This document shows, piece by piece, positions 1-42,911 of a stretch of 42,911 nucleotides of DNA. The stretch is from the NCBI GenBank assembly GCA_001782235.1, contig MFOC01000002.1, positions 1-42,911 of the forward strand, in the 5' to 3' direction. The notes under the pieces are model-generated. The model was not told the origin of the DNA. It saw nothing but the letters and a program-made list of their open reading frames with translations, and did not search any database. Origin of the DNA: Candidatus Levybacteria bacterium RIFCSPHIGHO2_02_FULL_40_18 (GTDB taxonomy: Bacteria; Patescibacteriota; Microgenomatia; Levybacterales; GWA1-39-11). How positions within the stretch are numbered: the stretch's first letter is position 1; each line of letters starts with the position of its first letter. Made by a program: the position numbers and the translations under genes.

Positions 1-1
1 C

Positions 2-64
2 GCGGCACCCCCAAATGCCGCGAGGATTTTGAAGCTATTTTTATACTCAACAGACAGGCGGCGG
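2..64. repeat. Left arm of 63-bp perfect inverted repeat
   Basis: Positions 2-64 are the exact reverse complement of 1502-1564. Read on the minus strand this arm encodes the same peptide as the recombinase C-terminus (RRLSVEYKNSFKILAAFGG). Similarity continues weakly beyond 64: a shared tattcttt follows on both sides after a small indel. The arm touches the window edge, so it may extend further left. Confidence 0.9.
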
Positions 65-110
65 AAAAGAATAGAGAAAAACGCAAAAATTTTGTAAAGT
101 CAAACTGCCA

Positions 111-1628
111 ATGAAATATATAGCATATTGTAGAAAATCAACGGATGAAAAAGACAAACAAGTCTTGTCAATTGAAGCTCAGATTGCCGAATTAAAAGAA
201 TTTGCAAGGCGTGAGAATTTAGAACTTGTTGACTTCATAACAGAAGCTAAAACTGCAAAGTCCCCAGGACGTGAACAATTTAAACTTATATTGGAAAGAA
301 TTGAAAAAGGTGAGGCTCAAGGTATAGTTTCATGGCACCCCGACCGCTTGGCCCGTAATTCAATTGACGGTGGCAAAATCATCTATTTACTAGACACGGG
401 AAAACTCCTTGATTTAAAGTTCCCCTCTTTCTGGTTTGAAAACACTCCACAGGGAAAATTCATGCTTTCAATCGCCTTTGGACAATCCAAATACTACGTT
501 GACAACTTAAGTGAGAATGTAAAGCGTGGGAATCGCCAGAAACTTCGTCGAGGGGAATTACCCGGTAAAGCGCCTTACGGGTATATTAACAACAGACAGA
601 CAAGAAGTATTGACATAGATCCCGAAACTTCAAGGACTATAAGACGAGCTTTTGAGTTTTTTGCAGAAGGAGGCCATTCTTTTACAGAGGTCTCACTATT
701 TATGGCAAAATTTGCCCTGACACGCGCAAATGGACGCCCTTTGCACCTTAATCAGATAAGAAGGACATTTACCAATAAGTTCTACGTTGGAATCATAAAA
801 TACGCGGGTGAATATTACGTAGGTACTCACAAGACTTTTATTTCAAAAGAGTTGTTTGCACGGGTAGCAAGGGAAATTTCAAGAATTGAAAAGCCAAGAC
901 AGAAGGGTCATAACTTTGCTTTAACTGGAATTGCCCGTTGTGGTGAGTGCCAAGCAGCGATAACTGCCGAGCAACACATTAAGAAATACCAAAATGGCAC
1001 GTCTCAAACCTTTATTTATTACCGTTGTACCAAAAAACCTAATCCTTGCACTCAAAAGTATGTTCCGGAGGAAAATTTCGCAGAACAACTCAAAAAGATT
1101 GTTTGGGATTGCGCCCTTCATAAGGATTATGAGGAGATCTTTGAAAAATGGGCAGAGGTAGAGCTTGAAAAAGAAAGAACTAACTCGGAAGAAATTCTAA
1201 ATCTTGCAGAGGAAAAGTTAGCCCAGTCAGATGAGAAACTGAATAAGCTGCTGGACGCATATTTGGAGGGGGTTATCGATAGTGATATTTACAAGACGAA
1301 GAAGAATGAATTGTTCGAAGAAAAGTTAAAGATTCAGGAGGAAATTTCAAAAATTAAACGGATGGGTTCGAGTTGGCTCGAACCTATGAGAGAAATCATG
1401 CAAAGCTCGATAGCATGCTTTAAAACCGCGCGCGCGAAAAATAATTATGATGAATTAAAATTCATCTCAAAAACAGTCGGCTCGAACTATTCTTTACTTG
1501 ACCGCCGCCTGTCTGTTGAGTATAAAAATAGCTTCAAAATCCTCGCGGCATTTGGGGGTGCCGCAAAAAATCCGCCCTCAAAATCCACGATTTCTCTCTT
1601 TGTGAGCCGCCAGGGACTCGAACCCTGA
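111..1628 (+). CDS. Large serine recombinase / site-specific integrase
   Basis: Serine recombinase that cuts and rejoins DNA through a serine nucleophile. The N-terminal resolvase domain (about 1-150) has YCRKSTDE with the likely catalytic Ser10 and the arginine-rich WHPDRLARN segment. A recombinase domain follows (GKAPYGY, about 153-250), then a zinc-ribbon region (CGEC near 281, later paired cysteines) and a coiled coil (about 355-420). The length, 505 residues, is usual for large serine integrases. No clear Shine-Dalgarno precedes the start. The last residues (SRQGLEP) are the antisense of the tRNA-Lys T-arm, so the native C-terminus probably lies earlier or was replaced on integration. 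The DNA for residues 465-485 is repeated inverted at the window start. It is probably the integrase of an element extending off the left edge. Confidence 0.93.
   Translation: MKYIAYCRKSTDEKDKQVLSIEAQIAELKEFARRENLELVDFITEAKTAKSPGREQFKLILERIEKGEAQGIVSWHPDRLARNSIDGGKIIYLLDTGKLLDLKFPSFWFENTPQGKFMLSIAFGQSKYYVDNLSENVKRGNRQKLRRGELPGKAPYGYINNRQTRSIDIDPETSRTIRRAFEFFAEGGHSFTEVSLFMAKFALTRANGRPLHLNQIRRTFTNKFYVGIIKYAGEYYVGTHKTFISKELFARVAREISRIEKPRQKGHNFALTGIARCGECQAAITAEQHIKKYQNGTSQTFIYYRCTKKPNPCTQKYVPEENFAEQLKKIVWDCALHKDYEEIFEKWAEVELEKERTNSEEILNLAEEKLAQSDEKLNKLLDAYLEGVIDSDIYKTKKNELFEEKLKIQEEISKIKRMGSSWLEPMREIMQSSIACFKTARAKNNYDELKFISKTVGSNYSLLDRRLSVEYKNSFKILAAFGGAAKNPPSKSTISLFVSRQGLEP
1502..1564. repeat. 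Right arm of 63-bp perfect inverted repeat
   Basis: Exact reverse complement of 2-64, lying inside the 3' coding end of the serine recombinase and ending 38 bp before the tRNA-Lys 3' end. The two arms enclose almost the whole recombinase gene. Confidence 0.9.
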
Positions 1629-1675
1629 ACCCAGAGCTTAAAAGGCTCTTGCTCTGCCAATTGAGCTAGCGGCCC
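1603..1675 (-). tRNA. tRNA-Lys (anticodon TTT)
   Basis: The minus strand folds as a full 73-nt cloverleaf: acceptor GGGCCGC pairs with GCGGCTC with one G-U, the D-arm is GCTC/GAGC, the anticodon stem is AGAGC/GCTCT with loop CTTTTAA, and the T-loop is TTCGAGT. The discriminator is A and no CCA is encoded. The recombinase frame enters its 3' half from the opposite strand and stops in the T-arm, which suggests the tRNA 3' end is the attachment site. Confidence 0.95.
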
Positions 1676-1705
1676 GTATGAATATATTTTATCAAAAAAT
1701 GGAGC

Positions 1706-2035
1706 TTACTTCCTTGCTTGTTTTGTGGATCTTGCTTGCTTTGTGGATTTCCTTGCCCTTTTGGATTTTTTGGGAGCAACGGATTGACCCTTGATAAGAC
1801 TCCTCACTTGTTCGATTACCTCAATTTTTGTTATTGTTGGAAGAGCAGTTGGAAAAATTTTGTCCACATCTACTCCTTCAAGGTTTTGGCGAACCGTGAT
1901 TGTCTGGTTAGTTCCAATTCCTCGAACCTTAAGAAGTTTTCCCGCGAACGGAACATTTCTTTCGCGCTTTCCTTCCGTTAATCTCTGGAAAACGCGAATC
2001 TTTTGTCCTTCCCGCAGTTGTGGCAATTCGATCAT
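1706..2035 (-). CDS. rplS: 50S ribosomal protein bL19
   Basis: Ribosomal protein of the large subunit, located near the subunit interface. The core matches the bL19 pattern: RVFQRLTEGKRERNVPFAG, then GIGTNQTITVRQNLEGVDVDKIFP and ITKIEVIEQ. The 109 residues include a basic tail with repeated KQAR, KSKRA and STKQAR motifs not found in most bL19 proteins; it probably contacts rRNA. There is no Shine-Dalgarno; instead a TATAAT box lies 8 bp before the ATG. The gene stands alone between tRNA-Lys and pyrG rather than in the usual rimM-trmD group. Confidence 0.9.
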   Translation of the reverse strand: MIELPQLREGQKIRVFQRLTEGKRERNVPFAGKLLKVRGIGTNQTITVRQNLEGVDVDKIFPTALPTITKIEVIEQVRSLIKGQSVAPKKSKRARKSTKQARSTKQARK

Positions 2036-2043
2036 AAAGGAGT

Positions 2044-2049
2044 ATTATA
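2044..2049 (-). promoter_or_regulatory. -10 box of rplS (probable leaderless start)
   Basis: A perfect TATAAT on the minus strand ends 8 bp before the rplS ATG. A weak -35 (TTGTGA) at 2068-2073 with an 18-bp spacer falls inside the 9-bp tandem array. Confidence 0.6.
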
Positions 2050-2054
2050 GCAAA

Positions 2055-2090
2055 GATATCACGGGTATCACAAGTACCACGGATATCAAA
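2055..2090. repeat. 9-bp tandem array, four units
   Basis: Four degenerate 9-mers of the type gatatcacg (variants ggtatcaca, agtaccacg, gatatcaaa) run head to tail upstream of rplS. Two related 9-mers occur at 7189-7206 after polX. Confidence 0.65.
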
Positions 2091-2094
2091 GGGT

Positions 2095-2209
2095 TAGAAA
2101 ATAGTTATTAGAAAATAGAAATTAGTAATAGAAAATGGAGGATAGAAAATAGTTGAATATAATTTGGTCCAATTTCCAATGTCTAATTTCCATTACTATT
2201 TTCTAATCT
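2095..2209. repeat. Inverted pair of 7-bp tandem arrays between pyrG and rplS
   Basis: From 2095 to 2157 the DNA runs in 7-bp steps of the type tagaaaa/tagaaat. From 2168 to 2209 it runs in steps of tccaatt/tctaatt, roughly the reverse complement of the first set. The two halves could fold into a long AT-rich hairpin. They fill nearly all of the 189-bp spacer 2036-2224 downstream of pyrG, where they could serve as a weak terminator. No other feature is visible in this spacer. Confidence 0.65.
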
Positions 2210-2224
2210 CCCATAACCAATATC

Positions 2225-3901
2225 TTATTTATCGGAAGCGGCTTTCAGGAATTCTATGAAAAATGGATGCGGCTTTAGTGGTTTACTCTTATATTCCGGA
2301 TGTCCTTGAGTTCCAAGATAAAATGGATGGATATCTTTTGGAAGCTCAATAATTTCCACAAGATTCTCCTTTACCGACCGCGCGCTTATAATCAGTCCTT
2401 TTGATTCAAAGTCTTTTGCAAATTTGTTATTAAATTCGTATCTATGTCTATGTCTTTCAGAAGTCAAACCTGAACTTTTGTTAATATTGCCAAACTTTTT
2501 ATAAAAATCAAATGTGCGCGTTCCTTTTTTAACAATCGCGTCCCACGATCCAAGCCTCATTGTGCCGCCATATGCGCGCCTTGCAAGCATTTCTTTTTGT
2601 GCAGGAATTATATGGATCACGGGATAGTGTGTTTTTGGTGCGTTTTCTGTGGAGCTTGCACCTTCCCATCCCAAAATATCTCGAGCAAATCCAACGACCG
2701 CAAGCTGCATACCATAGCAAAGCCCAAGATACGGAATCATATGCTCGCGAGCATATGATGCCGCTTGAATCATGCCCTCTGCTCCGCGAGGACCCCAACC
2801 GATAGGTACTATAATGCCATCAGGTTTGCCTATTAACTTATCTACTCCCTCGCGCTCAACCTTTTCTGCATCGATCCAGCGGGTTTTAAGCTCGAGATTG
2901 TTAAACCATGAAGCGTGTTCCAGGGCATCAAAGAGCGCCGCATATGAGTCTCTAATTTGGTAGTCACCTGTTCCAAAATATTTTCCGACAATTGCAATCT
3001 CAATGCTTTTGGGCTTTTTCGATTTTATTTCCTTAATAAGGTTTTCCCAATCGGAAAGCGCGGGTTTTCGAACAGGGAGTCCCAACCTTTCTTGGATTTT
3101 ACTGTCTAATGTTTGCTGGTGAAGAATTAGGGGAACCTCATAAACAGTCTTGACATCAGGATTTGAAATAATTGCATCTCCGCTCATGTTACAAAACAGC
3201 GCGAATCTGTCCCGTCTTCTCTGATCAAGATATTTTTCTGACCGCGCGATTATAAAGTCCGGTTGAATTCCCATTGAATTAAGGGTTCGAACAGAAAGCT
3301 GAGTTGGTTTGGTTTTTGGTTCTCCCAAATGCGGCGGTGTTGGAACATAGGACACATGAATGTGGATTACGTCTCCGGGATTTTTGAGAGTTAAAATCCT
3401 TGAAGCTTCATAATAGAAGACGTTTTGATATTCACCGGCAGTACCTCCAAGTTCAACTAGCACTATATCTGCATCTTTTTTCTCGCCCAAGCGGACGATT
3501 CTTGATATTATTTCATCTGTTATATGCGGAATTGCTTCGACATCTTCACCGTTGTATTCGAATCTCCTCTCTCGCTCAATTACCGCCTGATAAATTCCCC
3601 CCATTGTTACAAAATTGTCGCGCCCCATGTCTTCCCCCAGAAACTTTTCGTATGATCCAACATCCATGTCCGCTTCCGTACCATCCTCACATAAAAATGG
3701 GTCGCCGTGTTCAATTGGGTTGATAGTTCCAGCGTCCAAGTTTAGATAATTTTCGAATTTAATCGGAGCTACTTTGTAACCTGAAAGTTTTAATAGAAGC
3801 GCAATCGATGCTGAGGTTATCCCTTTTCCGATGCCTGAAATGACTCCTCCGGAGACAAAAATGTATTTGGTTCTTTTTTTATTCGAATTTAGACGGGGCA
3901 C
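2225..3901 (-). CDS. pyrG: CTP synthase (divergent)
   Basis: Makes CTP from UTP, ATP and glutamine in the cytosol. The N-terminal synthetase domain (about 1-285) has the GGVISGIGKGI nucleotide loop, NLDAGTINPIEHGD and VELGGTAG. The C-terminal class I glutaminase (about 300-555) has the nucleophile elbow LGLCYGMQ and the HPEYKSKP His/Glu pair. The length of 558 is normal. Several usually invariant positions differ: KFENY replaces KxDPY, GSYEKF replaces GHYERF, and PIGWGPRG replaces PGGFGxRG. The key Cys, His and Glu remain, so a working but divergent enzyme is likely. The start is GTG, 7 bp after a GATAAT box, with no Shine-Dalgarno. Confidence 0.92.
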   Translation of the reverse strand: MPRLNSNKKRTKYIFVSGGVISGIGKGITSASIALLLKLSGYKVAPIKFENYLNLDAGTINPIEHGDPFLCEDGTEADMDVGSYEKFLGEDMGRDNFVTMGGIYQAVIERERRFEYNGEDVEAIPHITDEIISRIVRLGEKKDADIVLVELGGTAGEYQNVFYYEASRILTLKNPGDVIHIHVSYVPTPPHLGEPKTKPTQLSVRTLNSMGIQPDFIIARSEKYLDQRRRDRFALFCNMSGDAIISNPDVKTVYEVPLILHQQTLDSKIQERLGLPVRKPALSDWENLIKEIKSKKPKSIEIAIVGKYFGTGDYQIRDSYAALFDALEHASWFNNLELKTRWIDAEKVEREGVDKLIGKPDGIIVPIGWGPRGAEGMIQAASYAREHMIPYLGLCYGMQLAVVGFARDILGWEGASSTENAPKTHYPVIHIIPAQKEMLARRAYGGTMRLGSWDAIVKKGTRTFDFYKKFGNINKSSGLTSERHRHRYEFNNKFAKDFESKGLIISARSVKENLVEIIELPKDIHPFYLGTQGHPEYKSKPLKPHPFFIEFLKAASDK

Positions 3902-3908
3902 GATTTAT

Positions 3909-3914
3909 ATTATC
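3909..3914 (-). promoter_or_regulatory. -10 box of pyrG
   Basis: GATAAT on the minus strand, 7 bp before the GTG start. A TTGACT sits upstream with a short 15-bp spacer. The spacing implies little or no 5' leader. Confidence 0.5.
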
Positions 3915-3943
3915 AAAAAGGTCCAAACGAGTCAACAAGAAGA

Positions 3944-4432
3944 TTACTCAACGGGGGAAAGAAGAAAAAAGTGAGCAAAAACAAGCTGACCTTTAAAGGA
4001 TATTGTTTCAATACCTACCTTAACAGGGATTTCTCTGAAATTTATTCCTGTAAGTTCATAGCGGTATTGCCAATAACCGTCTGGTTTAGGGAGACAATAA
4101 CGATCAAGGCGTGTCGCATCTTTTAATTCAGACAGTTTCCCCTTGAGATAGTCGGTTACCATTTTTTTACTTATGCGAAGCCTTCGTAATTCTTCTTGAG
4201 AAATAGTTCCCCCTGCATACAACCTAGTAAAAATCTCCCCGTCCCGCGTTCTGACTAATTCTTGTCCTCCACCAAGACGGTCTGCGGCCCATTCATCATG
4301 ATAAGTGCCCTCTTCAAGCTCAACATGGGAAGTTTCCACTTTAAAACCACCCCGATCAACCCCTTTTCGTACCGACCCGCCGGCATATCCAATAGCTAAT
4401 CCACCGCTAAGTAACCTTTGCGCTTCTCTCAT
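3944..4432 (-). CDS. Small protein of unknown function, DUF5680-like pattern
   Basis: I do not recognise a function. The 162 residues start with a segment rich in Gly and Tyr (IGYAGGSVRKG), followed by TYHDEW, GGGQELVRTRDGEIFTRLYAGG and a basic middle (RRLRISKKMVTDYLKGKL). The order Y-GG, Y-D, G-E-V, YGG resembles the DUF5680 pattern as I remember it; this is a tentative link. There is no signal peptide or membrane segment. A TATAAT box lies 7 bp before the ATG. It sits between pyrG and tRNA-Gly and is transcribed with them. Confidence 0.7.
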   Translation of the reverse strand: MREAQRLLSGGLAIGYAGGSVRKGVDRGGFKVETSHVELEEGTYHDEWAADRLGGGQELVRTRDGEIFTRLYAGGTISQEELRRLRISKKMVTDYLKGKLSELKDATRLDRYCLPKPDGYWQYRYELTGINFREIPVKVGIETISFKGQLVFAHFFLLSPVE

Positions 4433-4439
4433 GTTCGGA

Positions 4440-4445
4440 ATTATA
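4440..4445 (-). promoter_or_regulatory. -10 box of the small unknown gene
   Basis: A perfect TATAAT ends 7 bp before the ATG at 4432. No good -35 is seen; that position falls in the 3' end of tRNA-Gly. Confidence 0.5.
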
Positions 4446-4454
4446 GCATATGTG

Positions 4455-4525
4455 AGCGGGGTACGAGAATCGAACTCGCTTCTCTACCTTGGGAAGGTAG
4501 CATACTACCGGTGTACTAACCCCGC
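4455..4525 (-). tRNA. tRNA-Gly (anticodon CCC)
   Basis: 71-nt cloverleaf on the minus strand: acceptor GCGGGGT/ACCCCGC, anticodon stem CTACC/GGTAG with loop TTCCCAA, T-loop TTCGATT, and a discriminator U. No CCA is encoded. It reads GGG codons. Confidence 0.93.
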
Positions 4526-4648
4526 ACAGCTAGCGGGATTATTTTATCTTTTCCAAATCTCAAACGCAATTAACAACAGGCGCGAACCAAGTACACCTGG
4601 AGGGTGGATTAGCTTGACACCTACTCTTCTATAACTCTATGAGCTCTT

Positions 4649-5176
4649 CTAGCGGGGTAGCTTGAGTTGGTTTCCCTGATGTATTAGGTCCGGATTTGTA
4701 AGACTATTTGCCTTAGCAACATCTACCCATTTATATCCGTCGCCATACGCACGAACCGCAATATCCCAGAGATTATCATCTTCAACAACCTTATAAGTGT
4801 TTCCTGTTATCTTCGTTCCCGCAGTTAGCTCTCCTTTTGGTTCTGCCACAGCGATTTCAGGAAGATTCAGCTTCATGCCTTTTTCAATTACGTCGGGATT
4901 CGTGATATTATTTGCTTTTGCGATCTCAGTCCATTTGTATCCGTCCTTATATTCCCTCTCCGCAATCGTCCACAAGTTGTCTCCTTCTTTTACTTCATAG
5001 ACTCTTTCTGCTGTTGTTTCTCCTGCCTCAGGTGTTATCCCTACCTGTCTTTGTTGAATCGCGCGAATTCCGAAAAACAGAATTAGAAATATAATTACTA
5101 CGGTCAGGGCGCCATAAATTAAACTTGCGTAAGATTTTGGAGCAGGAAGATTAAGTCCAGTTATTCCTTTTGCCAT
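4649..5176 (-). CDS. Membrane-anchored protein with two LysM domains
   Basis: Probably binds peptidoglycan or another N-acetylglucosamine polymer at the cell surface. Starting at MAKGITGLNL it has 175 residues: a short cytosolic tail, one membrane segment (about 17-38), a linker, and two LysM repeats (YEVKEGDNLWTIAEREY and YKVVEDDNLWDIAVRAY), each ending in LPE or LPR. The repeats are clearly paralogous. The start at 5176 is chosen because an AGGAG lies 7 bp upstream; the longer frame to 5248 would overlap the TTGACA promoter. No enzymatic domain is present. Confidence 0.85.
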   Translation of the reverse strand: MAKGITGLNLPAPKSYASLIYGALTVVIIFLILFFGIRAIQQRQVGITPEAGETTAERVYEVKEGDNLWTIAEREYKDGYKWTEIAKANNITNPDVIEKGMKLNLPEIAVAEPKGELTAGTKITGNTYKVVEDDNLWDIAVRAYGDGYKWVDVAKANSLTNPDLIHQGNQLKLPR

Positions 5177-5220
5177 TCTTTTCTCCTTTCCAGGCAGGGG
5201 TAAAAAATGTGTGACAAAAA

Positions 5221-5248
5221 TATATATGAATTCTTTGGGGTTTGTCAA
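5221..5248 (-). promoter_or_regulatory. Promoter of the LysM gene
   Basis: TTGACA at 5243-5248 and TATATA at 5221-5226 on the minus strand, spacer 16 bp, about 45 bp before the start codon. With its Shine-Dalgarno this is the window's clearest conventional promoter with a leader. Confidence 0.6.
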
Positions 5249-5281
5249 TACTCAAATGCGGGCGGGCCACGTTAAACGTGG

Positions 5282-5356
5282 CGGGAGCGACGGGACTCGA
5301 ACCCGCGGCCTTCTCCGTGACAGGGAGACGCTCTAACCAAACTGAGCTACGCCCCC
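5282..5356 (-). tRNA. tRNA-Asp (anticodon GTC)
   Basis: 75-nt cloverleaf: acceptor GGGGGCG/CGCTCCC, anticodon loop CTGTCAC, T-loop TTCGAGT, discriminator G. The three following bases (5279-5281) read CCA on the tRNA strand, the only such case among the four tRNAs here. They also form part of a CCACG/CGTGG hairpin just downstream, so the CCA may be chance. Confidence 0.95.
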
Positions 5357-5386
5357 ACAAATGCGACATGTAATTATCCCAGATTA

Positions 5387-5413
5387 TTGAACTTGAGTCA
5401 ATCGTCTGATAAT
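5387..5413 (+). promoter_or_regulatory. Candidate promoter of polX
   Basis: TTGAAC at 5387-5392 and GATAAT at 5408-5413 with a short 15-bp spacer; the -10 ends 8 bp before the polX ATG. Confidence 0.4.
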
Positions 5414-5421
5414 ATCAAACT

Positions 5422-7185
5422 ATGACAAATCAGGATATTGCAATGATTCTTCGAAATGCTGCCGCAGCATATACCATAATTGATGAAAAAAAACATCTTT
5501 TTCAGATTGTTGCATATCAAAAAGCATACGACAGCCTCATTCATCTTCCAATTGAAGTTGAGGATGCGTTGAGCGAAGGACAAAAGATACCGGGAATAGG
5601 CCCGTCAATTGAGAGCCATATTAAAGATCTCATCAAAACAGGGAGGTCAAAGCATTTTGATAGCATATTAAAACACGTGCCGGCAAGCGTTTTCCCCTTA
5701 CTTGATGTTACTACTATCGGGCCTAAGAAGGCATATAAACTTGTAACTGCGCTGAAACTCAAGGATCCCGAAACCGTAATCGACGATTTGATAAAGGCCT
5801 GTCAGGGTAACAAAATTGCAACTATAGCAACTTTCGGAGCAAAATCACAAGAAGATATCTTAAGAGCTCTTGAAGAATATAAACTTGGAAAGACAAAGCT
5901 AAACAGGATGGCTCTTCCTTATGCATTTGAGCTTGCCAAAAAAGTTGAGGAGTATCTAAAAAAAGGTCCCGACGTGATAAAGGTTTTTCCACTTGGAAGT
6001 CTTCGGCGAATGCGGGACACTGTCGGCGATATTGATTTTGCCATTGCAACTAATACCCCAGAGAAAGTAATTGATTATTTTGTTAAATACCCCGGAATTG
6101 AAAGAGTAATAGAAAAAGGGCCAACATCCTCATCTATGTTGGTCTCGGGGGGAAGGCAAGTTGATCTTCTTGTTCAGGACGAAAACAGTTTTGGAGCGCT
6201 TCTCCAGCACTTTACGGGTTCAAAATACCACAACGTTGCCCTTCGAGAGTACGCTCTAAAAAAGGGGTATTCATTGTCTGAAAAAGGGGCAAAACTTCTA
6301 AAGGAAAGGGGTCAGCCAATGAAAGCCTTCAGAACCGAGGAGGAGTTTTATAAATTTTTGGGCATGGACTGGGTTCCACCTGAGATGAGAGAGAACAGGG
6401 GAGAAGTCGAAGCTGCTCTAAAACATAATTTGCCAAAACTTATCGAATTAAAAGATGTCAAGGGCGATCTTCATATACACTCAAGTTTTCCGATTGAGCC
6501 GAGTCACGACATGGGAAATGATTCTATGGAAGATATGTTAAAACGAGCCGCTGAACTTGGATATGAATATCTTGGATTTTCAGAGCATAACCCCAGCACC
6601 TCAAATCACACAAAAAGTCAAGTCTATTCAATACTGGCAAGACGAAAAGATAAAATCGAACAAATTCGCAAGAGTATAAAAAATGTTCATGTAATTAATT
6701 TACTCGAAGTTGATATATTACCCTATGGTGACCTAGCAATTGATGATAAAGCTTTCGAATATATTGATGCTGCAATTGTGTCAATCCATAGCGTGTTCAA
6801 GACTCCTAAGAAAGAAATGACCACGCGTGTGTTAAACGGACTTTCACATCCTAAGGCGCGTATTTTTGCACATCCAAGCGGGAGGCTTATAAACCAAAGG
6901 GAAGGATATGAGTTAGACTATGATAGGATTTTTGAATATTGTATTAAAAATAACAAGGCGATTGAAATAAACGCCTGGCCCACCCGGCTTGATCTAACCG
7001 ACCAGTTGGTTTTTGAGGCAAGAAAACTAGGTGTGAAATTCGTCATTAATACTGATGCGCATGCTACATTTCAAATGGATAATATGTTTTATGGTGTTTC
7101 TGTCGCTCGCCGCGGATGGTGCGAGCCAAAAGATATATTAAATACTTTACCCTACGAAGAATTCTATAAATGGCTCACCAGTTAA
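5422..7185 (+). CDS. polX: DNA polymerase/exonuclease PolX
   Basis: Family X polymerase fused to a PHP phosphoesterase, thought to fill gaps in base-excision repair. The N-terminal part has two helix-hairpin-helix segments (IPGIGPSI near 56; TTIGPKKA near 97). The nucleotidyltransferase core has GSLRR (192-196), VGDID with Asp203 and Asp205, and a third metal ligand at Asp248 in RQVDLL. A PHP domain from about 347 has [15 protein letters not shown] and NTDAHA motifs. The length of 587 fits bacterial PolX. There is no Shine-Dalgarno; a GATAAT box is 8 bp upstream. All polymerase and PHP metal ligands that I can identify are present, so both activities are plausible. Confidence 0.95.
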
Positions 7186-7201
7186 TAGGGTACCACGTGT
7201 A

Positions 7202-7234
7202 CCACAAAAGTTGACTTTCAGTCAGCTTTTGTGG
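7202..7234 (+). promoter_or_regulatory. Hairpin overlapping the lemA ribosome binding site
   Basis: A 15-bp stem (7202-7216 with 7220-7234, one G-U wobble) with a 3-nt loop. Its base overlaps the GGGAG at 7233-7237 that serves lemA. No T-run follows, so it is a poor terminator; it could limit ribosome access or mark a processed 5' end. Confidence 0.6.
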
Positions 7235-7246
7235 GAGAATATTAAT

Positions 7247-7798
7247 ATGAATCTAACTTTGGTTATTGGAATTATCGTTCTTCTAGTAATAATTTACCTC
7301 TGGTTTACCTATAATTCTCTCGTAGTCTTGCGCGAAAGAATCAAAGAAGCGCTTTCTCAAATTGATGTTCAATTAAAAAGACGAGCAGATCTTATTCCTA
7401 ACTTGATCGAAACTGTTAAAGGTTATGCAAAGCATGAAAAAGAAGTGTTCGAAAAAGTAACCCAAGCACGAGCAAATATGCTAAAAGCGCAAACGCCACA
7501 GCAAAAAGCAGAAGCAGACAACATGATGGAAAAGGCTTTAAAATCGATTTTTGCAGTCGCAGAAGCCTATCCGGACCTGAAAGCAAGCGAGAATTTTCTC
7601 AATCTTCAGGAGGAATTAACGGACACGGAAAACAAAATTTCATATTCAAGACAGTTTTACAATTCGAATGTACTTGCCTTTAATTCATCTATTAAAACAT
7701 TTCCTACTATATTAATTGCAAATCAGTTAGGCTTTAAGCCCGCAGAGTTCTTCGAAACAGAAGAAGAAAGCAAAAAGGAAGTTAAGGTCAAGTTTTAG
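7247..7798 (+). CDS. lemA: LemA family membrane protein
   Basis: LemA proteins have one N-terminal membrane helix and a soluble helical bundle; their exact role is unknown. This one has 183 residues: helix at about 3-23 ([15 protein letters not shown]), then [32 protein letters not shown], the family's signature stretch, and a long helical region ending in a charged tail. The ATG at 7247 is preferred over the upstream TTG (7211) because GGGAG lies just before it and the membrane helix then starts at once. It is followed by htpX, a neighbour seen in many bacteria, which suggests a joint role in envelope quality control. Confidence 0.92.
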
Positions 7799-7812
7799 CC
7801 TCAAGTCTATGG

Positions 7813-7818
7813 TATAAT
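7813..7818 (+). promoter_or_regulatory. -10 box of htpX
   Basis: A perfect TATAAT ends 7 bp before the htpX ATG; the -35 is weak. The spacing implies a leaderless transcript. Confidence 0.5.
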
Positions 7819-7825
7819 AAATGCC

Positions 7826-8731
7826 ATGGCAACCACCATCTATAGCCAAATTTCTTCAAACAAAATTAAAACTTGGATTATAATGATTCTTTTCGTCCTG
7901 TTTTTCTTCATGGCTTCTTACATTTTAGGCAGGGCTCTTGGTTACGGCCTATCATTCGCCGGAATAATGCTCATAATTTCGGGCTTAATTTCATTTATGT
8001 CATATTACAATTCGGATAAAATCGTTCTCTCGATGTCGGGTGCAAAACCCGCCGATAAAAAGAATTTCCGAGAACTTTATACGACTGTCGAAAATCTTTC
8101 AATTGCCTCGGGGCTCCCTATGCCAAGGGTTTATGTGATAGATGATTCTTCTCCAAACGCGTTTGCTACCGGACGTAATCCAAAACATGCCGCCATTGCT
8201 GCAACAACAGGACTACTCAAGAAATTAAAAGACGCTGAACTTGAGGGTGTAATAGCGCATGAACTCTCGCATGTTAAAAACTACGATACAAGGCTTATGG
8301 GCGTAGTAGCAATACTTGTTGGGTCAATTGCGATCTTAGCCGACGTATTTATGAGATCTCTGTGGCTCGGAGGGAGAAATCGTGACAATCGATCAGGCGG
8401 ACAAATTTTTCTTATTATCGGGATTATAGCTGCAATAGTTGCTCCCATTGCTGCAATATTGATTCAGCTTGCGGTATCCCGAAGACGTGAATATCTAGCG
8501 GACGCAGATGGGGCATTACTAACTCGTTATCCTGACGGACTTGCGGATGCACTTGGGAAAATCGCAGCGGATAGAACTCCACTGAAACACGCCCACACCG
8601 GCACCGCACATTTATATATCGAGAGTCCCTATAAATCAGATACTAAAGTAGCTCACGGAAACTGGTTTGTTAATCTTTTTTCAACCCACCCACCGGTCGA
8701 CGACCGCATCCGAATCCTGAGAGCTATGTAA
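7826..8731 (+). CDS. htpX: HtpX-like membrane zinc metalloprotease
   Basis: M48 family protease that degrades damaged membrane proteins. There are two N-terminal membrane helices (about 15-35 and 40-60), then the protease domain with HELSH at 145-149 (two zinc His and the catalytic Glu), two further hydrophobic segments (about 157-175 and 195-217) and the downstream RREYLADADG carrying the third zinc ligand Glu. A C-terminal STHPP motif matches the family. The length of 301 is typical. The gene follows lemA by 27 bp but has its own TATAAT box. Confidence 0.95.
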   Translation: MATTIYSQISSNKIKTWIIMILFVLFFFMASYILGRALGYGLSFAGIMLIISGLISFMSYYNSDKIVLSMSGAKPADKKNFRELYTTVENLSIASGLPMPRVYVIDDSSPNAFATGRNPKHAAIAATTGLLKKLKDAELEGVIAHELSHVKNYDTRLMGVVAILVGSIAILADVFMRSLWLGGRNRDNRSGGQIFLIIGIIAAIVAPIAAILIQLAVSRRREYLADADGALLTRYPDGLADALGKIAADRTPLKHAHTGTAHLYIESPYKSDTKVAHGNWFVNLFSTHPPVDDRIRILRAM

Positions 8732-8738
8732 TATGCTT

Positions 8739-8796
8739 GTCGTCCTGAACTTGCTTCAGGACCTCCATTGAGATTCTGAAATAAATTCAGAATGAC
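8739..8796. repeat. Interspersed palindromic element (gtcNtcctgaac family), intergenic copy
   Basis: Two hairpins in a row: 8743-8761 (stem TCCTGAA/TTCAGGA) and 8773-8793 (stem ATTCTGAA/TTCAGAAT), with outer ends gtc and gac also complementary. It fills the htpX-murT spacer and supplies the upstream part of the murT promoter. A related copy lies inside the ligase gene at 25801-25856. Confidence 0.75.
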
Positions 8797-8798
8797 GC

Positions 8799-8804
8799 TA
8801 TAAT
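8799..8804 (+). promoter_or_regulatory. -10 box of murT
   Basis: A perfect TATAAT directly abuts an ATG at 8805 and lies 9 bp before a second in-frame ATG at 8814. Transcription starting about 7-9 bp after the box would favour the ATG at 8814. Confidence 0.55.
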
Positions 8805-8813
8805 ATGTCCTAC

Positions 8814-10211
8814 ATGAATATTTTTCTTATCCTCCTTGGTAAGGTCGTTTTCTTTCTATCCCGAACATTAAGTCTAGGTTCGGGGTCTACGTGGCCGGGG
8901 CACATAGTAATGGAGATAAAGCCGAAATTTGTTCGGCAAATTTTGAAAAGTAATCCGAATCTTAAGGTTGTTTTGGTCGCGGGAACCAATGGAAAAACTA
9001 CTATGTCTTTGATGCTTCAGAAAATTCTTGAGCAGGGTGGAATTCGCGTGTTTCGAAATGAGGCTGGCGCTAATCTTTTGAATGGAATAGCCTCAAGTAT
9101 AATAAGAAATACAAATTTAACCGGACGGTTAAGTTTTGATGTGGCAATTTTTGAGGTTGATGAAAGAAACGTTGCGCTCGCATTACAAGAAATGTCAGTT
9201 GTCAGTGGTCAGCCCGCCCCGCTTCGCGGAGCGAGGCCGGGGTTGTCAGTTGTATTACTTAATATTTTCCGCGACCAACTTGACCGCTATGGAGAAGTTA
9301 ATAAAGTTCTTTCCGATTGGGAAGAAGCTTTGTCGAGCGTTGATTCGAATACGCTATTGTTCACGAATGGGGATGATCCTGCTCTATCATTATTAACTCA
9401 AAACACAAAACTAAAAACTTATTACTTTGGGATCGATGAAAAACTCATGATCAAAGATTCAACTGGACATGACGTAGATTTTATTTATTGCCCCAATTGC
9501 CAAACAAAACTTGACTATAGAAAAGTATCTTACTCACACATGGGAAAATTTAAATGCCCAAGCTGCGGTTTCACAAACCCTAAAACCGAAACCTTTTCTA
9601 CTCTACCCTCTCCTCTTTTGGGAAATTACAATATTTACAACATCAATGCGGCTGCACTTGCCGGAGACAAGGGATTCGGCATCTCGGAGGACAAAATTCG
9701 AACGGCGTTGACAGATTTCAAACCTGCGTTCGGCCGCCAGGAGGAAATTACCTACAAGGGCAGAAAAATTTTGATGCTGCTTTCAAAAAACCCCGCCGGA
9801 TTTAATCAGTCTATCGACGCAATCGTAAACTTCCACCCTCGAGGTGGAAAGGATCATACACCTCGGGGGTGTACGATATTGTTGGTTTTAAATGATCGGA
9901 TTCCAGACGGACGGGATGTTTCATGGATCTGGGACGTGGACTTTGAGAATTTGCCAAAAGATTCGAAGATATTTATTTCCGGCGACCGCGCCTACGACAT
10001 GGCACTCCGAATAAAGTACCTTGATTCAACTCAAAACTCCAAACTCAAAACTCAAAACTTCAACTCAAATGTTCAAATCTTCGAAAATTTAAAAGATGCA
10101 ATTGAAATTGCGACGCGCGAAACTTCGACAAACGAAACGCTTTTTATACTACCCACCTATTCTGCCATGCTAGAAGCTCGTAAAATCCTAACAGGAAGGA
10201 GCATTCTGTGA
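8814..10211 (+). CDS. murT: Lipid II isoglutaminyl synthase, MurT subunit
   Basis: Mur-ligase-like subunit that, with GatD, amidates the D-Glu of lipid II. It shows the ATP loop GTNGKTT, the FEVDER segment, NIFRDQLDRYGE, a four-cysteine zinc ribbon (YCPNCQTK...FKCPSCGF), NPAGFNQSI and the C-terminal LNDRIPDGRDVSWIWDVDFE of the MurT C-terminal domain. Start 8814 is chosen from promoter position; 8805 is the alternative (468 residues). The protein carries four low-complexity inserts: two 7-bp arrays (9397-9418, 10029-10077) and two hairpin insertions (9195-9250, 9831-9873). The conserved motifs on either side are intact. It overlaps gatD by 4 bp. Confidence 0.93.
   Translation: MNIFLILLGKVVFFLSRTLSLGSGSTWPGHIVMEIKPKFVRQILKSNPNLKVVLVAGTNGKTTMSLMLQKILEQGGIRVFRNEAGANLLNGIASSIIRNTNLTGRLSFDVAIFEVDERNVALALQEMSVVSGQPAPLRGARPGLSVVLLNIFRDQLDRYGEVNKVLSDWEEALSSVDSNTLLFTNGDDPALSLLTQNTKLKTYYFGIDEKLMIKDSTGHDVDFIYCPNCQTKLDYRKVSYSHMGKFKCPSCGFTNPKTETFSTLPSPLLGNYNIYNINAAALAGDKGFGISEDKIRTALTDFKPAFGRQEEITYKGRKILMLLSKNPAGFNQSIDAIVNFHPRGGKDHTPRGCTILLVLNDRIPDGRDVSWIWDVDFENLPKDSKIFISGDRAYDMALRIKYLDSTQNSKLKTQNFNSNVQIFENLKDAIEIATRETSTNETLFILPTYSAMLEARKILTGRSIL
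9195..9250. repeat. GC-rich palindromic insertion inside murT
   Basis: Repeated gtcag/gtcagt blocks flank a GC-rich palindromic core (CCGC TTC GCGG within CCCC...GGGG). It encodes roughly SGQPAPLRGARPG just before the conserved NIFRDQLDRYGE, where other MurT proteins have only a short turn. The frame is kept. Confidence 0.65.
9397..9418. repeat. 7-bp array in murT (ctcaaaa type)
   Basis: Three degenerate units (ctcaaaa, cacaaaa, ctaaaaa) translated as part of LTQNTKLKTY, next to the zinc ribbon. Confidence 0.5.
9831..9873. repeat. Paired hairpin insertion inside murT
   Basis: Two adjacent perfect hairpins: 9831-9849 (TTCCACC/GGTGGAA, loop ctcga) and 9857-9873 (TACACC/GGTGTA, loop tcggg). 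Translated as FHPRGGKDHTPRGC between the conserved NPAGFNQSI and LNDRIPDGRD. Confidence 0.75.
10029..10077. repeat. 7-bp array in murT (actcaaa type), seven units
   Basis: Seven units in strict 7-bp steps, three of them exactly actcaaa, the rest one or a few changes away. Encodes roughly TQNSKLKTQNFNSN. Confidence 0.75.
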
Positions 10212-10981
10212 CAGAGAGCCAAAAGCCAAAAGCCAAAAGCCACGAGCTAACTATTGGCTGGCTATACCCAGATCTTATGAGTACTTATGGAGACCGGGGA
10301 AATATTATTGTGCTTCAAAAACGCGCCGAATGGCGCGGTTTCAATGCAAAAATCGAACCCATCTCCCTTAATACTTCATACTTAATACTTAATACTTGCG
10401 ACTTACTCTTCATGGGCGGTGCCCAAGATACACAGCAAGAAATTGTTAATAAAGACCTCCTTGATAAGAAGGGGGAAGTCTTGACCGAACAAATCGAAAA
10501 AGGAATTCCCGGTCTATATATCTGTGGCGCATACCAATTCTTAGGAAAGTACTATAAAACTGCTGATAATAAAAATCTCGCGGGACTTGGCGTTTTCAAA
10601 ATGATTACCGAAAACCCGGGAGAAAAATATGAAAGATTAATCGGAAACGTTATTGTTGAACCAAAAATTGAGGGACTGACACAACCTTTAATCGGTTTTG
10701 AGAATCATGGTGGGCGAACATACCTTGAATACAAAAATGAAAGACTCGGTAACGTCGTCAAAGGTTTTGGTAACAATGGGAAAGACGGAAGCGAAGGAAT
10801 AGTTTATAAAAATTCTTTCGGAACTTATCTCCACGGCCCAATCCTGCCCAAAAACCCCCAACTCGCAGATCTACTGCTGACTTTAGCGCTTGAGAAGAAA
10901 TATGGAGAAAAATTCCATCTTGAACCTCTGAACGATTCAATCGAGCAAAAAGCCCGCGAGGCAATTATTAAAAGACTCTGA
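10208..10981 (+). CDS. gatD: Lipid II isoglutaminyl synthase, glutamine amidotransferase subunit GatD
   Basis: Class I glutaminase of the CobB/CobQ type that feeds ammonia to MurT. Motifs: LYPDLMSTYGDRGN at the start of the fold, LLFMGGAQDTQQ, the nucleophile elbow YICGAYQFLG (Cys), ENHGGRTYLE, and YLHGPILPKNP with the catalytic His. The length of 257 is usual. The start is GTG, overlapping the murT stop, with GGAAGGAG 5 bp upstream. Two 7-bp arrays are translated: agccaaa units at the N-terminus (residues 4-13, 10217-10244) and ttaatac units at 10368-10398 (about residues 54-64). In the second, units that would bring a TAA into frame differ. Confidence 0.93.
   Translation: MTESQKPKAKSHELTIGWLYPDLMSTYGDRGNIIVLQKRAEWRGFNAKIEPISLNTSYLILNTCDLLFMGGAQDTQQEIVNKDLLDKKGEVLTEQIEKGIPGLYICGAYQFLGKYYKTADNKNLAGLGVFKMITENPGEKYERLIGNVIVEPKIEGLTQPLIGFENHGGRTYLEYKNERLGNVVKGFGNNGKDGSEGIVYKNSFGTYLHGPILPKNPQLADLLLTLALEKKYGEKFHLEPLNDSIEQKAREAIIKRL
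10217..10244. repeat. 7-bp array at the gatD N-terminus (agccaaa type)
   Basis: Three exact agccaaa units followed by agccacg, encoding QKPKAKS right after the start codon, where most GatD proteins have no counterpart. Confidence 0.8.
10368..10398. repeat. 7-bp array in gatD (ttaatac type)
   Basis: Units 1, 3 and 4 are exact ttaatac; unit 2 is ttcatac and unit 5 is ttgcgac. In this frame an exact unit at position 2 or 5 would place TAA in frame. Encodes LNTSYLILNTC. Confidence 0.8.
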
Positions 10982-10987
10982 TAAAAT
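10982..10987 (+). promoter_or_regulatory. -10 box of gatC
   Basis: TAAAAT ending 6 bp before the ATG at 10994; no clear -35. Confidence 0.4.
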
Positions 10988-10993
10988 ATTTCT

Positions 10994-11341
10994 ATGAAAA
11001 TTGACATTAAGCACGTGGCCCTTCGACAAGCTCAGGATAAACAAAACGGGCAAGGACAAATGAAAATAAATATTAAACATATAGCAAAATTGGCGAATTT
11101 AAAGCTCAAAGATGAAGACCTTCCGAGACTCGAAACGCAGTTGAATGAAATTGTCTCTTATGTTGAAAAGCTAAATGAGGTTAATACCAAAAATATTGAG
11201 ATCACCTCACAGGTTACGGGTCTTGAAAATGTAACCCGAGAAGATACTCCTGCTCCATCCTTAACCCAAGAAGAAGTACTATCGGGAACTCGCTCGAAAC
11301 ACAATGGTCTATTTAAAGTCGGAGCTATTCTAGAAGAATAG
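10994..11341 (+). CDS. gatC: Asp/Glu-tRNA amidotransferase subunit C, with duplicated start region
   Basis: Small subunit that stabilises GatA-GatB. The GatC core begins at the internal ATG at 11060 (IAKLANLKLKDEDLPRLETQLNEIVSYVEKL, later GLENVTREDTPAPSLTQEEVL), which has AGGA 6 bp upstream and would give 93 residues, the family size. The upstream ATG at 10994 follows a TAAAAT box by 6 bp. The 22-residue extension begins MKIDIKHVA, nearly repeating MKINIKHIA at 11060, and the DNA between contains a palindromic-repeat fragment (11018-11038). It looks like a duplication of the gene start with an inserted repeat. Either start could be used. Confidence 0.9.
   Translation: MKIDIKHVALRQAQDKQNGQGQMKINIKHIAKLANLKLKDEDLPRLETQLNEIVSYVEKLNEVNTKNIEITSQVTGLENVTREDTPAPSLTQEEVLSGTRSKHNGLFKVGAILEE
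11018..11038. repeat. Short interspersed repeat fragment in the gatC 5' region
   Basis: A cccttcgacaagctcagga stretch, a sequence I remember as a frequent dispersed repeat in bacterial genomes. It lies between two near copies of the gatC start codon region. Confidence 0.45.
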
Positions 11342-11401
11342 CCATGCGAATGCATACGAATTTAATTAGTCCGAATTTATCCGAATAATTATTCAACAGA
11401 T

Positions 11402-12853
11402 ATGAAATTAAACGAACTTACAATTAAAGAGGCTGTTGAGGGATTAAAAGGTAAAAAGTTCTCGAGTGTCGAGATTACGCAGGCGTGCTTGGATCAGATA
11501 GAAAAACATAATTCGGAAATTAACGCATTTATAGCGGTTAACGAACACGCTCTGGATGAGGCAAGGAGAGCTGACGAGATTCGTGAAAGCGATTCTAACT
11601 CTCCGCTTTTAGGTGTGCCGATTGCCCTAAAAGATATCTATATGACAAAAGGACTGAGGACTACTGCGGCTTCGAAAGTTCTGGAAAACTATATACCGCA
11701 ATATGATGCTACAGTCGTACGAAAACTTAAAGACGCGGGAGCGGTAATTCTAGGAAAGTTAAATCATGATGCGTGGGCACACGGTGCAAGCGGTGAAAAT
11801 TCAGATTTTGGACCTACGAAAAATCCCTGGAACACTGATTATGTACCGGGCGGCTCATCTAGTGGTTCTGCTGCGGCAGTTGCTCTAAATATGACAATCG
11901 CAGCATCAGGGACTGACACCGGAGGATCAATTCGTCAACCTGCGTCATTTACAAACACTGTGGGGCTTAAACCAACCTACGGGTTAGTCTCGCGATATGG
12001 AATAATTGCAATGGCATCATCTCTTGATTCAATTGGCCATTTAACAAAAACGGTTGAGGACTGCGCAATTTACCTAAACGTTACTGCAGGGAATGACCCA
12101 ATGGATGCGACAATCACAAAAAATAGAATCCCAAACTATCTTGAAGATTTAAACAAAGGTGTTGGTGGGATAAAAATCGGAATGCCGAAGGAATACCTAG
12201 GTTCGGGACTCGATCCAAGAATTAAAGAGAATATCGAAAAAGTAATTAAAAAGTTTGGGGAACTTGGTGCTGAAATGGTTGAGATTTCGCTCCCGCACAC
12301 GGAGTACGGTCTTGCCTGCTATTACATTATTCAGCCAGCAGAAGTTTCATCAAACTTAGCAAGATACGATGGAATTCGCTATGGATATGATCGATCATAC
12401 TTTGGTGATGAAGCAGTCCGAAGAATTATTCTTGGGACATTTACTCTTTCTTCCGGCTATTATGAGGCTTACTATAAAAAGGCTATGCAAGTCAGAACAT
12501 TGATTCGCCAAGACTTTGAAAAAGCATTCGAAAAAGTTGATGCGATTATTTCTCCTGTTTCCCCTACTCCTCCTTGGAAACTTGGCGAAAAGGTTGACGA
12601 TCCATTGAAAATGTATTTATCCGATGCGTACACAGTTATTGCAAATCTTGCCGGAATTCCCGGGCTTGCCGTTCCTTCGGGATTTATCCAGCACCAGACT
12701 TTTGGTGCTGGATTTATCGGCGATTTACCCCGATCTGATCGGGGTTTACCCACGGGGTTTCAAATTTTAGGGCCTCAGTTTTCAGAGAAGTTATTGTTTA
12801 GGATCGGACACGCATTCGAACAAACACAAGAAAGGAGAATCTGTGAAATATAA
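11402..12853 (+). CDS. gatA: Asp/Glu-tRNA amidotransferase subunit A
   Basis: Amidase that releases ammonia from glutamine for converting Glu-tRNA(Gln) or Asp-tRNA(Asn). The amidase signature is complete: catalytic Lys in GVPIALKDIYMTKG, the glycine-serine stretch PGGSSSGSAAAVAL and the nucleophile region SGTDTGGSIRQPASF. The length of 483 is normal. Near the C-terminus, between AVPSGF and GLPTGFQILGP, there is an insert of about 18 residues (IQHQTFGAGFIGDLPRSD) encoded by two perfect hairpins (12688-12745); other GatA proteins have about three residues there. The 3' end overlaps gatB by 11 bp. Confidence 0.96.
   Translation: MKLNELTIKEAVEGLKGKKFSSVEITQACLDQIEKHNSEINAFIAVNEHALDEARRADEIRESDSNSPLLGVPIALKDIYMTKGLRTTAASKVLENYIPQYDATVVRKLKDAGAVILGKLNHDAWAHGASGENSDFGPTKNPWNTDYVPGGSSSGSAAAVALNMTIAASGTDTGGSIRQPASFTNTVGLKPTYGLVSRYGIIAMASSLDSIGHLTKTVEDCAIYLNVTAGNDPMDATITKNRIPNYLEDLNKGVGGIKIGMPKEYLGSGLDPRIKENIEKVIKKFGELGAEMVEISLPHTEYGLACYYIIQPAEVSSNLARYDGIRYGYDRSYFGDEAVRRIILGTFTLSSGYYEAYYKKAMQVRTLIRQDFEKAFEKVDAIISPVSPTPPWKLGEKVDDPLKMYLSDAYTVIANLAGIPGLAVPSGFIQHQTFGAGFIGDLPRSDRGLPTGFQILGPQFSEKLLFRIGHAFEQTQERRICEI
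12688..12745. repeat. Paired hairpin insertion inside gatA
   Basis: Hairpin one, 12688-12711: stem CCAGCACCA/TGGTGCTGG, loop gacttt. Hairpin two, 12727-12745: ACCCCGATC/GATCGGGGT around a single t. Direct repeats gatttatc and tttaccc border them. The insert is translated in frame. Confidence 0.8.
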
Positions 12854-14219
12854 ACCCGTGATCGGCCTGGAGACACATATTGAGCTTAAGACTAAATCGA
12901 AAATGTTTTGTGCGTGTTCGGCAGATTATTCCGGCCGCGAACCGAACACGCACGTCTGCCCTGTCTGTTTAGGGCTACCCGGCACTCTTCCTATTCCTAA
13001 CAAAACAGCTATCGAATGGTGTATAAAAATTGCGTTATCGCTAAATTGCAACGTCTCAAACATTTCAAAATTCGACCGAAAGAATTACTTCTATCCAGAC
13101 CTACCAAAGGGCTACCAAATCTCCCAATACGACGAGCCGTTTGGGCTCGCAGGATGGATTCAATTGAAAGATAAGCGAATCAGGATTCGCCGCGTTCACA
13201 TGGAGGAAGACACTGCCAAATTGACACATCAATTTGGAACTCAAAACTCAAAACTCAAAACTCAAAACTTTAGCTTGATAGATTTTAATCGCTCCGGAGT
13301 TCCGTTAGTTGAAATTGTGACTGAACCGGATTTTGAAAATGCAGGAGAAGTAACGGAGTATCTTCAGAAATTGCAGCAGATTGTTCGTTATCTTGATGTT
13401 TCAAATGCAGACATGGAGAAAGGCGATATGCGCTTGGAACCAAACATTAGTTTGGCGGTTAGCGAGCAGGGGTTAGCAGTTGGTAATAAAAGCCAACAGC
13501 CAAAAGCCAAGAGCCAACTGCCACCATATAAGGTGGAGGTTAAAAATATTAATTCGTTTCGATTTGTGGCGAAAGCGATTGAGGAAGAGATTGTTCGCCA
13601 ATCGGAAATTCTTGATAAAGGAGAAACTCCTCTACAGGAAACTCGAGGTTGGGATGAAAATAAAAATACAACAGTATCCCAGCGTACAAAAGAGGAAGCT
13701 CATGATTATAGATATTTTCCGGAGCCAGACATACCACCAATCCGCTTCGCGGATTCTCAAATTTCAAATATCAAATCTCAAATCCCAGAACTACCAGACT
13801 CAAAAAGAGAAAGATTTGTTCGAGAGTACGCAATTCCTGTGTATGACGCAGAGATTCTTGTCCGGGAACGCTCGGACGCGGACTATTTCGAGCAGACAGT
13901 CAAAGACGGAAAAAAACATAATTTAACACCAAAGCAGGTAGCAAATTACATTATTAATAAGAAACCAAACATAGAAAAAACAGTTCCAGCAGAGCTCGTG
14001 GAATTGATTTTGGTAACGCAAGAAACAAAAGAACTAGACAAAGAAGAACTTGAGCACGCGATAGAACTAGTTTTAGAAGAAAACCCAAAGGCCGTTGAAG
14101 ATTACAAAAAGGGGAAAACCCAAGTTTTAGGCTTTTTAATAGGTAAAGTCCGAACTCTCTTACCGCCTAATTCCTCATCAGAAGGCATACGCGAACTCAT
14201 TGAACAAAGCCTCAAATAA
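12843..14219 (+). CDS. gatB: Asp/Glu-tRNA amidotransferase subunit B
   Basis: The tRNA-binding subunit that phosphorylates and amidates the misacylated aminoacyl-tRNA. Motifs: GLETHIEL, the zinc cysteines FCAC and CPVCLGLPG, FDRKNYFYPDLPKGYQISQYD, EEDTAKL, LIDFNRSGVPLVEIVTEPD, EVKNINSF and HDYRYFPEPDIPP. The C-terminal YqeY-like domain spans about 350-458. The start is GTG with AGGAG upstream, inside the gatA end. Three inserted low-complexity stretches are translated: residues about 133-142 (TQNSKLKTQN), 206-228 (GLAVGNKSQQPKAKS) and 300-315 (SQISNIKSQI); each comes from a 7-bp array. Conserved motifs flank every insert. Confidence 0.95.
   Translation: MKYKPVIGLETHIELKTKSKMFCACSADYSGREPNTHVCPVCLGLPGTLPIPNKTAIEWCIKIALSLNCNVSNISKFDRKNYFYPDLPKGYQISQYDEPFGLAGWIQLKDKRIRIRRVHMEEDTAKLTHQFGTQNSKLKTQNFSLIDFNRSGVPLVEIVTEPDFENAGEVTEYLQKLQQIVRYLDVSNADMEKGDMRLEPNISLAVSEQGLAVGNKSQQPKAKSQLPPYKVEVKNINSFRFVAKAIEEEIVRQSEILDKGETPLQETRGWDENKNTTVSQRTKEEAHDYRYFPEPDIPPIRFADSQISNIKSQIPELPDSKRERFVREYAIPVYDAEILVRERSDADYFEQTVKDGKKHNLTPKQVANYIINKKPNIEKTVPAELVELILVTQETKELDKEELEHAIELVLEENPKAVEDYKKGKTQVLGFLIGKVRTLLPPNSSSEGIRELIEQSLK
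13239..13269. repeat. 7-bp array in gatB (actcaaa type), four exact units
   Basis: Four exact actcaaa units and a partial one, between the conserved AKLTH and LIDFNRSG. Confidence 0.85.
13457..13525. repeat. 7-bp array in gatB (ggttagc / gccaaaa types, inverted halves)
   Basis: About ten consecutive 7-bp steps: the left half is of the ggttagc/agttggt type and the right half gccaaca, gccaaaa, gccaaga, gccaact. The halves are roughly inverted. It encodes about 23 residues just before EVKNINSF. The same unit types occur between atpA and atpG. Confidence 0.75.
13740..13786. repeat. Hairpin plus 7-bp array in gatB (tctcaaa type)
   Basis: A perfect hairpin ATCCGC TTC GCGGAT (13740-13754) runs straight into four 7-bp units of the tctcaaa/tttcaaa type. 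Encodes IRFADSQISNIKSQI. Confidence 0.7.
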
Positions 14220-14228
14220 GTGTAAAAT
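14200..14228 (+). promoter_or_regulatory. Promoter of the GGDEF gene and dnaE
   Basis: TTGAAC at 14200-14205, a 17-bp spacer and TAAAAT at 14223-14228, ending 6 bp before the ATG at 14235. Good spacing; the transcript would be leaderless. Confidence 0.6.
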
Positions 14229-14234
14229 TAATAC

Positions 14235-14921
14235 ATGTCGGAATCCGAAATCTCGGAAAATCAGGAAGATGGATCACAAAAATTATCACTCGAGGAGCTA
14301 GCACAACAAGCACTCCCATCAAATCCCGAGTTAATAATTCAATCACAAAAACTAGAAATAGAGCGACTAAGAAATCAATTATTACAGATTATAGAGGCAG
14401 CTCGCGTTGACCAACAAACCAGTTTATACAACAAAAACGCATATCTTGAAATGTTATACCCCATTCTAATGCACGCATTCAGAACAGGAAAACCTCTTGG
14501 TGTGATTGCAATGGATTTACAGGGGTTAAAAAAAATAAATGATGAAGAAGGACATGAGGCAGGAGATGAATACATCGCAATTTTCGGACAAGCAATAAAA
14601 GAGGTAATGGCTGAAAGAAAACGAGAAACGGATCTTGGGTTTCGCGTAGGAGGAGACGAGGTAATATTACTCCTTCCAGATACGGATATAGAAGGTGTAC
14701 AAAAAGCTGCGGAAGACTACAGTAAGATATTGACAGAAAAAAAAGTAAAAACAGGAATTGGCGTAGGATTAGTAAATTCTACAGGAATAGACTCCATGAT
14801 GGAAAGCTTCAGGGCAATAGATCGGGCACTATATCGTTCTAAAAAAATAGGTTATGAAACCGGAGAAAACAATGTGCAGGTAGCAAAAAGAGACAACATA
14901 TCGCGCGAAAGAGCAGCTTAA
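14235..14921 (+). CDS. GGDEF-like protein with altered signature
   Basis: Shaped like a diguanylate cyclase, which would join two GTP into cyclic di-GMP. A predicted coiled coil (about 32-58) leads into a GGDEF domain (about 59-220): DQQTSLYNKNAY, MDLQGLKKINDEEGHEAGDEYI with the metal Asp94, then GGDEV (139-143) in place of GGDEF, then the typical AIDRALYRSKKIG. GG, D and E are kept and only the final Phe is changed, so activity is possible but unproven. There is no membrane or sensor domain and no RxxD inhibitory site at the usual spot. It ends 3 bp before dnaE, so the two are probably cotranscribed. Confidence 0.85.
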   Translation: MSESEISENQEDGSQKLSLEELAQQALPSNPELIIQSQKLEIERLRNQLLQIIEAARVDQQTSLYNKNAYLEMLYPILMHAFRTGKPLGVIAMDLQGLKKINDEEGHEAGDEYIAIFGQAIKEVMAERKRETDLGFRVGGDEVILLLPDTDIEGVQKAAEDYSKILTEKKVKTGIGVGLVNSTGIDSMMESFRAIDRALYRSKKIGYETGENNVQVAKRDNISRERAA

Positions 14922-14924
14922 TGT

Positions 14925-17900
14925 ATGGCGGATTTTGCACATCTTCACAATCACTCAGAGTATTCTCTACTCGATGGTTTATCGAGGATAAGGCCAATGG
15001 TAGAACGAATAAAAGAACTTGGGATGGATGCCCTTGCTATTACAGACCATGGAGCCCTTTACGGAGCAATAGCTTTTTACAAAATTTGTCGCGAACTTGG
15101 AATAAAGCCTATTATAGGCTGCGAGATCTACATAGCGCCTGGTTCAAGACATGATAAAACAGTCGAGGACAAAGACTATAATCACCTAATTCTCCTGGCA
15201 CGCGACATAACTGGGTACAAAAACCTAATGAAAATTGCATCTATCTCGCACCTTGAGGGATTTTATTATAAACCAAGGACTGACCTTTCGCTTCTCGACA
15301 AATATAGTAAAGGCTTAATTTGCCTGTCAGCCTGTCTAAATGGATATTTATCAGAGCCTTTAATTTTGGGACAGGACAAAGAAGTAAAAAAAAGGCTTGA
15401 CAGACTACTTGAGATTTACGGGGATAATTTCTATTTTGAGCTTCAAAGACACCCGAATATAGAGGAACAAGAAAAATTAAACCAGAAACTTATAGATCTT
15501 TCAAAAAAATATGGCGTACCGTTGGTTGCAACAAACGACAACCATTATATAAATCATGATGATGCAGAAGCTCAAGAAATACTCTTATGTATAGGTACTC
15601 AAACAACCATAGATACTCCCAATAGACGTTTGTCAATGATAACATCACCCGACTTCTATATAAAATCCCAGGATGAGATGAGAGCAATGTTCATAGACCT
15701 GCCGGAAGCTCTTAAAAACAGTGTAAAAATTGCGGATCAGTGTAATCTAGAGCTTGAGTTGGGAAAATGGATAATGCCAAAATTTGAGGTACCAAAAGGG
15801 TTATCGGGCAAAGATTATCTTAGAAAATTGGTCTATGAGGGACTTGAGAATAGATATGAACAGATCACTCCTGGAATAAGGGAGCGCGTTGAGGAAGAAC
15901 TTACGGTAATAATAAAAAAAGGGTATGAAGCTTATTTTTTGATAGTCGCGGATTTTGTTAATTGGGCAAAGAACAAAGGAATTTCGGTGGGACCGGGAAG
16001 AGGCTCAGCTGCTGGATCAGTTGTTTCTTATGCGCTAAATATTACAGATGCTGATCCTTTTTATTTCAATCTTCCGTTTGAACGTTTTCTAAATCCTGCA
16101 AGACCATCTGCTCCCGATATAGATTTGGATTTTGCGGATACCAGGCGTGATGAGGTTATAGAGTACGTGACATCAAAATATGGAACCGATAAGGTGGCCC
16201 AAATTATCACATTTGGGACAATGGAAGCAAGGCAAGCTGTTAGAGACGTAGGTAGGGCTCTTGGAATGCCTTACGCCGCTCCCGATAGAATATCAAAAAT
16301 GATCCCTCCGGGATGGCAAGGTCATGCAATGACAATAGATACCGCGCTTTCTCAAAGTCCAGAGTTACACGCGGCATATAGAACGGAGGTTGAGACAAAA
16401 AAGCTCTTGGATTTGGCAAAAAAACTTGAGGGAGTAGCAAGGCACGCGTCTGTTCATGCAGCTGGGGTTGTGATAGCAGACAAACCCTTAACAGACTACA
16501 CCCCGCTACAGCGAGAAACAAATGGTGAAAAAGTTATTACTCAGTATGATATGTACACTGTGGGAGAAGATGGAGTCGGTCTCCTTAAAATGGATTTTTT
16601 GGGACTTAGAAATCTGACTATCATTGAGGAAACATTGAGGTTTGTTTCTCGGAATAAAAAACTTGAGATTGATTTTTCAAAAATTCCTTTGGATGACAAA
16701 AAAACTTATGCGCTTCTCTCCTCCGGTGAGACAACAGGAATTTTCCAACTCGAGTCAGCTGGTATGAGGAGATATGTCAAGGATCTTAAACCGACAACCA
16801 TTTTTGATCTGCAGGCAATGGTTGCGTTATACCGTCCTGGTCCTATGGCGAATATACCCGAATTTATAGCAAGGAAACACAATCCTGAACTTATTTCATA
16901 TCCTGATCCGCGATTAAAAGACATCTTAAAACAATCTTATGGGGTTTTAACCTATCAAGATGACGTTCTTTTATCAGCTATCGCTCTTGCCGGATATTCA
17001 TGGCTAGATGCTGATAAATTGAGAAAGGCTGTAGGCAAAAAAAATCCGTCCGAGATGAAAAAGCAGGAAGAGTTATTTGTAGCAGGATGTGTAGCAAATG
17101 GAATGGAAAAGGCATGTGCTCGCGAATTCTTTAACTTAATAGCGCCGTTCGCAGGGTATGGTTTTAACAAGGCACATGCCGCATGTTATGCCATAATAGC
17201 TTTTAGAACAGCGTATCTTAAGGCTAATTTTCCCGTAGAATTCATGACCGCTCTTTTAACCGCCGAGTCTCGAGGTGCCTCCGGTCCAACACGTAATGAA
17301 AAAATTGCCCAGGCAATCGCCGAGTGCAGACGCCTAAAGGTTGAGATACTCCCACCCTCTGTTAATAAGTCGGATTCAGATTTTAGCATTGAAAACAAAA
17401 CCGCGATTAGATTTGGATTATCGGCAATTAAAAACGTAGGTAGCGCGGCAATTGCTTCCATTCTTGAGGCAAGATCAAAAGGACAATTTAATAATCTTAG
17501 GGATTTTCTTGAAAGAGTAGACCTTTCGAAAGTCAATAAAAAAACGGTTGAGAGCCTGATTAAGGCTGGAGCTATGGATGAGTTTGGTAAAAGATCCGCG
17601 CAACTTTCAATTTATCAAGATGTAATAGAAAAAATATCTAAAGCGGAAAAAAACAAAAACAGAAATCAATTTAGCCTTTTTGACAATAATTCCTCGCCAA
17701 CAAAGCAACCGTATGAAACTCTTCATGGTGACCTTGAGGAGTTTTCCGACAATGAAAAGTTACTCTTTGAAAGAGAGCTTCTTGGATTCTTCTTAACTGA
17801 TCATCCTATCAATCAACAACTTGGTGCGCTCTTTCAAAGAACAACGCACGCCATTCCGACGCTCTCGGAGGAGAAAGAGGGTTCAAAGATTAAGGTTGGA

Positions 17901-18137
17901 GGAATTATTTCCATGGTTAGAAAAATTTTCACGAGGAAAACAAACAGCGAGATGGCATTCGCTACTCTTGAGGATAATGTAGGTTATACCGTAGAGTGTG
18001 TAATTTTCCCAAAGATCTTTGATACATTCAAATACAATTTGGTAAAGGATTCGGTTGTCATTATTGAAGGCAAGCTGGATTTTAAAGATGATAAGCCTGT
18101 CGTAATTGTTGATAACATCTCCCGCCTTGCGGCCTAG
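14925..18137 (+). CDS. dnaE: DNA polymerase III subunit alpha
   Basis: Replicative polymerase. The N-terminal PHP domain begins HLHNHSEYSLLDG and has ITDHGALYG and NDNHYI. The polymerase core has GPGRGSAAGSVVSYAL, PDIDLDF (397-403, catalytic Asp398 and Asp400) and QLESAGMRRYVKDLKP. A fingers region (YRPGPM...YQDDV) follows, then GYGFNKAHAACYA, a helix-hairpin-helix segment (about 830-880) and a C-terminal OB fold (about 985-1065). The 1070 residues are slightly shorter than E. coli DnaE. It has no exonuclease insertion, so it is DnaE1-like rather than PolC. Its start lies 3 bp after the GGDEF gene. Confidence 0.97.
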   Translation: MADFAHLHNHSEYSLLDGLSRIRPMVERIKELGMDALAITDHGALYGAIAFYKICRELGIKPIIGCEIYIAPGSRHDKTVEDKDYNHLILLARDITGYKNLMKIASISHLEGFYYKPRTDLSLLDKYSKGLICLSACLNGYLSEPLILGQDKEVKKRLDRLLEIYGDNFYFELQRHPNIEEQEKLNQKLIDLSKKYGVPLVATNDNHYINHDDAEAQEILLCIGTQTTIDTPNRRLSMITSPDFYIKSQDEMRAMFIDLPEALKNSVKIADQCNLELELGKWIMPKFEVPKGLSGKDYLRKLVYEGLENRYEQITPGIRERVEEELTVIIKKGYEAYFLIVADFVNWAKNKGISVGPGRGSAAGSVVSYALNITDADPFYFNLPFERFLNPARPSAPDIDLDFADTRRDEVIEYVTSKYGTDKVAQIITFGTMEARQAVRDVGRALGMPYAAPDRISKMIPPGWQGHAMTIDTALSQSPELHAAYRTEVETKKLLDLAKKLEGVARHASVHAAGVVIADKPLTDYTPLQRETNGEKVITQYDMYTVGEDGVGLLKMDFLGLRNLTIIEETLRFVSRNKKLEIDFSKIPLDDKKTYALLSSGETTGIFQLESAGMRRYVKDLKPTTIFDLQAMVALYRPGPMANIPEFIARKHNPELISYPDPRLKDILKQSYGVLTYQDDVLLSAIALAGYSWLDADKLRKAVGKKNPSEMKKQEELFVAGCVANGMEKACAREFFNLIAPFAGYGFNKAHAACYAIIAFRTAYLKANFPVEFMTALLTAESRGASGPTRNEKIAQAIAECRRLKVEILPPSVNKSDSDFSIENKTAIRFGLSAIKNVGSAAIASILEARSKGQFNNLRDFLERVDLSKVNKKTVESLIKAGAMDEFGKRSAQLSIYQDVIEKISKAEKNKNRNQFSLFDNNSSPTKQPYETLHGDLEEFSDNEKLLFERELLGFFLTDHPINQQLGALFQRTTHAIPTLSEEKEGSKIKVGGIISMVRKIFTRKTNSEMAFATLEDNVGYTVECVIFPKIFDTFKYNLVKDSVVIIEGKLDFKDDKPVVIVDNISRLAA

Positions 18138-18155
18138 TTTATTCTTTGATAAAAT
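18127..18155 (+). promoter_or_regulatory. Candidate promoter of the ATP synthase operon
   Basis: TTGCGG at 18127-18132, a 17-bp spacer and TAAAAT at 18150-18155, ending 12 bp before the atpB ATG. The -35 overlaps the dnaE 3' end. Confidence 0.4.
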
Positions 18156-18167
18156 AGATTACGATTT

Positions 18168-18911
18168 ATGGCCCAAGTCTCACTTGCACCAGAAGTTGTT
18201 GCTATTGTTGGAAACTTTAAGATAACTAACAGTTTACTCGCGACTCTACTGGTAGATATAATTCTTCTAACGCTCGTAATTTATATTAGAACAAATTTGT
18301 CAAGTATTCCTTCAAAAATTCAATTGATTGCAGAAGGGACTATTGAATACTTCCACACATTAACAGAACAGATAGCCGGAAAATTTGCGAACGTTATTTT
18401 CCCCTGGTTCGCCACTTTCTTCATTTTTATATTCTTCTCTAATATACTCGGGCTCCTGCCAGGGTTTGGATCGGTGGGTTTTTTCCATAATGAAAAGGGT
18501 CGTGAAGTTTTTGTGCCCATACTTCGAGCTGCAACTTCCGATTTCAATACAACATTTGGTCTTGCTACTGTTAGTCTTGTGGCAACTCACTTTCTTGCTA
18601 TTAAATATAATGGGATTATCAATTATCTTAAAAGATTTTTTTCTTTAAATCCGATTTTTCTTTTTGTTGGGGTTTTAGAACTTGTTTCGGAGATTACAAA
18701 AGTTATCTCGCTTTCTTTCCGTCTTTTTGGTAATATATATGCGGGTGAAGTAGTAATTCATACTATATCATCCTTGTTTGCATTTGTTGTGCCTATTCCG
18801 TTTTTGCTTCTTGAGTCTATAGTCGCTTTGGTGCAAGCTATGGTATTCTCAATGTTAACAATGGTATTTATGTCAATATTAATTACGCCGCACAAGTCAG
18901 AGGCGCACTAA
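18168..18911 (+). CDS. atpB: ATP synthase subunit a
   Basis: Membrane stator subunit that carries the ion half-channels. There are five or six hydrophobic helices, with the conserved NILGLLPGF in the middle and SLSFRLFGNIYAGEVV bearing the essential Arg that faces the rotor. The length of 247 is normal. It is the first gene of an eight-gene operon. A 124-bp spacer separates it from atpE; I see only a weak AAGCTC/GAGCTT hairpin and a short palindrome there. Confidence 0.95.
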   Translation: MAQVSLAPEVVAIVGNFKITNSLLATLLVDIILLTLVIYIRTNLSSIPSKIQLIAEGTIEYFHTLTEQIAGKFANVIFPWFATFFIFIFFSNILGLLPGFGSVGFFHNEKGREVFVPILRAATSDFNTTFGLATVSLVATHFLAIKYNGIINYLKRFFSLNPIFLFVGVLELVSEITKVISLSFRLFGNIYAGEVVIHTISSLFAFVVPIPFLLLESIVALVQAMVFSMLTMVFMSILITPHKSEAH

Positions 18912-19029
18912 ATCAGATGTATACATCAATTAGAAATCAAAGTAGGCTGGCCCGCCGCCAAGAAGGTTCGCCTCAGGGCTTAAGAATCTCTAAGCTCGTA
19001 TATTCGCTAAGAGCTTCTAAAGGGGGTGA

Positions 19030-19242
<213 letters not shown>

Positions 19243-19264
19243 ATTTCACGAGAAAAAAATTGCT

Positions 19265-19768
19265 ATGGAAATTTTGAAAAACTTTGGGTTTGAGCCTGTT
19301 TTCTTTACGGCTCAAATTATAAATTTTCTAATACTTTTTTTTGTGTTCAAAAGGTTTTTATATAAACCAATCCTAAAGATTTTAAAAGACAGAACAAACG
19401 CTATTGAAAAGGGTCTGCGTGATACGGAAAGTGCAAGAGTTGCGCTTGAAGAAGCAGAGGCTCAAAAAGACAAAATAATAGCAGCGGCAGCGGAGGAAGC
19501 AGAAAAAATTATTAAAGAAACAAAAACTAATGCGCATGTTATTCGAGAGGAATTGTTCGGTAAATCAAGAGAAGAAGCAGAAAAAATTATTGCTCAAGCA
19601 CACGATGCAGCCCTTCTTGAACTTGCTTCCGCAAGAGATCAAGCTAGCGATATCTCTATCGAACTATCAAAGAAGGTCTTGGATCGAGTCCTTACCGAAT
19701 TTTTTACAAAAGAAGAGAAAGAAAGAATCTTTACGCGTAACATAAAAAGGCTTGATAAGTATGAATGA
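19265..19768 (+). CDS. atpF: ATP synthase subunit b
   Basis: Peripheral stalk subunit. One N-terminal membrane helix (about 13-32, TAQIINFLILFFVFKRFLY) leads into a long charged helix rich in Ala, Glu and Lys that dimerises along the stalk. The 167 residues match the family. It overlaps atpH slightly. Confidence 0.93.
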   Translation: MEILKNFGFEPVFFTAQIINFLILFFVFKRFLYKPILKILKDRTNAIEKGLRDTESARVALEEAEAQKDKIIAAAAEEAEKIIKETKTNAHVIREELFGKSREEAEKIIAQAHDAALLELASARDQASDISIELSKKVLDRVLTEFFTKEEKERIFTRNIKRLDKYE

Positions 19769-20108
19769 TGAATTTATTAAAAAGTTAGCAAAAATTACCA
19801 TTCGAAACGGCAGAATAGACAAACGGATCATAAAATATGTTCTCTCAAATCTTTCAAGGAAAGAACTGATAGTCTATCTTGCAGCGCTTAAAAAATCTGT
19901 TTACGAAAATTCTGTACGCGTAATATCCTCTCAAAAGTTGTCAGACAAAGCAAAAAAATCAATTAGGGCAAAATTAAAAGACAGAACTGTTTTTTTTGAG
20001 CAGGATAAATCATTGGGTGCAGGACTTAAAATAATTTTAGATGACTCAATTATAGATCTTACTTTTAGCGGATATATAACACGCGTTTTAGAACAACTAA
20101 AGGCATAA
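19761..20108 (+). CDS. atpH: ATP synthase subunit delta, shortened
   Basis: Links the b stalk to the top of F1. From the ATG at 19761 it has 115 residues, against about 175-180 in most bacteria. The C-terminal signature is present (LGAGLKIILDDSIIDLTFSGYITRVLEQL), while the N-terminal part has room for only a reduced helical bundle. The TTG at 19752 adds three residues at most. Position between atpF and atpA supports the identity. The shortened form may be normal for this lineage or may need a partner; I cannot tell which. Confidence 0.85.
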   Translation: MNDEFIKKLAKITIRNGRIDKRIIKYVLSNLSRKELIVYLAALKKSVYENSVRVISSQKLSDKAKKSIRAKLKDRTVFFEQDKSLGAGLKIILDDSIIDLTFSGYITRVLEQLKA

Positions 20109-21658
20109 TGGCAAGAAAAAAAAATAACATACAGGAGTTTTTAAAAGAGTTAGAATTAAGAATTGAAGGGATGGACATAATCCCAAAGGAAACGAATGAG
20201 GGAAGAATCCTTACCATAGGAGACGGGATTGTAACTGCAAATGGACTCTCAAAAGCAGGCTTTGGTGAAGAGGTTGAATTTGAGGACTCGCCTCGCGGCG
20301 AAGCGGGTAAAACCCGCGGTCTGGTTTTTAATTTAGACGAAGATCGCGTATCCATTATTTTACTAAAAGATTCGGATTCCCTATATGAGGGCATGAAGGT
20401 TAAAACAACCGGTAAAACTCTTGGAATAAATGTCTCGGATAAGCTTTTGGGACGTGTCATAAATTCTCTCGGAGATCCTTTGGACGGAAAGCCTTTAAAA
20501 AAAGAAGGACAATTTTATCCACTTGAGAAAATCGCACCGGGGGTAATCGAACGCCAACCCGTAGATACTCCTCTTAAAACCGGGATCAAGGCAATAGATT
20601 CCATGATACCGATAGGTCGTGGGCAAAGAGAGCTTATAATAGGAGACAGAAATACTGGAAAAACCGCAATAGCCCTTGACACAATAATAAATCAGACGAA
20701 ACGAGATTTAAACCTTGCACAAGTAATCTGTATTTATTGCGCCATAGGCCAAAAAAGAGGGAACATTGCAAGAATTCTTGCTCGACTTTTTGAGGAAGAC
20801 GCTTCTTCCTTTTCTATAGTTGTCGCGGCGTCCGCATCCGATTCTGCCGCACAGCAATTTCTGGCACCGTTCACTGCTACTGCAATCGCAGAATATTTTA
20901 TGGATAAAGGGAAAGATGTATTGGTCGTTTATGACGACCTTTCAAAGCATGCCTGGGCATATAGACAGATATCGCTACTCCTGAGAAGACCTGCCGGTCG
21001 TGAGGCATATCCTGGTGACATTTTTTATCTTCATTCAAGACTGCTTGAAAGATCAGCCAGAATGTCCGGGAAAGAGGGGGGAGGATCCATAACTTCATTT
21101 CCGATCATAGAAACTCAGGCAGGAGACGTAGCATCATATATACCCACAAATGTTATTTCTATTACTGACGGCCAGATCTATCTTGAAACAGATCTATTCA
21201 ATGCAGGCACAAGACCGGCGATCAATGCTGGACTTTCTGTTTCTCGGGTGGGAGGCGCTGCTCAAACAGGAATCATGAAGCAGGTTTCAGGTCCCCTAAG
21301 ACTTGATCTCGCGCAATTTAGGTCATTGGCGGCCTTTGTACAGTTTGGAAGCGATTTGGATGAACAAACGCAAAAGCAACTTGAGCGCGGGCGACGCGTT
21401 GCAGAAATTCTTAAGCAGCCGCAATTTACCCCCCTTGATGAGGCACAAGAAGTTATCTCAATATTTGCCGCGTCAAGGGGCTTGCTTGATGATCTTGCGA
21501 TATCAAAAATTAGAGATTTTGAAACAAAAGTGCATGATTTTATTAAAGTAAAAAATAAGAAGCTATGGGCTAAAATCTCCTCGAAAGAAAAAATGGACGA
21601 CAAAACCATGAAAGAATTATCAAACGAAATCGAAAATTTCAAGAAATCATTCAAGTAG
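20108..21658 (+). CDS. atpA: ATP synthase subunit alpha
   Basis: Non-catalytic nucleotide-binding subunit of F1. Walker A GDRNTGKT at 179-186, VVYDDLSKHAWAYRQISLLLRRPAGREAYPGD and SVSRVGGAAQ are all family hallmarks. The length of 516 is normal. In the N-terminal beta-barrel, residues 60-71 (DSPRGEAGKTRG) replace the short turn usually seen as ENGVKG; this is encoded by two small hairpins at 20288-20317. The ATG overlaps the atpH stop by one base. Confidence 0.97.
   Translation: MARKKNNIQEFLKELELRIEGMDIIPKETNEGRILTIGDGIVTANGLSKAGFGEEVEFEDSPRGEAGKTRGLVFNLDEDRVSIILLKDSDSLYEGMKVKTTGKTLGINVSDKLLGRVINSLGDPLDGKPLKKEGQFYPLEKIAPGVIERQPVDTPLKTGIKAIDSMIPIGRGQRELIIGDRNTGKTAIALDTIINQTKRDLNLAQVICIYCAIGQKRGNIARILARLFEEDASSFSIVVAASASDSAAQQFLAPFTATAIAEYFMDKGKDVLVVYDDLSKHAWAYRQISLLLRRPAGREAYPGDIFYLHSRLLERSARMSGKEGGGSITSFPIIETQAGDVASYIPTNVISITDGQIYLETDLFNAGTRPAINAGLSVSRVGGAAQTGIMKQVSGPLRLDLAQFRSLAAFVQFGSDLDEQTQKQLERGRRVAEILKQPQFTPLDEAQEVISIFAASRGLLDDLAISKIRDFETKVHDFIKVKNKKLWAKISSKEKMDDKTMKELSNEIENFKKSFK
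20288..20317. repeat. Paired hairpin insertion inside atpA
   Basis: TCGCC/GGCGA with a 4-nt loop (20288-20301), then GCGGGT/ACCCGC with a 3-nt loop (20303-20317). Translated in frame within the N-terminal barrel of subunit alpha. Confidence 0.7.
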
Positions 21659-21660
21659 CG

Positions 21661-21720
21661 GTTGGCTCTTGGCTGTTGGCGATTTGCTAATAGCTAAAGA
21701 CTAAACGCCAAAAGCTAAAA
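21661..21720. repeat. 7-bp array between atpA and atpG (inverted halves)
   Basis: About eight consecutive 7-bp steps: ttggctc, ttggctg, ttggcga on the left and aacgcca, aaagcta on the right, the halves being roughly reverse complements. It occupies nearly the whole 64-bp spacer and leaves no recognisable Shine-Dalgarno for atpG. Confidence 0.75.
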
Positions 21721-21722
21721 AT

Positions 21723-24388
<2,666 letters not shown>

Positions 24389-24395
24389 AAACACA

Positions 24396-25109
24396 ATGGA
24401 GTCAAGACTTTCGAGAAGATCGGAAACGCAAAACAAAAAGCAACTTTATGCCTCTCTTATCGGCATTGTAATAATCATATTTGTTGCCTTGAATTTTGGC
24501 CCTATTTTAATCTCTCGGCTCGGTAGTTTTATTGATATACTTGCAGACAAATCAAAACAAACAACAATTTTGCCGTCCGATGCAGATCTTGAACCTCCTC
24601 AACTGGATCCGTTGCCCGCCGGAACAACCGAAGAACTTATAAATGTCAAGGGAAGCGCTTTTTACACGGATGGGGCGGTCGAATTATTTTTAAATGACTC
24701 TTCATATGAAATAGTAAATCTTGATAATTCCCAGGATTTTGAGATTCGCGACGTAAAACTTGAGGAAGGGGAGAATATTCTTAAAGTGAGAATGATTAAG
24801 AACAATAAGGGCAGCGAATTTTCACAGGATTACAAAATTTCGTACCTTAAGGGTGAACCAAAACTTGAGATTGGTTTTCCTTCGGACGGTGCAAGTTTTA
24901 CAAAAGCCGACCAGGAAATAAATGTTAGCGGGACGACGGATCCGGACAATACTGTCAAAGTAAACGACTTTATCGCAATAGTTGATACAAATGGCAACTT
25001 TTCTTATTTCCTTAAATTAAAAGAGGGGGAAAATAAGATAAAAATAGTTGCGACAAATCCCGCAGGAAAAACAAGCGAAAAAGAAATTACCGTCTCCTAC
25101 TCACCGTAA
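24396..25109 (+). CDS. Membrane-anchored protein with Ig-like domains
   Basis: I cannot assign a specific function. A basic N-terminus and one membrane helix (about 18-40) are followed by a linker and two beta-rich repeats of about 85 residues with the same pattern: VKGSAFYTDGAVELFLND...LEEGENILKVRMIKN and VSGTTDPDNTVKVNDF...LKEGENKIKIVATNPAGKTSEKEITVSY. This pattern is that of bacterial Ig-like surface modules. It follows atpC by 7 bp, so it is probably at the end of that transcript, although a link to ATP synthesis is not implied. Confidence 0.8.
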   Translation: MESRLSRRSETQNKKQLYASLIGIVIIIFVALNFGPILISRLGSFIDILADKSKQTTILPSDADLEPPQLDPLPAGTTEELINVKGSAFYTDGAVELFLNDSSYEIVNLDNSQDFEIRDVKLEEGENILKVRMIKNNKGSEFSQDYKISYLKGEPKLEIGFPSDGASFTKADQEINVSGTTDPDNTVKVNDFIAIVDTNGNFSYFLKLKEGENKIKIVATNPAGKTSEKEITVSYSP

Positions 25110-25110
25110 G

Positions 25111-25193
25111 CCACGTTAGAAACGCCTTTCTAATCTTGCTAAAGAAAAATAATTTTATTTCTAAAAATTATTTTTCTCGAGTTTCTAACGTGG
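25111..25193. terminator. Nested hairpin between convergent operons
   Basis: Outer stem CCACGTTAGAAAC (25111-25123) pairs perfectly with 25181-25193; inside it, 25143-25156 pairs perfectly over 14 bp with 25164-25177 around a 7-nt loop. It lies between the ATP synthase operon and the converging glycan operon and probably ends both. Its right part overlaps the ligase 3' coding end (ETREK). Confidence 0.75.
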
Positions 25194-26409
25194 TAAGCCC
25201 TACTAAAATAAAGATCCATGCCATGATTGGCGGATAGAAAAGACTATTTATAAATATAGTATTAACCGAAAGACTAATAATCGAAACAAGGACCACTCTA
25301 GCGTAAAATTCGGACTTAAGCTTTGGGATAATAATCCTAAATACATTAACCCAAAAATCAAGAAAAACTATAATTCCTACAATTCCGGTTGTCGCCAGAA
25401 CAAATAAAAAACCATTGTCTGTTCCCGCACCCGAATGGCTCTCAAGTACGTCTTCCTCCCCGCCTAGTCCGTATCTTATTCGAGCATATCTATATGCATT
25501 AAAACCCACACCTAAAATTGGGTTCTTGCTAATGATTTTTACCGCATCTTGCGCTGATTCAATCCTTGCTTCAAGAGACGCGGGTCTTAACGGATTCAGA
25601 CCTTGAATATTTGGATTTGGAAATATAAAGAACGATATTATAAAAACAGACAACGCAACAAGAACCACCCGATAGAATTTATGTATAATTAAAAAAGTCG
25701 AAGTAACAACAAGCAACATCACCAAGGCGCTTCTTGAATAGGTAAGAAAAATCGCAACCAAAGTAACTGTCCACATAATAAACGCCACAAAAATTCTTTT
25801 GTCATTCTGAACTCGCCAGCCCAGAGAGCCCTTGAAGGGTTTCAGAATCTCATTACGAACACCAATAATAGTTTCACTTAGTAAAATCAGGATTAAAACC
25901 AAGAATGTCCCGGCAAAATTAGGATCGAGGAAGGTTGAAAAAAATCTATACAAGTGCTCATCCCACCCTAAATAATATAGATTACGAAGGTTTGGATAGA
26001 AAAAATACTGAATAAATCCGAGCGTCACGAATATATAACCTGCGATAATCAATTTTTTGCTAACAGACGAGCGGAATTCAGTGCTTAAAAATTGCATAGC
26101 AAAAATAATACTTGCGTAAGAGGCATATCTTAATAAGTAGGCAAAAGAGATAAGGAAGTCTTGGGCAGATAAATATTTCGAATTTATTATTAATGAAACG
26201 AAACCTATTAATAGAAATATTGTAATTACGGTAAAAAGCTTCTTTGAGGGGATTTTTTTCTTTCGAATAGTAATCAGGAAAATAAAATAGAATAAAATTA
26301 TACCCGTCACTAAATCGTAGAGATACACTGCGACGCCTTGAAAGGGAGCAATACGGAAAATAACCCCAAGGGGCAATGAAAAAATAAGTAAGTTAAATAA
26401 GGTATTCAT
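25168..26409 (-). CDS. O-antigen ligase / polymerase-like membrane protein
   Basis: Polytopic protein (about ten hydrophobic segments) of the Wzy_C / WaaL type, which joins or polymerises lipid-linked glycans on the outer face of the membrane. Family signs are the YSRSALVML segment and NPILGVGFNAY in the large loop. The start at 26409 (MNTLFNLL) is chosen because it forms an ATGA overlap with the upstream glycosyltransferase stop; a longer frame runs to 26430. The 413-residue protein contains a translated palindromic repeat (25801-25856; NEILKPFKGSLGWRVQNDK) in a loop. Last gene of the operon. Confidence 0.85.
   Translation of the reverse strand: MNTLFNLLIFSLPLGVIFRIAPFQGVAVYLYDLVTGIILFYFIFLITIRKKKIPSKKLFTVITIFLLIGFVSLIINSKYLSAQDFLISFAYLLRYASYASIIFAMQFLSTEFRSSVSKKLIIAGYIFVTLGFIQYFFYPNLRNLYYLGWDEHLYRFFSTFLDPNFAGTFLVLILILLSETIIGVRNEILKPFKGSLGWRVQNDKRIFVAFIMWTVTLVAIFLTYSRSALVMLLVVTSTFLIIHKFYRVVLVALSVFIISFFIFPNPNIQGLNPLRPASLEARIESAQDAVKIISKNPILGVGFNAYRYARIRYGLGGEEDVLESHSGAGTDNGFLFVLATTGIVGIIVFLDFWVNVFRIIIPKLKSEFYARVVLVSIISLSVNTIFINSLFYPPIMAWIFILVGLTTLETREK
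25801..25856. repeat. Interspersed palindromic element (gtcNtcctgaac family) inside the ligase gene
   Basis: Stem ATTCTGAA (25804-25811) pairs with TTCAGAAT (25841-25848), with a small CCCTT/AAGGG hairpin inside. It shares both ends with the intergenic copy at 8739-8796. Here it is translated in frame as NEILKPFKGSLGWRVQND. Confidence 0.75.
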
Positions 26410-27191
26410 GATCTGTTTTGAATTAGCCAAAGTTTTCCACGGACAAGAAACGAGTGAAAACTCATCATCAAAGCAACAACTAAGCCCGCCAGTCCGTCAA
26501 GAAACCCTAATTTTAAGAAGTAATTTAAGACGAATTTAGCCTTGGGATATAGAATAATAGAAAGCGCCCAAACCCGCTCCCCGTCTTGCGCGAGTTCTTC
26601 TGCGCGAATCGTAGAATAGTAGTTTATTTCTTCTAAAAATTCTCGAATTGTTTGATGCGGATAGTGAAGTAGTTCATGCTCAAGTTGCCCAACTCTTCCC
26701 TTTATCTCCCAAGTCTCATGTACGCGTCCTACCCATTTGCCCTCGCCTTTTCGAGCAAGTCTCAATAGTTTAATATCCCCGGTTTCTCCATAGTTTAACT
26801 TTCTTCCCCAAATTATATCTCTCCTTTTTATGTAGAATCCTTTAATGTCATTGGGAATTGCTCGCCCCGAGCGAAGTCGAGGGGGAAATTCGAAATTAGA
26901 AATTTCCGAAGCCAAATCTTCGGATAGCCTTTCGTCTGCATCCAAAAATAATACCCATTCATTTTTTGCCAAGCTTAAACCAAAATTTCGCTGTTTTGAG
27001 AAGTCACTATTTAAATGATTCCTAAATATTTTGACATTTCGCTTATTAAGGTTTTTTATTAGTTCCAAAGTTCTGTCCTCTGAATAATCATCCACTATGA
27101 TTATTTCGGATAAGCCAGATACGGATTCCACACAGTCAAGGATATTATTCTCCTCATTTTTTGTTAAAATTACAACCGAAAGCTTCATCAT
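26406..27191 (-). CDS. Glycosyltransferase family 2, WaaE-like
   Basis: Adds a sugar from a nucleotide donor to a glycan intermediate. The GT-A fold shows LSVVILTKNEENNILDCVESV, EIIIVDDYSEDRT, the donor/metal DADER motif and KQRNFGL. The length is 261 with a hydrophobic C-terminal segment (about 222-245) that may anchor it. A GC-rich repeat (26861-26886) is translated as PPRLRSGRAIPN, inserted between the DADER region and GFYIKRRD. A second ATG lies one codon in. It ends in an ATGA overlap with the ligase gene. Confidence 0.88.
   Translation of the reverse strand: MMKLSVVILTKNEENNILDCVESVSGLSEIIIVDDYSEDRTLELIKNLNKRNVKIFRNHLNSDFSKQRNFGLSLAKNEWVLFLDADERLSEDLASEISNFEFPPRLRSGRAIPNDIKGFYIKRRDIIWGRKLNYGETGDIKLLRLARKGEGKWVGRVHETWEIKGRVGQLEHELLHYPHQTIREFLEEINYYSTIRAEELAQDGERVWALSIILYPKAKFVLNYFLKLGFLDGLAGLVVALMMSFHSFLVRGKLWLIQNRS
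26861..26886. repeat. GC-rich palindromic repeat inside the GT2 gene
   Basis: An imperfect palindrome (ctcgccccga ... tcgaggggg) around gcgaag, read in frame as PPRLRSGRA. It resembles dispersed repeats of the cctcgacttcgctcggg type that I recall from other genomes. Confidence 0.5.
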
Positions 27192-27194
27192 TTT

Positions 27195-27821
27195 TTATCT
27201 CTTTTTTAAAAGGAAAGCTACTCCCATTGTATAGTTAAACATCTTCTTTTTGCTAACAATAAAACCATTACTTCCTAACATTTCAGACAATTTTTTAGCC
27301 GTGAATAAATGCAAGTGTGCGTCTCTCCATACACCTTTTCGAATATTTGTCCACCAGTGCCATACGATTCCGAATAAAAAATTGCCGCTGTCCATTTCTA
27401 TAATTGCGCTGCCTTCTTTCTTCAAAACCCTCTTTATCTCTTTTAAAGCCCCCGTAGGATCGGTAACATGTTCAAGAACTTCTGTTGCGATCACTAAATC
27501 AAAAGAATTGGATCGAAACGGCAATTTGTGAGCATCAGCATATAAGAATTTTAGAGATTTATAACGTTTTTTTCCGTAATAAATTGCCTTTTTATATTTA
27601 TCGATACCAACACAAGCCGCCTTAGGATATCTTCTTGAAACTTTAGACAAAAACCATCCGCTTGCGCAACCCACATCCAAGATAGAATCAGGATATTTAT
27701 CTATCATGGATAGTACAGCTTTAAGTTTTCCCAGATGCCAAGCTCTCTGAAGGATGTTTTTCTTAATTCCTTCTTGATAGTAATAAACTGGCACTTGATT
27801 TAAAATTTGTTCTTCGTTCAT
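27195..27821 (-). CDS. SAM-dependent methyltransferase
   Basis: Class I methyltransferase, probably acting on a sugar or lipid intermediate of the glycan. SAM-binding motif I is ILDVGCASGWFL, motif II VGIDKYKKAI, then DAHKLPFRSNSFDLVIATEVLEHV, the Methyltransf_11 pattern. The start at 27821 is chosen for its ATGA overlap with the upstream gene, giving 208 residues; a frame extending to 27845 would overlap that gene by 28 bp. Confidence 0.87.
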   Translation of the reverse strand: MNEEQILNQVPVYYYQEGIKKNILQRAWHLGKLKAVLSMIDKYPDSILDVGCASGWFLSKVSRRYPKAACVGIDKYKKAIYYGKKRYKSLKFLYADAHKLPFRSNSFDLVIATEVLEHVTDPTGALKEIKRVLKKEGSAIIEMDSGNFLFGIVWHWWTNIRKGVWRDAHLHLFTAKKLSEMLGSNGFIVSKKKMFNYTMGVAFLLKKR

Positions 27822-29065
27822 TTTTGTTTTATTGAGAGCCACCATCTAAGGTATTCGTAATTATCACCCGGAGGCAAAGTCTCTCTAACAATCTTTAACC
27901 TCTCGCTAAGGGGAAACCCATATCCGTTACTTCCCATTAGATAGTCTTCTGAGAGCAGAAGGTATATATTAACTAAAGAAATTAATCCGATAATAAAATA
28001 AATACTAATTTTCAAATCGTGAAGTTTTTTTGCAATGCCGACTATAAAAATCGAGATTGTAAGTAAAATTGCCGGATATGTCATCGGAAGATATGCTTCC
28101 GAGGCTGTTTTACTCACAAAAATTCCGCCTATCGCAATAAGAATCCATAAGGCTAATATCAGGTGAGCAATATCGATTTTTTTCTTTTTAAAGTTTCGAA
28201 GTGTATTAAATAGAAATATAAGACTTTCTCCCGTAATTACCGTTGCGATAAATCCGTTTCCTAAAAATATCAGTCTCTGATTAAAAATAAATAAATCTTG
28301 CACAATATCATAAATATTTTTTATTGAAAATATATCGGTTGATAAAACACTTAATTTTATCAAGCGAAAAAATGCGGTTGTTTGATAAAAACCCGATTTC
28401 GAACTGAAATCATATAGAACCATTGGGATCATTGGGATCAAAAATGAAAGAAAGCTTAAAATCAGAATTTTGGAAGCGGGTTTTTTTGCAATAAAAAAAA
28501 TAATGATCGCAAGAAAAAAAAGCACCATAGTTGCAAGCTCAAGGTTATAAAGAATTCCAAGTAGAAAGGCAGATGCGGGCAAATACCACATCTCTCCTTT
28601 TGCATATCCATATAGGGAATAAACAAAAAGCAATGCAACAAGGGATATCGGAGCCGTATGATAAGGCATACGTGAATGAATAATAACAAGCGGAGATACT
28701 GCAAAAAGAAATGCAGTAATTAAGCCAATTTGTTCGCTTTTAAATAAAGCTTTACCAACAAAATAGGCTGCCAAAACCGCACCTACCCCTAGAAATGCCG
28801 AAAGATATGCTCCTCCGACAGGATTAAAATTAAACAACCAAAGAAAAGGTGCAAGTATGTATGTCCACAGGGCTCCTTGGTGAAGCCATGTGTAACTTGC
28901 GGTTATACCAATAAGAGGAAATTTGCCTTCTATTAGTAGTTCCTTTGCCGAAATATAAAACCATCCCTGATCGGGAATAAACATCATCAAGTCAAAAAGC
29001 CTATCTAATCTTAAGAATGCGGCAAGAATTAAAATAATGGCCAGAGTTAATTTTGTAGTATTCAT
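27818..29065 (-). CDS. GT39/ArnT-like membrane glycosyltransferase
   Basis: Polytopic protein of the dolichyl-phosphate-mannose/ArnT (GT39, PMT) kind, expected to move sugars from a lipid phosphate donor on the outer side of the membrane. The first outer loop contains MMFIPDQGWFYISAKELLIEGKFPLIG followed by HQGALWTYILAPFLWLFNFNPVGGAYLSA. The length is 415 with about ten membrane helices. It is a close paralogue of the C-terminal half of the preceding gene, with which it shares an ATGA overlap. Confidence 0.82.
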   Translation of the reverse strand: MNTTKLTLAIILILAAFLRLDRLFDLMMFIPDQGWFYISAKELLIEGKFPLIGITASYTWLHQGALWTYILAPFLWLFNFNPVGGAYLSAFLGVGAVLAAYFVGKALFKSEQIGLITAFLFAVSPLVIIHSRMPYHTAPISLVALLFVYSLYGYAKGEMWYLPASAFLLGILYNLELATMVLFFLAIIIFFIAKKPASKILILSFLSFLIPMIPMVLYDFSSKSGFYQTTAFFRLIKLSVLSTDIFSIKNIYDIVQDLFIFNQRLIFLGNGFIATVITGESLIFLFNTLRNFKKKKIDIAHLILALWILIAIGGIFVSKTASEAYLPMTYPAILLTISIFIVGIAKKLHDLKISIYFIIGLISLVNIYLLLSEDYLMGSNGYGFPLSERLKIVRETLPPGDNYEYLRWWLSIKQK

Positions 29066-31347
29066 TTTTTGAAAACAGACACTTTATTGCCCTTCTCCAA
29101 TATTACAATTTTTAAAGGAACGTTTCTGGTTTCCGGCGGATGGCCCTTCCACCACAGAAGATACTCGTATCCAAGCGTAAATGATCTAAATTCGCTTAAT
29201 TCGCCCTCGCCCACTATGTTGTAAGGGTTGCCGGATGCAATAGCAATAATTTGCTCCACAGCTTTCATACGTTCATAAAAAGCTATCCTACGAAAAGAAT
29301 CCTTTGTCATGAAATCTGTTGAAAGCAAGAATTGGATGTTAAAGGTCGAAACTACTATTACGCAAATGAGGGCGAGCACAAAATTATTCTTTACGATCCA
29401 TAAAATAGAAATGGAAGTTAAAATTAAAATAAAAGGGGCAATCAATAGGGTATCTGCTTCAATTGGAACTCGATGTATAGATAATCCTATTAAACCTACT
29501 GACAAAAAAATAAAAAGGAGAATATAAGATGAAGAAATTTTCTGATCGAAAATTCTTTTTTGAAATCTAATATTACGAATTAGATACCAAATCACAAAAA
29601 TAATTGTCATAAAGAGAATTATCAAGGGGATCATGCTGCTTGATGCAAATATCAGTTGATTATAGTAAGAGAAAAATTCAAGCAAAGTTGAGGGATTAGA
29701 TCCGGGTGAAGCAAAGCTTCTGTCAATTAAGCTGATAGGAAATTTTATAACTCGCCAAAAAACCCAAATCAGAAACCATATTGTTTGCTTTCCGCCATAG
29801 AAAATATCGTATAAAATGAATGGAATCATGGGAACGAGAAATGAAACAATTGAGATTAACACGAGTCTTTTGTCGAGTAATTTTTTAAACCACAGCTCTT
29901 TCTTTATAAATCCAGCACCTTTCTTTAAGTGCTGGGTAAATCCGAATCCTAAAATAATACCAACAGCTATGAAATACACGAACGTGGTAATTTCGTGATT
30001 ATATAAGGTCCCAAGCATAAACGTGACCACCGGAAGGACCCAGGAATTTCCCTTAACAAGCTTAAAACTCAAAAAAAATAAGATTATTACAAAAAAGGGG
30101 ATGGGGCTTGTATGATATGGCATTCTCGCGTTCATAACGATAAGCGGTGATGTTGCATAGAGAATTGATCCAAGAATCGCCGTTCTTCTATCAAACATTG
30201 AATTGAGAGTTACGTAAAACAAAAATATAGTTATGACTCCCAAAATAGCTATAAAATATGCAGGCGCAAGCGGATTAAATTGGAAAAGCCAAAGGATAAT
30301 TGCCAAAACATATGTCCATAGGGCACCATGATGGATCCAAGGATGACTGGTCTCGGGCCCAACGAGCGGAATAGTCCCATACAATATCATGTCTCTTGCA
30401 GGAAGATAAAAAAGCCCCTGATCCCCAATAAACATCATAAGCTCGTTTAATTTAAAAACTCTAAGAAATAAACTAATTCCCATAATGGCTAGCAAAAAAA
30501 TAATGGTTGTATTTATTCTTAAAAAAGACTCAACCAAAAGAGCTTTTAAAATCCCGAAATGCTTTTTAAAGTAAAGGAAGCGACTTTTTGAAAATATTTT
30601 TTCAGTGTCCTTTCTCTTCTTGGTACTTCTACCCCAAAAATGAACGATCTTTGCGTTTGGCAATATACCTACTTTAAACCCACTATTTTTAACTCTCCGA
30701 CATACATCATTCTCTTCAAAAAAAAGAAAAAATCTATCATCAAATCCTCCTATCTTTTCAAATATATCCTTTCGAATCATCATGGCTGTCCCAGGTACAA
30801 CATCTGTCTCAATTGTTTTCTTTCTGTTCCAAGTGGACAACCAAAACTTGCGCGAGATCGGATTGTTTGGAAAAATTTTATTTATAAATGACAGAGCGAA
30901 AATGGCTCTTGTAGGGGTAAGCTCAAGTGTTCCTTGAAGAGGATAAGGGGCAAGATTCACATCAAGAAGAATAGGAGAAATGACTCCAAACTTCTTATTT
31001 TTCAAAAGAAAATTAACCAAATTATTAATTGTATTCTGAAATACTTTTGTATCCGGATTTAAGAAAAATAAAAATTTACCTTTCGCATGTTTTACTCCCA
31101 GATTATTTCCTGCTCCAAAACCAATATTCCCTTCTGAAGAAACATATTTTACCCAATTAAAATGGCGTAAAAAATCAATTCCTATGCTTTTCTTTTCGTC
31201 ATTATCAACAATAATTGCTTCATAATTGGTGTGAGATTTAGAATTTTTAATTGAGGAGAGAAGATCAAAAAGCTCATCGCGAGCTTTATAATGAACGATA
31301 ATTATGGAGACAGAGACATTGTTTTTTTTAGTACTCAGTTTTTGCAT
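29062..31347 (-). CDS. Fusion of GT2 glycosyltransferase and GT39-like membrane transferase
   Basis: Two enzymes in one chain. Residues about 10-270 are a GT2 domain of the rhamnosyltransferase (WbbL) type: SIIIVHYKARDELFDLL, EAIIVDNDE, GNIGFGAGNNLGV, FFLNPDTKV and RRVKNSGFKV. Residues about 280-761 are a polytopic GT39-like domain: LMMFIGDQGLFYLPARD and HHGALWTYVLAIILWLFQFNPLAPAYF, matching the next gene closely. The fusion suggests that a cytosolic sugar addition and an outer-face sugar transfer act on the same glycan. The gene overlaps its neighbours by 13 bp and 4 bp. Confidence 0.87.
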   Translation of the reverse strand: MQKLSTKKNNVSVSIIIVHYKARDELFDLLSSIKNSKSHTNYEAIIVDNDEKKSIGIDFLRHFNWVKYVSSEGNIGFGAGNNLGVKHAKGKFLFFLNPDTKVFQNTINNLVNFLLKNKKFGVISPILLDVNLAPYPLQGTLELTPTRAIFALSFINKIFPNNPISRKFWLSTWNRKKTIETDVVPGTAMMIRKDIFEKIGGFDDRFFLFFEENDVCRRVKNSGFKVGILPNAKIVHFWGRSTKKRKDTEKIFSKSRFLYFKKHFGILKALLVESFLRINTTIIFLLAIMGISLFLRVFKLNELMMFIGDQGLFYLPARDMILYGTIPLVGPETSHPWIHHGALWTYVLAIILWLFQFNPLAPAYFIAILGVITIFLFYVTLNSMFDRRTAILGSILYATSPLIVMNARMPYHTSPIPFFVIILFFLSFKLVKGNSWVLPVVTFMLGTLYNHEITTFVYFIAVGIILGFGFTQHLKKGAGFIKKELWFKKLLDKRLVLISIVSFLVPMIPFILYDIFYGGKQTIWFLIWVFWRVIKFPISLIDRSFASPGSNPSTLLEFFSYYNQLIFASSSMIPLIILFMTIIFVIWYLIRNIRFQKRIFDQKISSSYILLFIFLSVGLIGLSIHRVPIEADTLLIAPFILILTSISILWIVKNNFVLALICVIVVSTFNIQFLLSTDFMTKDSFRRIAFYERMKAVEQIIAIASGNPYNIVGEGELSEFRSFTLGYEYLLWWKGHPPETRNVPLKIVILEKGNKVSVFKK

Positions 31348-32105
31348 ATAGCAATGAAGTAGTCAGATTGAGAAACATTATCAGCACCTATTGGGAAATC
31401 ATTGAAAGACAATTTGTTTTGTGATGTCCTGCCATAAAAGTCTCCTAAATACTTCCATATCTCTTCTTTAATATTCTTGGGAATTAATTTCCTAAGTCTA
31501 AATTTATCTTTGGAACCCAATGTTTCCCTTGCAATTTGTGAATTTAGAAATTCGATTATTGCGTTTCTTGCACGTTTTGATTTGGTTTGCCCTAAAATTT
31601 TGACGTTTGGGAAAAACTCTTTCAGCAAGTCTTTAAATTCTTCATACGTATATTCTTTTTCATGATAGGGACTTTCAGGACTGCCGGCTATAGAACTTAT
31701 TGCCTTATTGGGTGTAGACAAAACTAAGATGCCTCTTTTTTTAAGAACGCGTTTTGCCTCTGATAAGAAATGTTTGGGATTTTTTAAATGCTCTATCACT
31801 TCAAAGCTACAAGCTATATCAAACTCACCATTTTTAAAAGGTAATTTTGTTGCATCAGCTACTAAAAAATCGGTATCTTGATAGTGCCTCTCCGCAAATG
31901 ATATAGCTTCGCGGCTGTTATCAATTCCTACGACTTCGCCTTTTTTCGCAAGAACTGAAGTTCCATACCCAGTACCACATCCTATATCCGCAACTCTAGA
32001 TCCTTTTTTTATTAATTTTTCTGCGAAGATGTAACGAGCTAATGCTTCTTGAAATAAGAAGTTAGCACTAATACTCGGAATCACTCTTTCATTAAAATCC
32101 ATCAT
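31335..32105 (-). CDS. SAM-dependent methyltransferase
   Basis: Class I methyltransferase, 256 residues. Motif I VADIGCGTGYGTSVLA, motif II VGIDNSREAI, then DATKLPFKNGEFDIACSFEVIEHL and LVLSTPNKA. It resembles glycan-cluster methyltransferases that modify a terminal sugar. It is not a close copy of the methyltransferase at 27195-27821. Starts inside the flippase 3' end; two adjacent ATG codons are possible starts. Confidence 0.86.
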   Translation of the reverse strand: MMDFNERVIPSISANFLFQEALARYIFAEKLIKKGSRVADIGCGTGYGTSVLAKKGEVVGIDNSREAISFAERHYQDTDFLVADATKLPFKNGEFDIACSFEVIEHLKNPKHFLSEAKRVLKKRGILVLSTPNKAISSIAGSPESPYHEKEYTYEEFKDLLKEFFPNVKILGQTKSKRARNAIIEFLNSQIARETLGSKDKFRLRKLIPKNIKEEIWKYLGDFYGRTSQNKLSFNDFPIGADNVSQSDYFIAICKN

Positions 32106-33333
32106 GCTTTTTTTGTCTCAATATCTTTACTGTAAAGAAGATAATAACAGGCACGGAAATAACTGTACCAAAAATAGCAGAAAAAGCCGCTCCTACTAAT
32201 CCATACATTGATACCAAGGGAAGTACTACCATAGCAAGTCCTAAAGTTGCTACTAAATTAGAAAAGGCTACGTATTCTTGCTTTCCCACTGCAAGAAAGA
32301 TTGCAAATGGAATTGTAGAAACGGCCTTCAACATCCCAAAAAGCGCTAAAATTCTTAGAACATCTGCTGCTGCAAGCCATTTTTCGCCCAAAACAATTAA
32401 TACTATTTCCCGTGGGAAAAAGAATAATACCGCTCCAAATGGTATAACAATAAGAAAAATAACTAATGTTGTCCTAAGAAAAGCTCTTTTGAGATTGTCA
32501 ACGCTTTGAGAGGAGATTTTTACATAGATTGGAAAAGTAACTTTTCCAAATACTTGTGTCACTTCAGAAATTGGAAGAGTTGAAATCTTATATGCTACTT
32601 GATAAATACCAAGAGAAACTGTATTCATAAGCCTTCCTACAATAATATCGTCTAACTCGGTAAACAAATAATCCAATATGCCGGATAATGTAACCCATTT
32701 GCCTCTGTGAATAACTCTTGATAAATATTTTATTTTAAATTCTAATTTTGGTCTTGGTACAACTATTATGTGGGAGGCTATCATCTCAATAGCTGCTGAT
32801 ATTATTAGTCCAAAAATAAGACTTATTGCATCTTTAGTTATCAAGGCGAAAATAATAGAAGATAATGAGAATGTAAAAAGTCCTAAGAAGCTGTAGAAGA
32901 ATTCCATGTGAAATTTAAGCTCTTTTTGAAATTTGACGACAGAAGGATTTATGAATCCACGTACAAACGGCACTAAACTTATAAGAAAAAGTAGATTGAG
33001 AGATTCAGGAGATCTGAAAAAAGAAGAGACAAAAGGTGCGGTTACAAGGATTAATAATGCTATCAGTATTCCTCTCAATATCGATACTATCCATGCGGAA
33101 TTAATATATTTCTCTATGTCTTTTTTTTCCTGGACAAGAACGATATTAATTCCGGTTTCAGTTAGTATTTCAAGCAAAGATAAAACTAAAGTAACAATGC
33201 CGAAAAGCCCAAAGTCCCCAGGAGCAAGAATTCTTGCTAAAATAGCCGTACGAACAATTGCGAGAATCCGGGTTGACCCCCTTAAGGCACCTATCCATGT
33301 AATACCCTTTATTGCAACAGTTGTATAGCCCAT
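32092..33333 (-). CDS. Polysaccharide flippase, Wzx/MOP family
   Basis: Moves the lipid-linked glycan across the cytoplasmic membrane. The 413 residues form about twelve hydrophobic helices. The N-terminus (GITWIGALRGSTRILAIVRTAILARILAPGDFGLFGIVTLVLSLLEILTETGI) is the typical start of the RfbX/WzxC group. With the ligase-like gene this completes an export pathway. Confidence 0.88.
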   Translation of the reverse strand: MGYTTVAIKGITWIGALRGSTRILAIVRTAILARILAPGDFGLFGIVTLVLSLLEILTETGINIVLVQEKKDIEKYINSAWIVSILRGILIALLILVTAPFVSSFFRSPESLNLLFLISLVPFVRGFINPSVVKFQKELKFHMEFFYSFLGLFTFSLSSIIFALITKDAISLIFGLIISAAIEMIASHIIVVPRPKLEFKIKYLSRVIHRGKWVTLSGILDYLFTELDDIIVGRLMNTVSLGIYQVAYKISTLPISEVTQVFGKVTFPIYVKISSQSVDNLKRAFLRTTLVIFLIVIPFGAVLFFFPREIVLIVLGEKWLAAADVLRILALFGMLKAVSTIPFAIFLAVGKQEYVAFSNLVATLGLAMVVLPLVSMYGLVGAAFSAIFGTVISVPVIIFFTVKILRQKKHDGF

Positions 33334-33337
33334 TTTT

Positions 33338-34276
33338 TTATATTCTCATAAATCTTTTTAAAAAGCCTAATGTCATGCCACAAATCACTGCCATATCTGA
33401 AGTTATCTGAAGGGCGGGAAGATATATAAACGCTTTTGGGTGTTTTACGTATTTATAATTTTTCCAGACACTCCATATCAGATAAATAGATAATAGATAA
33501 TAGATAATAGATAATAGGAGAGCGGATTTAGTCGTGAAGTAAAAGATAACTAGAATCAGTCCAAAAAAATATCTTGCGAACAGTAGTGGTGTTTGAGGGC
33601 GGATATATAAGGCTTGTCCGTCACCGATTGCATAATTCAGAAACTGTTTTGTAGCTTGGAAAATGTTTTTCCTCTGAGGCCAGTAGACAATCGCTTTTTT
33701 CGCAAATTGGAATTTAAATCCTGCTTTCTTTAATTTTTTGTCGAACACTAAATCCTCACAAGTATTAAGGTTCTCAGGATACCCCCTAACTTTTTTGAAT
33801 GCCTCTCTTCGAAATGCAACTGAACGTGAGGATGGTAAAAAATTTTTAGGGTCCACCTTATCCGGCATAACGCAAGTGTACGTTGCCAGACATTCTTCGA
33901 AAATCGAACCTGTCCTCGGTTTGTAAAACCCTGCTACAACATCAACATCTTTGTTCTCAAAGGGTTTGGTGATATTTTTGAGCCAATTTTTATCTAGAAT
34001 ACACCCTGCATCTGAAACTGCAATAATATCTCCACTCGAATTTTTAATCGCAATGTTTCTCCCCGCAGACCTATTCCCTTTTTTTACAATTACCCGGGTC
34101 TTAATTCGTTTCATACTTGATACATAATACTTAATACTTGATACTGTAGCATCTTTCGATCCGGCATCCACGATAATAAGTTCGTCTGGAGATACAGTCT
34201 GTTTAGATACTGATTCAAGAAAAAAACCGATAGCATTTTCTTCGTTTAGAACTGTTGTAATAAGCGATATTTTCAT
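33338..34276 (-). CDS. Glycosyltransferase family 2 with membrane tail
   Basis: GT-A domain (about 1-215): ISLITTVLNEENAIGFFLESV, ELIIVDAGSKDAT, AGRNIAI, SDAGCIL in place of the usual DxD, and CEDLVFDKKL. Two or three C-terminal hydrophobic segments (about 225-300) suggest a membrane anchor. The ATG at 34276 forms an ATGA overlap with the upstream gene; the TTG at 34285 is rejected. Two 7-bp arrays are translated: agtatta type (34114-34148, VSSIKYYVSSMK) and tctatta type (33481-33517, SIIYYLLSIYL), the latter lying within a membrane segment. Confidence 0.88.
   Translation of the reverse strand: MKISLITTVLNEENAIGFFLESVSKQTVSPDELIIVDAGSKDATVSSIKYYVSSMKRIKTRVIVKKGNRSAGRNIAIKNSSGDIIAVSDAGCILDKNWLKNITKPFENKDVDVVAGFYKPRTGSIFEECLATYTCVMPDKVDPKNFLPSSRSVAFRREAFKKVRGYPENLNTCEDLVFDKKLKKAGFKFQFAKKAIVYWPQRKNIFQATKQFLNYAIGDGQALYIRPQTPLLFARYFFGLILVIFYFTTKSALLLSIIYYLLSIYLIWSVWKNYKYVKHPKAFIYLPALQITSDMAVICGMTLGFLKRFMRI
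33481..33517. repeat. 7-bp array in the GT2 gene (gataata on plus strand)
   Basis: Four exact gataata units plus two related ones. On the coding strand the unit tctatta reads SIIYYLL, which is hydrophobic and forms part of a membrane segment. Confidence 0.8.
34114..34148. repeat. 7-bp array in the GT2 gene (agtatta type)
   Basis: Five units in 7-bp steps on the coding strand: agtatca, agtatta, agtatta, tgtatca, agtatga. The a-to-t change at the start of unit four falls on the base that would otherwise complete a TAA stop. Confidence 0.75.
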
Positions 34277-35379
34277 AATTTCCAAAGCTTAAGATAAATG
34301 TCCGCCACCCTACTCCATGTTTGCTTCCTAGCCCAAAAGTAGGCAGGTTTATTATAGGGTACCTTACCACCCGATATTGAGGAAACTACTTGACTAGCTA
34401 ACGTCTCCGAATCTCCAGCAACCGATACGTATTTTGCAAAGGGAGAGAGAGTCAGATAGTCTCTTTTGAGTTCGTTTTGATACACGCTGAACACTTTTTT
34501 AGATCGGAGAAAAGCCTCAAGAATCGAAAGATACGAAGACGCGAATATAAAATCTGCTCGATCAATATATTTATTCAGATTATTGACGAATCCATGTACA
34601 TTGCCGTATCTTCCAAACTGTCTTCTGTAATTACCGTCGCCGCATACGGTTAACTTATAGGATATTCCTCTGTTTTTGAGTTTTCTCAGCGCTTCAAGGT
34701 AAATTTTTACCCCATTATCCTCCTCAAGCCTTCCCAACAACAAGATATTCATCGATTTACGATTTTTTCCGAAATTTTTAACTTTTGACTTTAAACTTTG
34801 AACTGTTGAGACTCCTCCATATGTTATAAAGTCCGATTTTGTTCCATACCACTTCTCTATATATTTTCCGATGCAGATATTTCTCCGCGAAAGTTTTTCA
34901 GAAATTTTTCTTACAAATTTTGCCGTTGCTGTTGGCGGAAATTTTGTTTCATATCCATGAAAGGTCGTAAAAACTTTTTTGTTTGGAAATAAAAATCGAA
35001 AAGGCAAATACCAAAAGAAAACATCATGACAATGTACGATGTCAGAATTCCGAATGATCCCAAGCATCCCTAACACTCCGAGCCAAATTCGAAATTTCTT
35101 AAACCAATTTTCTGCTCCAAAATTTAACCTAATTACATTCAATTTTCTTGTGTCAATATTGCCTATTTGGCTTGATTTGACGGGCCGTATTAAGTTGATA
35201 TCTTGCGTATCACTTTGATCTATTGAGTGACAATTTCTTGATCCGCCATGGGCTGAGCTCTCTGTAATAATCGTTACTTTATGTCCCCGCTTTATTAACT
35301 CTTTTGAGACTTCAAAAACATGCTTTTCTACCCCGCCAATATCAGGATGAAATCTTCTTGTTAAAAATAAAATCCTCAT
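34273..35379 (-). CDS. Glycosyltransferase family 4
   Basis: GT-B enzyme, 368 residues. The N-terminal domain begins ILFLTRRFHPDIGGVEKHVFEVSKELIKRGHKVTIIT; the C-terminal donor domain has ILLLGRLEEDNGVKIYLEAL, and the usual acidic EX7E region is reduced to SSYLSILEAFLRSKKVFS. It is the first gene of the nine-gene glycan operon. A 7-bp array (34776-34806, gttcaaa/gtcaaaa type) is translated as VQSLKSKVKNF in the linker between the two domains. The start lies 8 bp after tRNA-Val, so the operon may be transcribed through the tRNA or from a promoter inside it. Confidence 0.88.
   Translation of the reverse strand: MRILFLTRRFHPDIGGVEKHVFEVSKELIKRGHKVTIITESSAHGGSRNCHSIDQSDTQDINLIRPVKSSQIGNIDTRKLNVIRLNFGAENWFKKFRIWLGVLGMLGIIRNSDIVHCHDVFFWYLPFRFLFPNKKVFTTFHGYETKFPPTATAKFVRKISEKLSRRNICIGKYIEKWYGTKSDFITYGGVSTVQSLKSKVKNFGKNRKSMNILLLGRLEEDNGVKIYLEALRKLKNRGISYKLTVCGDGNYRRQFGRYGNVHGFVNNLNKYIDRADFIFASSYLSILEAFLRSKKVFSVYQNELKRDYLTLSPFAKYVSVAGDSETLASQVVSSISGGKVPYNKPAYFWARKQTWSRVADIYLKLWKL
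34776..34806. repeat. 7-bp array in the GT4 gene (gttcaaa type)
   Basis: Four degenerate units (gttcaaa, gtttaaa, gtcaaaa, gttaaaa on the coding strand), translated in the inter-domain linker. Confidence 0.6.
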
Positions 35380-35387
35380 AATATCAG

Positions 35388-35461
35388 TGGGCCTATCAGG
35401 ATTCGAACCTGAGACCTTCCCGATGTGAACGGGACGCTCTAACCAACTGAGCTATAAGCCC
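35388..35461 (-). tRNA. tRNA-Val (anticodon CAC)
   Basis: 74-nt cloverleaf: acceptor GGGCTTA/TAGGCCC, anticodon stem TCCCG/CGGGA with loop TTCACAT, T-loop TTCGAAT, discriminator A. No CCA is encoded. It reads GUG. Confidence 0.95.
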
Positions 35462-35477
35462 TTGAAAATGCTCCTTG

Positions 35478-35543
35478 CCCCGCATAAGCACTCTTGCAAC
35501 GCGAGGACGTAGGCCTCGGGAGCAAAGTAGGCTTTGTGCGGGG
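35478..35543. other. Nested stem-loop element in the tRNA-Val / lepB spacer
   Basis: Three nested stems: CCCCGCA (35478-35484) with TGCGGGG (35537-35543), TTGC (35494-35497) with GCAA (35522-35525), and CGAGG (35502-35506) with CCTCG (35514-35518). It may be a structured RNA, a palindromic repeat or part of a bidirectional terminator. Apart from the lepB promoter nothing else is visible in the 193-bp spacer. Confidence 0.5.
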
Positions 35544-35617
35544 TACCTCTGAGTTACGGATCCTAGATAAGTCTTTCGATTCTATCAAACTTATGACCTA
35601 ATTTCTATTTGTGATGA

Positions 35618-35646
35618 TTGACAAATCACAAATCATACTGGACAAT
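35618..35646 (+). promoter_or_regulatory. Promoter of lepB
   Basis: A perfect TTGACA (35618-35623), a 17-bp spacer and GACAAT (35641-35646), ending 8 bp before the ATG. No Shine-Dalgarno follows, so a leaderless transcript is likely. Confidence 0.55.
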
Positions 35647-35654
35647 AATAATCT

Positions 35655-36227
35655 ATGCCTATTTTTCGAAAGATTTACACAATATTTATTGATCTCGCGG
35701 AAACACTGGTTATTGCAGGGGCGATTTTTGTAGTAATTTATGCTTTTCTATTTCGCCCATTCCAGGTCAACGGACAATCTATGCACCCTAATTACGAAAA
35801 TGGTGAGTATGTTTTGACTAATCTTATTACTCTTAGATTTAAGCAAGTAGAAAGAGGAGATGTAGTGGTATTCGAATCACCTACTAATAAAGAGAAAGAT
35901 TTTATTAAAAGAGTTATAGGCGTACCCGGAGATGAGATTATGATTAAGGCAGGATATGTTTTTATAAACGGTATAAGGCTTGATGAATCAAAATATTTAC
36001 AACCGGATGTGAAGACATACGGAGGAGCATTTTTAGCAGAAGGGGTAATGGTACGGGTTCCGCCAAATCAATATTTTGCTTTAGGAGATAATAGAAATTT
36101 TAGTTCGGATTCAAGAGAATGGGGTTTTGTATCCTCCAATAAAATAGTGGGGGAATCTTTTCTGGTCTATTGGCCGGTTAGTAGTCTTCGGTTGGTGGAA
36201 CACGCAAGATACAATGTGATAAACTAA
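35655..36227 (+). CDS. lepB: Signal peptidase I
   Basis: Removes signal peptides from exported proteins at the outer face of the membrane. One N-terminal membrane helix (about 13-35) is followed by box B with the catalytic Ser (NGQSMHPN, Ser42), box D with the catalytic Lys (DFIKRVIGVPGD), and box E (ALGDNRNFSSDSREWG). The length of 190 is typical of the short Gram-positive type. It converges on parB, sharing 4 bp at the stops. Confidence 0.96.
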   Translation: MPIFRKIYTIFIDLAETLVIAGAIFVVIYAFLFRPFQVNGQSMHPNYENGEYVLTNLITLRFKQVERGDVVVFESPTNKEKDFIKRVIGVPGDEIMIKAGYVFINGIRLDESKYLQPDVKTYGGAFLAEGVMVRVPPNQYFALGDNRNFSSDSREWGFVSSNKIVGESFLVYWPVSSLRLVEHARYNVIN

Positions 36228-37045
36228 TCGGCTAATTTGTCCGAAAGGTTATTTAGCCACGGTGTGGTATGGCTCGGATCGCCTTTTAGCTCAAGAATTG
36301 CCCGAGCTTTTTTACTTGTCTGCTCAAACAAGACGCGACTAAATTTTTCTGTATCCACTAATTTTTTAGCTCGCGCGTCAAGCTCCGGAATGTAAAGCTT
36401 ATCCCCTTTCCTATGTGGTTCTTTCTGCTGAATCTCTGACTTCACCTGTCTCGCTACTTCCTCAGCTCCTCGTACAGATATACCATCTACTAAAATTTTC
36501 TTGAACGCCTGAAGCATGAGTTTTGGATCGCCAATTGATATAAGGGGCCTTACGTGTCCCTCAGTAATAACTCCTGCGGCCAACGCGTCCTTTATAGCAT
36601 CAGGAAGGGTTAGAAGCCTTATGGTGTTCGAGATGTAGGGAAGACTTTTCCCAACTCTTTTTGCCACCTCTGTAACGGATAAGTTAAAGTCATCTATTAA
36701 TCTTTTGTATGCCTGAGCCCGTTCTAGCGGATTTAAATCCTCTCTTTGGACATTCTCAACTATTGACATCTCAAGCATTCCTTGAGGGGTAGTATCACGA
36801 ACTATTACGGGAACCCTTAAGAGGCCTAATATTCTTGCCGCGCGCCAGCGCCGTTCACCTGCAATTATCTGGAATCCTGCCGGAGTTTTAGCTACAACTA
36901 TTGGCTCAAGAATCCCCTGCTCGCGAATAGAATTAACAAGATCTGTTAGGGATTCTGGGGAAATTAAGCCGCGTGGCTGGAGCGGGTTTGGTTGAAGTAA
37001 AATCGTTTCAAGTTCCGCAGTCCTTTCGTTTGTATTCTCATCCAT
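36224..37045 (-). CDS. parB: ParB/Spo0J chromosome partitioning protein
   Basis: CTP-dependent DNA clamp that loads at parS sites for chromosome segregation. It has the N-terminal motif PNPLQPRG, the ParB box AGERRWRAARI, ENVQREDLNPLERAQAY and a helix-turn-helix (VTEVAKRVGKSLPYISNTIRLL). The 273 residues are the usual length. No parA is adjacent and I find no perfect parS (tgtttcacgtgaaaca) in the parts I checked. A TATAAT box lies 10 bp before the ATG and overlaps the rpmA stop, so it has its own promoter. Confidence 0.94.
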   Translation of the reverse strand: MDENTNERTAELETILLQPNPLQPRGLISPESLTDLVNSIREQGILEPIVVAKTPAGFQIIAGERRWRAARILGLLRVPVIVRDTTPQGMLEMSIVENVQREDLNPLERAQAYKRLIDDFNLSVTEVAKRVGKSLPYISNTIRLLTLPDAIKDALAAGVITEGHVRPLISIGDPKLMLQAFKKILVDGISVRGAEEVARQVKSEIQQKEPHRKGDKLYIPELDARAKKLVDTEKFSRVLFEQTSKKARAILELKGDPSHTTPWLNNLSDKLAD

Positions 37046-37055
37046 AGATTGCTAA

Positions 37056-37061
37056 ATTATA
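37056..37061 (-). promoter_or_regulatory. -10 box of parB
   Basis: TATAAT on the minus strand ending 10 bp before the parB ATG; no clear -35. Confidence 0.45.
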
Positions 37062-37308
37062 ATCCTTGCACCTCTACTATTTTTTTACCTCGTAGTGTTC
37101 TAAAGCTAACAATTCCAGAACTCGTTGCAAAAATAGTGAAATCGCGGCCTATCGACGTTCCGCTTCCGGAAACAACGTTTGTGCCGCGTTGTCGCAATAT
37201 AATATTTCCGGAATTTACTTTTTGACCGCCAAAAATCTTAACTCCAAGTCTCTTTGAGATTGAATCCCGATTTCCCCTTACTGCTCCTTGTGATTTTGTG
37301 TGTGCCAT
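37057..37308 (-). CDS. rpmA: 50S ribosomal protein bL27
   Basis: Large-subunit protein whose N-terminal tail reaches the peptidyl-transferase centre. MAHTKSQGAVRGNRDSISKRLGVKIFGGQ and GNIILRQRGTNVVSG are the family hallmarks; the length of 83 is normal. The start at MAHTK lacks the short cleavable leader found in Firmicutes. It follows rplU, the usual bacterial partner, after a 93-bp spacer that contains one TATAAT (minus) but no clear promoter. Confidence 0.95.
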   Translation of the reverse strand: MAHTKSQGAVRGNRDSISKRLGVKIFGGQKVNSGNIILRQRGTNVVSGSGTSIGRDFTIFATSSGIVSFRTLRGKKIVEVQGL

Positions 37309-37401
37309 ATATATTGAAATTTTCGAATATTGTGAAAACCAAGCCGATTATAACAATCTGTTTCACACAAATCAAGAGGCTCAAAGTGGATCAAAAGTTC
37401 A

Positions 37402-37728
37402 TTATTTTTTAGAGGGGATAATGTCTTGAATTTGAATTCTTGATATATGCTGTCTGTGACCGAAGACTTTTCTGTATCTTGATTTTGCCTTGAATCTTCT
37501 GACTCCAATCTTCTTTGTTTTTAAATTTTCAAGAACTTTGGCGCGAACAGCAAAATTTTCAATGTAAGGCCTGCCTATTTTAAAATCCGAATTGCTTACA
37601 TAAAGCAATATCTTATCAAAAAGTATAGAACCGTTTTTCATCTCGGGTAATTTTTCGACATCTAGAACCTGCCCTTTTATTACCTTATATTGTTTACCAC
37701 CTATTTCAACAACCACGTACTCCACCAT
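37402..37728 (-). CDS. rplU: 50S ribosomal protein bL21
   Basis: Large-subunit protein. MVEYVVVEIGGKQYKVIKGQVLDVEKL, then GRPYIENFAVRAKVLENLKTKKIGVRRFKAKSRYRKVFGHRQHISRIQI, the signature ending of bL21. The length is 108. TAAAAT lies 12 bp before the ATG. It pairs with rpmA downstream. Confidence 0.95.
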   Translation of the reverse strand: MVEYVVVEIGGKQYKVIKGQVLDVEKLPEMKNGSILFDKILLYVSNSDFKIGRPYIENFAVRAKVLENLKTKKIGVRRFKAKSRYRKVFGHRQHISRIQIQDIIPSKK

Positions 37729-37740
37729 AATGAAGAAGAT

Positions 37741-37746
37741 ATTTTA
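37741..37746 (-). promoter_or_regulatory. -10 box of rplU-rpmA
   Basis: TAAAAT on the minus strand, 12 bp before the rplU ATG. The -35 is weak. Confidence 0.35.
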
Positions 37747-37755
37747 TCAAAAAAG

Positions 37756-38826
37756 CTATCTAATTACCATAGATCTTTCTCTTGAGAAATCAAACTTGAT
37801 GGACGAGATAATGCCAAGTATTATAAAATTCGTTAAAAGGGAACTCCCGCCATAAGAAGCAAAAGGCAATGTTACCCCTACAATCGGCACTATGCCTATG
37901 TTCATGCCTATATTTAAAAAAATATGCGCCAAAAGTAAAAAATATGATCCAGTGAGAACTAGGTTTGAAAATTCATCGTCTACATAGCTTTTAATCTTAT
38001 AAATTCCGATCATTAGATAAAAGTAAAAACCTATTAGAAGCAAGCCTCCTAAAAGTCCAAGGCTCTCAGATATTGTCGCAAAAATAAAATCCGTGTGTCT
38101 TTCTGGTAGAAATTTAAGGATCGATTGTGTCCCCTCTCCAAATCCCCTGCCAAAAAAACCTCCGCTTCCAATTGAAATTAGCGATTGAACAACATTATAC
38201 GATGAAGAGAGAGGATCAGAGGAGGGATTTATAAAGGTCATTATCCTCTGTTTTTGATATGGAGCAAGCAAATTAAATATTAAAGGCAAAAGCACAAGAA
38301 CTATGCTTCCAATGCTAATGAAATATCTTATAGGAAATCCATAGAGCAAAAGCATGAAGAAGGCAACAAGGATATAAATCATCGTATTTCCAAGATCGGG
38401 TTGTTTTAATATCAGAAAAAAAATTGGCAAAATTAAAAGAATAGTTTTTAAGAATTTGCCTAAACTTCGCGAGTCATCTTGCGTAAGACGAGAAGCCATA
38501 AAAATTACAAAAAAGGGTTTCATAATTTCTGAGAATTGGATTCTGATACCAAAAATATCTATCCATCGGACTGCTCCTCTTGCCTCCACGCCGATTAAAA
38601 AAAGCAGCAGCAATACGGCAATCATTAAGTAATATAAATATTTCGAATAAAACCCTAGGATCTTATAGTCAATATTTAAAAAGACAAAATATCCAACGAG
38701 TGCCACTATGAAAAAGGTTAGTTGCTGGCGAAATATATTAAAATCAATAGAGTAAAAGGTTGCCAAAGAAAGAATCATAATTAAAACGGCGGGGGTTAGA
38801 ATGGAAAGCTCAAGTCTATTTTTCAT
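37756..38826 (-). CDS. rodA: RodA, SEDS-family peptidoglycan polymerase
   Basis: Membrane glycosyltransferase that polymerises lipid II for the cell wall. About ten membrane helices; family motifs are EARGAVRWI, QPDLGNTMIYI, GSGGFFGRGFGEGTQ and LPERHTDFIFATISESLG. The length of 356 fits RodA rather than the longer FtsW. The start forms an ATGA overlap with the ileS stop. No cognate class B penicillin-binding protein is seen in this window. Confidence 0.93.
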   Translation of the reverse strand: MKNRLELSILTPAVLIMILSLATFYSIDFNIFRQQLTFFIVALVGYFVFLNIDYKILGFYSKYLYYLMIAVLLLLFLIGVEARGAVRWIDIFGIRIQFSEIMKPFFVIFMASRLTQDDSRSLGKFLKTILLILPIFFLILKQPDLGNTMIYILVAFFMLLLYGFPIRYFISIGSIVLVLLPLIFNLLAPYQKQRIMTFINPSSDPLSSSYNVVQSLISIGSGGFFGRGFGEGTQSILKFLPERHTDFIFATISESLGLLGGLLLIGFYFYLMIGIYKIKSYVDDEFSNLVLTGSYFLLLAHIFLNIGMNIGIVPIVGVTLPFASYGGSSLLTNFIILGIISSIKFDFSRERSMVIR

Positions 38827-41645
38827 TTTTTCACGACACGGAAGATCTCAGATTTTGTAAGTTTATCGACGAGCGCTTTTTTTCTGATTTCCTCTTCGAA
38901 ATCCTTTGGCCAATCCGGAAGCTCTACATCAACTTTCTCATCAAGACTTGTTCCTAGATTCTTTCTTTCTGCTTGAATTTTTCGAATTATATCCCTTGCA
39001 GCCCCCGCCGCCAAGTCTTGATTCGAGACACTCATATCACCTTCTGCTCTATAACTTTTTTCTTTTCCTTCAAAATTTAATTCATAAACATTTACCTCAT
39101 CCAAAACAATTTTTAAAACTTCACCTGTCAGTTCGCGCGGTCCGAAGTATGAGAGTTTCCTTAATGGAATTCTGACAGCGACGCGAGCGGCTTTCCTTCT
39201 TGCGAGAATTATTGTTGTAACCGCCATCCCATCAGTCATTCTCTGTTCCAAATCTTTATCCACTAAATCATAGATAGGCTTAGGCCAGTCTACTAGATGA
39301 ACCGACTCTTCCCCTGTTAAATTTCGGAAAATCTCTTCAGAGATTAATGGAGCTATAGGCGCAAATAGCTTTGAAAGTATAGACAAAGTTTCAAATGTAG
39401 TCTCATAAAATAACTCTTTATCTTCCCTGTTTTCTGCGGAAAGTCCGACCCTGTCCCTACTTCTCCTTATATACCAAGTGGATAAATTATTTACGAAATC
39501 TTGTATTTTTGTGATCGCGGAAACTGTATCATAAGAATCCAAAGCCTCAGTAACCTCTATAATTAACCGGTTGGTTAAAGATATAACCCATCTGTCCAAT
39601 GCATTGGAACTGGCTTGCGACTTGTGACTTGCGGGAGACCAGCCGTCTATATTCGCGTAGGATACAAAAAAATTATAAACATTCCATAGTATTAAAAGTG
39701 TTCCACGAATCTGCATCTTATATTGTTCTTCTGAGATTAGAATATCCTCCCCTTTCATAACCGGTGAACTCATAAGATACATTCTTAAGGCATCTCCTCC
39801 GTATGTATCAAGCATCATCTTAGGATCAGGATAATTACCATAATTCTTACTCATCTTTCGACCATCAGACCCAAGAATTACACCAGTTACGGAAACATTC
39901 TTAAATGCGGGAGATTTGTACAAAGCGGCTCCTATTACATGCAGGACGTAGAACCAAGCTCTTATTTGCCCCGTGTATTCTGCTATGAAATCCGGAGGAA
40001 AAAAATCCTCAAGTTTTTGGGATTGATCGAATGGAAAGTGTCTTTCTGCAAAAGACGCAGATCCTGCTTCAATCCAGGAATCCAAAACCTCAGGTGTTCG
40101 GAGAGATTCCGAGCCACATTTTTTACAATTCACAATTATCTCGTCAATTCCCGGCTTATGTAAATCGGAAATTTTCGAACCGCTTGCCTCCTCAAGTTCT
40201 TTTATTGAACCGGGTATGAATCTTTCATGGCATTTTCCACACTCCCAAACCGGCACCGGAGACCCCCAATATCTATTTCTTGATATATTCCAGTCAGGTG
40301 CAGACTCAAGGCTCTTTAAGAACCGCCCGTGCTTGAAATGTCCGGGGAACCAGTTTATCTTCTCATTTGTACGTTTCATTAATGGCTTGAGGGTCTGAAC
40401 GTTTACGTACCACGCGTCAATAGGAGCGTAGTAAAGCCTTGTACCGCAGCGCCAGCAATGAGGAACAGAATGCGTATATTTTTCATCTTTATATATTAAT
40501 CCCCTTGATGCCAAATCCTCGTTTACAGCCTTGTTTGCCTTAAGATAGTACATCCTGCCAAATTTTGGAACATTATCTTTTACGGTACCCTCCTCATCCA
40601 AATGCGTTTCAACGTGTACGTTTTGCTCTTTCATAACCCTGAGATCATCCTCTCCGTAAGCGGCAATAGTAACAATCCCCGTTCCTTCCTCGGCTGTTAC
40701 AAAACCTCCGCCTATCACTTCAAAAAGCTTCTCTCTGCTTTTTACCTGACTTTTATAATAATCATAATGTGGTTTGAATTTTTTGCCGATAAGTTCACTG
40801 CCCTTAAATTCGGAGACTGTCTCATAAGAATCCTTTATAATATTTTCGAGAGTCGATTTAGCAAGGATGTAAAGCTCGTCTCCCTGCCTTACCTCTACAT
40901 ATATTAGTTTTGGATTGACTGCCAGCGCCGGTGTAACAATTTTATTCCATGGAGTGGTTGACCAAGCAAGAAGATATGTTCCCTCCTCGCCTTCTAGTTC
41001 GTATTTATAAGTAGTTGCGCTTTCGCTTACATCTTTATAGTTATCAGCGTCCATCGCTACCTCAAAATTTGAAATGGGAGTCGCGCAGTGTGAACAATAT
41101 AAAGATACTCGTAAACCCTTATAAATGTATCCCCTATCATACATCTGTTTAAACACCCACATCACGCTCTCCATATAGTTAATGTTCCATGTTTTGTAAG
41201 CATTTTTAAAATCTACCCAGCGTCCTATATGATCGATATACCACTCCCACTCGGCAGATGTTTGATTAACATATTTTTTGCATTCTTCAATAAATTTCTT
41301 AACTCCCACCCTTCCCTCAATCTCTCGTTTAGACTTAATCCCAAGCTCCTCCTCAACTTTATTCTCAACAGGCAGTCCGTGACCATCCCAACCCCAAACG
41401 CGGCGCACTCGATATCCTTTCATTGTCCAGTATCTTCCGAACAAATCTTTGGGCATACTTGAAAGAAGAGATCCATAGTGAGGGACTCCGGTTACGAACG
41501 GCGGCCCGTCAAGAAAGGTCCACTTCTTATCTTTCGGGCGGGATTCTATAGATTTCTCAAATATTTTATTTCTTTTCCAATATCCAAGTATCTTTTGCTC
41601 GAGTTTTGGAAAATCAACTTTTGGCGAAACAGGCTTGAATGACAT
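38823..41645 (-). CDS. ileS: Isoleucyl-tRNA synthetase, archaeal/eukaryal-like type
   Basis: Charges tRNA-Ile. The class I signatures are PPFVTGVPHYGSLL (HIGH box read as HYGS) and GRKMSKNYGNYPDP (KMSKS box). The PHYG form belongs to the type 2 IleRS found in archaea, eukaryotes and some bacteria. An editing domain (about 185-390), the WTTPWNKI and CSHCATPIS regions and two CxxC pairs (CGKC, CKKC) are visible. The length is 940. The start at 41645 (MSFKPV) is chosen over a TTG two codons upstream because a TTGAAG-N17-TATAAT promoter lies 8 bp ahead. A short 7-bp array (39612-39634, gcaagtc type) is translated as ASHKSQASS. Confidence 0.96.
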   Translation of the reverse strand: MSFKPVSPKVDFPKLEQKILGYWKRNKIFEKSIESRPKDKKWTFLDGPPFVTGVPHYGSLLSSMPKDLFGRYWTMKGYRVRRVWGWDGHGLPVENKVEEELGIKSKREIEGRVGVKKFIEECKKYVNQTSAEWEWYIDHIGRWVDFKNAYKTWNINYMESVMWVFKQMYDRGYIYKGLRVSLYCSHCATPISNFEVAMDADNYKDVSESATTYKYELEGEEGTYLLAWSTTPWNKIVTPALAVNPKLIYVEVRQGDELYILAKSTLENIIKDSYETVSEFKGSELIGKKFKPHYDYYKSQVKSREKLFEVIGGGFVTAEEGTGIVTIAAYGEDDLRVMKEQNVHVETHLDEEGTVKDNVPKFGRMYYLKANKAVNEDLASRGLIYKDEKYTHSVPHCWRCGTRLYYAPIDAWYVNVQTLKPLMKRTNEKINWFPGHFKHGRFLKSLESAPDWNISRNRYWGSPVPVWECGKCHERFIPGSIKELEEASGSKISDLHKPGIDEIIVNCKKCGSESLRTPEVLDSWIEAGSASFAERHFPFDQSQKLEDFFPPDFIAEYTGQIRAWFYVLHVIGAALYKSPAFKNVSVTGVILGSDGRKMSKNYGNYPDPKMMLDTYGGDALRMYLMSSPVMKGEDILISEEQYKMQIRGTLLILWNVYNFFVSYANIDGWSPASHKSQASSNALDRWVISLTNRLIIEVTEALDSYDTVSAITKIQDFVNNLSTWYIRRSRDRVGLSAENREDKELFYETTFETLSILSKLFAPIAPLISEEIFRNLTGEESVHLVDWPKPIYDLVDKDLEQRMTDGMAVTTIILARRKAARVAVRIPLRKLSYFGPRELTGEVLKIVLDEVNVYELNFEGKEKSYRAEGDMSVSNQDLAAGAARDIIRKIQAERKNLGTSLDEKVDVELPDWPKDFEEEIRKKALVDKLTKSEIFRVVKK
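39612..39634. repeat. 7-bp array in ileS (gcaagtc type)
   Basis: Three units on the coding strand (gcaagtc, acaagtc, gcaagcc), translated as ASHKSQA just before ALDRWVISL. Confidence 0.6.
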
Positions 41646-41653
41646 ATCCAATT

Positions 41654-41682
41654 ATTATAGTCGAATTAGCTTCACTCTTCAA
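41654..41682 (-). promoter_or_regulatory. Promoter of ileS-rodA
   Basis: TTGAAG (41677-41682), a 17-bp spacer and TATAAT (41654-41659) on the minus strand, ending 8 bp before the ATG. Confidence 0.65.
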
Positions 41683-41689
41683 GAAATCA

Positions 41690-42037
41690 CTAGATATTGG
41701 GCGGCTCTTCAGGGGGTATATGGAATCCGTCTTTACTAAAGACATGAAATGTCGTAGAAATATCTTCGCTATCCGAGAAAAGATGCTCTTCTCCTGTTTT
41801 TGTTCTTACAAGTAGCTCTGCATCTTCAAGGGTATTAAATGAACCGCAAGGGAATATGCTTCCATCAAAGCCATCGACACCCAAAACTATAAAATCGTCA
41901 CCGGGATTTACAAACGGGTTTCCGGCTAGAACTGTTTTTCGAATAATTCTTCGAACATATTCTGCTCCGCCTACTCCCTCGGATTCAGCCCTACTGGATA
42001 TTTTCGATAATCGTCTTATGTTCTCTTGTGTTGACAT
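41690..42037 (-). CDS. Small protein of unknown function
   Basis: I do not recognise this protein. The 115 residues start with a charged helix (TQENIRRLSKISSRAESEG), followed by a region rich in Gly, Asp and Phe (NPGDDFIVLGVDGFDGSIFPCGSFNTLEDAELLVRTKTGEEHLFSDSED) that looks like a small beta-rich fold, and end in PPEEPPNI. There are no membrane segments. A TATAAT box lies 6 bp before the ATG, supporting this start and real expression. Confidence 0.7.
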   Translation of the reverse strand: MSTQENIRRLSKISSRAESEGVGGAEYVRRIIRKTVLAGNPFVNPGDDFIVLGVDGFDGSIFPCGSFNTLEDAELLVRTKTGEEHLFSDSEDISTTFHVFSKDGFHIPPEEPPNI

Positions 42038-42043
42038 AAACGG

Positions 42044-42049
42044 ATTATA
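42044..42049 (-). promoter_or_regulatory. -10 box of the small unknown gene (divergent)
   Basis: Perfect TATAAT on the minus strand, 6 bp before the ATG at 42037. Confidence 0.55.
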
Positions 42050-42059
42050 CCAAAAACGA

Positions 42060-42087
42060 TTGATAAATAAGCAAAAAAACCTATAAT
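42060..42087 (+). promoter_or_regulatory. Promoter of the NqrB/RnfD-like gene
   Basis: TTGATA (42060-42065), a 16-bp spacer and TATAAT (42082-42087), ending 6 bp before the ATG. It lies back to back with the promoter of the gene on the other strand. Confidence 0.65.
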
Positions 42088-42093
42088 TAAACT

Positions 42094-42891
42094 ATGCTAA
42101 AGATGTTATTTCAAAAACTTAAATTACCTAAGGTTCAGATGTCTCTTGCTTTAATCGCAATATATCTATCCGCTTTTGGACAATTACCATTTGAACAATA
42201 TCTCTACGTTTTAGTCGTATCTTTGGGATCAACCATGTTATTCGACCTTGTACTCTCTTACGCTCGAACAAGAAAGCTTTTCATACCCCACGCGGCCATG
42301 GTCACAGGAATGATATTAACGCTTTTGGTTGACCCAAGTCTCCCTTGGTACAAAATAACTACAATCGCATTTATTGCTATGGCAGCAAAGAACTTTGTTC
42401 GAATCAATAACAAGCATATATTCAACCCCGCAGCTACAGGACTTTTAGCGGGAAATTTTATCTTCGGTTCGAATATTGCTTGGTGGGGCAGTTCTTTCCA
42501 CTATTCGAACACTTTTTCTATTCAAACACTAATTTTATACATTATTTTACTTTCTCCCCTATATATTTCAGCATATCGTATGAGAAAGTATTATTCTATT
42601 CTAAGTTTCCTTGCCATTTATACTGCCATCACAATTTTTAGCTTCGGAAACTTATCGATAAATACTTTATTCATTGCCGTTCTTAATCCAACGCTATTAT
42701 TTTTTTCGTCCGTAATGTTGCCAGAACCGTTAACCTCGCCGCATGAACGGAATAAGCAACTACTTTTTGGTTTTAGTGTTGCCGCGCTTAACTTTATTTT
42801 GATATTGAACATAGTCGCCGGAAACATTTTCATCCCCGATCCTCTAATCGTATCGCTTCTTATCGCAAATATTATTTTCTTCAAGAAATAA
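42094..42891 (+). CDS. NqrB/RnfD-like membrane protein
   Basis: Polytopic protein, 265 residues, about eight hydrophobic segments. KHIFNPAATGLLAG and MLPEPLTSPHERNK match the FNPAA and TDPVTSP landmarks of the NqrB/RnfD family, the membrane subunits of sodium-pumping redox complexes. No other Nqr or Rnf subunit lies in the window. I do not see the SGAT-type flavin attachment site. It may be part of a reduced electron-transfer pair with the gene that begins at 42892, but this is inference. A leaderless-type promoter precedes it. Confidence 0.8.
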   Translation: MLKMLFQKLKLPKVQMSLALIAIYLSAFGQLPFEQYLYVLVVSLGSTMLFDLVLSYARTRKLFIPHAAMVTGMILTLLVDPSLPWYKITTIAFIAMAAKNFVRINNKHIFNPAATGLLAGNFIFGSNIAWWGSSFHYSNTFSIQTLILYIILLSPLYISAYRMRKYYSILSFLAIYTAITIFSFGNLSINTLFIAVLNPTLLFFSSVMLPEPLTSPHERNKQLLFGFSVAALNFILILNIVAGNIFIPDPLIVSLLIANIIFFKK

Positions 42892-42911
42892 ATGCAATAT
42901 TTTGATTTGAT
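42892..42911 (+). CDS. Possible start of the next gene (cut by the window edge)
   Basis: An ATG begins directly after the stop of the NqrB/RnfD-like gene and stays open to the edge (MQYFDL). Immediate adjacency suggests translational coupling. Too short to identify. Confidence 0.35.

Follow-up and report, generated by a model that had tools for sequence, protein, structure and literature searches.

The gatD gene and its seven-base array

The locus raises the question of how a conserved enzyme gene can contain a tandem array of a heptamer, TTAATAC, that should bring stop codons into frame. TAA is found on both strands of TTAATAC, and every reading frame through such an array therefore meets a stop at each third unit. 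The window, i.e. the whole stretch of DNA analyzed, comprises 42,911 nucleotides of contig MFOC01000002.1 from Candidatus Levybacteria bacterium RIFCSPHIGHO2_02_FULL_40_18. The relevant features are:

10208..10981, + strand: gatD, 257 aa, with a GTG start overlapping the murT stop (open reading frame, Pfam, PDB match)
10368..10395, + strand: 7-bp array TTAATAC TTCATAC TTAATAC TTAATAC, encoding LNTSYLILNT
10375..10381, + strand: stop-phase unit 2, TTCATAC, with TCA where the consensus would give TAA
10396..10402, + strand: "unit 5", TTGCGAC, host codons Cys-Asp and no repeat unit (ortholog comparison, S. aureus GatD)

The gatD product is the glutamine amidotransferase subunit of lipid II isoglutaminyl synthase (MurT/GatD). 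As expected of GatD, it has a GATase_3 domain (9e-34, Pfam), a cysteine and a histidine (C106 and H209) that are invariant in 30 orthologs, and an adjoining murT gene, recognized by its Pfam match directly upstream. The best PDB match was S. aureus GatD (5N9M/6GS2, E = 4e-55), and the named relatives among the protein matches belonged to Levyibacteriota, Roizmanbacteria and other Microgenomates. In the AlphaFold model, the array segment is predicted to be an ordered loop followed by a short helix (residues 58–63) with a pLDDT of about 96, and residues 1–8 have a pLDDT <50. In one relative (G055:C84:7763-7776) a TTAATAC array is found elsewhere in gatD, beside a variable loop near residue 155, and the gatD match of another (G052:C17:191580-192014) holds one apparent in-frame TAA.

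An earlier, sequence-only reading described five units in gatD, of which units 2 and 5 had both lost a would-be in-frame TAA. Units 1, 3 and 4 (10368-10374, 10382-10388 and 10389-10395) are indeed exact copies and unit 2 is TTCATAC. The codons across the array run CTT AAT ACT TCA TAC TTA ATA CTT AAT ACT TGC GAC, and an exact TTAATAC in place of unit 2 would give an in-frame TAA at 10376-10378; the array thus remains translatable because its sole stop-phase copy departs from the consensus. "Unit 5" did not hold up as a second stop-avoiding unit. TTGCGAC resembles TTAATAC at only 4/7 bases and encodes Cys-Asp, a pair common in GatD orthologs, which rules it out as a repeat copy that lost its TAA and identifies it as host sequence edging the array. 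Cys-Asp was found at this place in 17/30 orthologs and either Cys or Asp in all 30; S. aureus GatD also has Cys-Asp (...FDECDIFFIGGG...), and G004, from another genus, reads TGC GAT. One unit (unit 2), instead of two, therefore carries the claim of stop avoidance in gatD.

The same reading spoke of an expanding array, of which we found no sign: the array segment is 16 codons long in 30/30 orthologs. The array is therefore an in-place overwrite of codons and no growing insertion. This fixed length, together with the presence of only two adjacent exact units, also speaks against the array being a phase-variable contingency locus.

Period-7 arrays in the window, the genome and its relatives

When searched with at most two mismatches, TTAATACTTAATAC gave 7 matches in the window, compared to 0.62 expected. 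The gatD array thus consists of head-to-tail 7-bp copies beyond chance, as in a heptanucleotide long simple sequence repeat (LSSR). Further heptamer arrays were found in the window, one of them also in gatD, where it encodes the N-terminal tail:

10028..10063, + strand: AACTCAA-type array in murT, in the orientation without stops
10214..10247, + strand: AGCCAAA array, the second in gatD, with no stops on either strand
13236..13272, + strand: AACTCAA-type array in gatB, in the orientation without stops
13488..13518, + strand: AGCCAAA-type array in gatB
13755..13787, + strand: TCTCAAA-type array in gatB, with no gaps relative to the G001, G003 and G004 orthologs
34110..34144, - strand (gene 33338-34285): second TTAATAC-family array, reading TTCATAC TTGATAC ATAATAC TTAATAC TTGATAC on the + strand

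The minus-strand reading of the last array is VSSIKYYVSSMK. Among its four altered units, ATAATAC alone falls at a stop phase; the other three occupy harmless phases.

In 400 kb of this genome (33% G+C), scanned for unit lengths of 4–24, periods 7, 14 and 21 stood out with 30, 34 and 24 runs, respectively. A Markov control had none at these periods, and no other period in the genome exceeded 7 runs. Period-7 runs with at least 14 matches numbered 10, and 0 in the control. Using a definition of 12/14 matches at lag 7, about 100 arrays of many heptamers were found in 443 kb of this genome, in many unrelated genes, and 95 of the 231 arrays sampled overall were within long open frames. The density was 13.5–23 arrays per 100 kb in this genome (G000), G001, G002 and G004. 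The same-family genome G003 had a single array in the 206 kb sampled (0.5 per 100 kb). Across 147 relatives, TTAATAC pairs were found in 30 and AAAACTC pairs in 51, both with a patchy distribution; AAAACTC reversed gives the same tandem, so the reversed-pattern control is invalid for this heptamer.

Between genes, heptamer arrays had inverted complementary neighbors, with 18 pairs within 120 bp compared to 2.3 expected (400 kb), and such pairs fold into hairpins whose mismatches recur at regular intervals. Examples are located at 2095-2192 of the window and on contig C7 of this genome (e.g. 219382-219448 and 329044-329145). A dispersed sequence, CCAATTTCTAATATCTAATTTCTA (window 2169-2192), often forms one arm of an intergenic array hairpin. 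When up to three mismatches were allowed, this genome had 32 matches to it (0 for the control) and G001 had 12; G003, G004 and G005 had none.

Stop phases in coding and non-coding arrays

The sequence-only reading had also predicted that mismatches in coding heptamer arrays concentrate at would-be stop codons. We compared 95 coding arrays, covering all heptamers, from G000, G001, G002 and G004 with non-coding arrays. Coding status was assigned from open-frame length alone, and the sample comprised 443 kb of the 995 kb genome and parts of four relatives, with one genome per species and sampled stretches of metagenome assemblies. The phase convention was checked by the absence of real in-frame stops. 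Interior would-be in-frame stops were altered in 20/20 cases, a tautology because only open frames were picked. When they lay out of frame, these triplets were altered in 13/56 cases (p = 5e-10). In non-coding arrays the same triplets were altered in 64/193 cases, which does not differ from the 13/56 at harmless phases of coding arrays. The concentration was thus borne out.

For TTAATAC itself, an adjacent exact pair leaves one open frame per strand, in which an exact unit on either side would bring TAA into frame, and both flanking units must therefore be altered in any gene. In 45 TTAATAC arrays of relatives, all within open frames of 150 codons or more, the repeat-like units flanking an exact pair were exact in 0/51 cases and the next-but-one units in 28/41.

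The proposal that this pattern reflects selection for translation, or expansions surviving with compensating changes, was examined with a null in which non-coding arrays were read in six frames and frames with an in-frame stop were dropped, which left 29% of the frames. The filtered non-coding set had 0.41 would-be stops per array (95% 0.30–0.54) and the coding set 0.37 (0.24–0.51), and stop-free, one-strand and two-strand heptamers made up broadly comparable shares of the two sets. A bare no-stop filter is thus enough, and compensating changes are not needed for the stop-phase pattern; the need for either process fell away. Furthermore, 66/95 genic arrays were stop-free in the sense direction, and 61/105 non-coding arrays had stops on both strands.

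The kind of change seen in gatD is also common outside genes. In non-coding TTAATAC arrays, position 3 was the commonest single change (9/15), as in TTCATAC, and TAA was lost in 23/29 altered neighbors. Changes at unit position 2 were found in 20/51 coding stop-phase units of TTAATAC arrays versus 6/29 in the non-coding ones, TAAATAC occurred 8 times at coding stop-phase units versus once in non-coding arrays, and the next units at harmless phases were exact in the above 28/41 coding cases versus 5/12 non-coding. The excess of position-2 changes and TAAATAC, or of exact harmless units, could hint at selection beyond the filter, in numbers that are small. A special 21-bp unit was considered and rejected: identity declines alike at lags 7, 14 and 21 in coding and non-coding arrays, so no such unit is needed.

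Array sites in orthologs

An array was present at the same site in a same-genus ortholog in 15/27 comparisons, usually with a different heptamer; outside the genus this was the case in only 1/17. Tolerant loops alone would not readily account for the co-location, as in three relatives and at variable positions only, 13/35 arrays were co-located compared to 10% at other variable positions. At the gatD site, GTCAATT replaces TTAATAC in G002, and in G004 ATAC still recurs weakly every seven bases, with its register unchanged. In 11 ungapped ortholog pairs, arrays in register agreed at 60% of bases versus 31% when slid, a difference to which protein similarity contributes. That the site persists while the unit turns over is compatible with slippage and concerted change, as might be inferred from these comparisons. 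Coding array sites were gapped in 66/118 ortholog pairs, compared to 13.5% at random positions; arrays at sites other than gatD appear to lengthen genes.

Origin of the stop-free pattern

The gatD array is one of many period-7 arrays, and its pattern is probably explained by a purifying no-stop filter acting on naturally varying units. Arrays would form and turn over by a period-7 process, probably slippage, and their units would vary naturally, most at unit position 3. Within genes, only versions without an in-frame stop would survive, a step that corresponds to the statistical filter above. The survivors would mostly be stop-free heptamers or orientations, alongside a minority, gatD among them, where the unit at the stop phase is a variant by chance. 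In GatD, the array would overwrite codons in a loop and helix, modeled as ordered, of constant length, and the array itself would need no function.

An explanation that we regard as unlikely is that arrays expand in genes and that selected point changes or unit loss then remove the in-frame stops. The 20/20 versus 13/56 contrast and the additional TAAATAC class (8 versus 1) would fit such compensation, but the coding set is matched by filtered non-coding arrays alone, the gatD segment is unchanged in length, and the intermediate would carry an in-frame stop truncating a conserved enzyme. That the array was instead selected as a translated element, with its repeated peptide, or a codon repeat of 21 bp, functional in GatD, seems very improbable. 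The array-encoded Leu61 is nearly invariant among orthologs and the segment appears ordered in the AlphaFold model, yet the peptide at the array site differs within the genus (TSPYSLVVSD in G001; SSQWSIVNCQ in G002, from a different heptamer), and many kinds of array occur across many unrelated genes. Least credible of all is a chance periodicity of an AT-rich, low-complexity stretch: the gatD array has only four units and the genome is AT-rich, but neither the 7 window matches against 0.62 expected nor the 10 strong period-7 runs against 0 in the control agree with this.

Beyond the purifying filter, we tentatively suggest a more general picture, which we consider possible though doubtful as a whole. 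A Levybacteria-type period-7 process may rewrite short stretches in place, with array sites retained from one species of a genus to another as one heptamer gives way to the next, even in ordered and length-constrained parts of conserved enzymes. The alteration of every third unit in TTAATAC arrays would be the mark left by selection acting on what this process produces, and the intergenic arrays of the same process would be the inverted hairpin pairs.

The over-representation of heptamer arrays in bacteria is known but poorly explained. Since 7 cannot be divided by 3, all three frames of the unit are exposed in a coding heptamer array, which so offers a clean natural test of purifying filtering of repeat formation, and this genus supplies many such arrays for which the positions of orthologs are known. 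The near-absence of arrays in G003, against 13.5–23 per 100 kb in G000, G001, G002 and G004, allows the cause to be sought by comparison.

Comparison with known repeat systems

No report of heptamer arrays in Patescibacteria was found in the literature searched. Already known are heptanucleotide arrays as an under-studied class and the stop-limited genic orientation of TAACTGA (PMC4679880). In the bacterial surveys of Mrazek and colleagues, as summarized in PMC4679880 and PMC4692102, heptanucleotide LSSRs are reported to outnumber the other classes in most of the genomes surveyed, and slippage at 7 nt is proposed as their cause. The arrays described here likewise have seven-base tandem units, but comprise many heptamer families in a genome of roughly 1 Mb, lie in long open frames in a large share of cases (95/231), and differ in unit between related species at one site. 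In the TAACTGA direct repeats of marine Beggiatoaceae, stop codons are stated to restrict the genic orientation of arrays (PMC4679880, available text), which is the same orientation rule as found here. TAACTGA is however a single sequence and mostly intergenic, and arrays altered at every third unit are not described in that text.

The heptamer repeats of Xanthomonas and Nostoc are similarly abundant 7-bp tandem units spread over the genome; those are G-rich, quadruplex-forming and mostly intergenic (PMC4692102), whereas the arrays here are AT-rich and in many cases coding. Borg tandem repeats are pervasive and fast-evolving, and are found both within and between genes (PMC9879509), as are the present arrays. 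In Borg ORFs the repeat unit is always divisible by three and the repeats tend to make disordered regions (PMC9879509); the gatD unit of 7 bp is not divisible by three and rotates the reading frame, and the segment it encodes is predicted to be ordered.
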